This document shows positions 1 through 39,634 of a stretch of 39,634 bases of DNA, one piece after another; within the stretch, counting starts at the first letter, position 1, and the number at the start of each line of letters is the position of its first letter. This DNA is from a virus, in the IMG/VR virus record IMGVR_UViG_3300037459_000080, positions 1 to 39,634 of that record; one strand, given 5' to 3'. A program made the position numbers and the translations under genes. The notes below the pieces were generated by a model. That model did not search any database and was not told the DNA's origin. It saw nothing but the letters and a program-made list of their open reading frames with translations.

Positions 1-127
1 GTATTAGAGAACTTTGGCAGTAAAATATTTAAGACTTTCCTAGACTTCGCTGAGTCTGTTTTACCCACCGTTATTACTACAGGTGGTGCAATGTTTGACA
101 TGTTTAAGATGGGTTTTGTTGGACTCC
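1..127. repeat. Terminal direct repeat (circular closure), left copy
   Basis: Bases 1-127 are identical to 39508-39634. An exact 127-bp end overlap is what a de Bruijn assembler with a k-mer of 127 leaves on a circular or circularly permuted molecule. The reading frame of the tape-measure gene continues perfectly across the join. The true unit length is therefore 39,507 bp. A real short terminal redundancy is possible but less likely. Confidence 0.95.
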
Positions 128-882
128 AATCAATAGTTGAGGCAGTATTTGGGTTTATTGGAAGTGCTTGGCTTGGTCTTGCTGGTGACGTTATGGGTGA
201 AGGTAATTGGATTGATCAAATGACTGTAGCTATATCAGTTGTTGCTCAGACATGGCCGGAGATATTAAAAAACGCCTTTCTTAGCATAGCGTCAATTATA
301 TCCTCTGTTGCCTCGCATATATCTAATGATATTATGAGCACTGTCGACACAGCTAAAATTGCAGGACTAAAAGCTTTGGCGTTTACTGGTGCAATAGATG
401 AAGGCCAATTAAACAAAGGCTTAGCTCAGATACAGAGTGAAAAACAGCAACGAGCAAATGAAGGGAACTTCTTTGATACAGTTACTGAAAAACTAGAGAA
501 AGCAATAGAAGAAAATAGCAAGGTTATTCAAAGTGCAGCAGATGAGGCAAGCGCGAAACAATTCGAAAATGAGCAATTTGTAAAAGGCCTTTTTGATCGT
601 ATTAGAGAGAGCATGAAAGTAGATAGGAAGGAGAAAGAGCAGAAAGATAACGAAGATGATATCAACGGCGGCGGAACCAATGGTATTAAAGAAGAACTAA
701 ATAAGCTTATAACTGCCAGTGAAGCAGGCACAAAGCAATCTGTTGACCTACTCAATTCTAGGGCCTTAAAAGGTCAAGATGTCAATAAAGGTATACTTGG
801 CGAAAATAAAAAACAAACAACACTACTAGAAAAGATGCTAAAGGATAGGGGCTTAAACCTTCCAGTAGCACAAGGATTATAA
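1..882 (+). CDS. Tail tape measure protein, C-terminal part (continues from 38722)
   Basis: This is the second half of the tape measure gene that starts at 38722. Position 1 is codon 263 of a 555-residue protein, because 38722 to 39507 is exactly 262 codons. An ATG at 91 is internal, not the start. This part has hydrophobic stretches (about residues 290-390 of the full protein: WLGLAGDVMG, IISSVASHIS), then a long charged helical region rich in E, K and Q, and ends GLNLPVAQGL. The protein should set tail length and occupy the tail lumen; at about 1.5 angstrom per residue it predicts a tail near 80 nm (inference). The stop overlaps the next start as TAATG at 880-884. Confidence 0.85.
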   Translation, partial: VLENFGSKIFKTFLDFAESVLPTVITTGGAMFDMFKMGFVGLQSIVEAVFGFIGSAWLGLAGDVMGEGNWIDQMTVAISVVAQTWPEILKNAFLSIASIISSVASHISNDIMSTVDTAKIAGLKALAFTGAIDEGQLNKGLAQIQSEKQQRANEGNFFDTVTEKLEKAIEENSKVIQSAADEASAKQFENEQFVKGLFDRIRESMKVDRKEKEQKDNEDDINGGGTNGIKEELNKLITASEAGTKQSVDLLNSRALKGQDVNKGILGENKKQTTLLEKMLKDRGLNLPVAQGL

Positions 883-1751
883 TGGCGACTTTAGAAGGCA
901 GGAACGATAGAGAGGGAACAGTAACAAACTCAGGAGGAGTCATAACCGCTCAAGACTTTTACTTGCTTACTATGGATGCCCCTTCCAACCACCAACAAGC
1001 GTTTAATATGCTTCAGTTGTTAGGGGATCAGCCTAGCACTCCGGTTAATGTTGGCAATTTCCATCCAGATATTAAAGGCCTCAGAGTGGTATCGCAAGGT
1101 GTTGACCACAAGTCTGGCGACGACACCACTTTATTTAACGTTACTATCAACTACAGTAATAGCCTCGCTTTATCTCAACAGGGTAACTCAGAGGACCCGC
1201 TTGATGTCCCAACAAAGTATACATATGATCAGGTTGACGAACTCCTAGCCGTCGAGCTTGACCCAATAACCGGAAAGAGAATTGTTAATAGTGCAGGACG
1301 TCCATTTAGTGCGATTACTGAAAACTTCCCATTGACACGTATAATTATTGAACGGAATGAGAAGACTTTTAACAATGATGATGCTGGCTTCTACCGAAAC
1401 ACAATGAATGACGGCCCTGTTACAATAAACGGGGATAACTTCTTACACAATACCGTAAAGATTGAGAGGATTACAGGCTCCCCACAAACTGACAGTAGTG
1501 GTGTTGTTTATTATAAAGTTATATATTCTGTATTAATTAAGGATTCAGATTGGAGACGTTTAGTTATTGATCGTGGAACAGTTGATAAGGACGGCAAGCC
1601 ACCAGCCCGTAATGTAAGGCTAGACTCTGAAGGTGCTGGCTTATTGGATGGAGCGGGTAATTTTCAGACCGCAGATTATGACGATGAAGTTGTTGAAGAG
1701 ATTTTATTTAGTACACTACGTGAAGAAAATTACGGGCCGCTTAGATTATGA
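882..1751 (+). CDS. Distal tail protein, unknown (289 aa)
   Basis: I do not recognise the family. The gene follows the tape measure directly with a TAATG overlap and precedes two more tail genes, the place where siphoviruses encode distal tail and tail-tip proteins. The sequence is rich in polar residues and beta-type segments (FNVTINYSN, VKIERITGSP, YYKVIYSVLIKD) with no signal peptide, membrane segment or cysteine cluster. The C-terminus ends FSTLREENYGPLRL. A Dit-like or tail-hub role is inferred from position only. Its stop overlaps the next start at 1748-1751 as ATGA, so translation is probably coupled. Confidence 0.7.
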   Translation: MATLEGRNDREGTVTNSGGVITAQDFYLLTMDAPSNHQQAFNMLQLLGDQPSTPVNVGNFHPDIKGLRVVSQGVDHKSGDDTTLFNVTINYSNSLALSQQGNSEDPLDVPTKYTYDQVDELLAVELDPITGKRIVNSAGRPFSAITENFPLTRIIIERNEKTFNNDDAGFYRNTMNDGPVTINGDNFLHNTVKIERITGSPQTDSSGVVYYKVIYSVLIKDSDWRRLVIDRGTVDKDGKPPARNVRLDSEGAGLLDGAGNFQTADYDDEVVEEILFSTLREENYGPLRL

Positions 1752-2605
1752 CATTTGGATTACTACAAGCACAAATTGACCGAATAGCCCGATCACTACG
1801 CATAACTGAAACAAGAATCTCTTCAAGTGGTAAAATGGGCGCACAACCTAATGTGCCTATATACTCTGAAGTTATAGAGGTTATATCTGATACTGGAAGC
1901 CATGAGGGAAAGGCCAAGCAAGTATACTATGACTTAGACACTAGTGCATGGGTCGATGCCGCTAATGGGTGGACTTTTGATGAGGATGATACAGATTCAC
2001 CAACGGCACAAACAAACATTTACTCTGATGCTGAGCTAGAGGTTGGCGACATTGGTGAGGTTGTTGATTTTCAAGATAACACAGAACGCGAGAGATGGTA
2101 TTTTAAAAAGGCTGTCGCGGGTGGCGCTCAACGTCCTATCATAAAGACCGCTGGAACTTTAGCATTTGGCGCTACGCTTGAAAGCATTATAAGCCAAACT
2201 ATTAAAAATGAATTCACAGAAGCTCAGCAATTTCTAGCTTACTACCCTTGGGGAACTACTATCGCCCTACCAGACAACTATGTATTTACTGCCGATGTTG
2301 ACTCATCAGGCGCTTACTATACTGAAGTTTTTCCTCAAGATATATATGTTAAGCCGCTTGAGTCATACCCCGCTGCCGCTGGTTTTGATGACTTCCAGAT
2401 ATACGCAGGCGCTACAGATACAAGTACACTTCTTTTTGATTCTACAATATCCAATCCTAACGGCTTTAAATTGATACTTGCTGATTTTGATTTTGCTAAC
2501 GCTTCACAAGCTGAAAAAGATTATTACGAAGGGATTATGTTTCCTGTATCCTTTTCTGTTGAAGATCAAGACTTCTACTTTATCTCTCCAGTTATAGGAG
2601 ACTAA
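1748..2605 (+). CDS. Distal tail protein, unknown (285 aa)
   Basis: No family recognised. The first 25 residues (LLQAQIDRIARSLRITETRI) look helical. The rest is acidic and beta-rich, with aromatic repeats such as YYDLDTSAW, AYYPWGTT and DFQIYAGATD. There is no membrane segment. The gene is translationally coupled to the preceding tail gene (ATGA overlap) and separated from the next by one base, so all three distal tail genes lie in one transcript. It is probably a virion structural protein of the tail tip or baseplate; this is inferred from position and composition only. Confidence 0.7.
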   Translation: MTFGLLQAQIDRIARSLRITETRISSSGKMGAQPNVPIYSEVIEVISDTGSHEGKAKQVYYDLDTSAWVDAANGWTFDEDDTDSPTAQTNIYSDAELEVGDIGEVVDFQDNTERERWYFKKAVAGGAQRPIIKTAGTLAFGATLESIISQTIKNEFTEAQQFLAYYPWGTTIALPDNYVFTADVDSSGAYYTEVFPQDIYVKPLESYPAAAGFDDFQIYAGATDTSTLLFDSTISNPNGFKLILADFDFANASQAEKDYYEGIMFPVSFSVEDQDFYFISPVIGD

Positions 2606-2606
2606 T

Positions 2607-3716
2607 ATGGCCGCTTCTCCACTCGCTCAAATAGATTGGAATAATCTTGATGGTGCCGATTCAAATACTGTTATGAACCTATTGCAACGTGCCTTTAATG
2701 AGAGGTTAGTCGTTGCTAGAATAAACACAAGTACCGCCGCAGAGAATACTGAGTTCTTTCCATTCCCTGATGATAATCCAACCAACTCCGCAAGGTGGGG
2801 TAATACTGCTTCACTTTGGCGTTGGACTAACTGGCCGCAATTTGAAGCAACGCAAATCATGGATGATCTATGTCGAAACTATGCAGATATGACTTATATA
2901 AATGCAAATATAAATACGGTTATTCCTTTGCTTGGTGGGTTCAATGATGAAGACAATCTAAATCTAACCCCTACTAAAGTTTTTAACTATATTGGAATAG
3001 CCGATTGGCCGCGAGTCAGAAATCCCAATAAGACAGAATTAAAACAATGGTATGATATACTAAAGCTATTAACACATGTTTATATGGCCGATACTAGAGC
3101 AGGGGGAAGTGGTGGTAGCATTGGTGGCTCACTTATAGATAATGAGTACTCAGGTATATATGACACTGGATTTTTAAGTCCTAGTGACAGACAATACTTT
3201 GTAAGTGGAACCCCAGACCTAGGGGATTTAGCAACAGATTGGGCTTCCCTATATGGTGGGCCCACAGCAAAAACATCATACATTGGTCAATCTGACCCTT
3301 TATTAGATGTAGTTTATGACAATTCATCAAGCTATAGTATCACAGCCTTGAGATGGTACGTAACAATAAACAATCAAGATTTGACTGACACAGGATATAC
3401 AAGAGAGCCGCTTGAGTCCAAATGCTGGGGACAATGGGATATCCGTATAGATAATAGAGGAGGATTTGAGCCTCCAGATCCAGTAGCTACAGCAGCATAC
3501 TTGGCCGCTGAGAACTTAGTTGATTTAAAATTAATAGACTTTGGAGCTTCGTCTGTGAGGACATCGGCGACCGTAGAGCTTCAATCTACTGACAGCGCCC
3601 CAACGCTACCGGACCATAACGATAAAATAAGCTTTAGGAATAATAAAATATTGCGATTCTTTGATAACTGGAATGACCCCACAGGCGCTACAGGCTTCCA
3701 ATTCTACACGCCCTAA
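2607..3716 (+). CDS. Distal tail protein, unknown (369 aa)
   Basis: No family recognised. The protein is soluble, acidic and rich in W, N and D (ASLWRWTNWPQF, ALRWYVTINNQD), with a glycine/serine patch near residue 170 (GGSGGSIGGS) that may be a flexible loop. RBS-like AGGAG lies just upstream at 2597-2601. It is the last gene before a 59-bp gap and the large fiber gene, so it may connect the tail tip to the fiber. That role is an inference from order. The cluster of three unknown distal proteins suggests a tail tip unlike well-known lambdoid ones. Confidence 0.7.
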   Translation: MAASPLAQIDWNNLDGADSNTVMNLLQRAFNERLVVARINTSTAAENTEFFPFPDDNPTNSARWGNTASLWRWTNWPQFEATQIMDDLCRNYADMTYINANINTVIPLLGGFNDEDNLNLTPTKVFNYIGIADWPRVRNPNKTELKQWYDILKLLTHVYMADTRAGGSGGSIGGSLIDNEYSGIYDTGFLSPSDRQYFVSGTPDLGDLATDWASLYGGPTAKTSYIGQSDPLLDVVYDNSSSYSITALRWYVTINNQDLTDTGYTREPLESKCWGQWDIRIDNRGGFEPPDPVATAAYLAAENLVDLKLIDFGASSVRTSATVELQSTDSAPTLPDHNDKISFRNNKILRFFDNWNDPTGATGFQFYTP

Positions 3717-3731
3717 GACTTTCTTGCGCTT

Positions 3732-3761
3732 TTGCTAATCAAATGCTATTTTAAATATAAA
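3732..3761 (+). promoter_or_regulatory. Possible sigma-70 promoter for the fiber gene
   Basis: In the 59-bp gap before the fiber gene, TTGCTA (3732-3737) and TATAAA (3756-3761) are separated by 18 bp. The match is moderate and the gap could simply be untranslated sequence. The RBS for the fiber is TAAGGATAAATA just before 3776, a form shared with the capsid gene and other late genes. Confidence 0.35.
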
Positions 3762-3775
3762 ACTAAGGATAAATA

Positions 3776-6640
3776 ATGGATACCCCGCAGTATACATCTG
3801 ATATTATAATAGGTGGTGCAGACCAGACAACTTTTTTTAGTGGCGCTTTTCCTGCCCCTACAAGCTCTCAAAATGACGGTATTATAACAAGGCAGTCAGG
3901 TGAGTTAGTTCTTACCTGTTACCAGTCAGACGGAGTGACGCCTTTTGATTTAACTAGCTTGGATTCACTTGACGCTAAAATAGTGCCGTGGAATACTCAG
4001 GTTGTACCTATTGTTTTAGGTGCAGGAGTAATATCAGGTGCTGGAAATAATGTCTACACTGTTAGCTGGACTGCTGATACAATACCTTCTTCATGGAGTT
4101 CATATGCATCAGACAGAGAGGGCGCTATAGTTCTATTTGTTGCTTTTGAAGAGACCGCCGCTGAAGACTTTTTCCAAACTTATACAAGATTTAATGTCAA
4201 TGATGGCAATTTTGCGGGTGATGGACAAACTACGCCAAGTATTGAGTTTAGTTATGAGTGGAATGATGCAAACTCTTCTGACTGGACTAAATACGGTCAA
4301 GGCACACCAACTAATTTAGGTGACGCTGTAACCACTCTAGCACAAGCCGGAAAGACTGATTGGGGTATTGTAATAAATCAAACAGAAGTAACAGCGCCTG
4401 TGTCTCCAACTAACGGCGACACCTATGTTATTGCTGGTATTGGTGGCGATTGGTCAGGTTTCACAATTGATGATATAGCTCGATGGAATGGAACCATATG
4501 GACTAATAAAACTCCAGTTGACGGTGATGAGATATTCAATGCCGCATTAAGCGCTAGATACCGCTATGACGGTGCCGCTTGGGCTATCGCATCATCTGGT
4601 GGAGATGTTACAGGCCCTGCCGTTGCTGTTGACGACAACCTTTGTACATTCGACTCAACAACCGGAAAACTAATACAAGACTCAGGCGTTAATATATCCG
4701 CAGTTAATGACAATACTGCTAAAGTAACCAACGCCATGCACACGGGCGATGTCACAGGAGATTCAGCACTTACTATTGAGAGTGTAGCGATCACCGGACA
4801 AACTACAGTTACCGCGGCTAGTGGCGACTTTATAATGATATCAGACACAAGTGACAGCGGCGACTTAAAGAAAGTAGATGCCCTTGACTTCCTTAGTGGT
4901 GGTGGAGGTGGCGCAGGTATTGCCGCTAACTGGACATTCAGTACTGACACTACAGCAACTGACCCAACGGCAGGAGGCATAAAATACAATAACGCTACTC
5001 CTGCAAGTGTTACCGCTATTTATGTAAATACCGCCGCTAATAACACCGCTAACTTCGAGGCCTTAATAAGTGCTCTTGGAAGTGGTGATACTCTTTACTT
5101 ACAGCAACTAGACGACGATGCAGACTTTATTGTATTCAACGTCACAAGCTCTGTGGATAATACTGGATGGTACACAATAAACGGTACTATCGCTGACTCT
5201 GGCACACTTCCAGCTAATGCTTCCGATGTTGGAGTTAACTTCTCTTATACCTCTGGCGGCGCTGGTGCGAGCGTTACTAGTGTATTTGGCCGAACTGGTG
5301 CGGTTATGGCCGCAGCAAGCGACTATGACGCTTCACAGGTAGATAATGATTCTGGTGTAGTTGGTGCATTTGTTAGTAATGCTCTTGATACTTTAGACAC
5401 TGCTAGCGATCCCGCAACTATAGCCGCTGGCACCGACAATAACCAAACCGGAACAACTTACACTTTAGTTCTCACCGACGCAGATAATAAAACTGTATGG
5501 ATGAATAACGCTTCTGCTAACACTCTTACAGTGCCGACTAACGCAAGTGTTGCTTTCCCTGTAGGTACTAAGATTAATGTTATGATGGAAGGCGCAGGAA
5601 CGACCACTATAGATGGTGACACGGGCGTGACAGTTAACGGCGTATCTGGTGGCGCTGTAGCAATCAACACACAAAATCAAGGCGCTACACTGACTAAGCG
5701 AGCAACTGACACTTGGATAGTTACGGGTGACATCGGAACAAGCGGCGAGGCTTTTAACGGGTTCAAAGAAAACCTTATCATCGACGGTCAGTTTAACCAC
5801 TGGGATGCAGGCGCGGGGCCTTTTACAATAAATAATGCTTACACGGCCACTATGTGGAGCTTAATACTAGGTGGTGGCTCACCAAGTGTATCAAGATTCA
5901 CATTTACAGAAGGACAAACAGACGTGCCATACAATCCTAAATACGGCATCAGTTTAGCAGGAGTAAGCGGATCGCCTTATATAAATACAAAGTTAGGAAA
6001 ATTACATGAGACATCAGGTCTTACAGTTAATATAAGCGCTTACCTCAAGGCTGATGTATCAATGAGTGGTACTAATTTCCAAATACAACAAAATTTTGGC
6101 TCCGGAGGATCGAGCTCAGTAAATACAAATTCAGCAGCTTTTACAGTAGGTACATCATGGACTAAATACGAGGGTGTTATTACTATTCCGTCAATATCAA
6201 GCAAAACAATAGGGGGTAACTCATTTATACGATTAGCGATATTATCTAGCGATATTTCACTTGGAACTCTTGAAATATCAAATATTGCAATGGTCTACGG
6301 CTCTGTAGCCTACGACCAGCCTTTCCCAACTCCAGCCGAAGAGCGCCACCGAATTGATGAGTATTATCAGATTATTGGTGATTATGATGAAGGTGTGGCA
6401 GGTGCTGATTTACTGCAAATGTATCCAACTCAGGCAGGAACACCAGCAACAGTTAGGGAATCAACTATACCACTAAGAAGAAAAATGAGAGCAGTGCCAA
6501 CAGTCACACTTGGAACTCCTAGCGCTGGCACACTTGACTCTTCGACTGCTACCACTACGGCGGTAATAGTGACGGGCACCGCTTCTGGTATATCAGCTGA
6601 TCAAAAATTTGACTACATAGAATTAGATGCGAGGCTATAA
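3776..6640 (+). CDS. Large tail fiber / receptor-binding protein (954 aa)
   Basis: Very large, T/S/G/D/N-rich modular protein with few charged residues, typical of trimeric fibers. In order: an N-terminal attachment region (1-150), a DUF2793-like segment near 200-270 (PTNGDTYVIAGIG, IARWNGTIW), repeated fiber modules with GDVTGPAV and DSTTGKLIQDSG, the motif VTSVFGRTGAV near residue 500 found in many phage fibers, a module with TLVLTDADNKTVW, and from about 664 (ENLIIDGQFNHW) a C-terminal domain resembling carbohydrate-binding fiber tips. It should bind the host surface. The gene follows the distal tail genes and is followed by a small ORF that may help its assembly. Confidence 0.85.
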   Translation: MDTPQYTSDIIIGGADQTTFFSGAFPAPTSSQNDGIITRQSGELVLTCYQSDGVTPFDLTSLDSLDAKIVPWNTQVVPIVLGAGVISGAGNNVYTVSWTADTIPSSWSSYASDREGAIVLFVAFEETAAEDFFQTYTRFNVNDGNFAGDGQTTPSIEFSYEWNDANSSDWTKYGQGTPTNLGDAVTTLAQAGKTDWGIVINQTEVTAPVSPTNGDTYVIAGIGGDWSGFTIDDIARWNGTIWTNKTPVDGDEIFNAALSARYRYDGAAWAIASSGGDVTGPAVAVDDNLCTFDSTTGKLIQDSGVNISAVNDNTAKVTNAMHTGDVTGDSALTIESVAITGQTTVTAASGDFIMISDTSDSGDLKKVDALDFLSGGGGGAGIAANWTFSTDTTATDPTAGGIKYNNATPASVTAIYVNTAANNTANFEALISALGSGDTLYLQQLDDDADFIVFNVTSSVDNTGWYTINGTIADSGTLPANASDVGVNFSYTSGGAGASVTSVFGRTGAVMAAASDYDASQVDNDSGVVGAFVSNALDTLDTASDPATIAAGTDNNQTGTTYTLVLTDADNKTVWMNNASANTLTVPTNASVAFPVGTKINVMMEGAGTTTIDGDTGVTVNGVSGGAVAINTQNQGATLTKRATDTWIVTGDIGTSGEAFNGFKENLIIDGQFNHWDAGAGPFTINNAYTATMWSLILGGGSPSVSRFTFTEGQTDVPYNPKYGISLAGVSGSPYINTKLGKLHETSGLTVNISAYLKADVSMSGTNFQIQQNFGSGGSSSVNTNSAAFTVGTSWTKYEGVITIPSISSKTIGGNSFIRLAILSSDISLGTLEISNIAMVYGSVAYDQPFPTPAEERHRIDEYYQIIGDYDEGVAGADLLQMYPTQAGTPATVRESTIPLRRKMRAVPTVTLGTPSAGTLDSSTATTTAVIVTGTASGISADQKFDYIELDARL

Positions 6641-6642
6641 AA

Positions 6643-7071
6643 ATGAAATACAAATACTCAAATGAAGCACACACAGCCTTTAATGTTTTTGTTGATGGCA
6701 GCTTAAAAAAGGCCTACCCAAGAGTCACCGAAGGGATTCTCGAGCGTGAAGGAATCACCCTTGACGACATCGAGCCATACATTGAGCCTATTATAAACTA
6801 CGATACAGCACACAAAGCAGCTTGCATGGCTTATCAAAAGTCGAAGATTGACGATAATCTATTTCCGGCCATGATGGCCATTAAAGGAGTCGCTGAAATT
6901 ACGGGCATTATCGGAGATAAAGCGGCGGCGAATCTAGCATGGCTAAAAAAGCTATGGGATGATAAAGACGTGCGGGTAACAGCCGAAAGCGATAATTATG
7001 ATTACTCAAACCACGGGAATAAACCCCACGGCTGGAAAGAGATAGAAGCCGAAGCTACAGGGGGTGAATAA
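6643..7071 (+). CDS. Small protein after the fiber, possible fiber-associated (142 aa)
   Basis: The protein is mainly helical and charged, with no membrane segment. It starts two bases after the fiber stop and its own stop overlaps the next start (ATAATGA at 7068-7074). The segment INYDTAHKAACMAYQKSKIDD is followed by alpha-helical sequence (FPAMMAIKGVAEITG). I cannot assign a family. Small genes just downstream of phage fibers are often assembly chaperones; this is positional inference only. Confidence 0.6.
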   Translation: MKYKYSNEAHTAFNVFVDGSLKKAYPRVTEGILEREGITLDDIEPYIEPIINYDTAHKAACMAYQKSKIDDNLFPAMMAIKGVAEITGIIGDKAAANLAWLKKLWDDKDVRVTAESDNYDYSNHGNKPHGWKEIEAEATGGE

Positions 7072-7832
7072 TGAGTATGCTTTTAAGGCGTGGGGTTATG
7101 TCAAGCGGTAGAGGTTTATTTGATGCTAACACTGCCAACCTTGATGGGTCTACTATGTGGTTTGATGCTGGTAATCCTGCGGCGCTACAAATAACCGGAA
7201 ATCAAACAATAGCCATAGACTATAAGTTTGATGTTCTCCCTGCATCCTCTGAGGCTATAGCGTCTAGATATGACAATACAGCAACGGGCCGCTCTTGGCA
7301 ATTAGTTTATACATCTGGAACAAATCAGATTAGATTTGATGCTTTTGATGATGGGACTTCGACAGTTGGGGCGCAAGTTTTTGCTTCTCCCCCTGTTGGT
7401 GGACAATGGCACTCACTTGTTGTAGTGTATAACGGGGTTGATCTAAGATTGTATATAGATAACGTATTAACTGACACTACTGCATATACGGGAGGTTTCT
7501 TTAATAGTGGGTCAGATGTTTTTATAGGCGCAAGAGCTAGAACAGATATAGCACCAGACCTCCAAATGGATGGATCGGTAGCACTACCTAGGATATGGAA
7601 TAGTGATCTATCAGCTTCACAAGTCTCACAGCTTTATGATGGAGATAAAACAATATGTACTAATTCTCTACCCGCATCATTAAAGACCGATTTAGTATAT
7701 GCACCTAGGCTAGCAAACTGGGGAGGTAATGCAGGAGATGAACTGGTAGACCAAAGCACAAGCGGAATAACGACATCAAATATTGGCTCAATACCTTATA
7801 ACGGCACGGGTTTAACAATTAGGTGCACATGA
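7071..7832 (+). CDS. LamG/concanavalin A-like lectin-fold virion protein (253 aa)
   Basis: Residues about 25-185 have the pattern of the laminin-G-like/concanavalin A-like jellyroll (Laminin_G_3): TIAIDYKFDV, the central GGQWHSLVVVYNG followed by DLRLYIDNVL and VFIGARA, ending ALPRIWNSDLSASQVSQLYDG. In this superfamily the WHSLVVVYNG and LYIDN strands form the sugar-binding sheet. The protein probably contacts surface glycans as an accessory fiber or virion decoration. It is coupled to the genes on both sides by stop/start overlaps. Confidence 0.75.
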   Translation: MSMLLRRGVMSSGRGLFDANTANLDGSTMWFDAGNPAALQITGNQTIAIDYKFDVLPASSEAIASRYDNTATGRSWQLVYTSGTNQIRFDAFDDGTSTVGAQVFASPPVGGQWHSLVVVYNGVDLRLYIDNVLTDTTAYTGGFFNSGSDVFIGARARTDIAPDLQMDGSVALPRIWNSDLSASQVSQLYDGDKTICTNSLPASLKTDLVYAPRLANWGGNAGDELVDQSTSGITTSNIGSIPYNGTGLTIRCT

Positions 7833-8242
7833 TGAATAAAACTTTAGTAAAAGATTACGATTATGTAGATATAGACCACAAATACTACAAGTATAAGCTG
7901 TGTATCGAGCAATCTGCTATGACTGATATTACCGGTTTTGAGATCGACCACGATTATTTTATTTTAGATACAAACGGCATTTTAGTAATTCGCCGTGACT
8001 ATTGTTGGAATGGCTCTAGTGGCCCAACATGGGATACTGACAGCACAATGAGAGCTAGTCTATTTCATGATGCGTTATACCAGATGATGCGCGAAAAGCT
8101 TATATCGTTTGACTGGCGCTACATATCGGACAAAGTGTATCACCGTATATGCATAGAGGATGGTATGTGGCGTTGGCGCGCGTGGTGCCATTATAAGGCG
8201 GTTAGGATATTTGGGGCAAGCAGCGCACGGCCAGCTAACTAG
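7829..8242 (+). CDS. DUF1353 family protein (137 aa)
   Basis: Contains the DUF1353 signature: YCWNGSSGPTWDTD followed by RASLFHDALYQMMRE, that is the W-[DN]-G-x-S-G-P and HDALY motifs. DUF1353 proteins are common in phages close to lysis or tail genes; their function is not established. Start taken at 7829, where ATG overlaps the previous stop as ATGA; the ATG at 7832 is equally possible and better spaced from AGGTG (7821-7825). The C-terminal half is rich in W and R (DGMWRWRAWCHYKA). Confidence 0.75.
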   Translation: MMNKTLVKDYDYVDIDHKYYKYKLCIEQSAMTDITGFEIDHDYFILDTNGILVIRRDYCWNGSSGPTWDTDSTMRASLFHDALYQMMREKLISFDWRYISDKVYHRICIEDGMWRWRAWCHYKAVRIFGASSARPAN

Positions 8243-8324
8243 TGGTATTATAATTTTATCACATTATTGTAATAGTATAAAAAGTATTAATTGATTGTAA
8301 TAGAGAAAATATAGGCGTACATAT

Positions 8325-8591
8325 ATGAAGGAATATTTATCAGAGCTAGTCTGCATTATACTGGGTTTATTTATACCAGTGTTTTGGGGCTTAATTAAAA
8401 CACATTTTAGAAGTAAGCAAAATGCTACGGATATACCAGAAATGAAAGAATCTATTACCCTCCTCAAAGAAAAACAAAACGAGGGTGAAAAAAATATTGC
8501 CCTACTAAAACAGCATGTTGAGACGATTGATAAGAAGTTTGATAAGATGGATTGCAAGATTGATAGCATAATAACCATGCTAACTAAATGA
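8325..8591 (+). CDS. Membrane-anchored coiled-coil protein, possible i-spanin or holin (88 aa)
   Basis: One hydrophobic segment at residues 8-25 (LVCIILGLFIPVFWGLI) is followed by a basic stretch (KTHFRSK) and a predicted coiled coil from about 38 to 87 with regular I/L spacing (SITLLKEKQNE, VETIDKKFDKM). The next gene overlaps by 4 bp and encodes a small lipoprotein, an arrangement typical of Rz/Rz1 spanins. The positive charges after the segment would favour a cytoplasmic C-terminus, which argues for a holin-type or other topology instead. Lysis role inferred; family not certain. Confidence 0.6.
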   Translation: MKEYLSELVCIILGLFIPVFWGLIKTHFRSKQNATDIPEMKESITLLKEKQNEGEKNIALLKQHVETIDKKFDKMDCKIDSIITMLTK

Positions 8592-8794
8592 AGTATCTTA
8601 TACTCTGTTCACTTTTATTTTTAACATCTTGTGTTCAACTACAAGTCCCTATAGCTTCTACCGTTGTTAACGTAACAGTTATAAAAACTCAAGCCCTTAC
8701 AGAAGACTCTGAGCTATCCGGTGCGGATATCAAAGAACTAATGAAGGACTTGAATCAAAAGGCTGGCGATGTTACAGCGCCGTTAACACCTTAA
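8588..8794 (+). CDS. Small lipoprotein, candidate o-spanin (68 aa)
   Basis: The N-terminus is a lipoprotein signal: positive start, hydrophobic core, and a lipobox LTSC with Cys15 as the lipidated residue. The mature protein would be 54 residues with no cysteines. It overlaps the preceding membrane/coiled-coil gene as ATGA, as Rz1-type outer-membrane spanins often do. It is the last plus-strand late gene and converges on the left operon, overlapping its end by 4 bp. A superinfection-exclusion lipoprotein is an alternative. Confidence 0.65.
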   Translation: MKYLILCSLLFLTSCVQLQVPIASTVVNVTVIKTQALTEDSELSGADIKELMKDLNQKAGDVTAPLTP

Positions 8795-9024
8795 TCTACT
8801 TCATGTATAGTTTTTCCCTTCTTCCATGATTCAATTACACTCTTAGCCTCATCTAATGTCTTGTATGGGAATGTAGGTATTTGGTAAATAAGAAGAAATG
8901 GCTTTCCGTTCTCATCTGCTATCCTCCACTTCTCTACTTTGGTTTTTGTGAAGAGGCCTGTTGTAAATTCCGTAAGAACCTCTATTTGAAATCCTTTATG
9001 TGATTCAACTACCCTATATTTCAT
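8791..9024 (-). CDS. Unknown early protein, last gene of left operon (77 aa)
   Basis: A small basic protein with alternating strands and one C-terminal helix (YKTLDEAKSVIESWKKG). It has no membrane segment or cysteines. It starts in a TAATG overlap with the SSB gene stop at 9024, so it is translated with the recombination genes. No family recognised. It converges with the late lipoprotein gene, and I see no terminator between the two convergent units. Confidence 0.6.
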   Translation of the reverse strand: MKYRVVESHKGFQIEVLTEFTTGLFTKTKVEKWRIADENGKPFLLIYQIPTFPYKTLDEAKSVIESWKKGKTIHEVD

Positions 9025-9434
9025 TACCCCCCCTCAATATCATGTTTACGCATAAATGGCACATCCTCATCTAATCCCTGATCAAGATTCTGCACTGGCG
9101 CTTGGTTCTGCACTGGCGCTTGATACGCTGGCGGCGGTGCCCCTTGTTGGCTTCCTGCATTACTGATGCGCCATGCTTGAAGCGTGTTAAAGTATCTAAC
9201 CTCACCTTGAGGACTTGTCCACTTCCTACCCTTCAAGTTATAACTAACCTCTACCTGCATTCCGACTTGATAGTTATTTAAGATATCGCATTTATCTTGT
9301 ATAACCTCAAACTGTACCGACTCTGGATAATCACCCTCAAGCGACACAACAAACTCACGTTTCTTAAATGTTGCGCTGATCTGCTGTGTATCTTTAATTA
9401 ACTCTATATTACCTTTTGCGATTAAATTACTCAT
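9024..9434 (-). CDS. DUF3127 single-stranded DNA-binding protein (136 aa)
   Basis: Residues 1-93 match the DUF3127 OB-fold pattern: TQQISATFKKREFVV, VQFEVIQDKCDIL, then GRKWTSPQGEVRYFNTLQAWRI. A disordered P/Q-rich linker (APPPAYQAPVQNQAPVQN) follows, then an acidic motif DEDVPF that resembles the SSB tip recruiting partner proteins. Unusually, nine more residues (MRKHDIEGG) follow it. The protein should coat ssDNA made by the neighbouring exonuclease and used by Erf. It is coupled to the exonuclease gene by an ATGA overlap. Confidence 0.85.
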   Translation of the reverse strand: MSNLIAKGNIELIKDTQQISATFKKREFVVSLEGDYPESVQFEVIQDKCDILNNYQVGMQVEVSYNLKGRKWTSPQGEVRYFNTLQAWRISNAGSQQGAPPPAYQAPVQNQAPVQNLDQGLDEDVPFMRKHDIEGG

Positions 9435-10252
9435 GATGCTACTCCTGTTATTTCTTTAATATATTCTCTACATAACTCAACTCTCGCTACAATTCGCTGT
9501 ATAACGCTTTCATCGTAAGTAAAGTCAAATCTCTTTATTCTCTTATCCATCGGTATTTTATCATAACTATGATTAGCTACCACTCTATCAAAAACCTTAT
9601 TAGCCTGTTCTGTATCTAACCCATAACTCTTCCTATTTATCTCTTTTTCTACTATATCAGCTGGTGTATTTACAAGCACATAACACAAAGCATAATTCTT
9701 AACCTTCCACAAATCCAAGTAAATCTGGCCCTGATAAAAGTAATCATCATTAACGCGCAACTCAGCCTTAAATAATGGGAATGTAAAGCAGTCAAAACTA
9801 CACTTTGAGTCAACTATCAAATCTATTTCATCAATGTATAAGTCACACTCTCCAGTCATGTGCTCATTTTCTAGCCGATCTGTATTCTTCCCATAACCAA
9901 AAGGTAGGCTATAATGGTCCATGATCATATTTAAAGCTTCTTCTTCACACTGATTACCCTTATCCAGATACTTACTCGAAATATCTTTTCGACGGCCATA
10001 CACCTGCTCTTTTATCCACTCCTTAATATAAGTCTTAGCGCCTTCCGGTAACTTATCTGACGGCTTAGCGCTCTGACTCTTCTTGTACTTCTCCTGTAGT
10101 TTTGTTAATTTATCCTCTTGCGGTGTTGTCAGTGGAGTTGTTTTATTCTCAAGCTTCTGCATCTCTGCAATCTGCTTATCCGTTATAGTCTTCAAACTGC
10201 CCATGATCTTGCCACAGGCTGAAGCTCGTATTTTGAATTTAGGTAGATTCAT
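9431..10252 (-). CDS. YqaJ-type viral recombinase exonuclease (273 aa)
   Basis: A PD-(D/E)XK nuclease of the YqaJ/lambda-exo group. The active-site pattern is visible: KGNQCEEEA (98-106), GECD (134-137) and DSK (148-150), then the QGQIYLDLW helix (about 174-182). The N-terminus (IRASACGKIMG) also fits the family. A charged helical insertion lies at about 30-70. It would resect dsDNA ends to give the ssDNA annealed by Erf. It lies in the left early operon between a membrane protein and the SSB, with TAATG and ATGA overlaps. Confidence 0.85.
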   Translation of the reverse strand: MNLPKFKIRASACGKIMGSLKTITDKQIAEMQKLENKTTPLTTPQEDKLTKLQEKYKKSQSAKPSDKLPEGAKTYIKEWIKEQVYGRRKDISSKYLDKGNQCEEEALNMIMDHYSLPFGYGKNTDRLENEHMTGECDLYIDEIDLIVDSKCSFDCFTFPLFKAELRVNDDYFYQGQIYLDLWKVKNYALCYVLVNTPADIVEKEINRKSYGLDTEQANKVFDRVVANHSYDKIPMDKRIKRFDFTYDESVIQRIVARVELCREYIKEITGVAS

Positions 10253-10635
10253 TATTTCACCATCGGCAAATCTTTGAATCTCTTATCAACATAAGGCGCG
10301 TTCCACCAGTATGTATTTTTAAGCTTCTCTTGAACAAGCCACCTATTATAATCAAGAACTTTAATTGATAGAGTTGCCAACTCCTCATCAGTAACATCAG
10401 TGCTCCTTATTCGTATTAACTCATCTTGTAGTGTTTTATTTTCTAATTTAGCTTCATTATAATCAATCTCAGAGAACATTAACCTACAAGTTAATGTGAA
10501 AAAAGTAATAAAGCACAATGCTGATGTCAAGTAAGACACACAAAACAAAGTAAAATTCTCCATTCTATCAAATTCTCTAATCCCAATAAACCCACAAGTC
10601 ACACAAATAACCAAACTTATTATTATCAACATCAT
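10252..10635 (-). CDS. Two-pass membrane protein next to muramidase (127 aa)
   Basis: Two hydrophobic segments (about residues 2-18 and 29-54) are followed by a charged, helical soluble tail of about 70 residues (EAKLENKTLQDELIRIR). RBS AGGAG lies about 10 bases before the ATG. The muramidase-like gene ends one base upstream, so the two may form a lysis or peptidoglycan-processing pair; a holin role is possible but the long soluble C-terminus is unusual for one. Its position among recombination genes is odd. No family recognised. Confidence 0.6.
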   Translation of the reverse strand: MMLIIISLVICVTCGFIGIREFDRMENFTLFCVSYLTSALCFITFFTLTCRLMFSEIDYNEAKLENKTLQDELIRIRSTDVTDEELATLSIKVLDYNRWLVQEKLKNTYWWNAPYVDKRFKDLPMVK

Positions 10636-10636
10636 C

Positions 10637-10999
10637 TTACAATACTCCTTCTACTTTTCGTTTATATTCTTCGCTACAATCCTTGAACACGCCGCCACTC
10701 TGCCAGCTCATGGCTAACTGCTTTAGCGTTGGCTCCCTGCCGACTTTCTTAACATACCGATCACGCTGGTACTGCAAGAAGATAGTACACATTCTACGAG
10801 ACTTGTTAATATCCCATCGATCATTGAGGTCAAAGATTCCGTCAGCGCCTTTCATCTCTAGAATCCGATTAACCTCCTTAACCATAATCGGCCTTATCTG
10901 CAATATTCCCACAGCGTCCTCAGAGTAATTATGCGCTCTTTGATGGCCGCCTGACTCGATGGATATGAGCGCTGTTATTATCATTGTGAAAGATATCAT
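10637..10999 (-). CDS. Lysozyme-like/lytic transglycosylase-type protein (120 aa)
   Basis: The sequence ALISIESGGHQRAHNYSE, then AVGILQIRPIMVKEVNRI, fits the lysozyme-like (SLT) fold: the catalytic glutamate would be E15 in IESGG and the GILQI strand is typical. The helix with KQLAMSWQSGG closes the domain. At 120 residues it is a minimal catalytic domain without a cell-wall-binding part. There is no clear signal peptide; the hydrophobic start is part of the catalytic helix. It should cleave peptidoglycan. I see no other endolysin in the genome, so this may be it, although it lies in the early left operon. ATGA overlap with the gene before. Confidence 0.7.
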   Translation of the reverse strand: MISFTMIITALISIESGGHQRAHNYSEDAVGILQIRPIMVKEVNRILEMKGADGIFDLNDRWDINKSRRMCTIFLQYQRDRYVKKVGREPTLKQLAMSWQSGGVFKDCSEEYKRKVEGVL

Positions 11000-11181
11000 T
11001 TGAGTTCATCCAAGCACTTCTGTACTATTACCCGCTTGAGTTTTCCAACTTCTTCGCACCTATTATCTAGAGCCAATTCCACTTGTCTAATCTCATCACG
11101 TAACTCTTGATTTCTAGCCTCTAGCTGATTGATTGTATCCTCTTGCCCTCTAACAAGATCCATTAATTGTGCTTTTGTCAT
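10996..11181 (-). CDS. Small coiled-coil protein (61 aa)
   Basis: Almost the whole protein is a predicted coiled coil (TINQLEARNQELRDEI, EVGKLKRVIVQ). It starts directly after the Erf stop (TAGATG) with RBS GGAGATAAAG. Short coiled-coil proteins are common beside phage recombination genes, but no function can be given. Its stop overlaps the muramidase-like gene by 4 bp, so the two are translated together. Confidence 0.6.
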   Translation of the reverse strand: MTKAQLMDLVRGQEDTINQLEARNQELRDEIRQVELALDNRCEEVGKLKRVIVQKCLDELK

Positions 11182-11772
11182 CTACTTTATCTCCTGTATA
11201 CCTTTTTTAACGCCTTCAAAATAACACCCTAGCACATCATTTAAGCTTGTAGCGTTATATTGCCTGCACACGTCGTTAACCTGCTTAAGCGTCTTAACTG
11301 CTGGGTTAGCTTTACCGACTGCTGTTAGCTCTGCGATCTGCTCCTTAGTTAGCTTCTGCTGTTGTTGCGGTTGCGTAAATTGCGGCTGTTGTAGTGGCGG
11401 CATAGTATCAGCGTCTTTTGTATCATCGATAGCAAACAAGCCATTAAGAGCGTACTTTCTGGCGTAACTGCTAGCCGCACCAGTTATCTGCGCCGGATCC
11501 ATGCCCTTCTTTGTTTCGGCTTCGCAAGCGCTAGCACTAACCGATACAGTCTTATCATCTGGACCTATAAATGTAGCGGTTGCTTTAACATAGTTTCTAT
11601 TCCCAATGTTAATAATTTCATCGGACAATAAAAGTATACAATTCTCTGACTTAAGCAATGGCTTAACCGCCTCAAGTATATCCTCACAGCTCCTGTAGTT
11701 ATACTTGCCAAAGTTATTTCTTTGTGATTTAGGCGCTTTTAGATTCGCCTGTATATTAATTAGTTCTTTCAT
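11182..11772 (-). CDS. erf: Erf-family ssDNA annealing protein (196 aa)
   Basis: The N-terminal 130 residues are a clear ERF domain: IQANLKAPKSQRNNFGKYNY, SCEDILEAVKPLLK, NYVKATATF, then KGMDPAQITGAASSYARKY and ALNGLFAIDDTKDAD. A Q/P-rich linker (LQQPQFTQPQQQQK) leads to a helical C-terminus. Erf proteins anneal complementary single strands and circularise or recombine phage DNA, working with the YqaJ exonuclease and SSB downstream. RBS AGGAGTAAGAA is well spaced from the ATG. Gene symbol given on family similarity. Confidence 0.92.
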   Translation of the reverse strand: MKELINIQANLKAPKSQRNNFGKYNYRSCEDILEAVKPLLKSENCILLLSDEIINIGNRNYVKATATFIGPDDKTVSVSASACEAETKKGMDPAQITGAASSYARKYALNGLFAIDDTKDADTMPPLQQPQFTQPQQQQKLTKEQIAELTAVGKANPAVKTLKQVNDVCRQYNATSLNDVLGCYFEGVKKGIQEIK

Positions 11773-11775
11773 TTC

Positions 11776-11985
11776 TTACTCCTCATTCTCATTCTCATTT
11801 ACTGCCGCATCTATACCTTCCTCAATACCGGATATAAGTTTACCACAATTCCACCTATCAATACTACCTATTGAGTACCCTATAGAGTTTCCAATATCCC
11901 TGTAATTAGTCCACGGTAGACACTTAACACTTAGAATTGACTTGCTTACATCTTCACTTAATTTATATAACTCTTGCTCTGTCAT
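11776..11985 (-). CDS. Small acidic protein of left operon (69 aa)
   Basis: No family recognised. The protein is acidic with a repetitive tail (NENENEE) whose codons (GAGAATGAGAATGAG) include the RBS region of the Erf gene. It contains two cysteines (KCLPW, WNCGK). RBS AAGGAGTAAGAG lies just before the ATG, the same cassette that starts many genes in this phage. It lies between a zinc-ribbon membrane protein and Erf. Confidence 0.55.
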   Translation of the reverse strand: MTEQELYKLSEDVSKSILSVKCLPWTNYRDIGNSIGYSIGSIDRWNCGKLISGIEEGIDAAVNENENEE

Positions 11986-11988
11986 CTC

Positions 11989-12198
11989 TTACTCCTTATT
12001 CTCTTTCATTCCATCCCGACCGCATTTAACACAAACTATCTGCGTCGGGTTTTCATTATCAATATTACCGTCATCATCAAGACAGCGGTACTCATGCTTG
12101 CACTTCAGTTGATTACACCATCTATTAAAACGCTCCTCACCTATTACTATTGCCGCTATTGTTATTATTATCAGTGGTATCATTATTGCCCAGAACAT
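11989..12198 (-). CDS. Membrane-anchored zinc-ribbon-like protein (69 aa)
   Basis: An N-terminal transmembrane helix (residues 2-20, IMIPLIIITIAAIVIG) is followed by a Cys/His cluster: C28, C33, H35, C39, then C56-V-K-C59. This pattern suggests a small zinc ribbon (KHEYRC ... CVKCG) on the cytoplasmic face. Function unknown. RBS AAGGAGTAC precedes the ATG. Several small Cys-pair proteins occur in the early genes of this phage, but this one alone has a membrane anchor. Confidence 0.55.
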   Translation of the reverse strand: MFWAIMIPLIIITIAAIVIGEERFNRWCNQLKCKHEYRCLDDDGNIDNENPTQIVCVKCGRDGMKENKE

Positions 12199-12230
12199 TG
12201 TGTACTCCTTAAGGGCCGAAGCCCAGTTAA

Positions 12231-12455
12231 TTAGAACATTGCAAAATCTAAATCGTTAACATCCACATCAGCTTCCTTCACTTCCTCACTAGCCGTGTAA
12301 TTACTAAGTAGTCGATTCTGCTGCTTGAGTGTCATTACTACTTTGCCGGAAGCTACCAGCGTACCTTTAGCGGCTTTGTGTGATTCCTTAAGTGCTTCAC
12401 TGCGGCCTTCTACTTTAGCTCTTAAGTTAGCGCTTCTCATTATTTCTTTCTTCAT
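12231..12455 (-). CDS. First gene of left early operon, unknown (74 aa)
   Basis: A basic N-terminal half (SANLRAKVEGRSEALKESHK) and an acidic C-terminal tail (EEVKEADVDVNDLDFAMF) suggest a small nucleic-acid or protein-binding factor; no family recognised. It is the first gene after the leftward early promoter. Its leader carries CCAACGGAGTAAGTAAG directly before the ATG, the same 21-base element found before the genes at 18148 and 18608. Confidence 0.6.
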   Translation of the reverse strand: MKKEIMRSANLRAKVEGRSEALKESHKAAKGTLVASGKVVMTLKQQNRLLSNYTASEEVKEADVDVNDLDFAMF

Positions 12456-12482
12456 CTTACTTACTCCGTTGGTTGTGTAGAT

Positions 12483-12511
12483 ATCTTACTATGGTTTTTG
12501 GGAGTAGTCAA
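12483..12511 (-). promoter_or_regulatory. Leftward early promoter
   Basis: On the minus strand TTGACT (12511-12506) and TAAGAT (12488-12483) are 17 bp apart. Transcription would start near 12476 and enter the operon whose first ATG is at 12455. It faces away from the rightward promoter at 12552-12580, with about 40 bp between their -35 boxes. Confidence 0.65.
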
Positions 12512-12544
12512 GGGATAATGAATAAATTTTGTATATTTTTTTAA

Positions 12545-12574
12545 ATGCATCTTGCATGCTTTTGTTTTATGCAC
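12545..12574. promoter_or_regulatory. ATGCA repeats over the rightward early promoter
   Basis: ATGCAT (12545-12550), GCATGC (12554-12559) and ATGCAC (12569-12574) overlap the -35 box and spacer of the rightward early promoter. Short half-site repeats like these suit a ribbon-helix-helix protein, and the first gene downstream encodes an RHH-like protein, so an autoregulatory operator is plausible (inference). Confidence 0.35.
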
Positions 12575-12580
12575 TATACT
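12552..12580 (+). promoter_or_regulatory. Rightward early promoter
   Basis: TTGCAT (12552-12557) and TATACT (12575-12580) are separated by 17 bp, a near-consensus sigma-70 promoter. Transcription would start near 12587, 30 bp before the ATG at 12616. It drives the RHH-like gene, replication genes and possibly more. Confidence 0.75.
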
Positions 12581-12615
12581 TAGTTATCTGTTAATTAAAC
12601 AAAGGAGCCATACAG

Positions 12616-12774
12616 ATGGAAAAGAAGATAGTATACAAGACAATTAGAATTACGGAAGCTGTTCATGATAAACTAATTAAACAAGTCAAAGCCAGTAAGG
12701 CTAAGCTATCAAGAAATGTCACAGCTAGTGAATGTATTGGTGAAATGATTAAAGTATACAAGAAACTAAAATGA
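12616..12774 (+). CDS. Ribbon-helix-helix-like regulator (52 aa)
   Basis: Not long, but well supported: near-consensus promoter, RBS AAAGGAG at 12601-12607, and ATGA overlap with the next gene. The sequence KTIRITEAVHDKLIKQVKAS gives an N-terminal strand (KTIRIT) followed by two helices (VHDKLIKQVKAS and TASECIGEMIKVYKKL), the Arc/MetJ-type RHH layout. Such proteins bind DNA as dimers through the strand. As first gene of the rightward early operon it is a candidate repressor or switch of the divergent promoters. Confidence 0.65.
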   Translation: MEKKIVYKTIRITEAVHDKLIKQVKASKAKLSRNVTASECIGEMIKVYKKLK

Positions 12775-12884
12775 ATAAGCGACAGGAAATTAAATCACTA
12801 AAATTAGAAAATAAGTGGCTATTGAAACAGAATAGAGAACTTATTAAGGAGATGTTCAAAGATGGCAAGACCAAAAAGAAATAA
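12771..12884 (+). CDS. Small basic helical peptide (37 aa)
   Basis: A lysine-rich, single-helix peptide (KSLKLENKWLLKQNRELIKE) that begins in an ATGA overlap with the RHH-like gene and ends 23 bases inside the replication gene. It carries the RBS of that gene (AAGGAGATG region at 12846-12854) within its coding sequence. It could be a functional peptide or mainly a translational coupling device between the two neighbours. Confidence 0.4.
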   Translation: MNKRQEIKSLKLENKWLLKQNRELIKEMFKDGKTKKK

Positions 12885-13593
12885 TGCTGACTACTTCTCT
12901 CATGACACAGGGATGAGGAATGATCCAAAGATAAAAGCCTTGAGAAATAAGTTCGGCTGTACTGGTTATTCTGTGTATTGCATGATGTTGGAAGTACTAA
13001 CAGGGTCTGATTTCTTTAAAAGAAAGATAGATGACATAGAAATTGAGATTTTAAGCGCTGACTTCGGTATTGAGGCTGACTTATTCTCTGAAATTCTACA
13101 GTATATGCTGAGGCTAAGACTCTTACAATCTGGAGATAACTGCGAGTTTCTGTCACAGAAATTAACAGATAGGCTACAACCTGTCATAGATAAACGCAGT
13201 AACTCCCGCAAGAAGGTGGTTTCTGTCACAGAAAGTACACAAAGTAAAGTAAAGGAAAGTAAAGTAAAGAAAAGTAAAGATAATAAAACTAAAGAACAAA
13301 ACGAAAAGCTTGAGATTGATTTTGAAATATTCTGGAATGACTACCCTAAGAAAAAGGAGAAACAGAAAGCAAAAGCTACATTATCAAAATACATCAAACT
13401 TGGTGTAGGAATAGAAAAGATATGTGAAGCCATGAATAAAGATGAGGCGCTAAGAAATGAATACCAGTTTATTCCATATCCTTCAACATGGTTAAATAAA
13501 ACACCTTGGCTGGATGAGGAGTTTAAGCCAATGAAGGATAAAGAGATGAGTAAAGAGGAGAGACAAGCAGAATGGGCAAGGAAACACACATGA
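12862..13593 (+). CDS. Lin1244/Lin1753-type (DUF4373) replication protein (243 aa)
   Basis: Residues 1-95 follow the Lin1244/Lin1753 N-terminal domain: ARPKRNNADYFSHDTGMRND, then KFGCTGYSVYCMMLEVL. A lysine/serine linker (SKVKESKVKKSKDNK, about 128-148) leads to a C-terminal part with FEIFWNDYPKKKEKQKA and IPYPSTWLNKTPWLDE, a motif widespread in phage replication initiators. It should recognise the origin and recruit the primase-helicase encoded next. The linker DNA is an AAAGTAAAG repeat that may be part of the origin. Ends in an ATGA overlap with the helicase start at 13590. Confidence 0.8.
   Translation: MARPKRNNADYFSHDTGMRNDPKIKALRNKFGCTGYSVYCMMLEVLTGSDFFKRKIDDIEIEILSADFGIEADLFSEILQYMLRLRLLQSGDNCEFLSQKLTDRLQPVIDKRSNSRKKVVSVTESTQSKVKESKVKKSKDNKTKEQNEKLEIDFEIFWNDYPKKKEKQKAKATLSKYIKLGVGIEKICEAMNKDEALRNEYQFIPYPSTWLNKTPWLDEEFKPMKDKEMSKEERQAEWARKHT
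13241..13289. repeat. AAAGTAAAG iteron-like repeats inside the replication gene
   Basis: About 49 bp carry four near-direct copies of AAAGTAAAG, with one strand almost pure purine. Many phages place their replication origin inside the initiator gene as iterons followed by AT-rich DNA, and the sequence after 13280 is AT-rich. The same repeat also encodes the K/S linker common in this protein family, so coding constraint is the alternative explanation. Confidence 0.35.
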
Positions 13594-15365
13594 AGGATTA
13601 TAGAGATTATGGGATTGATGTAGAGGGAAAGGTATCAGGCGAAGTGCAAACAACCTGTCCAGAGTGTTCAGCTGGTAGGAAAAAGAGCAGTGACCGCTGT
13701 TTATCAATTAACCTAGATAAGGGAGTATGGCATTGCCATCACTGCAATTGGCAAGGTGGGCTTCAGTCAGATAAGCCCGTATATGGACAGAAAGCGCAGT
13801 ACAAAGCAATTAAGCCTAAGGGGGTATATAAGAAGTCGTGCGAAGACTTAACAGAGCTTACAAGCGCTCAAATAGAGTTTTTCAATAAAAGAGGTATCAG
13901 TAAATACACACTGGATAGAATGTACGTGGGCAATGGTGCGCTATGGGTAGGACAAGATAAGCCGCTAGAAAACTTCATAGCTTTTCAGTACATCAAGAAT
14001 AATATGCGGGTAAACACCAAGTATAGAAACAGTAAAAAGGAGATGCGGCAGGATAAGAACGGCGAAAAGTGTTTTTATAACTGGGATAGAATTAAGGACG
14101 CTAAAGATATTTTCATTACTGAAGGTGAGATGGATGCTCTAGCAATGTTTGAGTGTGGTTATGAGTCAGTAACAAGTGTTCCAGACGGCGCGCCAGCTCC
14201 AAGCAATAACGACTTAAGCAATAAGTTTTCATTCCTCACTGATGAGTTCTTTGAGATATGCGACAAGGCTGATAGAATATTCTTAATGACTGATAAAGAC
14301 ATTAACGGTGTATTCTTAGAGAGTGAGCTAAGACGCCGGATTGATATTGAATATAGCAAGTGCCATCAAGTTATCTATCCTGATGATTGCAAGGATATCA
14401 ATGACGTACTGGTTAAGTATGGAGAGGATGAAGTAAACAATGTAATCAATAACTCTAAGCCCTATCCGGTGGACGGCGTTAAAACATTCGGTGATTACAG
14501 AGAGGACATATTAAACTATTATCATAACGGGGTAGAAGAGGGCACAAGTACAGGTTGGCCGATGCTTGATGATCACTACACACTTCATGAGGGCCGCTTA
14601 AACATCTTAACAGGTATACCCAACAGCGGTAAGTCAGAGTGGCTTGATGCGATGATAGTCAATACAATTGTTAATCATGCTTGGCACTGGGCGGTCTTCT
14701 CTCCTGAGAATATGCCCGCTGAATTACACTTTCAAAAATACGCAGAGAAGATCACCGGTCAATCAATGATGCACGGCCATGATAGAATGTCAGAGAGTGA
14801 TGTTGAATTAGCTATTGAGGCAGTTGATAGAGCAATTGACTTAATTATACCTGATGAGGATAGCCGGACACTTGACTGCATCTTTAAAGCAATACTTGAG
14901 TCAGTGCGCCGGAAAGGTATTAGAGGTTTTGTTATCGATCCTTGGAATGAGATTGACCACAAGTTTAATGGTAAAACCGAAACTGATTATATATCTGAAA
15001 CGCTTGGAGTAATCCGACGGTTTGCACGTAAGCATAAATTATCAGCTTGGATTGTAGCTCACCCTCAGAAGTTACAGCGAGATAAAAGCGGCCAGTATCC
15101 TATCCCTAGCCTATATGATATATCCGGCGGCGCTCATTGGAATAATAAAGCCGATAACGGTGTGGTAGTATGGCGCAACTTTACAGAGAATGCAGAGGAC
15201 TCATACACAGAGATATACATTAAAAAGGTGAGGTTTAAAACGGATGGTAAAATAGGAAGTGTGAAGTTTAGATGGAACTATAAGAACGGCCGATATACAC
15301 AGATGATAAACGCAGATAATACGGCTGATGAACAAGAGGAGGAGTATTATAAGTCGAAATACTAA
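13590..15365 (+). CDS. Primase-helicase (Twinkle/T7 gp4-type, 591 aa)
   Basis: Start chosen at 13590 (ATGA overlap, AAGGAA upstream) rather than 13572. In order: a zinc ribbon with C23-x2-C26 and C49-H-H-C52; a TOPRIM domain with E178 in FITEGEMDALAMF and D235-K-D237; and a RecA-type helicase core with Walker A GIPNSGKS (K348), FVIDPWNEID as Walker B, and AHPQK. It should unwind DNA and prime lagging strands at the replication fork. Length and domain order fit the family. It lies directly after the Lin1244 replication gene. Confidence 0.92.
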   Translation: MKDYRDYGIDVEGKVSGEVQTTCPECSAGRKKSSDRCLSINLDKGVWHCHHCNWQGGLQSDKPVYGQKAQYKAIKPKGVYKKSCEDLTELTSAQIEFFNKRGISKYTLDRMYVGNGALWVGQDKPLENFIAFQYIKNNMRVNTKYRNSKKEMRQDKNGEKCFYNWDRIKDAKDIFITEGEMDALAMFECGYESVTSVPDGAPAPSNNDLSNKFSFLTDEFFEICDKADRIFLMTDKDINGVFLESELRRRIDIEYSKCHQVIYPDDCKDINDVLVKYGEDEVNNVINNSKPYPVDGVKTFGDYREDILNYYHNGVEEGTSTGWPMLDDHYTLHEGRLNILTGIPNSGKSEWLDAMIVNTIVNHAWHWAVFSPENMPAELHFQKYAEKITGQSMMHGHDRMSESDVELAIEAVDRAIDLIIPDEDSRTLDCIFKAILESVRRKGIRGFVIDPWNEIDHKFNGKTETDYISETLGVIRRFARKHKLSAWIVAHPQKLQRDKSGQYPIPSLYDISGGAHWNNKADNGVVVWRNFTENAEDSYTEIYIKKVRFKTDGKIGSVKFRWNYKNGRYTQMINADNTADEQEEEYYKSKY

Positions 15366-15425
15366 ACATCAGAAAGAAGTACAGCAAGGTAGTTAAGAAA
15401 TTTAGCGAATAAAAGTATACAGTAC

Positions 15426-15454
15426 TTGAAAATGTACGTACAGCATAATATAAT
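15426..15454 (+). promoter_or_regulatory. Palindrome-spacer promoter, copy A
   Basis: TTGAAA (15426-15431), 17-bp spacer, TATAAT (15449-15454). The spacer contains the perfect palindrome TGTACGTACA at 15433-15442, starting 7 bases after the first base of the -35 box. Three other copies have the same geometry. It serves the small-gene operon starting at 15512. Confidence 0.75.
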
Positions 15455-15491
15455 AATTGTGTAATTAAACAAGGAGTAGAAGATGAATAAC

Positions 15492-15515
15492 AAAAACAGC
15501 GAGGTGCAGGGATGA
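15492..15515 (+). repeat. Gene-junction repeat NSEVQG, copy 1
   Basis: A 24-base stretch containing GCGAGGTGCAGGGATGA is repeated exactly at 15713-15736. It supplies the RBS (GAGGTG) and ATG of the gene at 15512. Upstream of it is only a 10-codon remnant reading frame (ATG at 15483, ending NSEVQG), as if the front of a gene had been lost and its tail kept. Confidence 0.8.
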
Positions 15516-15736
15516 AAAACGACTACCAATCAAAAGACGTATGGCTAAATAAAAAAGATGATATTCCAGTGATGCTTGCCGAGGGTGTAACGGGCGATTT
15601 ATTAATGATTACTCCAAGTCTTGATAGCTGGCGGTTAGTGGAGAAATCAGGGAGGCTAATAACCAACCCTGAAGAGTTTGAGTTGATATATCGGGAAGGT
15701 ATTGGGGCGATAAAAAACAGCGAGGTGCAGGGATGA
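15512..15736 (+). CDS. Unknown small protein (74 aa)
   Basis: No family recognised. The protein has two short strand-turn elements (DIPVMLAEGVTGDLLMI, SWRLVEKSGRL) and a helix (PEEFELIYREG). It starts from the GAGGTGCAGGGATGA junction module and ends in a second copy of the same module, so its last residues (KNSEVQG) are dictated by the start signal of the next gene. First substantial gene after promoter copy A. Confidence 0.6.
   Translation: MKNDYQSKDVWLNKKDDIPVMLAEGVTGDLLMITPSLDSWRLVEKSGRLITNPEEFELIYREGIGAIKNSEVQG
15713..15736 (+). repeat. Gene-junction repeat NSEVQG, copy 2
   Basis: Exact copy of 15492-15515. It encodes the C-terminal NSEVQG of the upstream protein, and at the same time provides the RBS and overlapping ATGA start of the gene at 15733. 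Confidence 0.8.
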
Positions 15737-16050
15737 ATATTACAGACAAGCTGATTACAGCGAATATAAAAATCAAAGAACTTCAAGCAGATATTGCTCA
15801 CACAAACGAAGTCCACATCAATGATATTCGGGAGCTTCAGGCCAAAGTTGACCGGCTGGAGAATGGAATAATTCTCGCCATATCATCAATTGAAAAACAC
15901 ATGCACCCAAATAGAGGCGGCGCAAAATGCTGGGGTTGCATGTCATTATATGGCTACGCTCACCAAAATTACTGCATGGCAGTGAGTATTGTTGAGAGGC
16001 TTAAGAGCCTTGCACAGTGCAAGGATGAGCAAGGAGGTGAATCATGTTAG
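15733..16050 (+). CDS. Coiled-coil plus Cys-cluster protein (105 aa)
   Basis: The N-terminal half is a coiled coil (LITANIKIKELQADI, IRELQAKVDRLENGI). The C-terminal half has HMHPNRGGAKCWGCMSLYG and YC, a possible metal site with two histidines and C-W-G-C. It ends LAQCKDEQGGESC, where CKDEQGG recurs at the end of the next protein. Its stop overlaps the next start by 7 bases. Function unknown. Confidence 0.6.
   Translation: MNITDKLITANIKIKELQADIAHTNEVHINDIRELQAKVDRLENGIILAISSIEKHMHPNRGGAKCWGCMSLYGYAHQNYCMAVSIVERLKSLAQCKDEQGGESC
16017..16039 (+). repeat. Gene-junction repeat CKDEQGG, copy 1
   Basis: A 23-base segment containing CAAGGATGAGCAAGGAGG recurs with one mismatch at 16577-16599. It encodes CKDEQGG at the end of the upstream protein and holds the AAGGAGG ribosome site for the gene at 16044. 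Confidence 0.75.
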
Positions 16051-16607
16051 TCACCCAAGCCAAAATCCAGAAAATTGAAATCACTGAAGTCAAGCGGCTG
16101 GATAGAATCGGCGTTTTTATCGAGGACATCGAACCTGGTGAAGGCCGGATCACAATTGAGGTCTATGGCCGGAGCTGGACAAGCTATTGGCCTGCAATGA
16201 GTGGCAGATTAGTTTCAAAATTCTTCATGGAAACATCAAATGATTATCTGATTGGCTGCTTGTCAAATGTGTCTGAGTATGTGATTGATGAAGACGAATT
16301 AATCAAGATGATTCAAAAAGAGATTATTGGCCAGCGCCGGCATGGAGCGATAAGCGAAGGCGAGGCCCGTGAGTTATTTGATGATGTGGCCTGCTCCGAG
16401 GTTATTGAGTGGATTAATCAGCCTGGAGCCTGTGAGCAGTTCTTTGAGTGTGAGATATGGGAGGTAACTTTTCCACAAAAAATAAATCATGAATATGAAT
16501 ATCATTCGCGAATCGTTGACGCAGTTAAGGCGGCGTTGAAAGAAGTTGAAAAAGATCAGGTTATTGAGGGTCAATTGTGCAAGGATGAACAAGGAGGTGC
16601 AGGGTGA
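16044..16607 (+). CDS. Conserved phage hypothetical with GRSWTSYW motif (187 aa)
   Basis: I recognise the pattern of a family common in phages of Gram-negative bacteria: VFIEDIEPGEGRITIEVYGR, SWTSYWPAMSG, a middle with KFFMETSNDYLIGCLSN, and a C-terminal stretch YEYHSRIVDAVKAAL. No function is known. The protein is acidic, with no membrane segment. It ends GQLCKDEQGGAG, whose tail comes from a junction repeat. GTGA overlap with the YopX gene. Confidence 0.7.
   Translation: MLVTQAKIQKIEITEVKRLDRIGVFIEDIEPGEGRITIEVYGRSWTSYWPAMSGRLVSKFFMETSNDYLIGCLSNVSEYVIDEDELIKMIQKEIIGQRRHGAISEGEARELFDDVACSEVIEWINQPGACEQFFECEIWEVTFPQKINHEYEYHSRIVDAVKAALKEVEKDQVIEGQLCKDEQGGAG
16577..16599 (+). repeat. Gene-junction repeat CKDEQGG, copy 2 (chimeric)
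   Basis: 22 of 23 bases match 16017-16039. It is followed by CAGGG, so the overlapping stretch GAGGTGCAGGG is that of the NSEVQG module at 15512 and 15733. This junction therefore looks like a recombinant of the two repeat families. It starts the YopX gene with GTG. Confidence 0.7.
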
Positions 16608-17002
16608 GAGAGATTAAGTTTAGAGCGTGGGATAAAGAAACCAAAGAATATGTTGCGGTTGGCTTTCATGTCATTGGTGAGGTGACAATGTTTGATTGCA
16701 TTGATGAATATGGTGCCGCGAATAATCCAAAAAATAAGAGCTCATTAGAACGATATAATGATTTTCTTCTTGAGCAATTCACCGGCCTGAAGGATAAAAA
16801 CGGGGTGGAGATTTATGAGGGGGATATTATAAAAAATAAATCAGGAAAAATAGTACGGATTGTTTTTTGGGAAGGCTCCTTCTGTATTGATGACCCATAT
16901 CGGCCATTGGTGTCTGAGTCATCAATGATATTTCTGAACCCATGCAAATTCTGGGAAATCATCGGCAATATTCACGAAAACCCTGAGTTATTGGAGAAGT
17001 AA
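16604..17002 (+). CDS. YopX family protein (132 aa)
   Basis: Classic YopX signatures: an N-terminal REIKFRAWDKETKEY, a central LEQFTGLKDKNGVEIYEGDI, the strand KIVRIVFWEGSFCI, and the C-terminal FWEIIGNIHENPELL. Length is normal for the family. YopX proteins are widespread in phages and prophages and have no established function. Start is GTG at 16604 in a GTGA overlap with the previous stop, preceded by a strong AAGGAGGTG site. Confidence 0.9.
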   Translation: MREIKFRAWDKETKEYVAVGFHVIGEVTMFDCIDEYGAANNPKNKSSLERYNDFLLEQFTGLKDKNGVEIYEGDIIKNKSGKIVRIVFWEGSFCIDDPYRPLVSESSMIFLNPCKFWEIIGNIHENPELLEK

Positions 17003-17003
17003 A

Positions 17004-17171
17004 ATGTACACGACATACACCATGAAAAGCGGCAACACGAAAATACAGAGCGACACAAGACGGAATAAGTACGCTATATGGAGTCATAAAGAGCAACGGT
17101 TTATATATAACAACGGGGTTTTTCGTCCAGTGCTTGAGCAGGCAAGGAGAGAATTGTGTCGGAGGATATAA
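17004..17171 (+). CDS. Small basic protein (55 aa)
   Basis: Starts two bases after the YopX stop with TTGGAGAAG as RBS. Basic and rich in R/K/Y/N (TRRNKYAIWSHKEQRFIYNN). Looks like a short strand-rich nucleic-acid-associated fold, but no family is recognised. Its last 16 bases overlap the following zinc-ribbon gene, and its codons include that gene's AAGGAG site. Confidence 0.5.
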   Translation: MYTTYTMKSGNTKIQSDTRRNKYAIWSHKEQRFIYNNGVFRPVLEQARRELCRRI

Positions 17172-17320
17172 AGAAGTGTGACTATAAAGACCTGAGATAT
17201 ATCGGCATGAGGTGGCTGTGTAGATGTTGTTCATGTAATGAGCTGTTTCTTGGGATCAAGAGCGATTTTATTTGCTCATGCTGCGAGAGTAAACCAGAAA
17301 TAAAAAACGGAGACGAGTAG
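17156..17320 (+). CDS. Zinc-ribbon mini-protein, GTG start (54 aa)
   Basis: GTG at 17156 is preceded by AAGGAG (17145-17149 region) at good spacing; this decides the start. The protein holds a Cys cluster: CRCCSC (residues 22-27) and CSCC (40-43), 12 residues apart, as in small treble-clef or zinc-ribbon folds. Likely binds zinc and perhaps nucleic acid. Overlaps the preceding gene by 16 bp. Confidence 0.55.
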   Translation: MSEDIKKCDYKDLRYIGMRWLCRCCSCNELFLGIKSDFICSCCESKPEIKNGDE

Positions 17321-17322
17321 AC

Positions 17323-17499
17323 ATGGAAAAGGAATTAGAATCAGAGATCATCAGGGCCGACGAGGGTGTTAACTCAGAGGTTAATTATAACTTGGAGCCG
17401 CCTAGGCCAGAGACAACTAGCCAGTTTTGGCGCTCTAAGGAAATAGCAAGAAGAAGAAAGTGTAATGGACTTATTGATTTGGAGTATTTTACAAGATGA
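17323..17499 (+). CDS. Unknown small protein (58 aa)
   Basis: The sequence splits into an acidic, proline-containing front (ESEIIRADEGVNSEV, LEPPRPETT) and a basic tail (SKEIARRRKCNGL). No family recognised. It sits in the chain of short overlapping genes leading to RusA, and its stop overlaps the next start as ATGA (17496-17499). Confidence 0.5.
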   Translation: MEKELESEIIRADEGVNSEVNYNLEPPRPETTSQFWRSKEIARRRKCNGLIDLEYFTR

Positions 17500-17621
17500 G
17501 TAATAAAAAAACAGCACAGAACGGCAAAGGTAGCAAGCCTAGGCCAATAAACAAGAAGGAGTTCGACAAGTCGTTTGATAGGATCTGGCCAGATAAGAAG
17601 AAGCGTAACAAGGAGAAGTGA
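17496..17621 (+). CDS. Small basic GKGSKPRP protein beside RusA (41 aa)
   Basis: A short, lysine-rich protein with the motif GKGSKPRPINKKEFDKSFD followed by RIWP. The same motif recurs in tiny phage ORFs next to replication and recombination genes, so it is likely real. Function unknown; a DNA- or RNA-binding peptide fits the charge. Its stop TGA directly abuts the ATG of RusA and its end carries that gene's AAGGAG. Confidence 0.6.
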   Translation: MSNKKTAQNGKGSKPRPINKKEFDKSFDRIWPDKKKRNKEK

Positions 17622-17996
17622 ATGATAGAGTTTACAATACTGGGTCAGCCGCCAAGCAAATCTAATTGCTACGGTGTACGCAGGATCGGCAATAGGGCAG
17701 GGATGTACAAGAAGAAGCCGATAAAGGAGTATGAAAAGTCTTTTATAGATCAGGTTCCAGCGAAGTACAAGGGGCTTAATATAGAGTATGAGATGAGTGT
17801 TGAGTTACATTGTTACTACGACTCTAGGCGGCCGGATATCGATAACAGCGCCAAGGTAATACTTGACTGCTTACAGACCGCTAATGTGATTAAGAACGAT
17901 AATAAGGTATACAAGCTACTTATGACTAAGAACGTGCTTAAGAACATCGGTAGTAAGGTGGATATAAAAATAAGCCGATGTAATCTAAGTACATAA
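17622..17996 (+). CDS. rusA: RusA-type Holliday junction resolvase (124 aa)
   Basis: Full-length RusA: N-terminal FTILGQPPSKSN, then VELHCYYDSRRPDIDNSAKV with the acidic catalytic residues D72 and D74, and the KVILDCLQTANVIKNDNKV helix and loop. RusA dimers cut Holliday junctions symmetrically and would resolve branched DNA before packaging. AAGGAG lies 7 bases before the ATG. It is followed immediately by a strong terminator, so it ends the operon that began at promoter copy A. Confidence 0.92.
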   Translation: MIEFTILGQPPSKSNCYGVRRIGNRAGMYKKKPIKEYEKSFIDQVPAKYKGLNIEYEMSVELHCYYDSRRPDIDNSAKVILDCLQTANVIKNDNKVYKLLMTKNVLKNIGSKVDIKISRCNLST

Positions 17997-18007
17997 CCAC
18001 CAACTTT

Positions 18008-18039
18008 AGCCGCTGGGAAAGATTCTCGGCGGCTTTTTT
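18008..18039 (+). terminator. Intrinsic terminator after rusA
   Basis: A 12-bp stem (18008-18019 with 18023-18034; two G-T wobbles) closes a 3-base loop and is followed by TTTTTT at 18034-18039. It lies 12 bp after the rusA stop. Confidence 0.9.
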
Positions 18040-18081
18040 GTGCTTGTATACTTTTTTTGTTCACTTTTTTTAATAAGCTAC

Positions 18082-18110
18082 TTGATTATGTACGTACAAG
18101 AGATTACTAT
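18082..18110 (+). promoter_or_regulatory. Palindrome-spacer promoter, copy B
   Basis: TTGATT (18082-18087), 17-bp spacer, TACTAT (18105-18110). TGTACGTACA occupies 18089-18098, again 7 bases after the start of the -35 box. Located between the rusA terminator and the gene at 18148. Confidence 0.75.
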
Positions 18111-18130
18111 TAAGTATTGAAACTAACGAA

Positions 18131-18151
18131 CCAACGGAGTAAGTAAGATGA
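18131..18151 (+). repeat. CCAACGGAGTAAGTAAG start cassette, copy 1
   Basis: A 21-base element with the RBS and ATGA of the gene at 18148. Identical copies start the genes at 18608 (18591-18611) and, on the minus strand, at 12455 (12452-12472). Confidence 0.75.
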
Positions 18152-18558
18152 TTAAAGAAAATAGATTATACAGAAGAAAGAGGAATGGGATAATTTGTAA
18201 AATATATCGCATTCATAAAGGAATTGTCTACGGCACATTCATGAGAGATGATCTTATCGAATTTGATTCTTTTAACTGCTCTTTAAATGACTTCACAAAA
18301 GCAGTTTATAAGAAACCACTAAAGGTTACTAATACTGTAAAGAATGTAATAGAACAGGATAAACCAAGTTATGTCTTTTATACTAAGGCGGTCGTTTGTT
18401 GCAAGATATCAACGGGGGAACTCACTATCTCAGTGAGGAGCTTAAATAGTGACAGTGCGTATAACTCAATGGGGCGTATGCAATCAGAATTAAAGGCTAT
18501 GGGTTACGAAGATAGGTATAAGTTTTTAATATCTGACTTACATCACGAATTAGCATAG
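18148..18558 (+). CDS. Unknown protein after promoter copy B (136 aa)
   Basis: A basic protein (RLYRRKRNGIICKIYRIHKG) with alternating strands in the first half and a helical end (MGRMQSELKAMGYEDRY). Contains a CC pair (VVCCKI). No family recognised. It is the first gene after promoter copy B and is separated by a short GC-rich hairpin from the next ORF. Confidence 0.6.
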   Translation: MIKENRLYRRKRNGIICKIYRIHKGIVYGTFMRDDLIEFDSFNCSLNDFTKAVYKKPLKVTNTVKNVIEQDKPSYVFYTKAVVCCKISTGELTISVRSLNSDSAYNSMGRMQSELKAMGYEDRYKFLISDLHHELA

Positions 18559-18566
18559 TAATCAAA

Positions 18567-18580
18567 GCCCCTTTGGGGGC
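18567..18580 (+). other. Small GC-rich hairpin in gene gap
   Basis: GCCCC-TTTG-GGGGC forms a 5-bp stem with a 4-base loop nine bases after the stop at 18558. There is no T-run, so it is not a normal terminator. It may protect or process mRNA between two ORFs that share the same start cassette. Confidence 0.4.
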
Positions 18581-18607
18581 AACAATTAAACCAACGGAGT
18601 AAGTAAG

Positions 18608-18721
18608 ATGAGTAAATCAAGGGCAATAACCACAGCTCAGCACACAGCTGAGCTTCATAGAAAGCGGCAGGAGTTCGCCGCTAGTTTAATGATAGTAGAG
18701 AAAACAAGGAGTAAGAGATGA
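18608..18721 (+). CDS. Small protein with TRSKR tail (37 aa)
   Basis: Starts from the second plus-strand CCAACGGAGTAAGTAAG cassette. Helical and basic (TAELHRKRQEFAASL). The last residues KTRSKR are encoded by AACAAGGAGTAAGAGATGA, which is also the RBS and start of the next gene. No family recognised. Confidence 0.5.
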   Translation: MSKSRAITTAQHTAELHRKRQEFAASLMIVEKTRSKR

Positions 18722-18933
18722 TATTTAATTTCACAGAGCGCAAGAAGTGCATAGAGTTTGCTGACTACATGCCAACAATTGCGGACGTTATGACGATAAT
18801 TCTGGAGTGTGGCGAGAAGTTTTTAGTCAAGGTCAAGGAGACTGAGATAGTTTTTGATCGGCAGGATTGGGAGAATGTTGAGTGTGTGGCAATTACATTT
18901 TGCGGCGAAGTTTGTAAGGAGGTGGTGAGGTGA
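18718..18933 (+). CDS. Unknown small protein (71 aa)
   Basis: Compact alpha/beta-type sequence: FTERKKCIEFADYM, IADVMTIILECGEKF, LVKVKETEIVFD and VECVAITFCGEVC. Four cysteines are scattered and not obviously metal-binding. No family recognised. ATGA overlap at the front, GTGA overlap with the next gene at the end. Confidence 0.55.
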   Translation: MIFNFTERKKCIEFADYMPTIADVMTIILECGEKFLVKVKETEIVFDRQDWENVECVAITFCGEVCKEVVR

Positions 18934-19376
18934 CTAACATTAACGACAATCAAGAACGTTATGAAGGTAGCTTCGGAGAAGCGGTAGAGAAGGCTGTGTC
19001 ATGCGAAGAGTTTAAGCAGTTTATTTACCCGCTGACTATTAAAGACGCCGCTAAGTTATTCGATAAGTCGGTTGTTTATCTCAAGAAGATCTCATCAGGT
19101 GAACGGTCGTTTAGTGACTTCGGCAAGACCAAGCAAGATGTGCTAAGCTTCCTCAAGACATCGCCAGACGCGGCAAAGTCGAGACAGCAGTTTAGGAATC
19201 AAGTGAGCTACAAGGAGTATGTTAGACTGATGGGGTTGGAGAAATATAAGTGTGTCTGCTGCTGTTATCCAGCGGCGCAAAAGATCTACAGCGTGCCACT
19301 GTGTGAAGGGTGCGTGAGTAAAGCGAAGAACCGTGTAATAGTGAAGAAGAAAAAAACAAGGAGTAAGAGAAGATGA
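18930..19376 (+). CDS. HTH-like N-terminus with Cys cluster, GTG start (148 aa)
   Basis: The GTG at 18930 lies after GGAGGTGGTGAG and overlaps the preceding stop, which supports it. A helical N-terminal part has TIKDAAKLFDKSVVYLKKIS, reminiscent of a helix-turn-helix (DAAKLFDKSVVYLKKI). The C-terminal part carries CVCCCY and CEGC, a possible zinc finger, and a strongly basic tail (KKKKTRSKRR). A DNA- or RNA-binding protein is plausible. The tail TRSKR comes from the start cassette of the next gene. Confidence 0.55.
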   Translation: MTNINDNQERYEGSFGEAVEKAVSCEEFKQFIYPLTIKDAAKLFDKSVVYLKKISSGERSFSDFGKTKQDVLSFLKTSPDAAKSRQQFRNQVSYKEYVRLMGLEKYKCVCCCYPAAQKIYSVPLCEGCVSKAKNRVIVKKKKTRSKRR

Positions 19377-20164
19377 GTGATGATAAAAATAACACCGGAG
19401 TCAGTAACACCGGAAACAGTAACACCGGAGACAGTAACACCGGAGTCAGTAACACCGGAAACAGTAACACCGGAGTCAGTAACACCGGATACAGTAACAC
19501 CGGAGTCAGTAACACCGGAAACAGTAACACCGGAGTCAGTAACACCGGATACAGTAACACCGGAGACAGGAACACCGGAGTCAGTAACACCGGAGACTGG
19601 AACACCGGAGTCAGTAACACCGGATACAGTAACACCGGAGACAGGAACACCGGAGTCAGTAACACCGGAGACTGGAACACCGGAGACAGGAACACCGGAG
19701 ACTGGAACACCGGAGACTGGAACACCGGATACTGGAACATGTGTAATAAAGAGACAGGTTTCTTTAATACTGAGCAGGCTAAAACTATAAGGGCATTTAA
19801 TAAAGATTGTGATTTAGAGTTATGGGAAGGCTTTGATAAACCTAGTTTTTTATACTTCAGATTAACTCAGTGGATTCCAGAGTCAGAAATGAGTGATCAG
19901 GAAAAATGTGATTTTGCCTCTTATAAAACTACTGGCGGATATCTTAAGAGATATGAGTATAAAGATGCGTTTCGGGCTTCGTATGAAGAAGCAAGTGACG
20001 AAGATAAGGCGCTTTTATTGGCTCTACCTAATTTTGACGCTGCTGTATTTTTTGAGATAAGCGGGATTGATGTTAATGAGATTAGCAAGAAAGATAAAGA
20101 GATTGCGGTATTGGAGGAGCAAGTTAAGGAAATGATGAAGAAAATTGAGGAGTTAAAAAAATGA
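19373..20164 (+). CDS. NTG pentapeptide-array protein with conserved phage C-terminal domain (263 aa)
   Basis: After MSDDKN come 23 uninterrupted units NTGxx (residues 7-121), where xx is VS, NS, DS, YS, DR, DW or YW; the first variable residue is V, N, D or Y only. This differs from the A(D/N)LXX repeats of Rfr-type pentapeptide proteins and is nearer to the NxG type. A C-terminal domain follows (about 122-245): DLELWEGFDKPSFLYFRLTQ, SYKTTGGYLKRYEYKDAF, LALPNFDAAVFFEISGIDV, then a coiled coil. I recall this domain behind similar repeats in other phage proteins; its function is unknown. ATGA overlap with MazG gene. Confidence 0.75.
   Translation: MSDDKNNTGVSNTGNSNTGDSNTGVSNTGNSNTGVSNTGYSNTGVSNTGNSNTGVSNTGYSNTGDRNTGVSNTGDWNTGVSNTGYSNTGDRNTGVSNTGDWNTGDRNTGDWNTGDWNTGYWNMCNKETGFFNTEQAKTIRAFNKDCDLELWEGFDKPSFLYFRLTQWIPESEMSDQEKCDFASYKTTGGYLKRYEYKDAFRASYEEASDEDKALLLALPNFDAAVFFEISGIDVNEISKKDKEIAVLEEQVKEMMKKIEELKK
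19391..19735 (+). repeat. 23 x 15-bp tandem array encoding NTGxx
   Basis: Unit AACACCGGAGTCAGT and variants. Only five base positions vary, giving GTC/AAC/GAC/TAC and AGT/AGG/TGG codons. Units 4-7 (19436-19495) and 8-11 (19496-19555) are an exact 60-bp tandem duplication. Units 10-14 (19526-19600) and 15-19 (19601-19675) are an exact 75-bp tandem duplication. Array growth by slippage or unequal recombination is the simplest reading. Confidence 0.95.
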
Positions 20165-20556
20165 ATCCAACTGAATATATCATGAAGAGTGCAAGGACAG
20201 ACGGCGACAAAGAGCATTATAAAGAGGTGGCTGAGCGAGCTTTTGCTTGTGCTGAGTTAGTGCATTATACCGATGGCCTAGTAACTGAATCAGGAGAGAT
20301 TAAAGATATGATGAAAAAGCATATTGCTTACGGAGCGGAGCTTGATTTTGTCAATCTTCGTGAGGAGATAGGTGATTTATTTTGGTATATAGCTAGGATA
20401 TGTGATTTGCAAAATTGGACATTCGAGGAGATAATGGATATAAATATAAATAAGTTGCAGGCGAGGTATCCGGAGAAGTTCACTCTTGATAGTGCAGTTA
20501 ATAGAGATTTGGAAAATGAGCGCAAAATACTTGAAGGTTGTAGGCATGAAAACTAA
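20161..20556 (+). CDS. MazG-like nucleotide pyrophosphohydrolase (131 aa)
   Basis: All-alpha NTP-PPase pattern: E43-S-G-E46-I-K-D49 in the first metal-binding helix, and E68-E69-I-G-D72 (LREEIGDLFWYIARI) in the second. These acidic residues bind Mg2+ and cleave NTPs or (p)ppGpp-like nucleotides to monophosphate and pyrophosphate. Phage MazG proteins may protect nucleotide pools or alter alarmone signalling. It is coupled to the NTG-array gene (ATGA) and its end overlaps a small ORF by 11 bp. Confidence 0.85.
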   Translation: MNPTEYIMKSARTDGDKEHYKEVAERAFACAELVHYTDGLVTESGEIKDMMKKHIAYGAELDFVNLREEIGDLFWYIARICDLQNWTFEEIMDININKLQARYPEKFTLDSAVNRDLENERKILEGCRHEN

Positions 20557-20680
20557 AAAAGATCTTGAGAATGATTTGAGGATATGGTTGTCATTTATGG
20601 AGAATGGTAAATTATCACAGCGGTTTAGGGAGTATGCCGCTGGTAAGGTTAATGAGATAGAGGTTATTTTACTTGACTGA
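20546..20680 (+). CDS. Small helical protein after MazG (44 aa)
   Basis: ATG at 20546 lies inside the last codons of the MazG gene. Two helices (KKDLENDLRIWLSFMENG, SQRFREYAAGKVNEIEVI). Similar two-helix mini-proteins are common in phages, but no function is assigned. It is the last gene before the hairpin and terminator region at 20.7-20.8 kb. Confidence 0.45.
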   Translation: MKTKKDLENDLRIWLSFMENGKLSQRFREYAAGKVNEIEVILLD

Positions 20681-20702
20681 TCAATTATAGAGTGTATTTT
20701 AA

Positions 20703-20745
20703 AGATAAGGTTTCCACATCCAACTCCTTTGTGGTCATCTTATCT
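20703..20745 (+). ncRNA. Stem-loop upstream of terminator, possible small RNA
   Basis: AGATAAG (20703-20709) pairs with CTTATCT (20739-20745), and inside it CCACA (20714-20718) pairs with TGTGG (20730-20734). It is followed by the large terminator stem at 20755. TTGACT (20673-20678) and TATTTT (20695-20700) with a 16-bp spacer could start a transcript of about 105 nt covering both stems. It may equally be the 3' end of the upstream mRNA. Confidence 0.3.
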
Positions 20746-20754
20746 ACTCCCTAG

Positions 20755-20811
20755 CCCCGACCTAGACTCCTCGCAGGTTTTGCCCTTCCTGCATCTAGGC
20801 GGGGTTTTTTT
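20755..20811 (+). terminator. Intrinsic terminator with long two-part stem
   Basis: CCCCG (20755-20759) and CCTAGA (20761-20766) pair with TCTAGG (20794-20799) and CGGGG (20800-20804); an inner stem GCAGG/CCTGC (20773-20777, 20788-20792) caps it; then TTTTTTT at 20805-20811. It ends the operon from promoter copy B before the pseudopilin cassette. Confidence 0.85.
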
Positions 20812-20817
20812 GTGCCG

Positions 20818-20843
20818 TTACAATAGTCCATATCAATTATAAT
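20818..20843 (+). promoter_or_regulatory. Possible promoter of pseudopilin cassette
   Basis: A perfect TATAAT lies at 20838-20843 between the terminator and the gene at 20893. The -35 region is weak (GTTACAA nearby at non-ideal spacing). A promoter is needed here because the preceding terminator isolates the cassette, so this is the best candidate. Confidence 0.35.
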
Positions 20844-20892
20844 CATTATTCTATTAGGTCTGCTGATATCTCTATAACTAACGGAGATATAT

Positions 20893-21366
20893 ATGAGACG
20901 AAATAATTTTACATTGATGGAAATGGTAGCAGTTATCGCTGTTACATCATTCCTATTGGTAATGACGATTAACGTAATGAAGACAGATCCAAGTAAAGCG
21001 CAGTTATCTAGATTAGGTGGTGCTTGCCAGTTCTCATCTGCTAAGGCCGCCAAAGAGCGCAAGAATGTCATTGTCGAATTTGACGGTGTTGACTTCATAG
21101 CGTCATATGTTAACGACTCAGGAGTGAAGACCGTAATAAAGCAGTTCACTATTAACGGCAAAGTCGAAGCTAAGATGGAGAAGGACGGCAATGTAATAAC
21201 ATCTTATAGCGTTACTCCACAGGGCACTATAGGCGGTGGCGGAGCTGGTGTGATATTCAAGGTTAGGAAGATAGGCGATACACAAGCATTGTTCTTCACC
21301 GTTAACGGGTTTACATCCAGAGTATTCTATTACGATACTAACGGTGATGAGATAACATCATGGTAA
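20893..21366 (+). CDS. GspH/FimT-like pseudopilin-type protein (157 aa)
   Basis: Starts with a class III prepilin signal: MRRNN, then FTLMEMVAVIAVTSFLLVM, with F6 as +1 and the conserved glutamate E10 at +5, leading into a hydrophobic helix. The residue at -1 is Asn, not the usual Gly. After the helix, LGGACQFSSAKAAKERKNVI and VEFDGVDFIASY resemble GspH/FimT minor pseudopilins (helix with AxxxA, then beta-rich domain). The C-terminus is beta-type (FFTVNGFTSRVFYYDTNGDE). It would enter the inner membrane and be a substrate of the host prepilin peptidase, perhaps joining a host pilus or type II secretion pseudopilus. RBS ACGGAG. Flanked by terminators. Confidence 0.75.
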   Translation: MRRNNFTLMEMVAVIAVTSFLLVMTINVMKTDPSKAQLSRLGGACQFSSAKAAKERKNVIVEFDGVDFIASYVNDSGVKTVIKQFTINGKVEAKMEKDGNVITSYSVTPQGTIGGGGAGVIFKVRKIGDTQALFFTVNGFTSRVFYYDTNGDEITSW

Positions 21367-21551
21367 GGTTTTTTAACTGCTTGGTTGATGATGCTCATTG
21401 GATTGTGTATCCATGCGGACAGTCGGTTATATTCTACGGGTTGTGTACCGAGGGTTTTCCTGTTAAGACTACATTGGACGCCTTGCTGAGGGAGGAATAT
21501 CATGGTACTGTAGAGGAGGTAACTCCAGAAAGCGACGGTTTTCTGAGTTGA
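21360..21551 (+). CDS. Small protein coupled to the pseudopilin-like gene (63 aa)
   Basis: Starts within the last codons of the pseudopilin-like gene (7-bp overlap), so the two are probably co-translated. Hydrophobic/aromatic first half with three cysteines (FFNCLVDDAHWIVYPCGQ, FYGLC) and an acidic tail (YHGTVEEVTPESDGFLS). No membrane helix is clear. No family recognised. A terminator follows 20 bp after its stop, so the cassette has only these two genes. Confidence 0.55.
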   Translation: MVRFFNCLVDDAHWIVYPCGQSVIFYGLCTEGFPVKTTLDALLREEYHGTVEEVTPESDGFLS

Positions 21552-21571
21552 ATCGTTAGTTCCTCCGTTAG

Positions 21572-21603
21572 GTCCGCTCATCGTCGTGAGCGGACTTTTT
21601 TTT
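21572..21603 (+). terminator. Intrinsic terminator after pseudopilin cassette
   Basis: A perfect 9-bp stem (GTCCGCTCA with TGAGCGGAC) closes loop TCGTCG and is followed by TTTTTTTT at 21596-21603. Confidence 0.92.
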
Positions 21604-21718
21604 ATCCATACAACAAATTTCATATACAAAATAACTTTTTACTATTGTATAAGCTTGGTGTTAGTCGTACCTATCTTGAGTTAATAACTGCAAATCGTAA
21701 ATAAAAGGACGATACACA

Positions 21719-22000
21719 ATGAGTGCGAACCCGCTAAGTAAGGATTTTAGTAATAATACTAAAGGCCTATCCTCCCCTGCTTCAAGGCATCAATTAGTGC
21801 CATCAAGCACACAAATATTATGGTCTACATCATCACCAGCTCCAAGAGCTATACGATGTGATGCATCTGGTGTAGTATCACTTAAAGACGCCAATGGTAT
21901 ATCTGTGCAATATAATGTTTTGCACTCTGAAGTATTGCCTGTTGAGAGCTTTACAGAGTTAGAATTAAGCACAAATATCGCCGTTCAGTTATGGTGGTAG
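21719..22000 (+). CDS. Spike-base-like small structural protein (93 aa)
   Basis: After a disordered start, the segment from about residue 40 (PRAIRCDASGVVSLKDANGI, then SVQYNVLHSEVLPVE, ending TNIAVQLWW) follows the pattern of small phage structural proteins annotated as spike base: a value strand, a G-V-V strand, an LP turn, and a final I-x-x-x-W strand. The weak similarity, and the spike gene two ORFs downstream, support a role in attaching that spike. RBS AAAAGGACG. A monocistronic-looking unit begins after the terminator at 21603. Confidence 0.55.
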   Translation: MSANPLSKDFSNNTKGLSSPASRHQLVPSSTQILWSTSSPAPRAIRCDASGVVSLKDANGISVQYNVLHSEVLPVESFTELELSTNIAVQLWW

Positions 22001-22001
22001 T

Positions 22002-22139
22002 ATGCTAAGTATTAATAGAATATCACTTAAAATAAAGACTACATTTTCAGCTATACGATCAACGTTCTCATTATGGCTTGATGATGGTAGTGGCGCAATA
22101 AATAACCCTTGGAACGATTCGGACACTTGGAGCGAATAA
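22002..22139 (+). CDS. Small protein before the spike gene (45 aa)
   Basis: ATG at 22002, one base after the previous stop region, stop at 22139 just before the spike ATG. The front is basic and hydrophobic (SINRISLKIKTTFSAIRSTF), the end is rich in W, N, D (NNPWNDSDTWSE). The ending resembles the linker-type tails W-N-D-S-x-x-W seen in small tail proteins. Probably a structural adaptor; not recognised. Confidence 0.5.
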   Translation: MLSINRISLKIKTTFSAIRSTFSLWLDDGSGAINNPWNDSDTWSE

Positions 22140-22140
22140 C

Positions 22141-23367
22141 ATGGCACAAACTACATATAATGATGGTGACCCACTTAGTACAGTTAGAGCTGTAATAAAC
22201 GGCAACGCCAATGATGCTCAGAGTAAATTAGTTGATCAGGTGGCTATTAATACATTGGCCGATTTATCTAGTTTTTTGGTATCTGGTACTTATGAGCTGC
22301 CTTCTGGAACTTATTATTTTAACGCTCCTGTTGATTTTGGAACGGCTGATATACTTCTAACTGATTTAGACGGATGTTATGATATTCGCACAAGTTGCAT
22401 AGCTCAGCTTGATTACTCAGGAGTTACCCCTTTTATTGCTTCCGGTAACACTGGGCAAGTTATTACATTTGCACCTTATCGAGTATCAACGCCTAATGCA
22501 CTTGTTTTTGATGGTGATGGATTTGTTGGCAATAGTTTTATTAGTGACTTTGGTATATTTGTTGGTTGTAAAGAGATGGTCAGACTGACAGGGTGGTCGT
22601 TTTTTACTGTTGATGCTTTTGCAGGTGTTGCCTGTGAGAAGGGTGTAACTCTAACTGATGTTGCTAATATTAACCTCGCTAAGCCGCAGTGGAATCTAAG
22701 CTTATCTAATGGTGAAGCTTTTATTAATCTTATTGGTGCATCATCTGGACAGATGATAGCCGGAGATATAAATTCACAGCCGTCTTCAAGTGACTTCTTT
22801 TTTAATTTTGATGCTACATGGGGAGGTCATGCCTCTATTGTTGGCGGCGCTCATCAGACGGGCGGCGGTCTATTCTTTAAGGGTTCGAGGAATCAAGAAG
22901 ATGTAGATATTGAGGTCCTAGGAGTTACAGAAGTGCCTAACTCTCAAGCCAAGGTCAAGGGTTATATTGCCGAGGGTGACGAAGCATTGACGACTATAGT
23001 AACTCAGGATGTGCCTGTGGTTGTCGCTGGAACTTGGACTAATACAATTAACAAGAGGTTTAGTTTCGATGCCGCCGGAAAAATAACTTATCTAGGCCAT
23101 GAAACTTTAGTATTTCCTATTACTGCTAAGTTACAAGCCACGCCAGCGAGTGGCAGTAATAGAGAGTATGAATTTCATTTCAGAGTCAACGGAACTACTA
23201 TTGATCCGGCCTCAAGGGATGTAATTAGAGCCGACGCAGGGAACCCCGCTAAAGTGATTATTATAACTGAGCTTGAATTGAACGAGAACGATTATGTGGA
23301 GATAGTTGTAGCTTCTACAAGCTCGACTGTTAATGTAACAGGTGAAGCGGCAACAGTTATCATCTAA
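22141..23367 (+). CDS. Second receptor-binding / tailspike protein (408 aa)
   Basis: The N-terminus (TYNDGDPLSTVRAVINGN) is the attachment-type start common to phage spikes and fibers. Residues about 50-260 are rich in G, S, F and D with a repeating beta pattern, as in right-handed beta-helix spikes. From about 275 (YIAEGDEALTTIVTQD) a C-terminal jellyroll-like part follows with YEFHFRVNGTTIDP and NENDYVEIVVAS, resembling C1q/TNF-like trimer tips. It probably binds a surface glycan or protein as a second adsorption factor. Unlike the large fiber at 3776, it lies in the middle region between its own terminators. Confidence 0.7.
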   Translation: MAQTTYNDGDPLSTVRAVINGNANDAQSKLVDQVAINTLADLSSFLVSGTYELPSGTYYFNAPVDFGTADILLTDLDGCYDIRTSCIAQLDYSGVTPFIASGNTGQVITFAPYRVSTPNALVFDGDGFVGNSFISDFGIFVGCKEMVRLTGWSFFTVDAFAGVACEKGVTLTDVANINLAKPQWNLSLSNGEAFINLIGASSGQMIAGDINSQPSSSDFFFNFDATWGGHASIVGGAHQTGGGLFFKGSRNQEDVDIEVLGVTEVPNSQAKVKGYIAEGDEALTTIVTQDVPVVVAGTWTNTINKRFSFDAAGKITYLGHETLVFPITAKLQATPASGSNREYEFHFRVNGTTIDPASRDVIRADAGNPAKVIIITELELNENDYVEIVVASTSSTVNVTGEAATVII

Positions 23368-23386
23368 AGTCAACACCCGACAAGGA

Positions 23387-23415
23387 GGCCCACTGTAAAA
23401 TGTGGGTCTTTTTTT
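23387..23415 (+). terminator. Intrinsic terminator after spike cassette
   Basis: GGCCCAC (23387-23393) pairs with GTGGGTC (23402-23408, one G-T wobble) and is followed by TTTTTTT at 23409-23415. Confidence 0.88.
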
Positions 23416-23425
23416 GTGTCCGCGC

Positions 23426-23454
23426 TTGATTATGTACGTACAATAGATTAATAT
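23426..23454 (+). promoter_or_regulatory. Palindrome-spacer promoter, copy C
   Basis: TTGATT (23426-23431), 17-bp spacer, TAATAT (23449-23454). TGTACGTACA at 23433-23442, with the same 7-base offset as copies A and B. Located 11 bp after the spike terminator, and drives the small-gene operon from 23505. Confidence 0.75.
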
Positions 23455-23504
23455 AAAGATACCAGCCGCTGATGAGCTGTTAACCGCTAACCGGAGTTTA
23501 GCAC

Positions 23505-23768
23505 ATGATTAACCTTATCCTCTCAAACACAAAATCCTTCATCGTTAAGGAATTCTCTGGTACTGTTTTTGATTTACGGTCTGACCTATCCGAAAATGAT
23601 TTTATTGCAGAGATAGAAGAGTTAGGCTTTAAGAGACGTGTGATTCCTTTTCTTTCAGTTAAGCAGGAAGGGGGACCAACTAATAGATGGTATAATGATT
23701 CCTTTCAGTGTGTTACGATATATGCTGGCGGTCTATATGGGTTGAGTATAGATGAGTACCAATCTTAG
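23505..23768 (+). CDS. Unknown small protein after promoter copy C (87 aa)
   Basis: RBS CCGGAG about nine bases before the ATG. Alpha/beta sequence with SKSFIVKEFSGTVFDL-type strands (NTKSFIVKEFSGTVFD), an acidic helix (SENDFIAEIEELGFK) and an aromatic end (RWYNDSFQCVTIYAGG). No family recognised. First gene of the operon that runs to the terminase genes. Confidence 0.6.
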   Translation: MINLILSNTKSFIVKEFSGTVFDLRSDLSENDFIAEIEELGFKRRVIPFLSVKQEGGPTNRWYNDSFQCVTIYAGGLYGLSIDEYQS

Positions 23769-23907
23769 AAATATCTTCAAGGGCTTAGGTGTAAAACCTG
23801 AGCCCGCATTCAAGACAAGGAAGGAGTATCTTGAGTGGGTAAAAGACTGGCAAGAAACAATGATTAAAAAACAAAAGGAGTATAAGAAAAATGGTTATCA
23901 TAATTGA
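23752..23907 (+). CDS. Small basic helical protein (51 aa)
   Basis: ATG at 23752 overlaps the previous gene by 17 bp, and its stop lies inside the next. The composition is lysine-rich with a clear amphipathic helix (TRKEYLEWVKDWQETMIKK). The RBS is weak, so coupling to the preceding gene would be needed. Its codons include the AAAGGAG of the next gene. Confidence 0.4.
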   Translation: MSTNLRNIFKGLGVKPEPAFKTRKEYLEWVKDWQETMIKKQKEYKKNGYHN

Positions 23908-24244
23908 AAAAACAGAAATGAAAGCAAAATCACTGCAATTTGAGGCAAAGGCATATAGTGGAGATGAATGTATAATGTCAGTGTATGGTGTAACTCCGGC
24001 ATCAGCAGAGAATAAATTGAGGGTTTTTCTTGATGTACTTCATGATGAAATTAGTGAGCTTTTATACCCCAAGGCTTCCGATATAGCATTAACTACTAGG
24101 CTAGAGGATATGATAGCTGATGGTGCAGACTTTGATTATAACGATGACGAAATCTTAGTAAGTAATGAATTGGTAGAGGAGATTATAAAGGCTGTTAGGG
24201 TTCAGTTTAAGAAGAGGTTAAATACAAGGAGTAGAAAAAAATGA
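23891..24244 (+). CDS. Unknown acidic protein (117 aa)
   Basis: AAAGGAG lies 12 bases before ATG 23891. Begins with strands (MVIIIEKTEMKAKSLQFEAK), followed by helices (SAENKLRVFLDVLHDEI, LVEEIIKAVRVQFKKRL). The tail NTRSRKK is encoded by ACAAGGAGTAGAAAAAA, the start cassette of the next gene. No family recognised. Confidence 0.55.
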   Translation: MVIIIEKTEMKAKSLQFEAKAYSGDECIMSVYGVTPASAENKLRVFLDVLHDEISELLYPKASDIALTTRLEDMIADGADFDYNDDEILVSNELVEEIIKAVRVQFKKRLNTRSRKK

Positions 24245-24606
24245 GTGACGATATTAGGGTTTATTGGGATGAGGAAATGGAGGTTTATTCAATAGTTATA
24301 AATGACACTGTTGTCCATGCGTTTGATGATGGGGATGACTCGCAATATAGCACTGGAATGTGTGAGTATGATTTAACTACAGAGGATATCCTCGTCTACG
24401 ACTCAGCAGAAGACGCAGAGCATGACGAGTGGGAGTTCTCGATTATTGATGAGAATCTGGTGATACCGAATTTAGCAGAACTTGAGAAGCTGGATGGAAG
24501 GTCCGATAGTCTTGTTAGGCAAGTATTTTCAGATTATGAATCATGGTGTAATTTTTGGGTTGTGGCGGATATACAGAAATTATATCACGAGAAGAGGAAG
24601 GCATGA
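24241..24606 (+). CDS. Unknown strongly acidic protein (121 aa)
   Basis: Very rich in D and E (DDIRVYWDEEMEVYSIVI, DDGDDSQ, SAEDAEHDEWEF). Highly acidic early phage proteins can be DNA mimics that block host DNA-binding enzymes; this is a hypothesis only. Two strand pairs near the start and a helical end (SDYESWCNFWVVADIQKLY). ATGA overlaps at both ends. Confidence 0.55.
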   Translation: MSDDIRVYWDEEMEVYSIVINDTVVHAFDDGDDSQYSTGMCEYDLTTEDILVYDSAEDAEHDEWEFSIIDENLVIPNLAELEKLDGRSDSLVRQVFSDYESWCNFWVVADIQKLYHEKRKA

Positions 24607-24770
24607 GTAATTTTATTGATACGAAGATTAATAAAAAGTACTATAGCGGTGAGATGCAAGATTGTGAGCTTATACATTATATGTACGCTAAAGGAAATAA
24701 ATTACAGAAAGAAAACGAAGCGCTAAAAAAGGAGTTGGAAGAGATGAAAGCGAAGTATGGGGAAAAATAG
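24603..24770 (+). CDS. Small coiled-coil protein (55 aa)
   Basis: ATGA overlap with the acidic gene. The C-terminal 30 residues form a coiled coil (KLQKENEALKKELEEMKAKY). The N-terminus is basic. No family recognised; a small scaffold or regulator is possible. Confidence 0.5.
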   Translation: MSNFIDTKINKKYYSGEMQDCELIHYMYAKGNKLQKENEALKKELEEMKAKYGEK

Positions 24771-24904
24771 TTAAGCACGATTGTTAAAAATGACAAGTTT
24801 GTGTTGAAATTGATATTTGACAAGATTGAAAAATGGGTGAAATATACACCTATGGAGCGGAGACGGAGGCCGAAGGCTCTCAAGCAACTCAGCAATCTTG
24901 CAAT

Positions 24905-24934
24905 TTGCAATTTGCTTTTACTTTTACTTATACA
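24905..24934 (+). promoter_or_regulatory. Possible promoter in the 217-bp gap
   Basis: TTGCAA (24905-24910; itself repeated as TTTGCAATTTGCAA) and TATACA (24929-24934) with an 18-bp spacer. TTGACA at 24817-24822 is another -35-like element. The 24771-24987 gap has no convincing gene, so a promoter for 24988 onwards is likely. Confidence 0.45.
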
Positions 24935-24987
24935 TAACACACTAAGTAACCACAGTAAGAAATCACCAACAGGACAAGGAGTAAGAG

Positions 24988-25194
24988 ATGGTTAATATTC
25001 AAAGATATTTTTGCAGAGTTGACGATAAGGACTACATGGACATAATTAATGGTAAGGAAGGGGGATTCTTGGGGTTTGATGTTACTTCAGAATGTGATGA
25101 CCCTGTTTTTATTGACATAGAGGATGTAAGAGCTCTGATTGCTCAATTGCAGGACTATGTGGAAAGTTATAAAAATATGAGGAGTAGAAAATGA
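24988..25194 (+). CDS. Unknown small protein (68 aa)
   Basis: Begins after ACAAGGAGTAAGAG, the phage start cassette. Acidic with strand-helix order (IQRYFCRVDDKDYMDII, GFLGFDVTSECDD, DVRALIAQLQDYVESY). The tail NMRSRK comes from the next start cassette (GAGGAGTAGAAA). ATGA overlap with the membrane protein that follows. Confidence 0.55.
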   Translation: MVNIQRYFCRVDDKDYMDIINGKEGGFLGFDVTSECDDPVFIDIEDVRALIAQLQDYVESYKNMRSRK

Positions 25195-25451
25195 GTATTG
25201 AAGATATATTAATCTTGGCTCAATTATATTTGACATCATCTATACTAGGCGTAGTCCTTGATATCACAATGTTTGGGCTTAAAGATGGTATAGCAAGCAA
25301 TGGCTGGAAGTTTAGGGCCCTTATATTTCTAGCAGGACCTCTATCAGTAGGGCCCTTGCTAGCATTATTTATGATTAGGCTTATTGAAGGTGCTGGCCTA
25401 ACATACTCGTTGCATGAGAAGTGGAAGAAAACTAAGAGTAACAAGGAGTAG
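25191..25451 (+). CDS. Two-pass membrane protein (86 aa)
   Basis: Two hydrophobic helices (about residues 6-29, ILILAQLYLTSSILGVVLDI, and 42-65, RALIFLAGPLSVGPLLALFM) and a basic C-terminus (LHEKWKKTKSNKE). It starts in an ATGA overlap. It could be a holin-like or exclusion protein; there is no lysin neighbour here. RBS GAGGAGTAGAAA. Confidence 0.55.
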   Translation: MSIEDILILAQLYLTSSILGVVLDITMFGLKDGIASNGWKFRALIFLAGPLSVGPLLALFMIRLIEGAGLTYSLHEKWKKTKSNKE

Positions 25452-25454
25452 GAA

Positions 25455-25712
25455 ATGACACCAGACGAAGTGCAGAAGACTATTGAGGCTTTAGAGGCTG
25501 GTTATAGCGACACAGCGAAGATTAATGTCGATATGGGCAAGGTCGTGTTGGATCAGGAGAATAAGAGACTTGAGGCGGAGAATAAAGAGCTAAAACAAAT
25601 CGGAATGAATATGAAATCATGGCTAATAAAAAAAGAATTATATAAAGACTTTATAAAAGATGTTTACGGGGTGGAGTTGCCAAAATCATTGAGTTTTGAC
25701 AGCGAAGAATAA
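25455..25712 (+). CDS. Unknown coiled-coil-containing protein (85 aa)
   Basis: AACAAGGAGTAGGAA precedes the ATG. The middle is a coiled coil (QENKRLEAENKELKQIGMN). The ends are acidic. No family recognised. It lies between membrane ORFs and the terminase genes. Confidence 0.55.
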   Translation: MTPDEVQKTIEALEAGYSDTAKINVDMGKVVLDQENKRLEAENKELKQIGMNMKSWLIKKELYKDFIKDVYGVELPKSLSFDSEE

Positions 25713-25739
25713 AGCGGTATATTAAAGGTAAATATAATT

Positions 25740-25844
25740 ATGAGTGGACTTATTTTAACAGGGTATGAATCAGTAGTTTACTGCTTTATATGGGTGCTGT
25801 TTTTTACCGCTTATTATAAATTGATTATTAAACCATTTAATTGA
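25740..25844 (+). CDS. Tiny single-pass membrane peptide (34 aa)
   Basis: ATG at 25740, stop TGA at 25842-25844, eight bases before the small terminase ATG. One hydrophobic segment (SVVYCFIWVLFFTAYY). RBS-like AAAGG at 25726-25730. Too short for confident prediction. Confidence 0.35.
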   Translation: MSGLILTGYESVVYCFIWVLFFTAYYKLIIKPFN

Positions 25845-25852
25845 GGTAAGTT

Positions 25853-26260
25853 ATGGCACACGCAGGAGGTAGACCACCAGCATTTGAAAGTCCAGAAGAG
25901 TTACAGAAGTTAGTCGATGATTACTTTGAGAGTTTGAAGGTTTATAATGCAGAAGGTGACCATATAGATACTAGGCCAGCGCTTGTAACAGGTATAGCTT
26001 TACACCTTGGATTTTGCACACGACAAAGCTTTTATGACTATGAAAAGAAGCCAAAGTTTACTTACACTATAAAGAAAGCTAGGTTAAGAGTAGAGTCAAG
26101 TTATGAGAATCAGTTGTTCGGAAAGAGTACAGCAGGCGCTATATTTGGTCTTAAGAATGTAGGTGGATGGAGTGATAAGCAGGAGATAGAAAGCAAGGTG
26201 GAGGTTACTGGACAGCCGCTTATAAGCTTTAGTGATACGAGTAAGAAAGAAGATTCCTAA
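25853..26260 (+). CDS. terS: Terminase small subunit (135 aa)
   Basis: GRPPAFESPEELQKLVDDYF is the typical start of DNA-packaging terminase small subunits (Terminase_5/DUF-type with GRP-x-F), followed by a helix-turn-helix region (TGIALHLGFCTRQSFYDYEK) and YENQLFGKSTAGAIFGLKNV. The protein recognises phage DNA and starts packaging with the large subunit. GAGG lies before the ATG. Three small ORFs stand between it and terL. Confidence 0.85.
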   Translation: MAHAGGRPPAFESPEELQKLVDDYFESLKVYNAEGDHIDTRPALVTGIALHLGFCTRQSFYDYEKKPKFTYTIKKARLRVESSYENQLFGKSTAGAIFGLKNVGGWSDKQEIESKVEVTGQPLISFSDTSKKEDS

Positions 26261-26276
26261 GCAGTTAGTCGCACTT

Positions 26277-26372
26277 TTGGGTTATGTAAGCTATGCTGTA
26301 TAAAAACTAGGCTAAAAACCCAATAATTTAAAAGCAGATAAAAGACATTCCTTACTTTCGCAAGAAGTGGGG
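26277..26372 (+). other. Two RNA stem-loops between terS and the next gene
   Basis: TTGGGTT (26277-26283) pairs with AACCCAA (26317-26323), enclosing AGC-TAT-GCT (26289-26297). A second stem, CCTTACTT with AAGTGGGG (26350-26372), lies just before the RBS of the gene at 26395. Neither has a T-run. They could be a regulatory leader, or DNA features of the packaging site close to terS. Confidence 0.35.
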
Positions 26373-26394
26373 ATTGGATAATAAAGGAGTAGGT

Positions 26395-26562
26395 ATGGAG
26401 TATATAGTAATATTTTTTTACATCGTGGCGCTGGGGTTTTTACTAGAGCTTTATAATATGTGGGTGGAGGGGAAGAGAGTTGAGGCTGAGGTTAGGGAGT
26501 TAGCTAAGCATGTGCCGAAGACTCAAGATGAGCTTGATAGGTTTTTGGAGGGGAAGAGATGA
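26395..26562 (+). CDS. Small membrane protein between terS and terL (55 aa)
   Basis: Start at 26395 chosen because AAAGGAG lies 6-12 bases upstream; a start at 26374 would ignore it. N-terminal transmembrane helix (residues 3-20, YIVIFFYIVALGFLLELY) and a charged helical tail (VEAEVRELAKHVPKTQDEL). No family recognised. ATGA overlap with the next gene. Confidence 0.5.
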   Translation: MEYIVIFFYIVALGFLLELYNMWVEGKRVEAEVRELAKHVPKTQDELDRFLEGKR

Positions 26563-26753
26563 GTGGTATAGATATTAATACTCTTATTTTGGATGCCGCT
26601 CATGATGCAGGTGTTGATTTTCTTTATTACGATAGAAAGCATGACGAAGATTTGATAGTAGGTGTTATAGAAAACTATATATCATCTGGAAGTATCAGTG
26701 TTGATGATATTGTGGCATCGTTCAGAAGAGCTATTGAGGAGGGTATTATATGA
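26559..26753 (+). CDS. Unknown small acidic protein (64 aa)
   Basis: Acidic helical protein (DINTLILDAAHDAGVDFLYY, SVDDIVASFRRAIEEGII). Starts and ends in ATGA overlaps with two membrane ORFs. No family recognised; it sits in the short operon between the terminase subunits. Confidence 0.5.
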   Translation: MSGIDINTLILDAAHDAGVDFLYYDRKHDEDLIVGVIENYISSGSISVDDIVASFRRAIEEGII

Positions 26754-26809
26754 TCTACCTAGCGATAATTTTACTTGTGGTGCTGTTAGTGGCGGGTAGT
26801 GGCAATTGA
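26750..26809 (+). CDS. Nineteen-residue hydrophobic peptide coupling terL
   Basis: ATG at 26750 overlaps the previous stop (ATGA), and its TGA (26807-26809) overlaps the TTG start of terL as TTGA. The peptide MIYLAIILLVVLLVAGSGN is one membrane helix. It may be a true small membrane peptide, or mainly a device that brings ribosomes to the weak TTG start. Confidence 0.4.
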   Translation: MIYLAIILLVVLLVAGSGN

Positions 26810-28092
26810 TCCTCTCCAACAAATTTAAGCCATTCTTTGAGCTACTCTCAGACGATCCAGCGCTAGTAGAAAAACACAAAAACATCCGCTATGTCGTACT
26901 AGTCGGGGGCAGGGGCGGAGCCAAATCACACGCTCTTGGAACATGGGTAAACTCTGCATCATTCAAAGAGAAGTGGGGTGTCTATTTTACCAGATGGACT
27001 ATGAAGAGTGCAGAGAAATCTATTATCCCACAGTTTAAAACTATCTGTGATATGCTGGGCAATACTCATAACTTTTCATTCAAGCAAACTCAGGTTATTA
27101 ACAATACTTCTGGATGTGTTGTGGACTACTCAGGCATTAAACCACAAAGCAATCAATCAAGTGGTGATAGTAAGTCATTAGCCAATAAGAATGTGTTTAT
27201 ATGTGAAGAGGCAGAGGATATACAAAGCTTTGAATTATTCGATAAGACTGATAACTCTATCCGTACATTAGAGGCTAAGAACATCGTTATACTTTGCTTA
27301 AATCAAGGTTCTGTGCATCACTGGATATATAAAGAGTTTATAAAAGAGAAGCGTGATGACGTAATGACAATATCTATAACCTATTTAGACAATCTTAGGT
27401 ATTTAGATGATGGTTTCATTAAGAAGGCAGAACGTGTAAAAGAGCGTGATTTAAGGCGTTATAATCATATCTACGGGACTACATGGAAGACTGATACAGA
27501 CGGCGCTCTGTGGCGTGATGGCGATATATCTCCGTATCGGATTACTAAGGCTGAGTATGATGAATTAGAAGTTGAAGAAATTGTTGTCGGTTTTGATCCG
27601 TCAGTTACCGATGTCGATAAAGCAATGAAAGAACGCATGGCGCAAACAGGCAATGAGCCAGATGAGGACGGTATAGTCGTTGCGGCACGTTGCAAGGATG
27701 GACGTTATTATATTCTCGCCGATTACTCAATGCGGGGCACACGTACAGAGGTAGCAAAGAAAGTTATTTCGGCTTATCATCAATGGCAGGCTAACAGTAT
27801 TGTTGTGGAGAAGAATAACGGCGGTGACTGGATACCGACAGTAATACGCGGAATAGATAAGAGTGTTTATGTTAAGACCGTTCATGCGTCACGCGGGAAA
27901 AAGACACGTGCGGAGCCTATTGTCGTTAAGTATGAAGATGGCGAAGTTTCTCACATTGGCTATAAATCAGAGCTTGAGTTAGAGATGACAAGCTGGATAC
28001 CAGACGCCGGAATGCCTTCACCTAACCGTATTGACGCTATGGTTTGGGCTATTACAAAACTAATCAAAAAGCGTAAGATACAAGTGTTTTGA
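26806..28092 (+). CDS. terL: Terminase large subunit (428 aa)
   Basis: A PBSX/Terminase_3-type packaging motor. The ATPase half has Walker A GGRGGAKS (34-41) and Walker B VFICEEAE (130-137). The C-terminal RNase H-like nuclease has D264 in VGFDPSVTD and D410 in NRIDAMVWA. It drives DNA into the prohead and cuts it. Start is TTG at 26806, coupled to the stop of a 19-aa peptide; the first in-frame ATG lies after Walker A, so TTG is required. Length is normal. Confidence 0.95.
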   Translation: MILSNKFKPFFELLSDDPALVEKHKNIRYVVLVGGRGGAKSHALGTWVNSASFKEKWGVYFTRWTMKSAEKSIIPQFKTICDMLGNTHNFSFKQTQVINNTSGCVVDYSGIKPQSNQSSGDSKSLANKNVFICEEAEDIQSFELFDKTDNSIRTLEAKNIVILCLNQGSVHHWIYKEFIKEKRDDVMTISITYLDNLRYLDDGFIKKAERVKERDLRRYNHIYGTTWKTDTDGALWRDGDISPYRITKAEYDELEVEEIVVGFDPSVTDVDKAMKERMAQTGNEPDEDGIVVAARCKDGRYYILADYSMRGTRTEVAKKVISAYHQWQANSIVVEKNNGGDWIPTVIRGIDKSVYVKTVHASRGKKTRAEPIVVKYEDGEVSHIGYKSELELEMTSWIPDAGMPSPNRIDAMVWAITKLIKKRKIQVF

Positions 28093-28115
28093 CTTATCGC
28101 TATTTTTCTGCCTAC

Positions 28116-28144
28116 TTGACAACTCAACTAAACATTGCAATATT
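28116..28144 (+). promoter_or_regulatory. Probable promoter before portal gene
   Basis: TTGACA (28116-28121, consensus) with AATATT at 28139-28144 after 17 bp, preceded by TGC (extended -10 like). A similar unit, TTGACT-17-TAATAT, lies before the protease gene, so these may be the late promoters. A partial palindrome-like GTACATACGTA lies downstream at 28147-28157. Confidence 0.5.
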
Positions 28145-28177
28145 AGTACATACGTATTTAATAACAAGGCATTGTAA

Positions 28178-29437
28178 ATGTTCAAAACACTATTAAAGAA
28201 GCTCGGCTATGTGCCGGAAATGAAATCCGCGTTCTCTCCTGCGGCGGCTAGCACAGTCGTAACAATCGACCAATTCACATCAAACCTATTGTATAACGCT
28301 AATTATTCCACCCTTGCTAGAGAGGGATATATCGAGAATGTTATAGCGAATAGATGTATACGCCATACAGCGGAATGCATTGCTAATATAGACTTTGATG
28401 TACTTATAGACGGCGAGAGTATTTATGATAGATCTGACCGAGTAGCCGAATCTTTTAGGGATCTTATAAAAAACCCATACGTTGACTATAACTGGAAGTT
28501 CTTTGTAAAGTCTGTGCAATCACATAGGCCTATTGCCGGACGTGCTTATATATACCCAGAACTTGACAATGTGGGTGGATTGCCTAGTAGCATAGAGTTT
28601 TTCCGGCCTGATCGTGTCAGTATTATCAACTCACAAGATGAAAGAGTGTACCAGTATCAGTATAACCGCGGCTCTGATCGTAGAGTATTTGGCCGTGATG
28701 AGGATGGATACTTTGATCTTATTGACTGGCGAGCATTTAACCCCGTGTCTGATACATGCGGCTTAAGTTCTATTGTACCAGCAGGCTTATCTATTGACTC
28801 GCACACTGAAGCAAATAAATATAATAAGCAGATAGTGAGCAATGGCGCTAAGCCTTCTGGTATGATTAGTATACAGAATGATGAGAATAGCGGCCACTTG
28901 GACGAGTCGCAAATCAAGGACTTGCAGGACAGGATAAAGCAAAAACTACAGTCTGATAATGGCGGCATAATGTTTATGAACGCTAATGCTAAGTTTGAGC
29001 CAATTAATTTTAGTAATGCAGAAATGGACTGGCTTAACGGCATCAAAGCGAATGCTATTGCTATTTGTAACGCCCTTGACTACCCGCCGCATTTATTAGG
29101 CCTTGAATCTACTACATTTAATAATGCCGCCGAAGCTAAGCTGGAGCTATACGAAAACTCAGCTATTCCAAAAGCCGAAGAGATGTACGATACACTCAGT
29201 GCTTTTTATTCACGTAAGCTTGGTATGGATATTGAGTTTAAAATTAATGTTAAGAATATCGTAGCGCTAGCACCAAGATTTAAGGAGATGGCTGAGCAAG
29301 CTAGAGAAAACTTTAAATCAGGATTAATCACTCAGAATGAAGGTCGTGACTTAATAGGATATGAGGAAACGCCACTAGGCGATGATATCTTTGTTGACCA
29401 GAATAACCAACCGATGAACCAGCCGCTCGAGGGATAA
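28178..29437 (+). CDS. HK97-type portal protein (419 aa)
   Basis: Typical HK97-family portal: an N-terminal region with YIENVIANRCIRHTAECIAN, the wing/stem region with GRAYIYPELD, the stretch NKQIVSNGAKPSGMISI, and YPPHLLGLESTTFNNAAEA-like motif (DYPPHLLGLESTTFNN) near residue 305-320. Twelve copies form the DNA gate of the capsid, bound by the terminase. RBS AACAAGG. The stop overlaps the MuF-like ATG as TAATG. Confidence 0.93.
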   Translation: MFKTLLKKLGYVPEMKSAFSPAAASTVVTIDQFTSNLLYNANYSTLAREGYIENVIANRCIRHTAECIANIDFDVLIDGESIYDRSDRVAESFRDLIKNPYVDYNWKFFVKSVQSHRPIAGRAYIYPELDNVGGLPSSIEFFRPDRVSIINSQDERVYQYQYNRGSDRRVFGRDEDGYFDLIDWRAFNPVSDTCGLSSIVPAGLSIDSHTEANKYNKQIVSNGAKPSGMISIQNDENSGHLDESQIKDLQDRIKQKLQSDNGGIMFMNANAKFEPINFSNAEMDWLNGIKANAIAICNALDYPPHLLGLESTTFNNAAEAKLELYENSAIPKAEEMYDTLSAFYSRKLGMDIEFKINVKNIVALAPRFKEMAEQARENFKSGLITQNEGRDLIGYEETPLGDDIFVDQNNQPMNQPLEG

Positions 29438-30216
29438 TGCCTAGACCAACCAACGAGCAGGCAGATAGAGCTTTTGAATCTAATCTAAGGCGCCAAGAGT
29501 CGATACTTGAGCGCCAACTCAATCAGAACTTTAACCAGCTCTCAAAAGATATACAGCGACTAATGGAGTCGTTTGATATTGCAGGGGCAGAGTCTGCTGT
29601 ATCCCTTAATGATATCGTATTACAGCAAATCTTGCTTGATGCGTATGAACGTGGCAATCGTCAAGGATCACGAATGGCCGCACGTGATCTAGAAGAGGAC
29701 GAGAGCTTGGTAGAAGAGGCCGCATTGCTGGCTTTGTTGCTTTGGCGGTCAAGCACTGCTGATAGAGTATCGAAGGAGATTAACCGGACAACGAGGAAGG
29801 TGTTCGATAAGATACTAGACCGGACTAGAAGCGATCTAACTATACGAGACGCGGCAGGACAGATATTGAGCAGTCCGACCAATGAGGAGTTATCCAAGGA
29901 AGTAGCAAAGCGAACTAAGGCCGAAAATAAGCGGCGTAGTGGAACTATAGCAACTACCGAGTCTCAGCGTGGAACTCAGGAGGGGGCTAATCAAGCAGGT
30001 ATTGAAGTACAGCAGAAAGTCCAGAAAACATGGCGCTCTCAGGGCGATCGACGTGTAAGGCCTACGCATAGAGCGGCTAATGGGCAGACTGTGGCGATGG
30101 ATGAGGTATTTAGTGTTGGTAGGGGGAAAGGAAGATTCCCCACTGACAGTATGTTGCCTAGTGAGGAAGCTGTGGGTTGTAGGTGTTATTTAAGACTTAA
30201 AAAAGTTCCTCTTTAG
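29437..30216 (+). CDS. Phage head morphogenesis protein, MuF/SPP1 gp7-like (259 aa)
   Basis: The C-terminal 80 residues contain the MuF domain signature: KTWRSQGDRRVRPTHRAANG, FSVGRGKGRFPTDS, and the ending GCRCYLRLK. The N-terminal 170 residues are helical and basic (RRQESILERQLNQNFNQL, SDLTIRDAAGQI). These proteins are minor capsid components injected or packaged with the DNA, coupled to the portal. The 3' end overlaps the convergent HNH gene by 4 bp. Confidence 0.88.
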   Translation: MPRPTNEQADRAFESNLRRQESILERQLNQNFNQLSKDIQRLMESFDIAGAESAVSLNDIVLQQILLDAYERGNRQGSRMAARDLEEDESLVEEAALLALLLWRSSTADRVSKEINRTTRKVFDKILDRTRSDLTIRDAAGQILSSPTNEELSKEVAKRTKAENKRRSGTIATTESQRGTQEGANQAGIEVQQKVQKTWRSQGDRRVRPTHRAANGQTVAMDEVFSVGRGKGRFPTDSMLPSEEAVGCRCYLRLKKVPL

Positions 30217-30689
30217 CCGCCACACCCATATTCACCATGAAGATTATTTGAAGCCTCGACATATACTTTATGTGCCTCCTTGGGGCATGTGAAGTAACCG
30301 AGGAATATAACTTTCTTATCAATGCCAATCCTTGCCATATATTTTCCTGCTTTCTTATCCCAACTCACCCCCTTATATCCAGATTTGCTTTTTCTATTAA
30401 TCCTACGATTCATTTGATTTTGTGATTTGGTAACAGTTCTTAGATTCTCTCTTCTGTTATCAAGTGAATTCCTATTTATATGGTCAACAAATTTATCTGG
30501 GTGATTCATTATAACTCTATGCATGGCATGTGATGTCCTCTTATCCTCTAATTGGATATTTCTCACAGCGTAGTATGACTTTGTGCATTTTGACCACCTA
30601 GCATACCATTTGAATTGATTTAACTCATCATACATATCATCACTAACTATAGCGAACTGCCCTTGCGTTAACGGAATTAACTTACTCAT
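30213..30689 (-). CDS. HNH homing-type endonuclease with AP2 domain (158 aa)
   Basis: HNH motif at about 53-94: HAMHRVIMNHP, FVDHINRNSLDNRRENLRTV, with H57, D69-H70 and N82 in the usual positions. An AP2 DNA-binding domain follows (about 102-154): SGYKGVSWDKKAGKYMARIG, FLGYFTCPKEAH. This domain pair is typical of selfish free-standing homing endonucleases in phage genomes. It lies on the minus strand inside the head operon, at the edge of the antisense island. A structured terminator-like RNA lies directly upstream. RBS GAGGCA. Confidence 0.92.
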   Translation of the reverse strand: MSKLIPLTQGQFAIVSDDMYDELNQFKWYARWSKCTKSYYAVRNIQLEDKRTSHAMHRVIMNHPDKFVDHINRNSLDNRRENLRTVTKSQNQMNRRINRKSKSGYKGVSWDKKAGKYMARIGIDKKVIFLGYFTCPKEAHKVYVEASNNLHGEYGCGG

Positions 30690-30703
30690 AATATTGCCTC
30701 AAT

Positions 30704-30801
30704 AAAAAACCCGCCTACTTAGAAGTTCGAACGTGCCCGATACAAGGCACCAACTAAGAGCGGGTAAAGTTTGTCTATTGTTTAAAGCGGTTCGAAACGC
30801 C
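30704..30801 (-). ncRNA. Structured RNA candidate with promoter and T-run, upstream of HNH gene
   Basis: On the minus strand ACCCGC (30765-30760) pairs with GCGGGT (30714-30709), then CTTAG/CTAAG (30758-30754, 30722-30718), and GTGCC with GGCAC (30750-30746, 30737-30733) forms an inner hairpin; six T's follow at 30709-30704. A promoter (TTGAGA-16-TATATT) lies just upstream, giving a transcript of about 98 nt. TTCGAA occurs twice (30726-30731, 30791-30796) and could form a long-range pair. It is either a small RNA or the terminator of the minus-strand operon. Not a tRNA. Confidence 0.45.
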
Positions 30802-30807
30802 TATAAT

Positions 30808-30835
30808 AATATACACTAAGTTTGCTATTTCTCAA
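30808..30835 (-). promoter_or_regulatory. Minus-strand promoter before structured RNA/HNH gene
   Basis: TTGAGA (30835-30830), 16-bp spacer, TATATT (30813-30808) on the minus strand, directly after the stop of the gene at 30836. It would start transcription near 30801. Confidence 0.5.
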
Positions 30836-31030
30836 CTAAATAATCTTAACTAAATATTCTCCTAAGTCTCTATATAATTGCATTAACTCATCGCGATCAA
30901 GAATAACTTCAGATAATGGCCCAGATTCACAATTTACAGCTTCGACTCTTAGCCCATGTTTGTTATTAAAATCAACGCTTAGATAATCCTCTTTGTTTTG
31001 AGAGCACTCATAAACTCCATACCTCTTCAT
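30836..31030 (-). CDS. Unknown small protein of antisense island (64 aa)
   Basis: Start at 31030 (ATGA overlap with the gene before, GGTGGAGAA upstream); the upstream ATG at 31072 has no RBS. Strand-rich then helical (KRYGVYECSQ, GLRVEAVNCESG, LDRDELMQLYRDLGEYL). No family recognised. Last small gene of the antisense operon. Confidence 0.55.
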   Translation of the reverse strand: MKRYGVYECSQNKEDYLSVDFNNKHGLRVEAVNCESGPLSEVILDRDELMQLYRDLGEYLVKII

Positions 31031-31239
31031 TTCTCCACCCTGACCAAGTCTTTCCCGCAACCTATCCCGCATGAATAAAAGACCTGCTGGGGAATATAAA
31101 ACCCAACTTCTCTAATGCCCATAATGACAGCATGGCTATCTATTTTGTACTCCTTGAATTTAGCGGCTTCATTATCCCAGTTAATTTTATTTGTCTCTTT
31201 GGCCCTTTCATTGATATCACACATAACGCAATCACTCAT
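31027..31239 (-). CDS. Unknown Cys-containing protein (70 aa)
   Basis: Cysteines CVMC near the N-terminus and CGIGC near the end suggest a possible metal site. Ends GKDLVRVEK, the same nine residues as the protein at 31469-31708, because both junctions carry a 29-bp repeat. ATGA overlaps on both sides. No family recognised. Confidence 0.55.
   Translation of the reverse strand: MSDCVMCDINERAKETNKINWDNEAAKFKEYKIDSHAVIMGIREVGFYIPQQVFYSCGIGCGKDLVRVEK
31028..31056 (-). repeat. Gene-junction repeat GKDLVRVEK, copy 1
   Basis: 29 bases; 27 match 31470-31498. On the minus strand it encodes the last residues of one protein and the GGTGGAGAA ribosome site and ATG of the next. Confidence 0.8.
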
Positions 31240-31472
31240 TCCTCAACCTCCTTATCCTTCTTCTCTTCTTTTAAATCCAGCTCAATGCCAGCCTTATCTA
31301 TAATATCTTGATGCATCTCAGTGACGCAATAGTTTGTAATACAGCATGATCCTAGAGCAATCACAATGACTGAACCAATCACAGGATTCATATCTACTAT
31401 ATCAGTTAGAATTAAGCCAAAAAACAACACTCCCAAAACTACAAGAAATATCCCAACAAATAATAAACTCAT
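31236..31472 (-). CDS. Two-pass membrane protein of antisense island (78 aa)
   Basis: Two hydrophobic helices (about 2-24, LLFVGIFLVVLGVLFFGLIL, and 31-48, VIGSVIVIALGS) followed by cysteines (CCITNYC) and a very charged tail (KEEKKDKEVEE). ATGA overlaps on both sides. A holin, exclusion or immunity-associated role is possible but not shown. Confidence 0.55.
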   Translation of the reverse strand: MSLLFVGIFLVVLGVLFFGLILTDIVDMNPVIGSVIVIALGSCCITNYCVTEMHQDIIDKAGIELDLKEEKKDKEVEE

Positions 31473-31708
31473 TTCTCCACCCTAACCAAATCTTTCCCTA
31501 AAACCTGATGGAACACTTTAGCAGCCTGTATACTAAACTCTGCTAATCCTCCTAGGTTATTGTTAATTATAACAATACCAGCCTCATTAATTGATCCATT
31601 GTTATTTAACGCATCATTAGATCCAAGTAGCTCTCTTATCTGACTAAAGCAGTCTGAGCTATTCTCCACATATATCTTCTCCGCTGTCTCTCTTATCTTC
31701 GCGTCCAT
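31469..31708 (-). CDS. Unknown protein ending GKDLVRVEK (79 aa)
   Basis: ATG at 31708 overlaps the previous stop (TGATG) with AGGTGAAG upstream; the GTG at 31711 is an alternative. Helical N-terminus (AKIRETAEKIYVENSS), then asparagine-rich strands (INEAGIVIINNNLGG), then helix. Its tail is shared with the protein at 31027. No family recognised. Confidence 0.55.
   Translation of the reverse strand: MDAKIRETAEKIYVENSSDCFSQIRELLGSNDALNNNGSINEAGIVIINNNLGGLAEFSIQAAKVFHQVLGKDLVRVEK
31470..31498 (-). repeat. Gene-junction repeat GKDLVRVEK, copy 2
   Basis: Second copy of the 29-bp junction module (27 of 29 identical to 31028-31056), giving the C-terminal tail of one gene and the start site of the membrane protein at 31472. 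Confidence 0.8.
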
Positions 31709-32013
31709 CACTTCACCTCCACAAGTTTATATCTCTTTCCGTTCATCTCGATAATCATCGGCTTATCTTTGCTATCAAGCCTGCGTTGTACTTCTTTTTC
31801 ATAGTCTTCTCGGTAATAGTCAGACGCTTCAAAGTAGTCATCCACCCATTTGGCGGCACCAACGCCAGTGGCATAGGCATTTGTGGCATGAGCATAAGCA
31901 GCAGCATCCACATAAGCATCAGCAGCAGCATAAGCATTTTCCTCCATCTCTTCCTTAGTGTAGGAATCCTTATTCTTCAACCAGACCATGACCTTTAAAA
32001 TATATTCATTCAT
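31708..32013 (-). CDS. Alanine/tyrosine-rich island protein (101 aa)
   Basis: N-terminal strand-helix (NEYILKVMVWLKNKDSYTKE), then an A/Y/D-rich repeat (AYAAADAYVDAAAYAHATNA), then a helical, charged end and a final strand pair (MIIEMNGKRYKLVEVK). The GCA-type codon repeat recalls the Imm-5-like gene in the same operon. Start in a TAATG overlap with GGAG upstream. No family recognised. Confidence 0.6.
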   Translation of the reverse strand: MNEYILKVMVWLKNKDSYTKEEMEENAYAAADAYVDAAAYAHATNAYATGVGAAKWVDDYFEASDYYREDYEKEVQRRLDSKDKPMIIEMNGKRYKLVEVK

Positions 32014-32303
32014 TATTTACTCCAAAACTTTTCTATAAGAAACTCTATTATCTTATTCTTGTTATTTTCATCTACTTCATAATCGCCAAATATTCTAAAA
32101 CGCTGACCGTAGTAATAATAGTATGAGTCTTTTAACTCTATTTCTTCTACTGATGATTCAAGCAGAGCACACATTCTAGGTGGCTTCCTCATAATCCTAA
32201 TATGATATCTAGGGCAACTAGCATCAATACACTTCACTACTGGAATAATATATTTACTGAATATTAGCGCCTCATCTCTCCTTGGGTGCCTCAAATTAAA
32301 CAT
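32013..32303 (-). CDS. Unknown protein with five-tyrosine run (96 aa)
   Basis: Basic and aromatic, with the run YYYYYG (DSYYYYYGQRFRIFGDY), a C-rich middle (VKCIDASCPRYHI) and a helical end. GGAGGTGG is a strong RBS; start is directly after the previous stop. No family recognised. Confidence 0.55.
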   Translation of the reverse strand: MFNLRHPRRDEALIFSKYIIPVVKCIDASCPRYHIRIMRKPPRMCALLESSVEEIELKDSYYYYYGQRFRIFGDYEVDENNKNKIIEFLIEKFWSK

Positions 32304-32522
32304 CTACACCACCTCCCACGCAACACCGTCAAATATAACCTCGCAGTCGTCACTCTTCTGGATATTAACACTCTCCAGATAACAGAATACCGCCCGCATT
32401 ACTTCCTCATCATCGTCGATATCAGGTTCTATATCAATGTGAGCCACATACTCTTCACCGGAAGTCTCGAGGCATATGAATACCTCTGTTTCTTTCTCCC
32501 ATGTAACGTTTAGCGTTTGCAT
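32304..32522 (-). CDS. Unknown acidic protein (72 aa)
   Basis: Very acidic (HIDIEPDIDDDEEVMRAVF). Beta-rich start (LNVTWEKETEVFICLET) and end (SDDCEVIFDGVAWEVV). A DNA-mimic or regulator is possible, not shown. TAATG overlap with the RHH-like gene at 32522. Confidence 0.55.
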   Translation of the reverse strand: MQTLNVTWEKETEVFICLETSGEEYVAHIDIEPDIDDDEEVMRAVFCYLESVNIQKSDDCEVIFDGVAWEVV

Positions 32523-32722
32523 TACTTCACTCCTTTTTTATTTCTAATTATTCTTCGGCCCTCACTCAAGCTATTATCACATTCACCATTCATCTTCTCG
32601 CGGATAATTGCCGACACGCTAACACCTTGTTGATCAGCTAGTTTTTTCCATCTCCGCTTTTCATCCACATAACAGCGAACTTCGAATCGTTCCAGCTTGG
32701 CTTTGCTTTTGTTTTTATTCAT
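32522..32722 (-). CDS. Ribbon-helix-helix-like protein of antisense island (66 aa)
   Basis: RFEVRCYVDEKRRWKKLADQ followed by GVSVSAIIREKMNGE has the strand-helix-turn-helix order of RHH/Arc-type DNA-binding proteins, with a basic N-terminus and tail. It could be the repressor of its own operon and perhaps bind TGTACGTACA, the palindrome at the operon promoter (inference; the RHH-like protein at 12616 is the other candidate). Overlaps the Imm-5-like gene by 8 bp. Confidence 0.6.
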   Translation of the reverse strand: MNKNKSKAKLERFEVRCYVDEKRRWKKLADQQGVSVSAIIREKMNGECDNSLSEGRRIIRNKKGVK

Positions 32723-33260
32723 TAAGTAACTCCAGTAGTTTAATTTCTAGTTTCTTTTTAAATTCTTTTTTCGCATCAGCACCATAAGCAGCATCAACAG
32801 CAGAAGAAGCAGCAGCAGAAGCAGCACCATAAGCACCATAAGCAGCAGCAACAGCAGAAGAAGCAGAAGAAGCAGCAGCATAAGAAGCAGCAGCATAAGA
32901 AGCAGCAGAAGCAGCACGTTTAAATTTAATTAACTCATCAATTTTTATTTCACCAGCAATGTATTTTTTGGTAGCCTCAATGCACTCCCTTACTCTTTTG
33001 TCATCAGGATATTTCTTTTCGTAAATACTTAGTGATGATTCAGCACAAAATAAAGCTATCTGCTGATATACTTTTTTACTGCACTCGGTCGTTGCCCTCA
33101 ATGCCCAAATCGTGTCATCAATATCATTAGATTTAATAATATCTGATAGAGGGATTTTTTCATCACCACCGAAGTTCGAGCCGACGAATTTTAGAACCTT
33201 CTTAAATCCTAATTGACAGGCTGTTTCCTCTCTTAGTTTATTTATTGTTGTGTATAACAT
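32715..33260 (-). CDS. Imm-5-like alanine-rich protein (181 aa)
   Basis: Start at 33260: AAGGAGTAGAT lies just before this ATG, whereas the upstream ATGs fall inside the promoter. Residues 51-104 match the widespread putative immunity protein family (Imm-5-like): WALRATTECSKKVYQQIALF, YEKKYPDDKRVRECIEATKK, then YIAGEI. An A/S/Y repeat (116-162; AASAASYAAASYAAASSASS and following) and a basic helical tail complete the protein, also usual for the family. Function in phages is unknown. First gene of the antisense operon after promoter copy D. Confidence 0.7.
   Translation of the reverse strand: MLYTTINKLREETACQLGFKKVLKFVGSNFGGDEKIPLSDIIKSNDIDDTIWALRATTECSKKVYQQIALFCAESSLSIYEKKYPDDKRVRECIEATKKYIAGEIKIDELIKFKRAASAASYAAASYAAASSASSAVAAAYGAYGAASAAASSAVDAAYGADAKKEFKKKLEIKLLELLNE
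32776..32912 (-). repeat. GCA-type codon repeat in the Imm-5-like gene
   Basis: A run of AGCAGC/GCAGAA-like triplets (plus strand) that codes the A/S/Y repeat. Trinucleotide arrays like this change length easily by slippage, always in frame. A shorter similar tract is in the gene at 31708-32013. Confidence 0.7.
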
Positions 33261-33291
33261 ATCTACTCCTTTGTTTAATAAATACATATCA

Positions 33292-33320
33292 ACTTTACTT
33301 GCTTGTACGTACATAATCAA
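33292..33320 (-). promoter_or_regulatory. Palindrome-spacer promoter, copy D (minus strand)
   Basis: On the minus strand TTGATT (33320-33315), 17-bp spacer, TAAAGT (33297-33292). TGTACGTACA occupies 33313-33304 with the same 7-base offset. It drives the antisense island, which reads against the head genes. Confidence 0.72.
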
Positions 33321-33385
33321 GCCCCACTAAATAAAAATATCAACTTTCTTCATATTTCAGATATAAAACAATATTTCCAAATCCC

Positions 33386-33414
33386 TTGACTACTACGAAA
33401 TTAACCGCTAATAT
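33386..33414 (+). promoter_or_regulatory. Probable promoter of capsid genes
   Basis: TTGACT (33386-33391), 17-bp spacer, TAATAT (33409-33414). It restores plus-strand transcription after the antisense island and would start near 33421, 24 bp before the protease ATG. Confidence 0.65.
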
Positions 33415-33444
33415 TAATAAACACTTTATAGAGGTTAATTTTGT

Positions 33445-34077
33445 ATGGAAAAGAAACAGTTCGAGTTAAAGCTTGATAATCTCGACGCCGAAACAGGCAT
33501 GTTTGAGGGTATTGGCAATAAAACAGGGTTTAAAGATTTCGCTGACGATATCGTCGTAAAAGGTGCTTTCCAGAAAAGTATACAGCGCAAGATGCCGAAG
33601 CTTTTATGGCAACACAAGACTGATGAGCCTATTGGTATTTTTACTTCTGCCGTAGAGGATGGGGAAGGCTTAAAGGTTAAAGGCCAGTTACTTATCAATG
33701 ATGTTCAGAGAGCTAGAGAAGCACATGCACTATTAAAGGCTGGAGCTATTGACGGCTTAAGTATTGGCTTTTCTATTCCCGCTGGTGGCTCAGAAATGAA
33801 GTCAGACGGCACAAGATTTATTAAAGAAGTTGATTTACACGAGGTGTCTATCGTTACTTTCCCCTGTAACTCAGCATCAACTATAAGCGCTGTTAAGTCT
33901 GTAGAAGATATGACAGAAAGAGAATTTGAGAAGTCACTACGGGACGTTGTGGGCTTATCTCAGAAGCAGGCCAAAGCTCTAATGAGTGGAGGTTTTGCGG
34001 CAATGAATCGGGATGATTCAGAGCAACCTAAAAGTAGTGACGCAAGTGATTTGCTTGCATATCTTAAAAATAAATAA
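33445..34077 (+). CDS. HK97-type prohead protease (210 aa)
   Basis: A U35-family serine protease: His57 in LLWQHKTDEPIG, Ser106 in IDGLSIGFS, and the conserved HEVSIVTFPCN (132-142). The N-terminal domain has FEGIGNKTGFKDF. It cleaves the delta domain of the major capsid protein during maturation. RBS GAGG. The C-terminus (DSEQPKSSDASDLLAYLKNK) is acidic/serine-rich. Directly upstream of the capsid gene. Confidence 0.93.
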   Translation: MEKKQFELKLDNLDAETGMFEGIGNKTGFKDFADDIVVKGAFQKSIQRKMPKLLWQHKTDEPIGIFTSAVEDGEGLKVKGQLLINDVQRAREAHALLKAGAIDGLSIGFSIPAGGSEMKSDGTRFIKEVDLHEVSIVTFPCNSASTISAVKSVEDMTEREFEKSLRDVVGLSQKQAKALMSGGFAAMNRDDSEQPKSSDASDLLAYLKNK

Positions 34078-34086
34078 GGATAAATT

Positions 34087-35280
34087 ATGTCTGAACTAAA
34101 AGAAGTAAGAGACTTGATTGACGAGAAGTGCTATCTCAATGAAGAGTTTAAAGCGGCTCACGCTAAGAACACCAACGAAGTTAAAGAATCTATCGATAAG
34201 ATGGGCGCACGCTTTGACGAGATTGAGGATTCAATCAACTCTTTCAAGAAACAGCAGAAGCAATCAAATATTGTTAAAGGTTTTAGCGAAGATGAGCAGA
34301 AGCGTAAGCAGTGTGCTGAATTCGTTAAAGGCCTGCGTGATATCGCCTGTAAGAAGATTGACCACTTTAAGACTGACGAAATGAAGTCTGTAATGGAAGT
34401 TAAAGACTACAACTCTGGCGATGATTCCGCTGGTGGTGTTTTCGTTATGCCTTTCCTCGACTCTGAACTTGGCAAGCTCCTTCGTGAGTTCTCCCCTATT
34501 CGTCAGATGGCTAGCGTTCTGAATATCTCTACTGATAAGTATGAGCAGATTGTTATGAATAAAGTCAACGGCGCTCTTTGGGAAAAAGACATGTCGGACT
34601 ATTCTACTGGCACCAAGAACAATACATTTAATAAGCTTAATATGATGGTTCAAAATCTTCATGCTATCGCTATTTTCAGTGATGACTTGATCAATGATTC
34701 TGCTTTTGATATCGTTGGTGAAATCTTGACTGACATTGCCGAAGACATCGCAATTGCTGAAGGTCTTTCTTACTGGACTGGTAACGGCGTTGGCGAAATG
34801 ACTGGTGTATTGACTGCTCCTAATGCCAACAATAGCTTTGATTCTATCGAGCGCATCACTTCAGCCGCTCCTACTGTTATCGGTACTGATGACATCCATG
34901 AGCTGGTTGGTGCTGTTATTGATCGTTACCTGCCTAACGCTCAGTTTAGAGCTAACCGCGCAGTAATTACTACCCTGCGTCAGCTTAAAGACTCCGAAGG
35001 CCGCCCACTGTGGGAGCCTTCACTGCAAGCTGCAACCCCTGCTCGACTGGCTGGTTATCCAATTAATCAAGCAACTGAGCTTGCTGCTACTCTTGCCACT
35101 GATGCTGAAGCTCTGGTTTTCGGTGATTTCCGTCAAGGCACTAAAGTTATTGATCGCATGGGAATGACTGTTCTTCGTGACAACCTTACACAGTACCCCA
35201 ACATTGCTTATAAAGTTAAAAAGCGTGTTACTGGTGGTGTTGTTAAGGGTCAGGCCCTTAAAATCCTCAAACAAGCTTAA
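34087..35280 (+). CDS. HK97-fold major capsid protein (397 aa)
   Basis: The N-terminal ~65 residues are a coiled-coil delta/scaffold domain (KNTNEVKESIDKMGARFDEI). The mature HK97 fold follows: GGVFVMPFLDSELGKLL, REFSPIRQMASVLN, the helix IVGEILTDIAEDIAIAEGLS, and the C-terminal GTKVIDRMGMTVLRD-type strand with VKKRVTGGVV. It builds the icosahedral head. Codon use here is more GC-rich and regular (GCT, CGT, GTT) than in the small genes, as expected for a very highly expressed protein. RBS AAGGATAAATT. Confidence 0.95.
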   Translation: MSELKEVRDLIDEKCYLNEEFKAAHAKNTNEVKESIDKMGARFDEIEDSINSFKKQQKQSNIVKGFSEDEQKRKQCAEFVKGLRDIACKKIDHFKTDEMKSVMEVKDYNSGDDSAGGVFVMPFLDSELGKLLREFSPIRQMASVLNISTDKYEQIVMNKVNGALWEKDMSDYSTGTKNNTFNKLNMMVQNLHAIAIFSDDLINDSAFDIVGEILTDIAEDIAIAEGLSYWTGNGVGEMTGVLTAPNANNSFDSIERITSAAPTVIGTDDIHELVGAVIDRYLPNAQFRANRAVITTLRQLKDSEGRPLWEPSLQAATPARLAGYPINQATELAATLATDAEALVFGDFRQGTKVIDRMGMTVLRDNLTQYPNIAYKVKKRVTGGVVKGQALKILKQA

Positions 35281-35295
35281 TAGGAGATTTGTACA

Positions 35296-35673
35296 ATGAG
35301 AAAAGATCTTATTTTTGGAACGTCCGTTGTTGAGTCACTGCCTACTACTGTTGTAGCTGGTGGCGGTGACAATGGTGTCGCTGTTGATACTAGCCTAAAG
35401 TATGCCGCAAAGCATATCTTGCATGTTGAAGCTGTTACTACTACTATCACAGTTAAGTTGCAGGAAAGTGACGCAAGCGGCAGCGGGTACACTGATGTCG
35501 CCGCTGATCAGATGATTGGTGGTGTTAACTTGGTTACTATCCTCGATACTGCTGATAACTCAGCTGCTCAGATTGCAGGTTTTAACCTTAAGAGATATCA
35601 GAGAGTCGTTACTGTTGCAGGTGCTGGCACTATTCACGCCGTAGCTGTACTTGCTGATAACCTCAGCTCTTAA
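35296..35673 (+). CDS. Auxiliary head / decoration-type protein (125 aa)
   Basis: Beta-rich protein with the pattern VVAGGGDNGVAVDT, TTITVKLQESDASGSGYTDV, then NLKRYQRVVTVAGAGTIHAV, which recurs in small proteins after phage capsid genes. Likely a capsid decoration or head-stabilising protein. It starts 15 bases after the capsid stop with AGGAGATTTG and is followed by a terminator, so capsid and this protein form the most strongly expressed pair. Confidence 0.7.
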   Translation: MRKDLIFGTSVVESLPTTVVAGGGDNGVAVDTSLKYAAKHILHVEAVTTTITVKLQESDASGSGYTDVAADQMIGGVNLVTILDTADNSAAQIAGFNLKRYQRVVTVAGAGTIHAVAVLADNLSS

Positions 35674-35691
35674 GTTGCACTGACTTGATTC

Positions 35692-35721
35692 AGCCCCGTC
35701 ATTAATTTGGCGGGGCTTTTT
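35692..35721 (+). terminator. Intrinsic terminator after capsid gene pair
   Basis: AGCCCCG (35692-35698) pairs with CGGGGCT (35711-35717), then TTTTT. The short T-run suggests partial read-through, giving less mRNA for the connector genes downstream. Confidence 0.8.
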
Positions 35722-35746
35722 GGGTAAAAACTAATAAGGATTTATT

Positions 35747-36007
35747 ATGGCTAAAGTCAAATTTTTAGAAGACTACAAATACTCAATAGACAAGGTTAAT
35801 GTTACTGAGTCAAAGAAGGGTGATGTGTTAGATATCCCTAACGGCCTAGCTTCTCGGCTAGTCACTAAAGGCGTATGTACGCAGAATATGACCGCTGATA
35901 AAAAAGTATACAGCCCAGTCAAAGAGGCTGCCGTAGCTGATCCAGTAGAAGAAGTTAAAGAAGTAAAACCTAAACGCAAAAGACGCACTAAGAAAAAGGC
36001 TGAATAA
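35747..36007 (+). CDS. Small head-tail region protein (86 aa)
   Basis: The N-terminal 45 residues (KVKFLEDYKYSIDKVNVTES, GDVLDIPNGLASRLVTKG) match the small, common phage ORF between capsid and connector genes (K-V-x-F-L, K-G-D-V, A-x-x-L-V-x-x-G). The C-terminus is strongly basic (KPKRKRRTKKKAE). Role unknown. RBS AAGGATTTATT; TAATG overlap with the connector gene. Confidence 0.7.
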   Translation: MAKVKFLEDYKYSIDKVNVTESKKGDVLDIPNGLASRLVTKGVCTQNMTADKKVYSPVKEAAVADPVEEVKEVKPKRKRRTKKKAE

Positions 36008-36591
36008 TGCGTAAAGAACTTACATTGGGTCCTGTTAATCCTGCTATCACTTTAGCGGCGGTTAAGGTTTACGGTTATGTCAAGAACGACTCTAGAGACG
36101 ATGAACTAACAGCGCTTATACCAATAGCTATCAAATATGTTGAGGACGTTACTGGCAGAGCGTTAGTAGATCAAGAGTTTGATATCTGGTATGATCGGGA
36201 TGAGTTTTGGCAGATGCTAGGCAATAACTTTGCCTATCTCTCAACTCTAAATGTAACCTCTATTGAGTCAATCACACTATACGCTATAGATGGCACGGCT
36301 ACAGTAGTTGATGACACTACATACCGCCTTGCAGACAATAAGGCTAAGTTTGACCAGACTACACCTAGTGGAAGTACACGCAATTTAGACGCCGTTAAGA
36401 TATCGGTTAAGGCTGGTTATGGCGCAGATGATACGACCACCCCAGAGCCTCTTAAGACTGCTATGTACGCAATGGTCATGCACTGGTATAGGTATAACGG
36501 CGATGTAAGCGACGGCACTTTAACACATATACCTGACACCGTAAAGTCGTGGCTTACTCCTTATAAGTCAACTATTAATTGGTTTAACTAA
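36007..36591 (+). CDS. Head-tail connector, HK97 gp6-like (194 aa)
   Basis: Begins AITLAAVKVYGYVKNDSRDD and has the helices TALIPIAIKYVEDVTGRALV, strand region LNVTSIESITLYAIDG, and KTAMYAMVMHWYRYNGD, the gp6/Phage_connect_1 pattern. It forms the ring under the portal. TAATG overlaps on both sides show translation coupled to the small protein before and the neck protein after. Confidence 0.85.
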   Translation: MRKELTLGPVNPAITLAAVKVYGYVKNDSRDDELTALIPIAIKYVEDVTGRALVDQEFDIWYDRDEFWQMLGNNFAYLSTLNVTSIESITLYAIDGTATVVDDTTYRLADNKAKFDQTTPSGSTRNLDAVKISVKAGYGADDTTTPEPLKTAMYAMVMHWYRYNGDVSDGTLTHIPDTVKSWLTPYKSTINWFN

Positions 36592-37022
36592 TGGCTGTAC
36601 ATAAAAACTTTAACAAGATACCAAGCATATTAGAGAAGCTATCTAAAACTAATGGTACTCAATTTGTTGCTGTTTTTAGTGCCGATATGGTGAAAGAGAT
36701 TGCTCGAGATACACCAGTAAAGACTGGCAGAGCAACAGCAAATTGGAAAGTTGGACTTAATAAAGAGCCGTCACCAAATGATGATACAGATAGGACTCCT
36801 GCCGCTTCCCCAACAGTTAAGAAGGCTGAGAAGGTTCTTAGTAATATGAAATTAGGCGACACTATATTTATAAAGAACTCTGTCAGGTCTGATGAGGAAG
36901 GCGGATATATAATAAAGCTAGAGCATGGCGCAAGTAGACAAGCACCAACCGGAATGTTTAGAAAGAATGTTGCTAAATGGAAAAGAATAGCTAAACGATC
37001 AGAGAAGAAAGTAGGTTTATAA
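36591..37022 (+). CDS. Neck/tail component, HK97 gp10-like (143 aa)
   Basis: ADMVKEIARDTPVKTGRATA and NWKVGLNK are the hallmark of gp10-like proteins (P-V-x-T-G-x-x-x-x-x-W), with IKLEHGASRQAPTGMFRKNV at the C-terminus. It helps join head and tail. Length normal; lies between connector and tail terminator. Confidence 0.85.
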   Translation: MAVHKNFNKIPSILEKLSKTNGTQFVAVFSADMVKEIARDTPVKTGRATANWKVGLNKEPSPNDDTDRTPAASPTVKKAEKVLSNMKLGDTIFIKNSVRSDEEGGYIIKLEHGASRQAPTGMFRKNVAKWKRIAKRSEKKVGL

Positions 37023-37471
37023 TGTCGGTTGATACCATAGAGAGAGTTAACGAATACTTTAAAGCTGCTGTTGCTGATGTCTTGCCTGTGTTCACTATTT
37101 ATAAAAACGTCAATGAGAATTTACCAGAGTCATCGAGTGGACCCATGGTTAAGTTGTGGGTAGAGCCTGACTTTGATAGCCTTCTAACCGATGCCGACCA
37201 ATATCAAGAGCATGGTATAGTTATAGCTCAGGTGTTTATTGAAGAGGGTGAAAGTTCATTATTGCTGCATAGTATTATGGACTCTATAAAAGTAGCTTTC
37301 AGAAGCAAGAAGCTAGTAGACCCTAGTAGTGATATATTTTTTTATGACGATATAGAGTTTTCTAACGGCGGAACAGTGCCAAGAGAGCAAGGCAATAGAG
37401 GAAGAGGAAGCACAAGAGAGTGGCGTAAATGGGATATGTTTATACCATACTCAAAATATCAGTGTGACTAA
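37022..37471 (+). CDS. Tail terminator-like protein (DUF4128-type, 149 aa)
   Basis: Position and pattern (ERVNEYFKAAVADVLPVFTI, MVKLWVEPD, GIVIAQVFIEEGESSLLLHS, WRKWDMFIPYSKYQ) match the tail-completion/terminator proteins such as the DUF4128 group. It caps the tail tube and sets its end. It is followed by a 75-bp gap with a possible promoter for the tail tube gene. Confidence 0.75.
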   Translation: MSVDTIERVNEYFKAAVADVLPVFTIYKNVNENLPESSSGPMVKLWVEPDFDSLLTDADQYQEHGIVIAQVFIEEGESSLLLHSIMDSIKVAFRSKKLVDPSSDIFFYDDIEFSNGGTVPREQGNRGRGSTREWRKWDMFIPYSKYQCD

Positions 37472-37478
37472 AATTACC

Positions 37479-37507
37479 TTGCCTAAGTCTTTAATAGGTG
37501 ATAAAGT
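37479..37507 (+). promoter_or_regulatory. Possible promoter before major tail protein
   Basis: TTGCCT (37479-37484) and TAAAGT (37502-37507) are 17 bp apart; a perfect TATAAT also lies at 37518-37523 without a good -35. The tail tube gene is usually highly expressed. Confidence 0.35.
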
Positions 37508-37546
37508 GTTAATAAAGTATAATTAAACAAAGAAGGAATATATATT

Positions 37547-37930
37547 ATGTCAGCTGAAAAAGGATATGGCTCAATAACATTTGGGTCAGTTATTGTAGGT
37601 GTTTATAAGACAGAAGCAGGCGTTGAGTATGATGGTGCTGCATATGTAGAGCTTGAGTGTACAGTGGATACTGACACAGGCGGCAAGACTTGGCTTGCTG
37701 GTGACACTCCAGACTGGGGACAATTAAGAGCGACGGTATTTGTAACAACGGACTTAGATGCAATTGCTGGAACTACTGACACTCTAACTTGGACAATGCC
37801 AGATGGCGACACTAAATCAGGCTCAGCATTCTTAGTTCAGCCTCCTATTACTGCTGGTCAAAATGTTACAATGGAGTCGACACTAACTTTCCGTTGGACT
37901 GGCCCCGTAACTCACACTCCAGCACCATAA
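37547..37930 (+). CDS. Major tail (tube) protein (127 aa)
   Basis: Beta-rich protein (GSITFGSVIVGVYKTEAGVE, YVELECTVDTDTGG, STLTFRWTGPVTH) between terminator and chaperone genes, where siphoviruses encode their tube protein. At 127 residues it is a single-domain, short tube protein without an Ig-like addition. RBS AGAAGGAATA. Its TAA overlaps the ATG of gpG at 37930 as TAATG. Confidence 0.8.
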   Translation: MSAEKGYGSITFGSVIVGVYKTEAGVEYDGAAYVELECTVDTDTGGKTWLAGDTPDWGQLRATVFVTTDLDAIAGTTDTLTWTMPDGDTKSGSAFLVQPPITAGQNVTMESTLTFRWTGPVTHTPAP

Positions 37931-38388
37931 TGGATTTTCTCTCACAATTTAAGAGTCGTGAAGTAGAGAAGATTAAACTTGAGACTTGCAAAGATATGCC
38001 CGTTGATGAAATTTATCTTCGTGGCTTATCTCGTTCTGATACCAGTGAGTTCAGAGAACTTGTATGGCTAAGACGTCAACGCAAGTCGAAAGTAGTTCTG
38101 TCTAGCCTATCAGGTGAGGAGCAATCACAAGATGAAATAAAAAGTATACTGAGTGACATACGTGACGAAGACCACTTAATTATAAAATGCTTATGTGATA
38201 GATCAGGGAAGTTGCTATTTGAGGACTCAGCAACTCTTAGAGCTAGTTTTTTAGATGCTGTGCCTAATGATGTTTGTAATGAGATTCTTTATCATATTGA
38301 TAGGATGAATACCCTTAATGGTGATTGCCCTCAGAAGATCAGAGAAAAGCAAGAAGAAGAGCAAAAAAAAAACGTGACTGCTTCTTAG
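37930..38388 (+). CDS. Tail assembly chaperone gpG-like (152 aa)
   Basis: Start at 37930 (TAATG with the tail tube gene); the ATG upstream at 37894 is inside that gene. Helical, charged protein (LPVDEI-type front MPVDEIYLRGLSRSDTSE, SATLRASFLDAVPNDV). It ends shortly after a run of ten A's (38363-38372) in which a -1 frameshift to the T frame can happen. Works with gpGT to chaperone the tape measure during tail assembly. Confidence 0.85.
   Translation: MDFLSQFKSREVEKIKLETCKDMPVDEIYLRGLSRSDTSEFRELVWLRRQRKSKVVLSSLSGEEQSQDEIKSILSDIRDEDHLIIKCLCDRSGKLLFEDSATLRASFLDAVPNDVCNEILYHIDRMNTLNGDCPQKIREKQEEEQKKNVTAS
38367..38373 (+). promoter_or_regulatory. Slippery site A-AAA-AAC for gpG/gpGT frameshift
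   Basis: Lies within A10 (38363-38372) followed by C. In the gpG frame the P and A site codons are AAA and AAC; after a -1 slip they re-pair as AAA AAA. GpG continues for only five more codons before TAG. Confidence 0.85.
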
Positions 38389-38729
38389 ATAGCTATGAGG
38401 CTCAATACTGGTTTGATCTAGCAGAGATGCAAGGGCGGACAGTTTCAGAGGCTTTAGGCTGTGTGCCAATTGGAACACCCATGAGCAATAACGAATTTCA
38501 GTGGTGGGTAGCTAGGTCAAGATTAAAGCCACTACCTTCACAGCGCGAAGAATTGCATAATAGCCGCTCATTGTTTTTTAGTATGGGTAATTCCGGCGAG
38601 TCTACAAAACGCCCATTCAAACAGCCTAAGAATGCAATGATTGATTGGTTTAAAGTAAAAGACTCAGAAGATGAAGACTTTATGGCGTATGTCCAAAAAG
38701 TAGCAAAGGAACAGGAAGCCAATGGCTGA
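38373..38729 (+). CDS. T-domain of gpGT, made by -1 frameshift from gpG (118 aa extension)
   Basis: In the zero frame the site reads A AAA AAC at 38367-38373, a standard slippery heptamer; a -1 slip continues with CGT GAC at 38373 (RDCFLDSYEAQYWFDLAEMQ). The fusion is 148 + 118 = 266 residues. The extension contains FDLAEMQGRTVSEALGC, QWWVARSRLKPLPSQREELH and KNAMIDWFKVKD. Its stop overlaps the tape measure ATG (38722) by 8 bp, as in lambda-like tails. No other start is needed. Confidence 0.85.
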   Translation, partial: RDCFLDSYEAQYWFDLAEMQGRTVSEALGCVPIGTPMSNNEFQWWVARSRLKPLPSQREELHNSRSLFFSMGNSGESTKRPFKQPKNAMIDWFKVKDSEDEDFMAYVQKVAKEQEANG

Positions 38730-39634
38730 AATATTTGAATCCATAGTTTTAAAAGTAACAGCTGATACAGACGGCCTAGAGAAAGAGCTTGACGGTGCTG
38801 ATAGCTCAATGACTAATTTAACAAAGTCCACCGCCGCCAGTGGTGCTGCTCTTGTTAAGTGGGCGGCGGTTGGCGCTGGCGCTGCTATTGCTGCCACTTC
38901 TTTACTGGTTAAGGGTCAAGCTGAAGCCGTTGGTGAAATGGATGCTTTTGCTAAAAAACTCAACATAAACACTCAAGACCTAATTGAGCTGACCGCTGTT
39001 GCTGCTCAGTTTGGGGCTACTGCTGAGGATGTTGGACAAGGTCTTAAAAATGTAAATGAAAGATTAGCAGATGCTGCTTTATTTAAAACTGGGGCGGCTT
39101 TTGATGCTATAAAAATACTTGGATTAGATCTAGAAAAGATTAATAAATTAGACGCTCATGAAAGATTCTTAGAGATAGCTGACGCCTTATCTAAGGTTGA
39201 GGACGCAAGTACTAGGACATTTTTGGCGCTTGAGCTTGGTGAAGAAGAGTTCTTTAAACTAGCTGAAGTTATTAATCTTGGTAAGGATGGCATTAAAGAT
39301 GCCATGAAGGAGGCCCAAAAATTCACTGGTGTTCTTAGTGATCTTGATATTGAGAATATTAGAATGATGAATATAGAGGCGACAAAAACTGGCGTAGCAT
39401 TCGATTCTATATTTAAGACTATTGCCGCTGATGTCGCGCCAGTAATGGCAGAGTTATTTAGTATTGCCTCAGATTTATTTGTATTATTCCGTGAAGAGGG
39501 ATTGCCAGTATTAGAGAACTTTGGCAGTAAAATATTTAAGACTTTCCTAGACTTCGCTGAGTCTGTTTTACCCACCGTTATTACTACAGGTGGTGCAATG
39601 TTTGACATGTTTAAGATGGGTTTTGTTGGACTCC
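38722..39634 (+). CDS. Tail tape measure protein, N-terminal part (continues at 1)
   Basis: Start ATG at 38722 overlaps the gpGT stop. It begins with MAEIFESIVLKVTADTDGLEK, a usual tape measure start, followed by a hydrophobic helix (41-63, GAALVKWAAVGAGAAIAATS), then SVFG-like TapeMeasure domain features (VGEMDAFAKKLNINTQDLIE, AAQFGATAEDVGQGLKNVNE, IKILGLDLEKI). Reads off the contig end at 39634, within the terminal repeat, and continues in frame at base 1 (full length 555 residues). Confidence 0.9.
   Translation, partial: MAEIFESIVLKVTADTDGLEKELDGADSSMTNLTKSTAASGAALVKWAAVGAGAAIAATSLLVKGQAEAVGEMDAFAKKLNINTQDLIELTAVAAQFGATAEDVGQGLKNVNERLADAALFKTGAAFDAIKILGLDLEKINKLDAHERFLEIADALSKVEDASTRTFLALELGEEEFFKLAEVINLGKDGIKDAMKEAQKFTGVLSDLDIENIRMMNIEATKTGVAFDSIFKTIAADVAPVMAELFSIASDLFVLFREEGLPVLENFGSKIFKTFLDFAESVLPTVITTGGAMFDMFKMGFVGL
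39508..39634. repeat. Terminal direct repeat (circular closure), right copy
   Basis: Exact copy of bases 1-127; see left copy. The reading frame at 39508 (GTA TTA GAG) equals that at base 1. Confidence 0.95.

Follow-up and report, generated by a model that had tools for sequence, protein, structure and literature searches.

A GspH/FimU-type minor pseudopilin encoded by a moron-like phage gene

Does a phage truly encode a subunit of a bacterial filament, and if so, what would it gain by doing so? The question is raised by a short cassette in a viral contig of 39,634 bases, the whole of which was analyzed here (hereafter, the window). The initial annotation described a GspH/FimT-like pseudopilin in a two-gene, terminator-bounded, moron-like unit, considered it unusual for a phage, and took the residue preceding the cleavage site as a hint at the host. 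The contig ends in a 127-base direct terminal repeat, indicating that the genome is complete and circularly permuted, and a tape-measure-like open frame is split by both window ends. Genes for terminase (26806), portal (28178), prohead protease (33445), and the major capsid protein (34087) are present, along with genes for a primase-helicase, ERF, RusA, and MazG; no tRNA or Rfam RNA was found in the window. The pseudopilin gene lies between the MazG region and a spike-base gene. Directly after the cassette, positions 21719-23367 encode this spike-base protein (NF048002, 28.5 bits with a cut-off of 28) and a spike whose C-terminal part is conserved and common to other viral contigs. Elsewhere in the window, a protein of NTGxS/NTGDW repeats (19373-20164, plus strand) is 57% identical in the related phage contig G971, and its repeats keep the opposite strand open at 19222-19740 (minus strand). 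A homing-endonuclease-type HNH/AP2 protein (30213-30689, minus strand) adjoins a Mu F-like head gene and has a relative near the terminase in G971.

The pseudopilin gene (20893-21366, plus strand) has GGAG just 5′ of its start and encodes 157 residues beginning MRRNNFTLMEMVAVIAVTSFLLVM. A class III prepilin signal is encoded at 20893-20976 (plus strand), in which the short basic leader MRRNN is followed by FTLMEMVAVIAVTSFLLVM, with predicted cleavage before Phe6, Asn at −1, Phe at +1, Glu at +5, and a hydrophobic helix up to about residue 28. The F[ST]LxE motif occurs only once in the window when all six frames are checked. Pfam N_methyl (PF07963) matches the protein at E 9.6e-5, its 18.6 bits falling below the curated cut-off of 21.2, and a phage relative (L137/G972) exceeds this cut-off with 24.1 bits. 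The FTLMEM signal with Glu at +5 and a hydrophobic helix, as first described, is therefore confirmed. The classical prepilin consensus has Gly at −1, which is absent from the window protein. Since Gly occupies −1 in just four of 41 sampled Verrucomicrobiota prepilins, however, Asn at this position is compatible with processing in hosts of this kind.

Recognition of the body of the protein required profiles rather than single sequences. With the window protein alone as query, neither viral nor genome contigs nor 50,697 phage records yielded anything related, and phage relatives were found after a profile had been made with bacterial homologs; because they came only through this profile search, the pseudopilin would otherwise count as a singleton. 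Short patterns were uninformative, as the DNA pattern for NFTLMEM gave 76 stretches in 84,980 genomes and FTLMEM(V/I)A gave four matches in viral contigs, none of them a prepilin. A tblastn search with a generic prepilin peptide returned no phage, probably through masking of the peptide by the low-complexity filter, given that PHROGs does contain pilin families. With Pfam, PF12019 (GspH) gave no match at E≤10 and nothing else meaningful was found beyond N_methyl, so that of the two models proposed for checking the annotation, N_methyl matched below its cut-off and GspH gave no match. NCBIfam gave sub-cut-off matches only, the best being Verru_Chthon cassette protein D, with ComGC and ComGD also matched. 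TIGR01708 weakly matches four of the six phage members (best E 3.8e-5), and the cut-offs of the GspH models are missed. Nevertheless, the window protein aligns over its full length with both phage and chromosomal relatives, and once the N-terminal helix is removed, its body still reaches 29.0 bits with a profile built from the relatives, compared with 12.8 for the best shuffle (0 of 2000 as good). Homology is thus not confined to the N-terminal helix.

The predicted fold leads to the same family. An AlphaFold model of the window protein, built from the six phage sequences at low confidence (mean pLDDT 58), has a helix-helix-beta layout, with a long N-terminal helix packed on a GspH/FimU beta domain. 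In Foldseek, four FimU chains rank first (E 1.1e-4, probability 1.00). A second structural aligner run against the PDB places FimU (4ipu, Z 11.9) ahead of EpsH (2qv8, Z 10.7), XcpH (9a1f, Z 9.8), E. coli GspH (2knq, Z 8.9), and FimT (7qyi, Z 8.4). Matches at Z≥8 are exclusively GspH, FimU, or FimT; PAK pilin comes next at 4.5, and no unrelated fold exceeds 3.0. The low model confidence qualifies these matches, but the gap to unrelated folds is wide, and the model-independent sequence test agrees. A single-sequence AlphaFold model (pLDDT 64), which yielded lipocalin/OspA-like chance matches, was discarded. The window protein is therefore a GspH/FimU/FimT-type minor (pseudo)pilin by fold and remote homology; the GspH/FimT-like body first proposed is borne out by the fold match, the full-length alignments, and the body-only profile, but not by PF12019.

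Among cellular proteins, the best homolog is found in genome G242 (E 3.9e-8), within a sample of 289 genomes from the GTDB phylum that contains an Akkermansiaceae genome, Verrucomicrobiota; the best values are E 4.0e-4 in 283 Planctomycetota genomes and E 2.3e-3 in 288 Pseudomonadota genomes. Four of the six genomes in the order of G242 carry the relative, in each case as the first of consecutive prepilin-like genes. Loci that are long enough contain four such genes, the last one encoding 847-894 residues at the GspK position, and in genome G123 the cluster is preceded by secretin and T2SSF genes. Pfam GspH matches two of the four chromosomal relatives of this nearest order, one of which, the L108 protein, passes the gathering cut-off of 21 bits with a score of 24.1. 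The H-I-J-K-type gene order, the secretin and T2SSF neighbors, and the L108 score together identify the chromosomal relatives as H-type minor pseudopilins. The window protein also has a conserved C-terminal motif of the V(N/K)xFT(G/S)(K/R) type (FTSRVFYY, codons at 21310-21333, plus strand) that is common to the phage and chromosomal GspH-type relatives. FimT-like DNA binding was considered and set aside; in the relatives the motif reads FTGK or FTGR, the same as in H-type proteins. In a tree with long branches, the six phage proteins group with the H protein of G242 (support 91/95), and a topology that places all phage proteins in one clade is compatible with the data (p-AU 0.28).

The residue at −1 points in the same direction. 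In a sample biased by having been drawn by similarity to an Asn-bearing query, although neighboring genes agree, Gly occupies −1 in 4 of the 41 prepilins from Verrucomicrobiota, in 10 of the 17 from Planctomycetota, and in all five from Pseudomonadota, and Asn is the commonest residue in Verrucomicrobiota (9 of 41). The GTDB Verrucomicrobiota include the Lentisphaeria. The initial annotation had associated Asn at −1 with Lentisphaerota and related PVC bacteria, and this link is upheld by the rarity of Gly and by the best homolog in Verrucomicrobiota. Judging from these sequence features, the −1 pattern and the homology gradient, the host probably belongs to the Verrucomicrobiota/Lentisphaerota. 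A host search with the portal, half of the window DNA, and a major capsid protein profile turned up neither a near prophage nor a clear spacer match. The numerous DNA matches at 32773-32916 stem from an Ala-rich repeat gene. This gene (32715-33320, minus strand) encodes an Ala/Ser/Tyr-rich protein above the Pfam cut-off for Imm5_like (40.8 bits with a cut-off of 25), and its repeat region has DNA matches of 70-78% identity in numerous genomes from the class to which G242 belongs.

Profile searches returned the phage contigs L136, L137, and L138 first, then L146 and L148. All five belong to the wider group of the window phage, and tail genes are common to all six. L136 comes from G971, a sister of the window phage with conserved synteny, in which the protease is 76%, the capsid protein 64%, the terminase 50%, and the portal 48% identical. 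One phage relative aligns over its full length with the window pseudopilin at 30% identity. In all six phages the pseudopilin is intact, beginning with an FT[LM]xE core and ending with V(N/K)xFT(G/S)(K/R), and the alignment has invariant F, T, E, and L columns. Conservation of this kind argues against a host gene that was captured recently and has no function, a reading which the failure of single-sequence searches to find relatives might have suggested; intact copies in six divergent phages, together with the coding-type codon pattern of an N-terminal extension described below, largely refute it and leave it the least probable of the explanations considered.

The position and architecture of the gene vary within the group. 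In L137, L138, L146, and L148 it lies antisense between relatives of the window tail genes 2607 and 3776; in both the window and G971 this slot spans just some 60 bases. In G971 the gene follows the terminase small-subunit region. The same four copies (L137:7824-8369, L138:7833-8384, L146:6333-6890, and L148:9833-10435) carry an extension of about 55 residues, which contains two hydrophobic helices and is fused in frame before the prepilin signal. This extension is coding, as third codon positions are its least conserved. A two-helix leader is unlike the known short prepilin leaders and might prevent normal processing. In L136, a 32-codon, one-helix open frame (MYEIWFYMVLHLIALFGAVFVSICFLVDEVTA) at about 7899-7997 overlaps the pseudopilin start by ATGA. 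Separately, an unrelated 67-kb phage contig encodes a prepilin with a zinc-ribbon-like N-terminal part (L150:24-479).

The cassette itself is flanked by two intrinsic terminators on the plus strand. The one on the 5′ side (20753-20813) has a stem at 20753-20806 (−26.4 kcal/mol, z −3.7) followed by T7, and the one on the 3′ side (21570-21605) has a stem at 21570-21597 (−18.9 kcal/mol, z −5.0) followed by T8, the z-scores comparing folding energy with that of shuffles. The two strong terminators first described are accordingly real. The probable promoter proposed with them is not confirmed: no convincing sigma-70 promoter is well placed between 20805 and 20893, and promoter-like sites are no commoner than in shuffles. 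The proposed two-gene cassette holds in the window, where a 63-residue open frame of no recognized family (21360-21551, plus strand) overlaps the 3′ end of the pseudopilin gene by 7 nt; in the five further contigs the pseudopilin gene recurs but this partner has no counterpart, which places it outside the core unit. A single gene that takes three positions within one phage group, where it is antisense or terminator-bounded, is moron-like. The moron-like reading is thereby retained, on the flanking terminators and the differing position among sister phages, including the antisense placement in four, and without the promoter sought at 20805-20893.

What the protein does may be considered against this background. 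We judge it moderately probable that this moron-encoded pseudopilin is matured by the host peptidase, joins the tip of a host filament, and alters or blocks that filament, most likely against superinfection. In such a process, the pseudopilin would be made in the infected or lysogenic cell and inserted into the inner membrane, where the host prepilin peptidase would remove the short leader. The phage subunit would then replace, or compete with, the host H-type subunit at the tip complex of either a type IV pilus or a type II-secretion-like pseudopilus. With the filament altered or capped, other phages using it would most likely be unable to attach. The processing, assembly, subunit replacement, and anti-superinfection role that we infer here each go beyond the family assignment. 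Temperate phages gain most from excluding superinfection, and no integrase was seen among the window-phage proteins covered by a partial scan. The spike genes adjoining the cassette could bind something other than a pilus, which counts against a role in pilus exclusion.

The most serious rival holds that the protein joins the complex that initiates the tip, fails to sustain its extension, and so shuts off the pilus or type II-like secretion, whether to keep out other phages or to halt secretion while the infection runs. Its standing comes from the two-helix fusion in four relatives, as this extra membrane domain could trap the protein in the membrane. The window protein is also just 22-28% identical to host-type H proteins and, at 157 residues, shorter than their 181-190, and there are precedents in Tip and Aqs1, which shut off type IV pili via PilB (PMC12826054). 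Retention of the C-terminal motif and the whole core over deep divergence fits continued GspH-like packing, and we regard this rival as possible rather than probable. Somewhat more doubtful still is a version that would define a distinct class of filament effector, in which the fused two-helix domain could hold a GspH-type pseudopilin at the assembly platform and so trap tip initiation. If true, a membrane-held pseudopilin would be a mechanism unlike the subunit swapping of P-FimU, and the T2SS/T4P-like filament of uncultured Verrucomicrobiota/Lentisphaerota would be a phage battleground.

It is unlikely that the pseudopilin scaffold has been reused for a membrane protein of infection or lysis that never enters a filament, such as an inner-membrane exclusion protein. 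The two-helix domain in L137, L138, L146, and L148 and the separate one-helix frame in L136 would suit such a protein, but Glu at +5 and FT[LM]xE are kept in six of six phages, and a protein neither processed by the peptidase nor packed into a filament would have no need of them. The adjoining spike-base and spike genes, and the location within the tail operon in four relatives, could suggest a minor tail or spike protein with a hydrophobic N-terminal anchor; this is very improbable, as the gene is antisense to the tail genes in those four and terminator-bounded in the window, and both fold and signal are of the inner-membrane pseudopilin type. Replacement of the host tip subunit, or competition with it, remains the reading we favor.

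The description of such a gene as unusual for a phage is partly right, given that some families of phage pilins, and one case with a function, are already known. The literature searched contains one phage minor pilin of known function, from Pseudomonas. New here are the occurrence in a separate phage group, the assignment to the H-type subfamily, the mobility in position, and the fusion to a membrane domain. That another phage group has kept this fold, in mobile locations and with two architectures, points to tip swapping or poisoning as a wider phage strategy. To our knowledge, very little is known about filaments as phage receptors in Verrucomicrobiota/Lentisphaerota, and phage pseudopilins are candidates for testing which filaments act in this way.

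Among known systems, the Verru_Chthon cassette protein D (TIGR02596) is the best NCBIfam model (E 3.3e-4, residues 6-63) and is also frequently matched by the nearest chromosomal relatives of the window protein. However, the score of 20.8 bits is far below the cut-off of 70, and cassette genes A-C were not seen in the phage. With GspH (EpsH, XcpH; PF12019, TIGR01708), the protein shares the fold (Z 8.9-10.7), the prepilin signal, and a conserved C-terminal hairpin, whereas the phage proteins fall below the model cut-offs and stand alone without I, J, K, and G genes. Tip of phage D3112 and Aqs1 of DMS3 are phage proteins that target the type IV pili of the host and keep out further pilus phages (PMC12826054), but these are small PilB ATPase inhibitors and not pilin-like. 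The closest parallel is P-FimU, which is expressed by lysogens of the Pseudomonas phage JBD68. It takes the position of host FimU in the type IV pilus and is believed to keep similar phages out without loss of pilus function (PMC12826054). The gene that fits the published P-FimU is jbd68_10 (L161, KY707339, 8677-9318), named a hypothetical protein in GenBank and of unknown function in PHROGs (phrog_11596). Both are single genes for phage-encoded GspH/FimU-type minor pilins with an FTLxE prepilin signal. They differ in phage group and sequence family, with Gly at −1 in JBD68 and Asn in the window, and the nearest cellular relatives of the window protein are H-type subunits of Verrucomicrobiota pseudopilin operons. 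JBD68 shows no antisense or terminator-bounded placement and no two-helix fusion of the kind found in the relatives. The window protein has no match to phrog_11596 (E 0.011 for L146), and thus plausibly works like P-FimU from outside that family.
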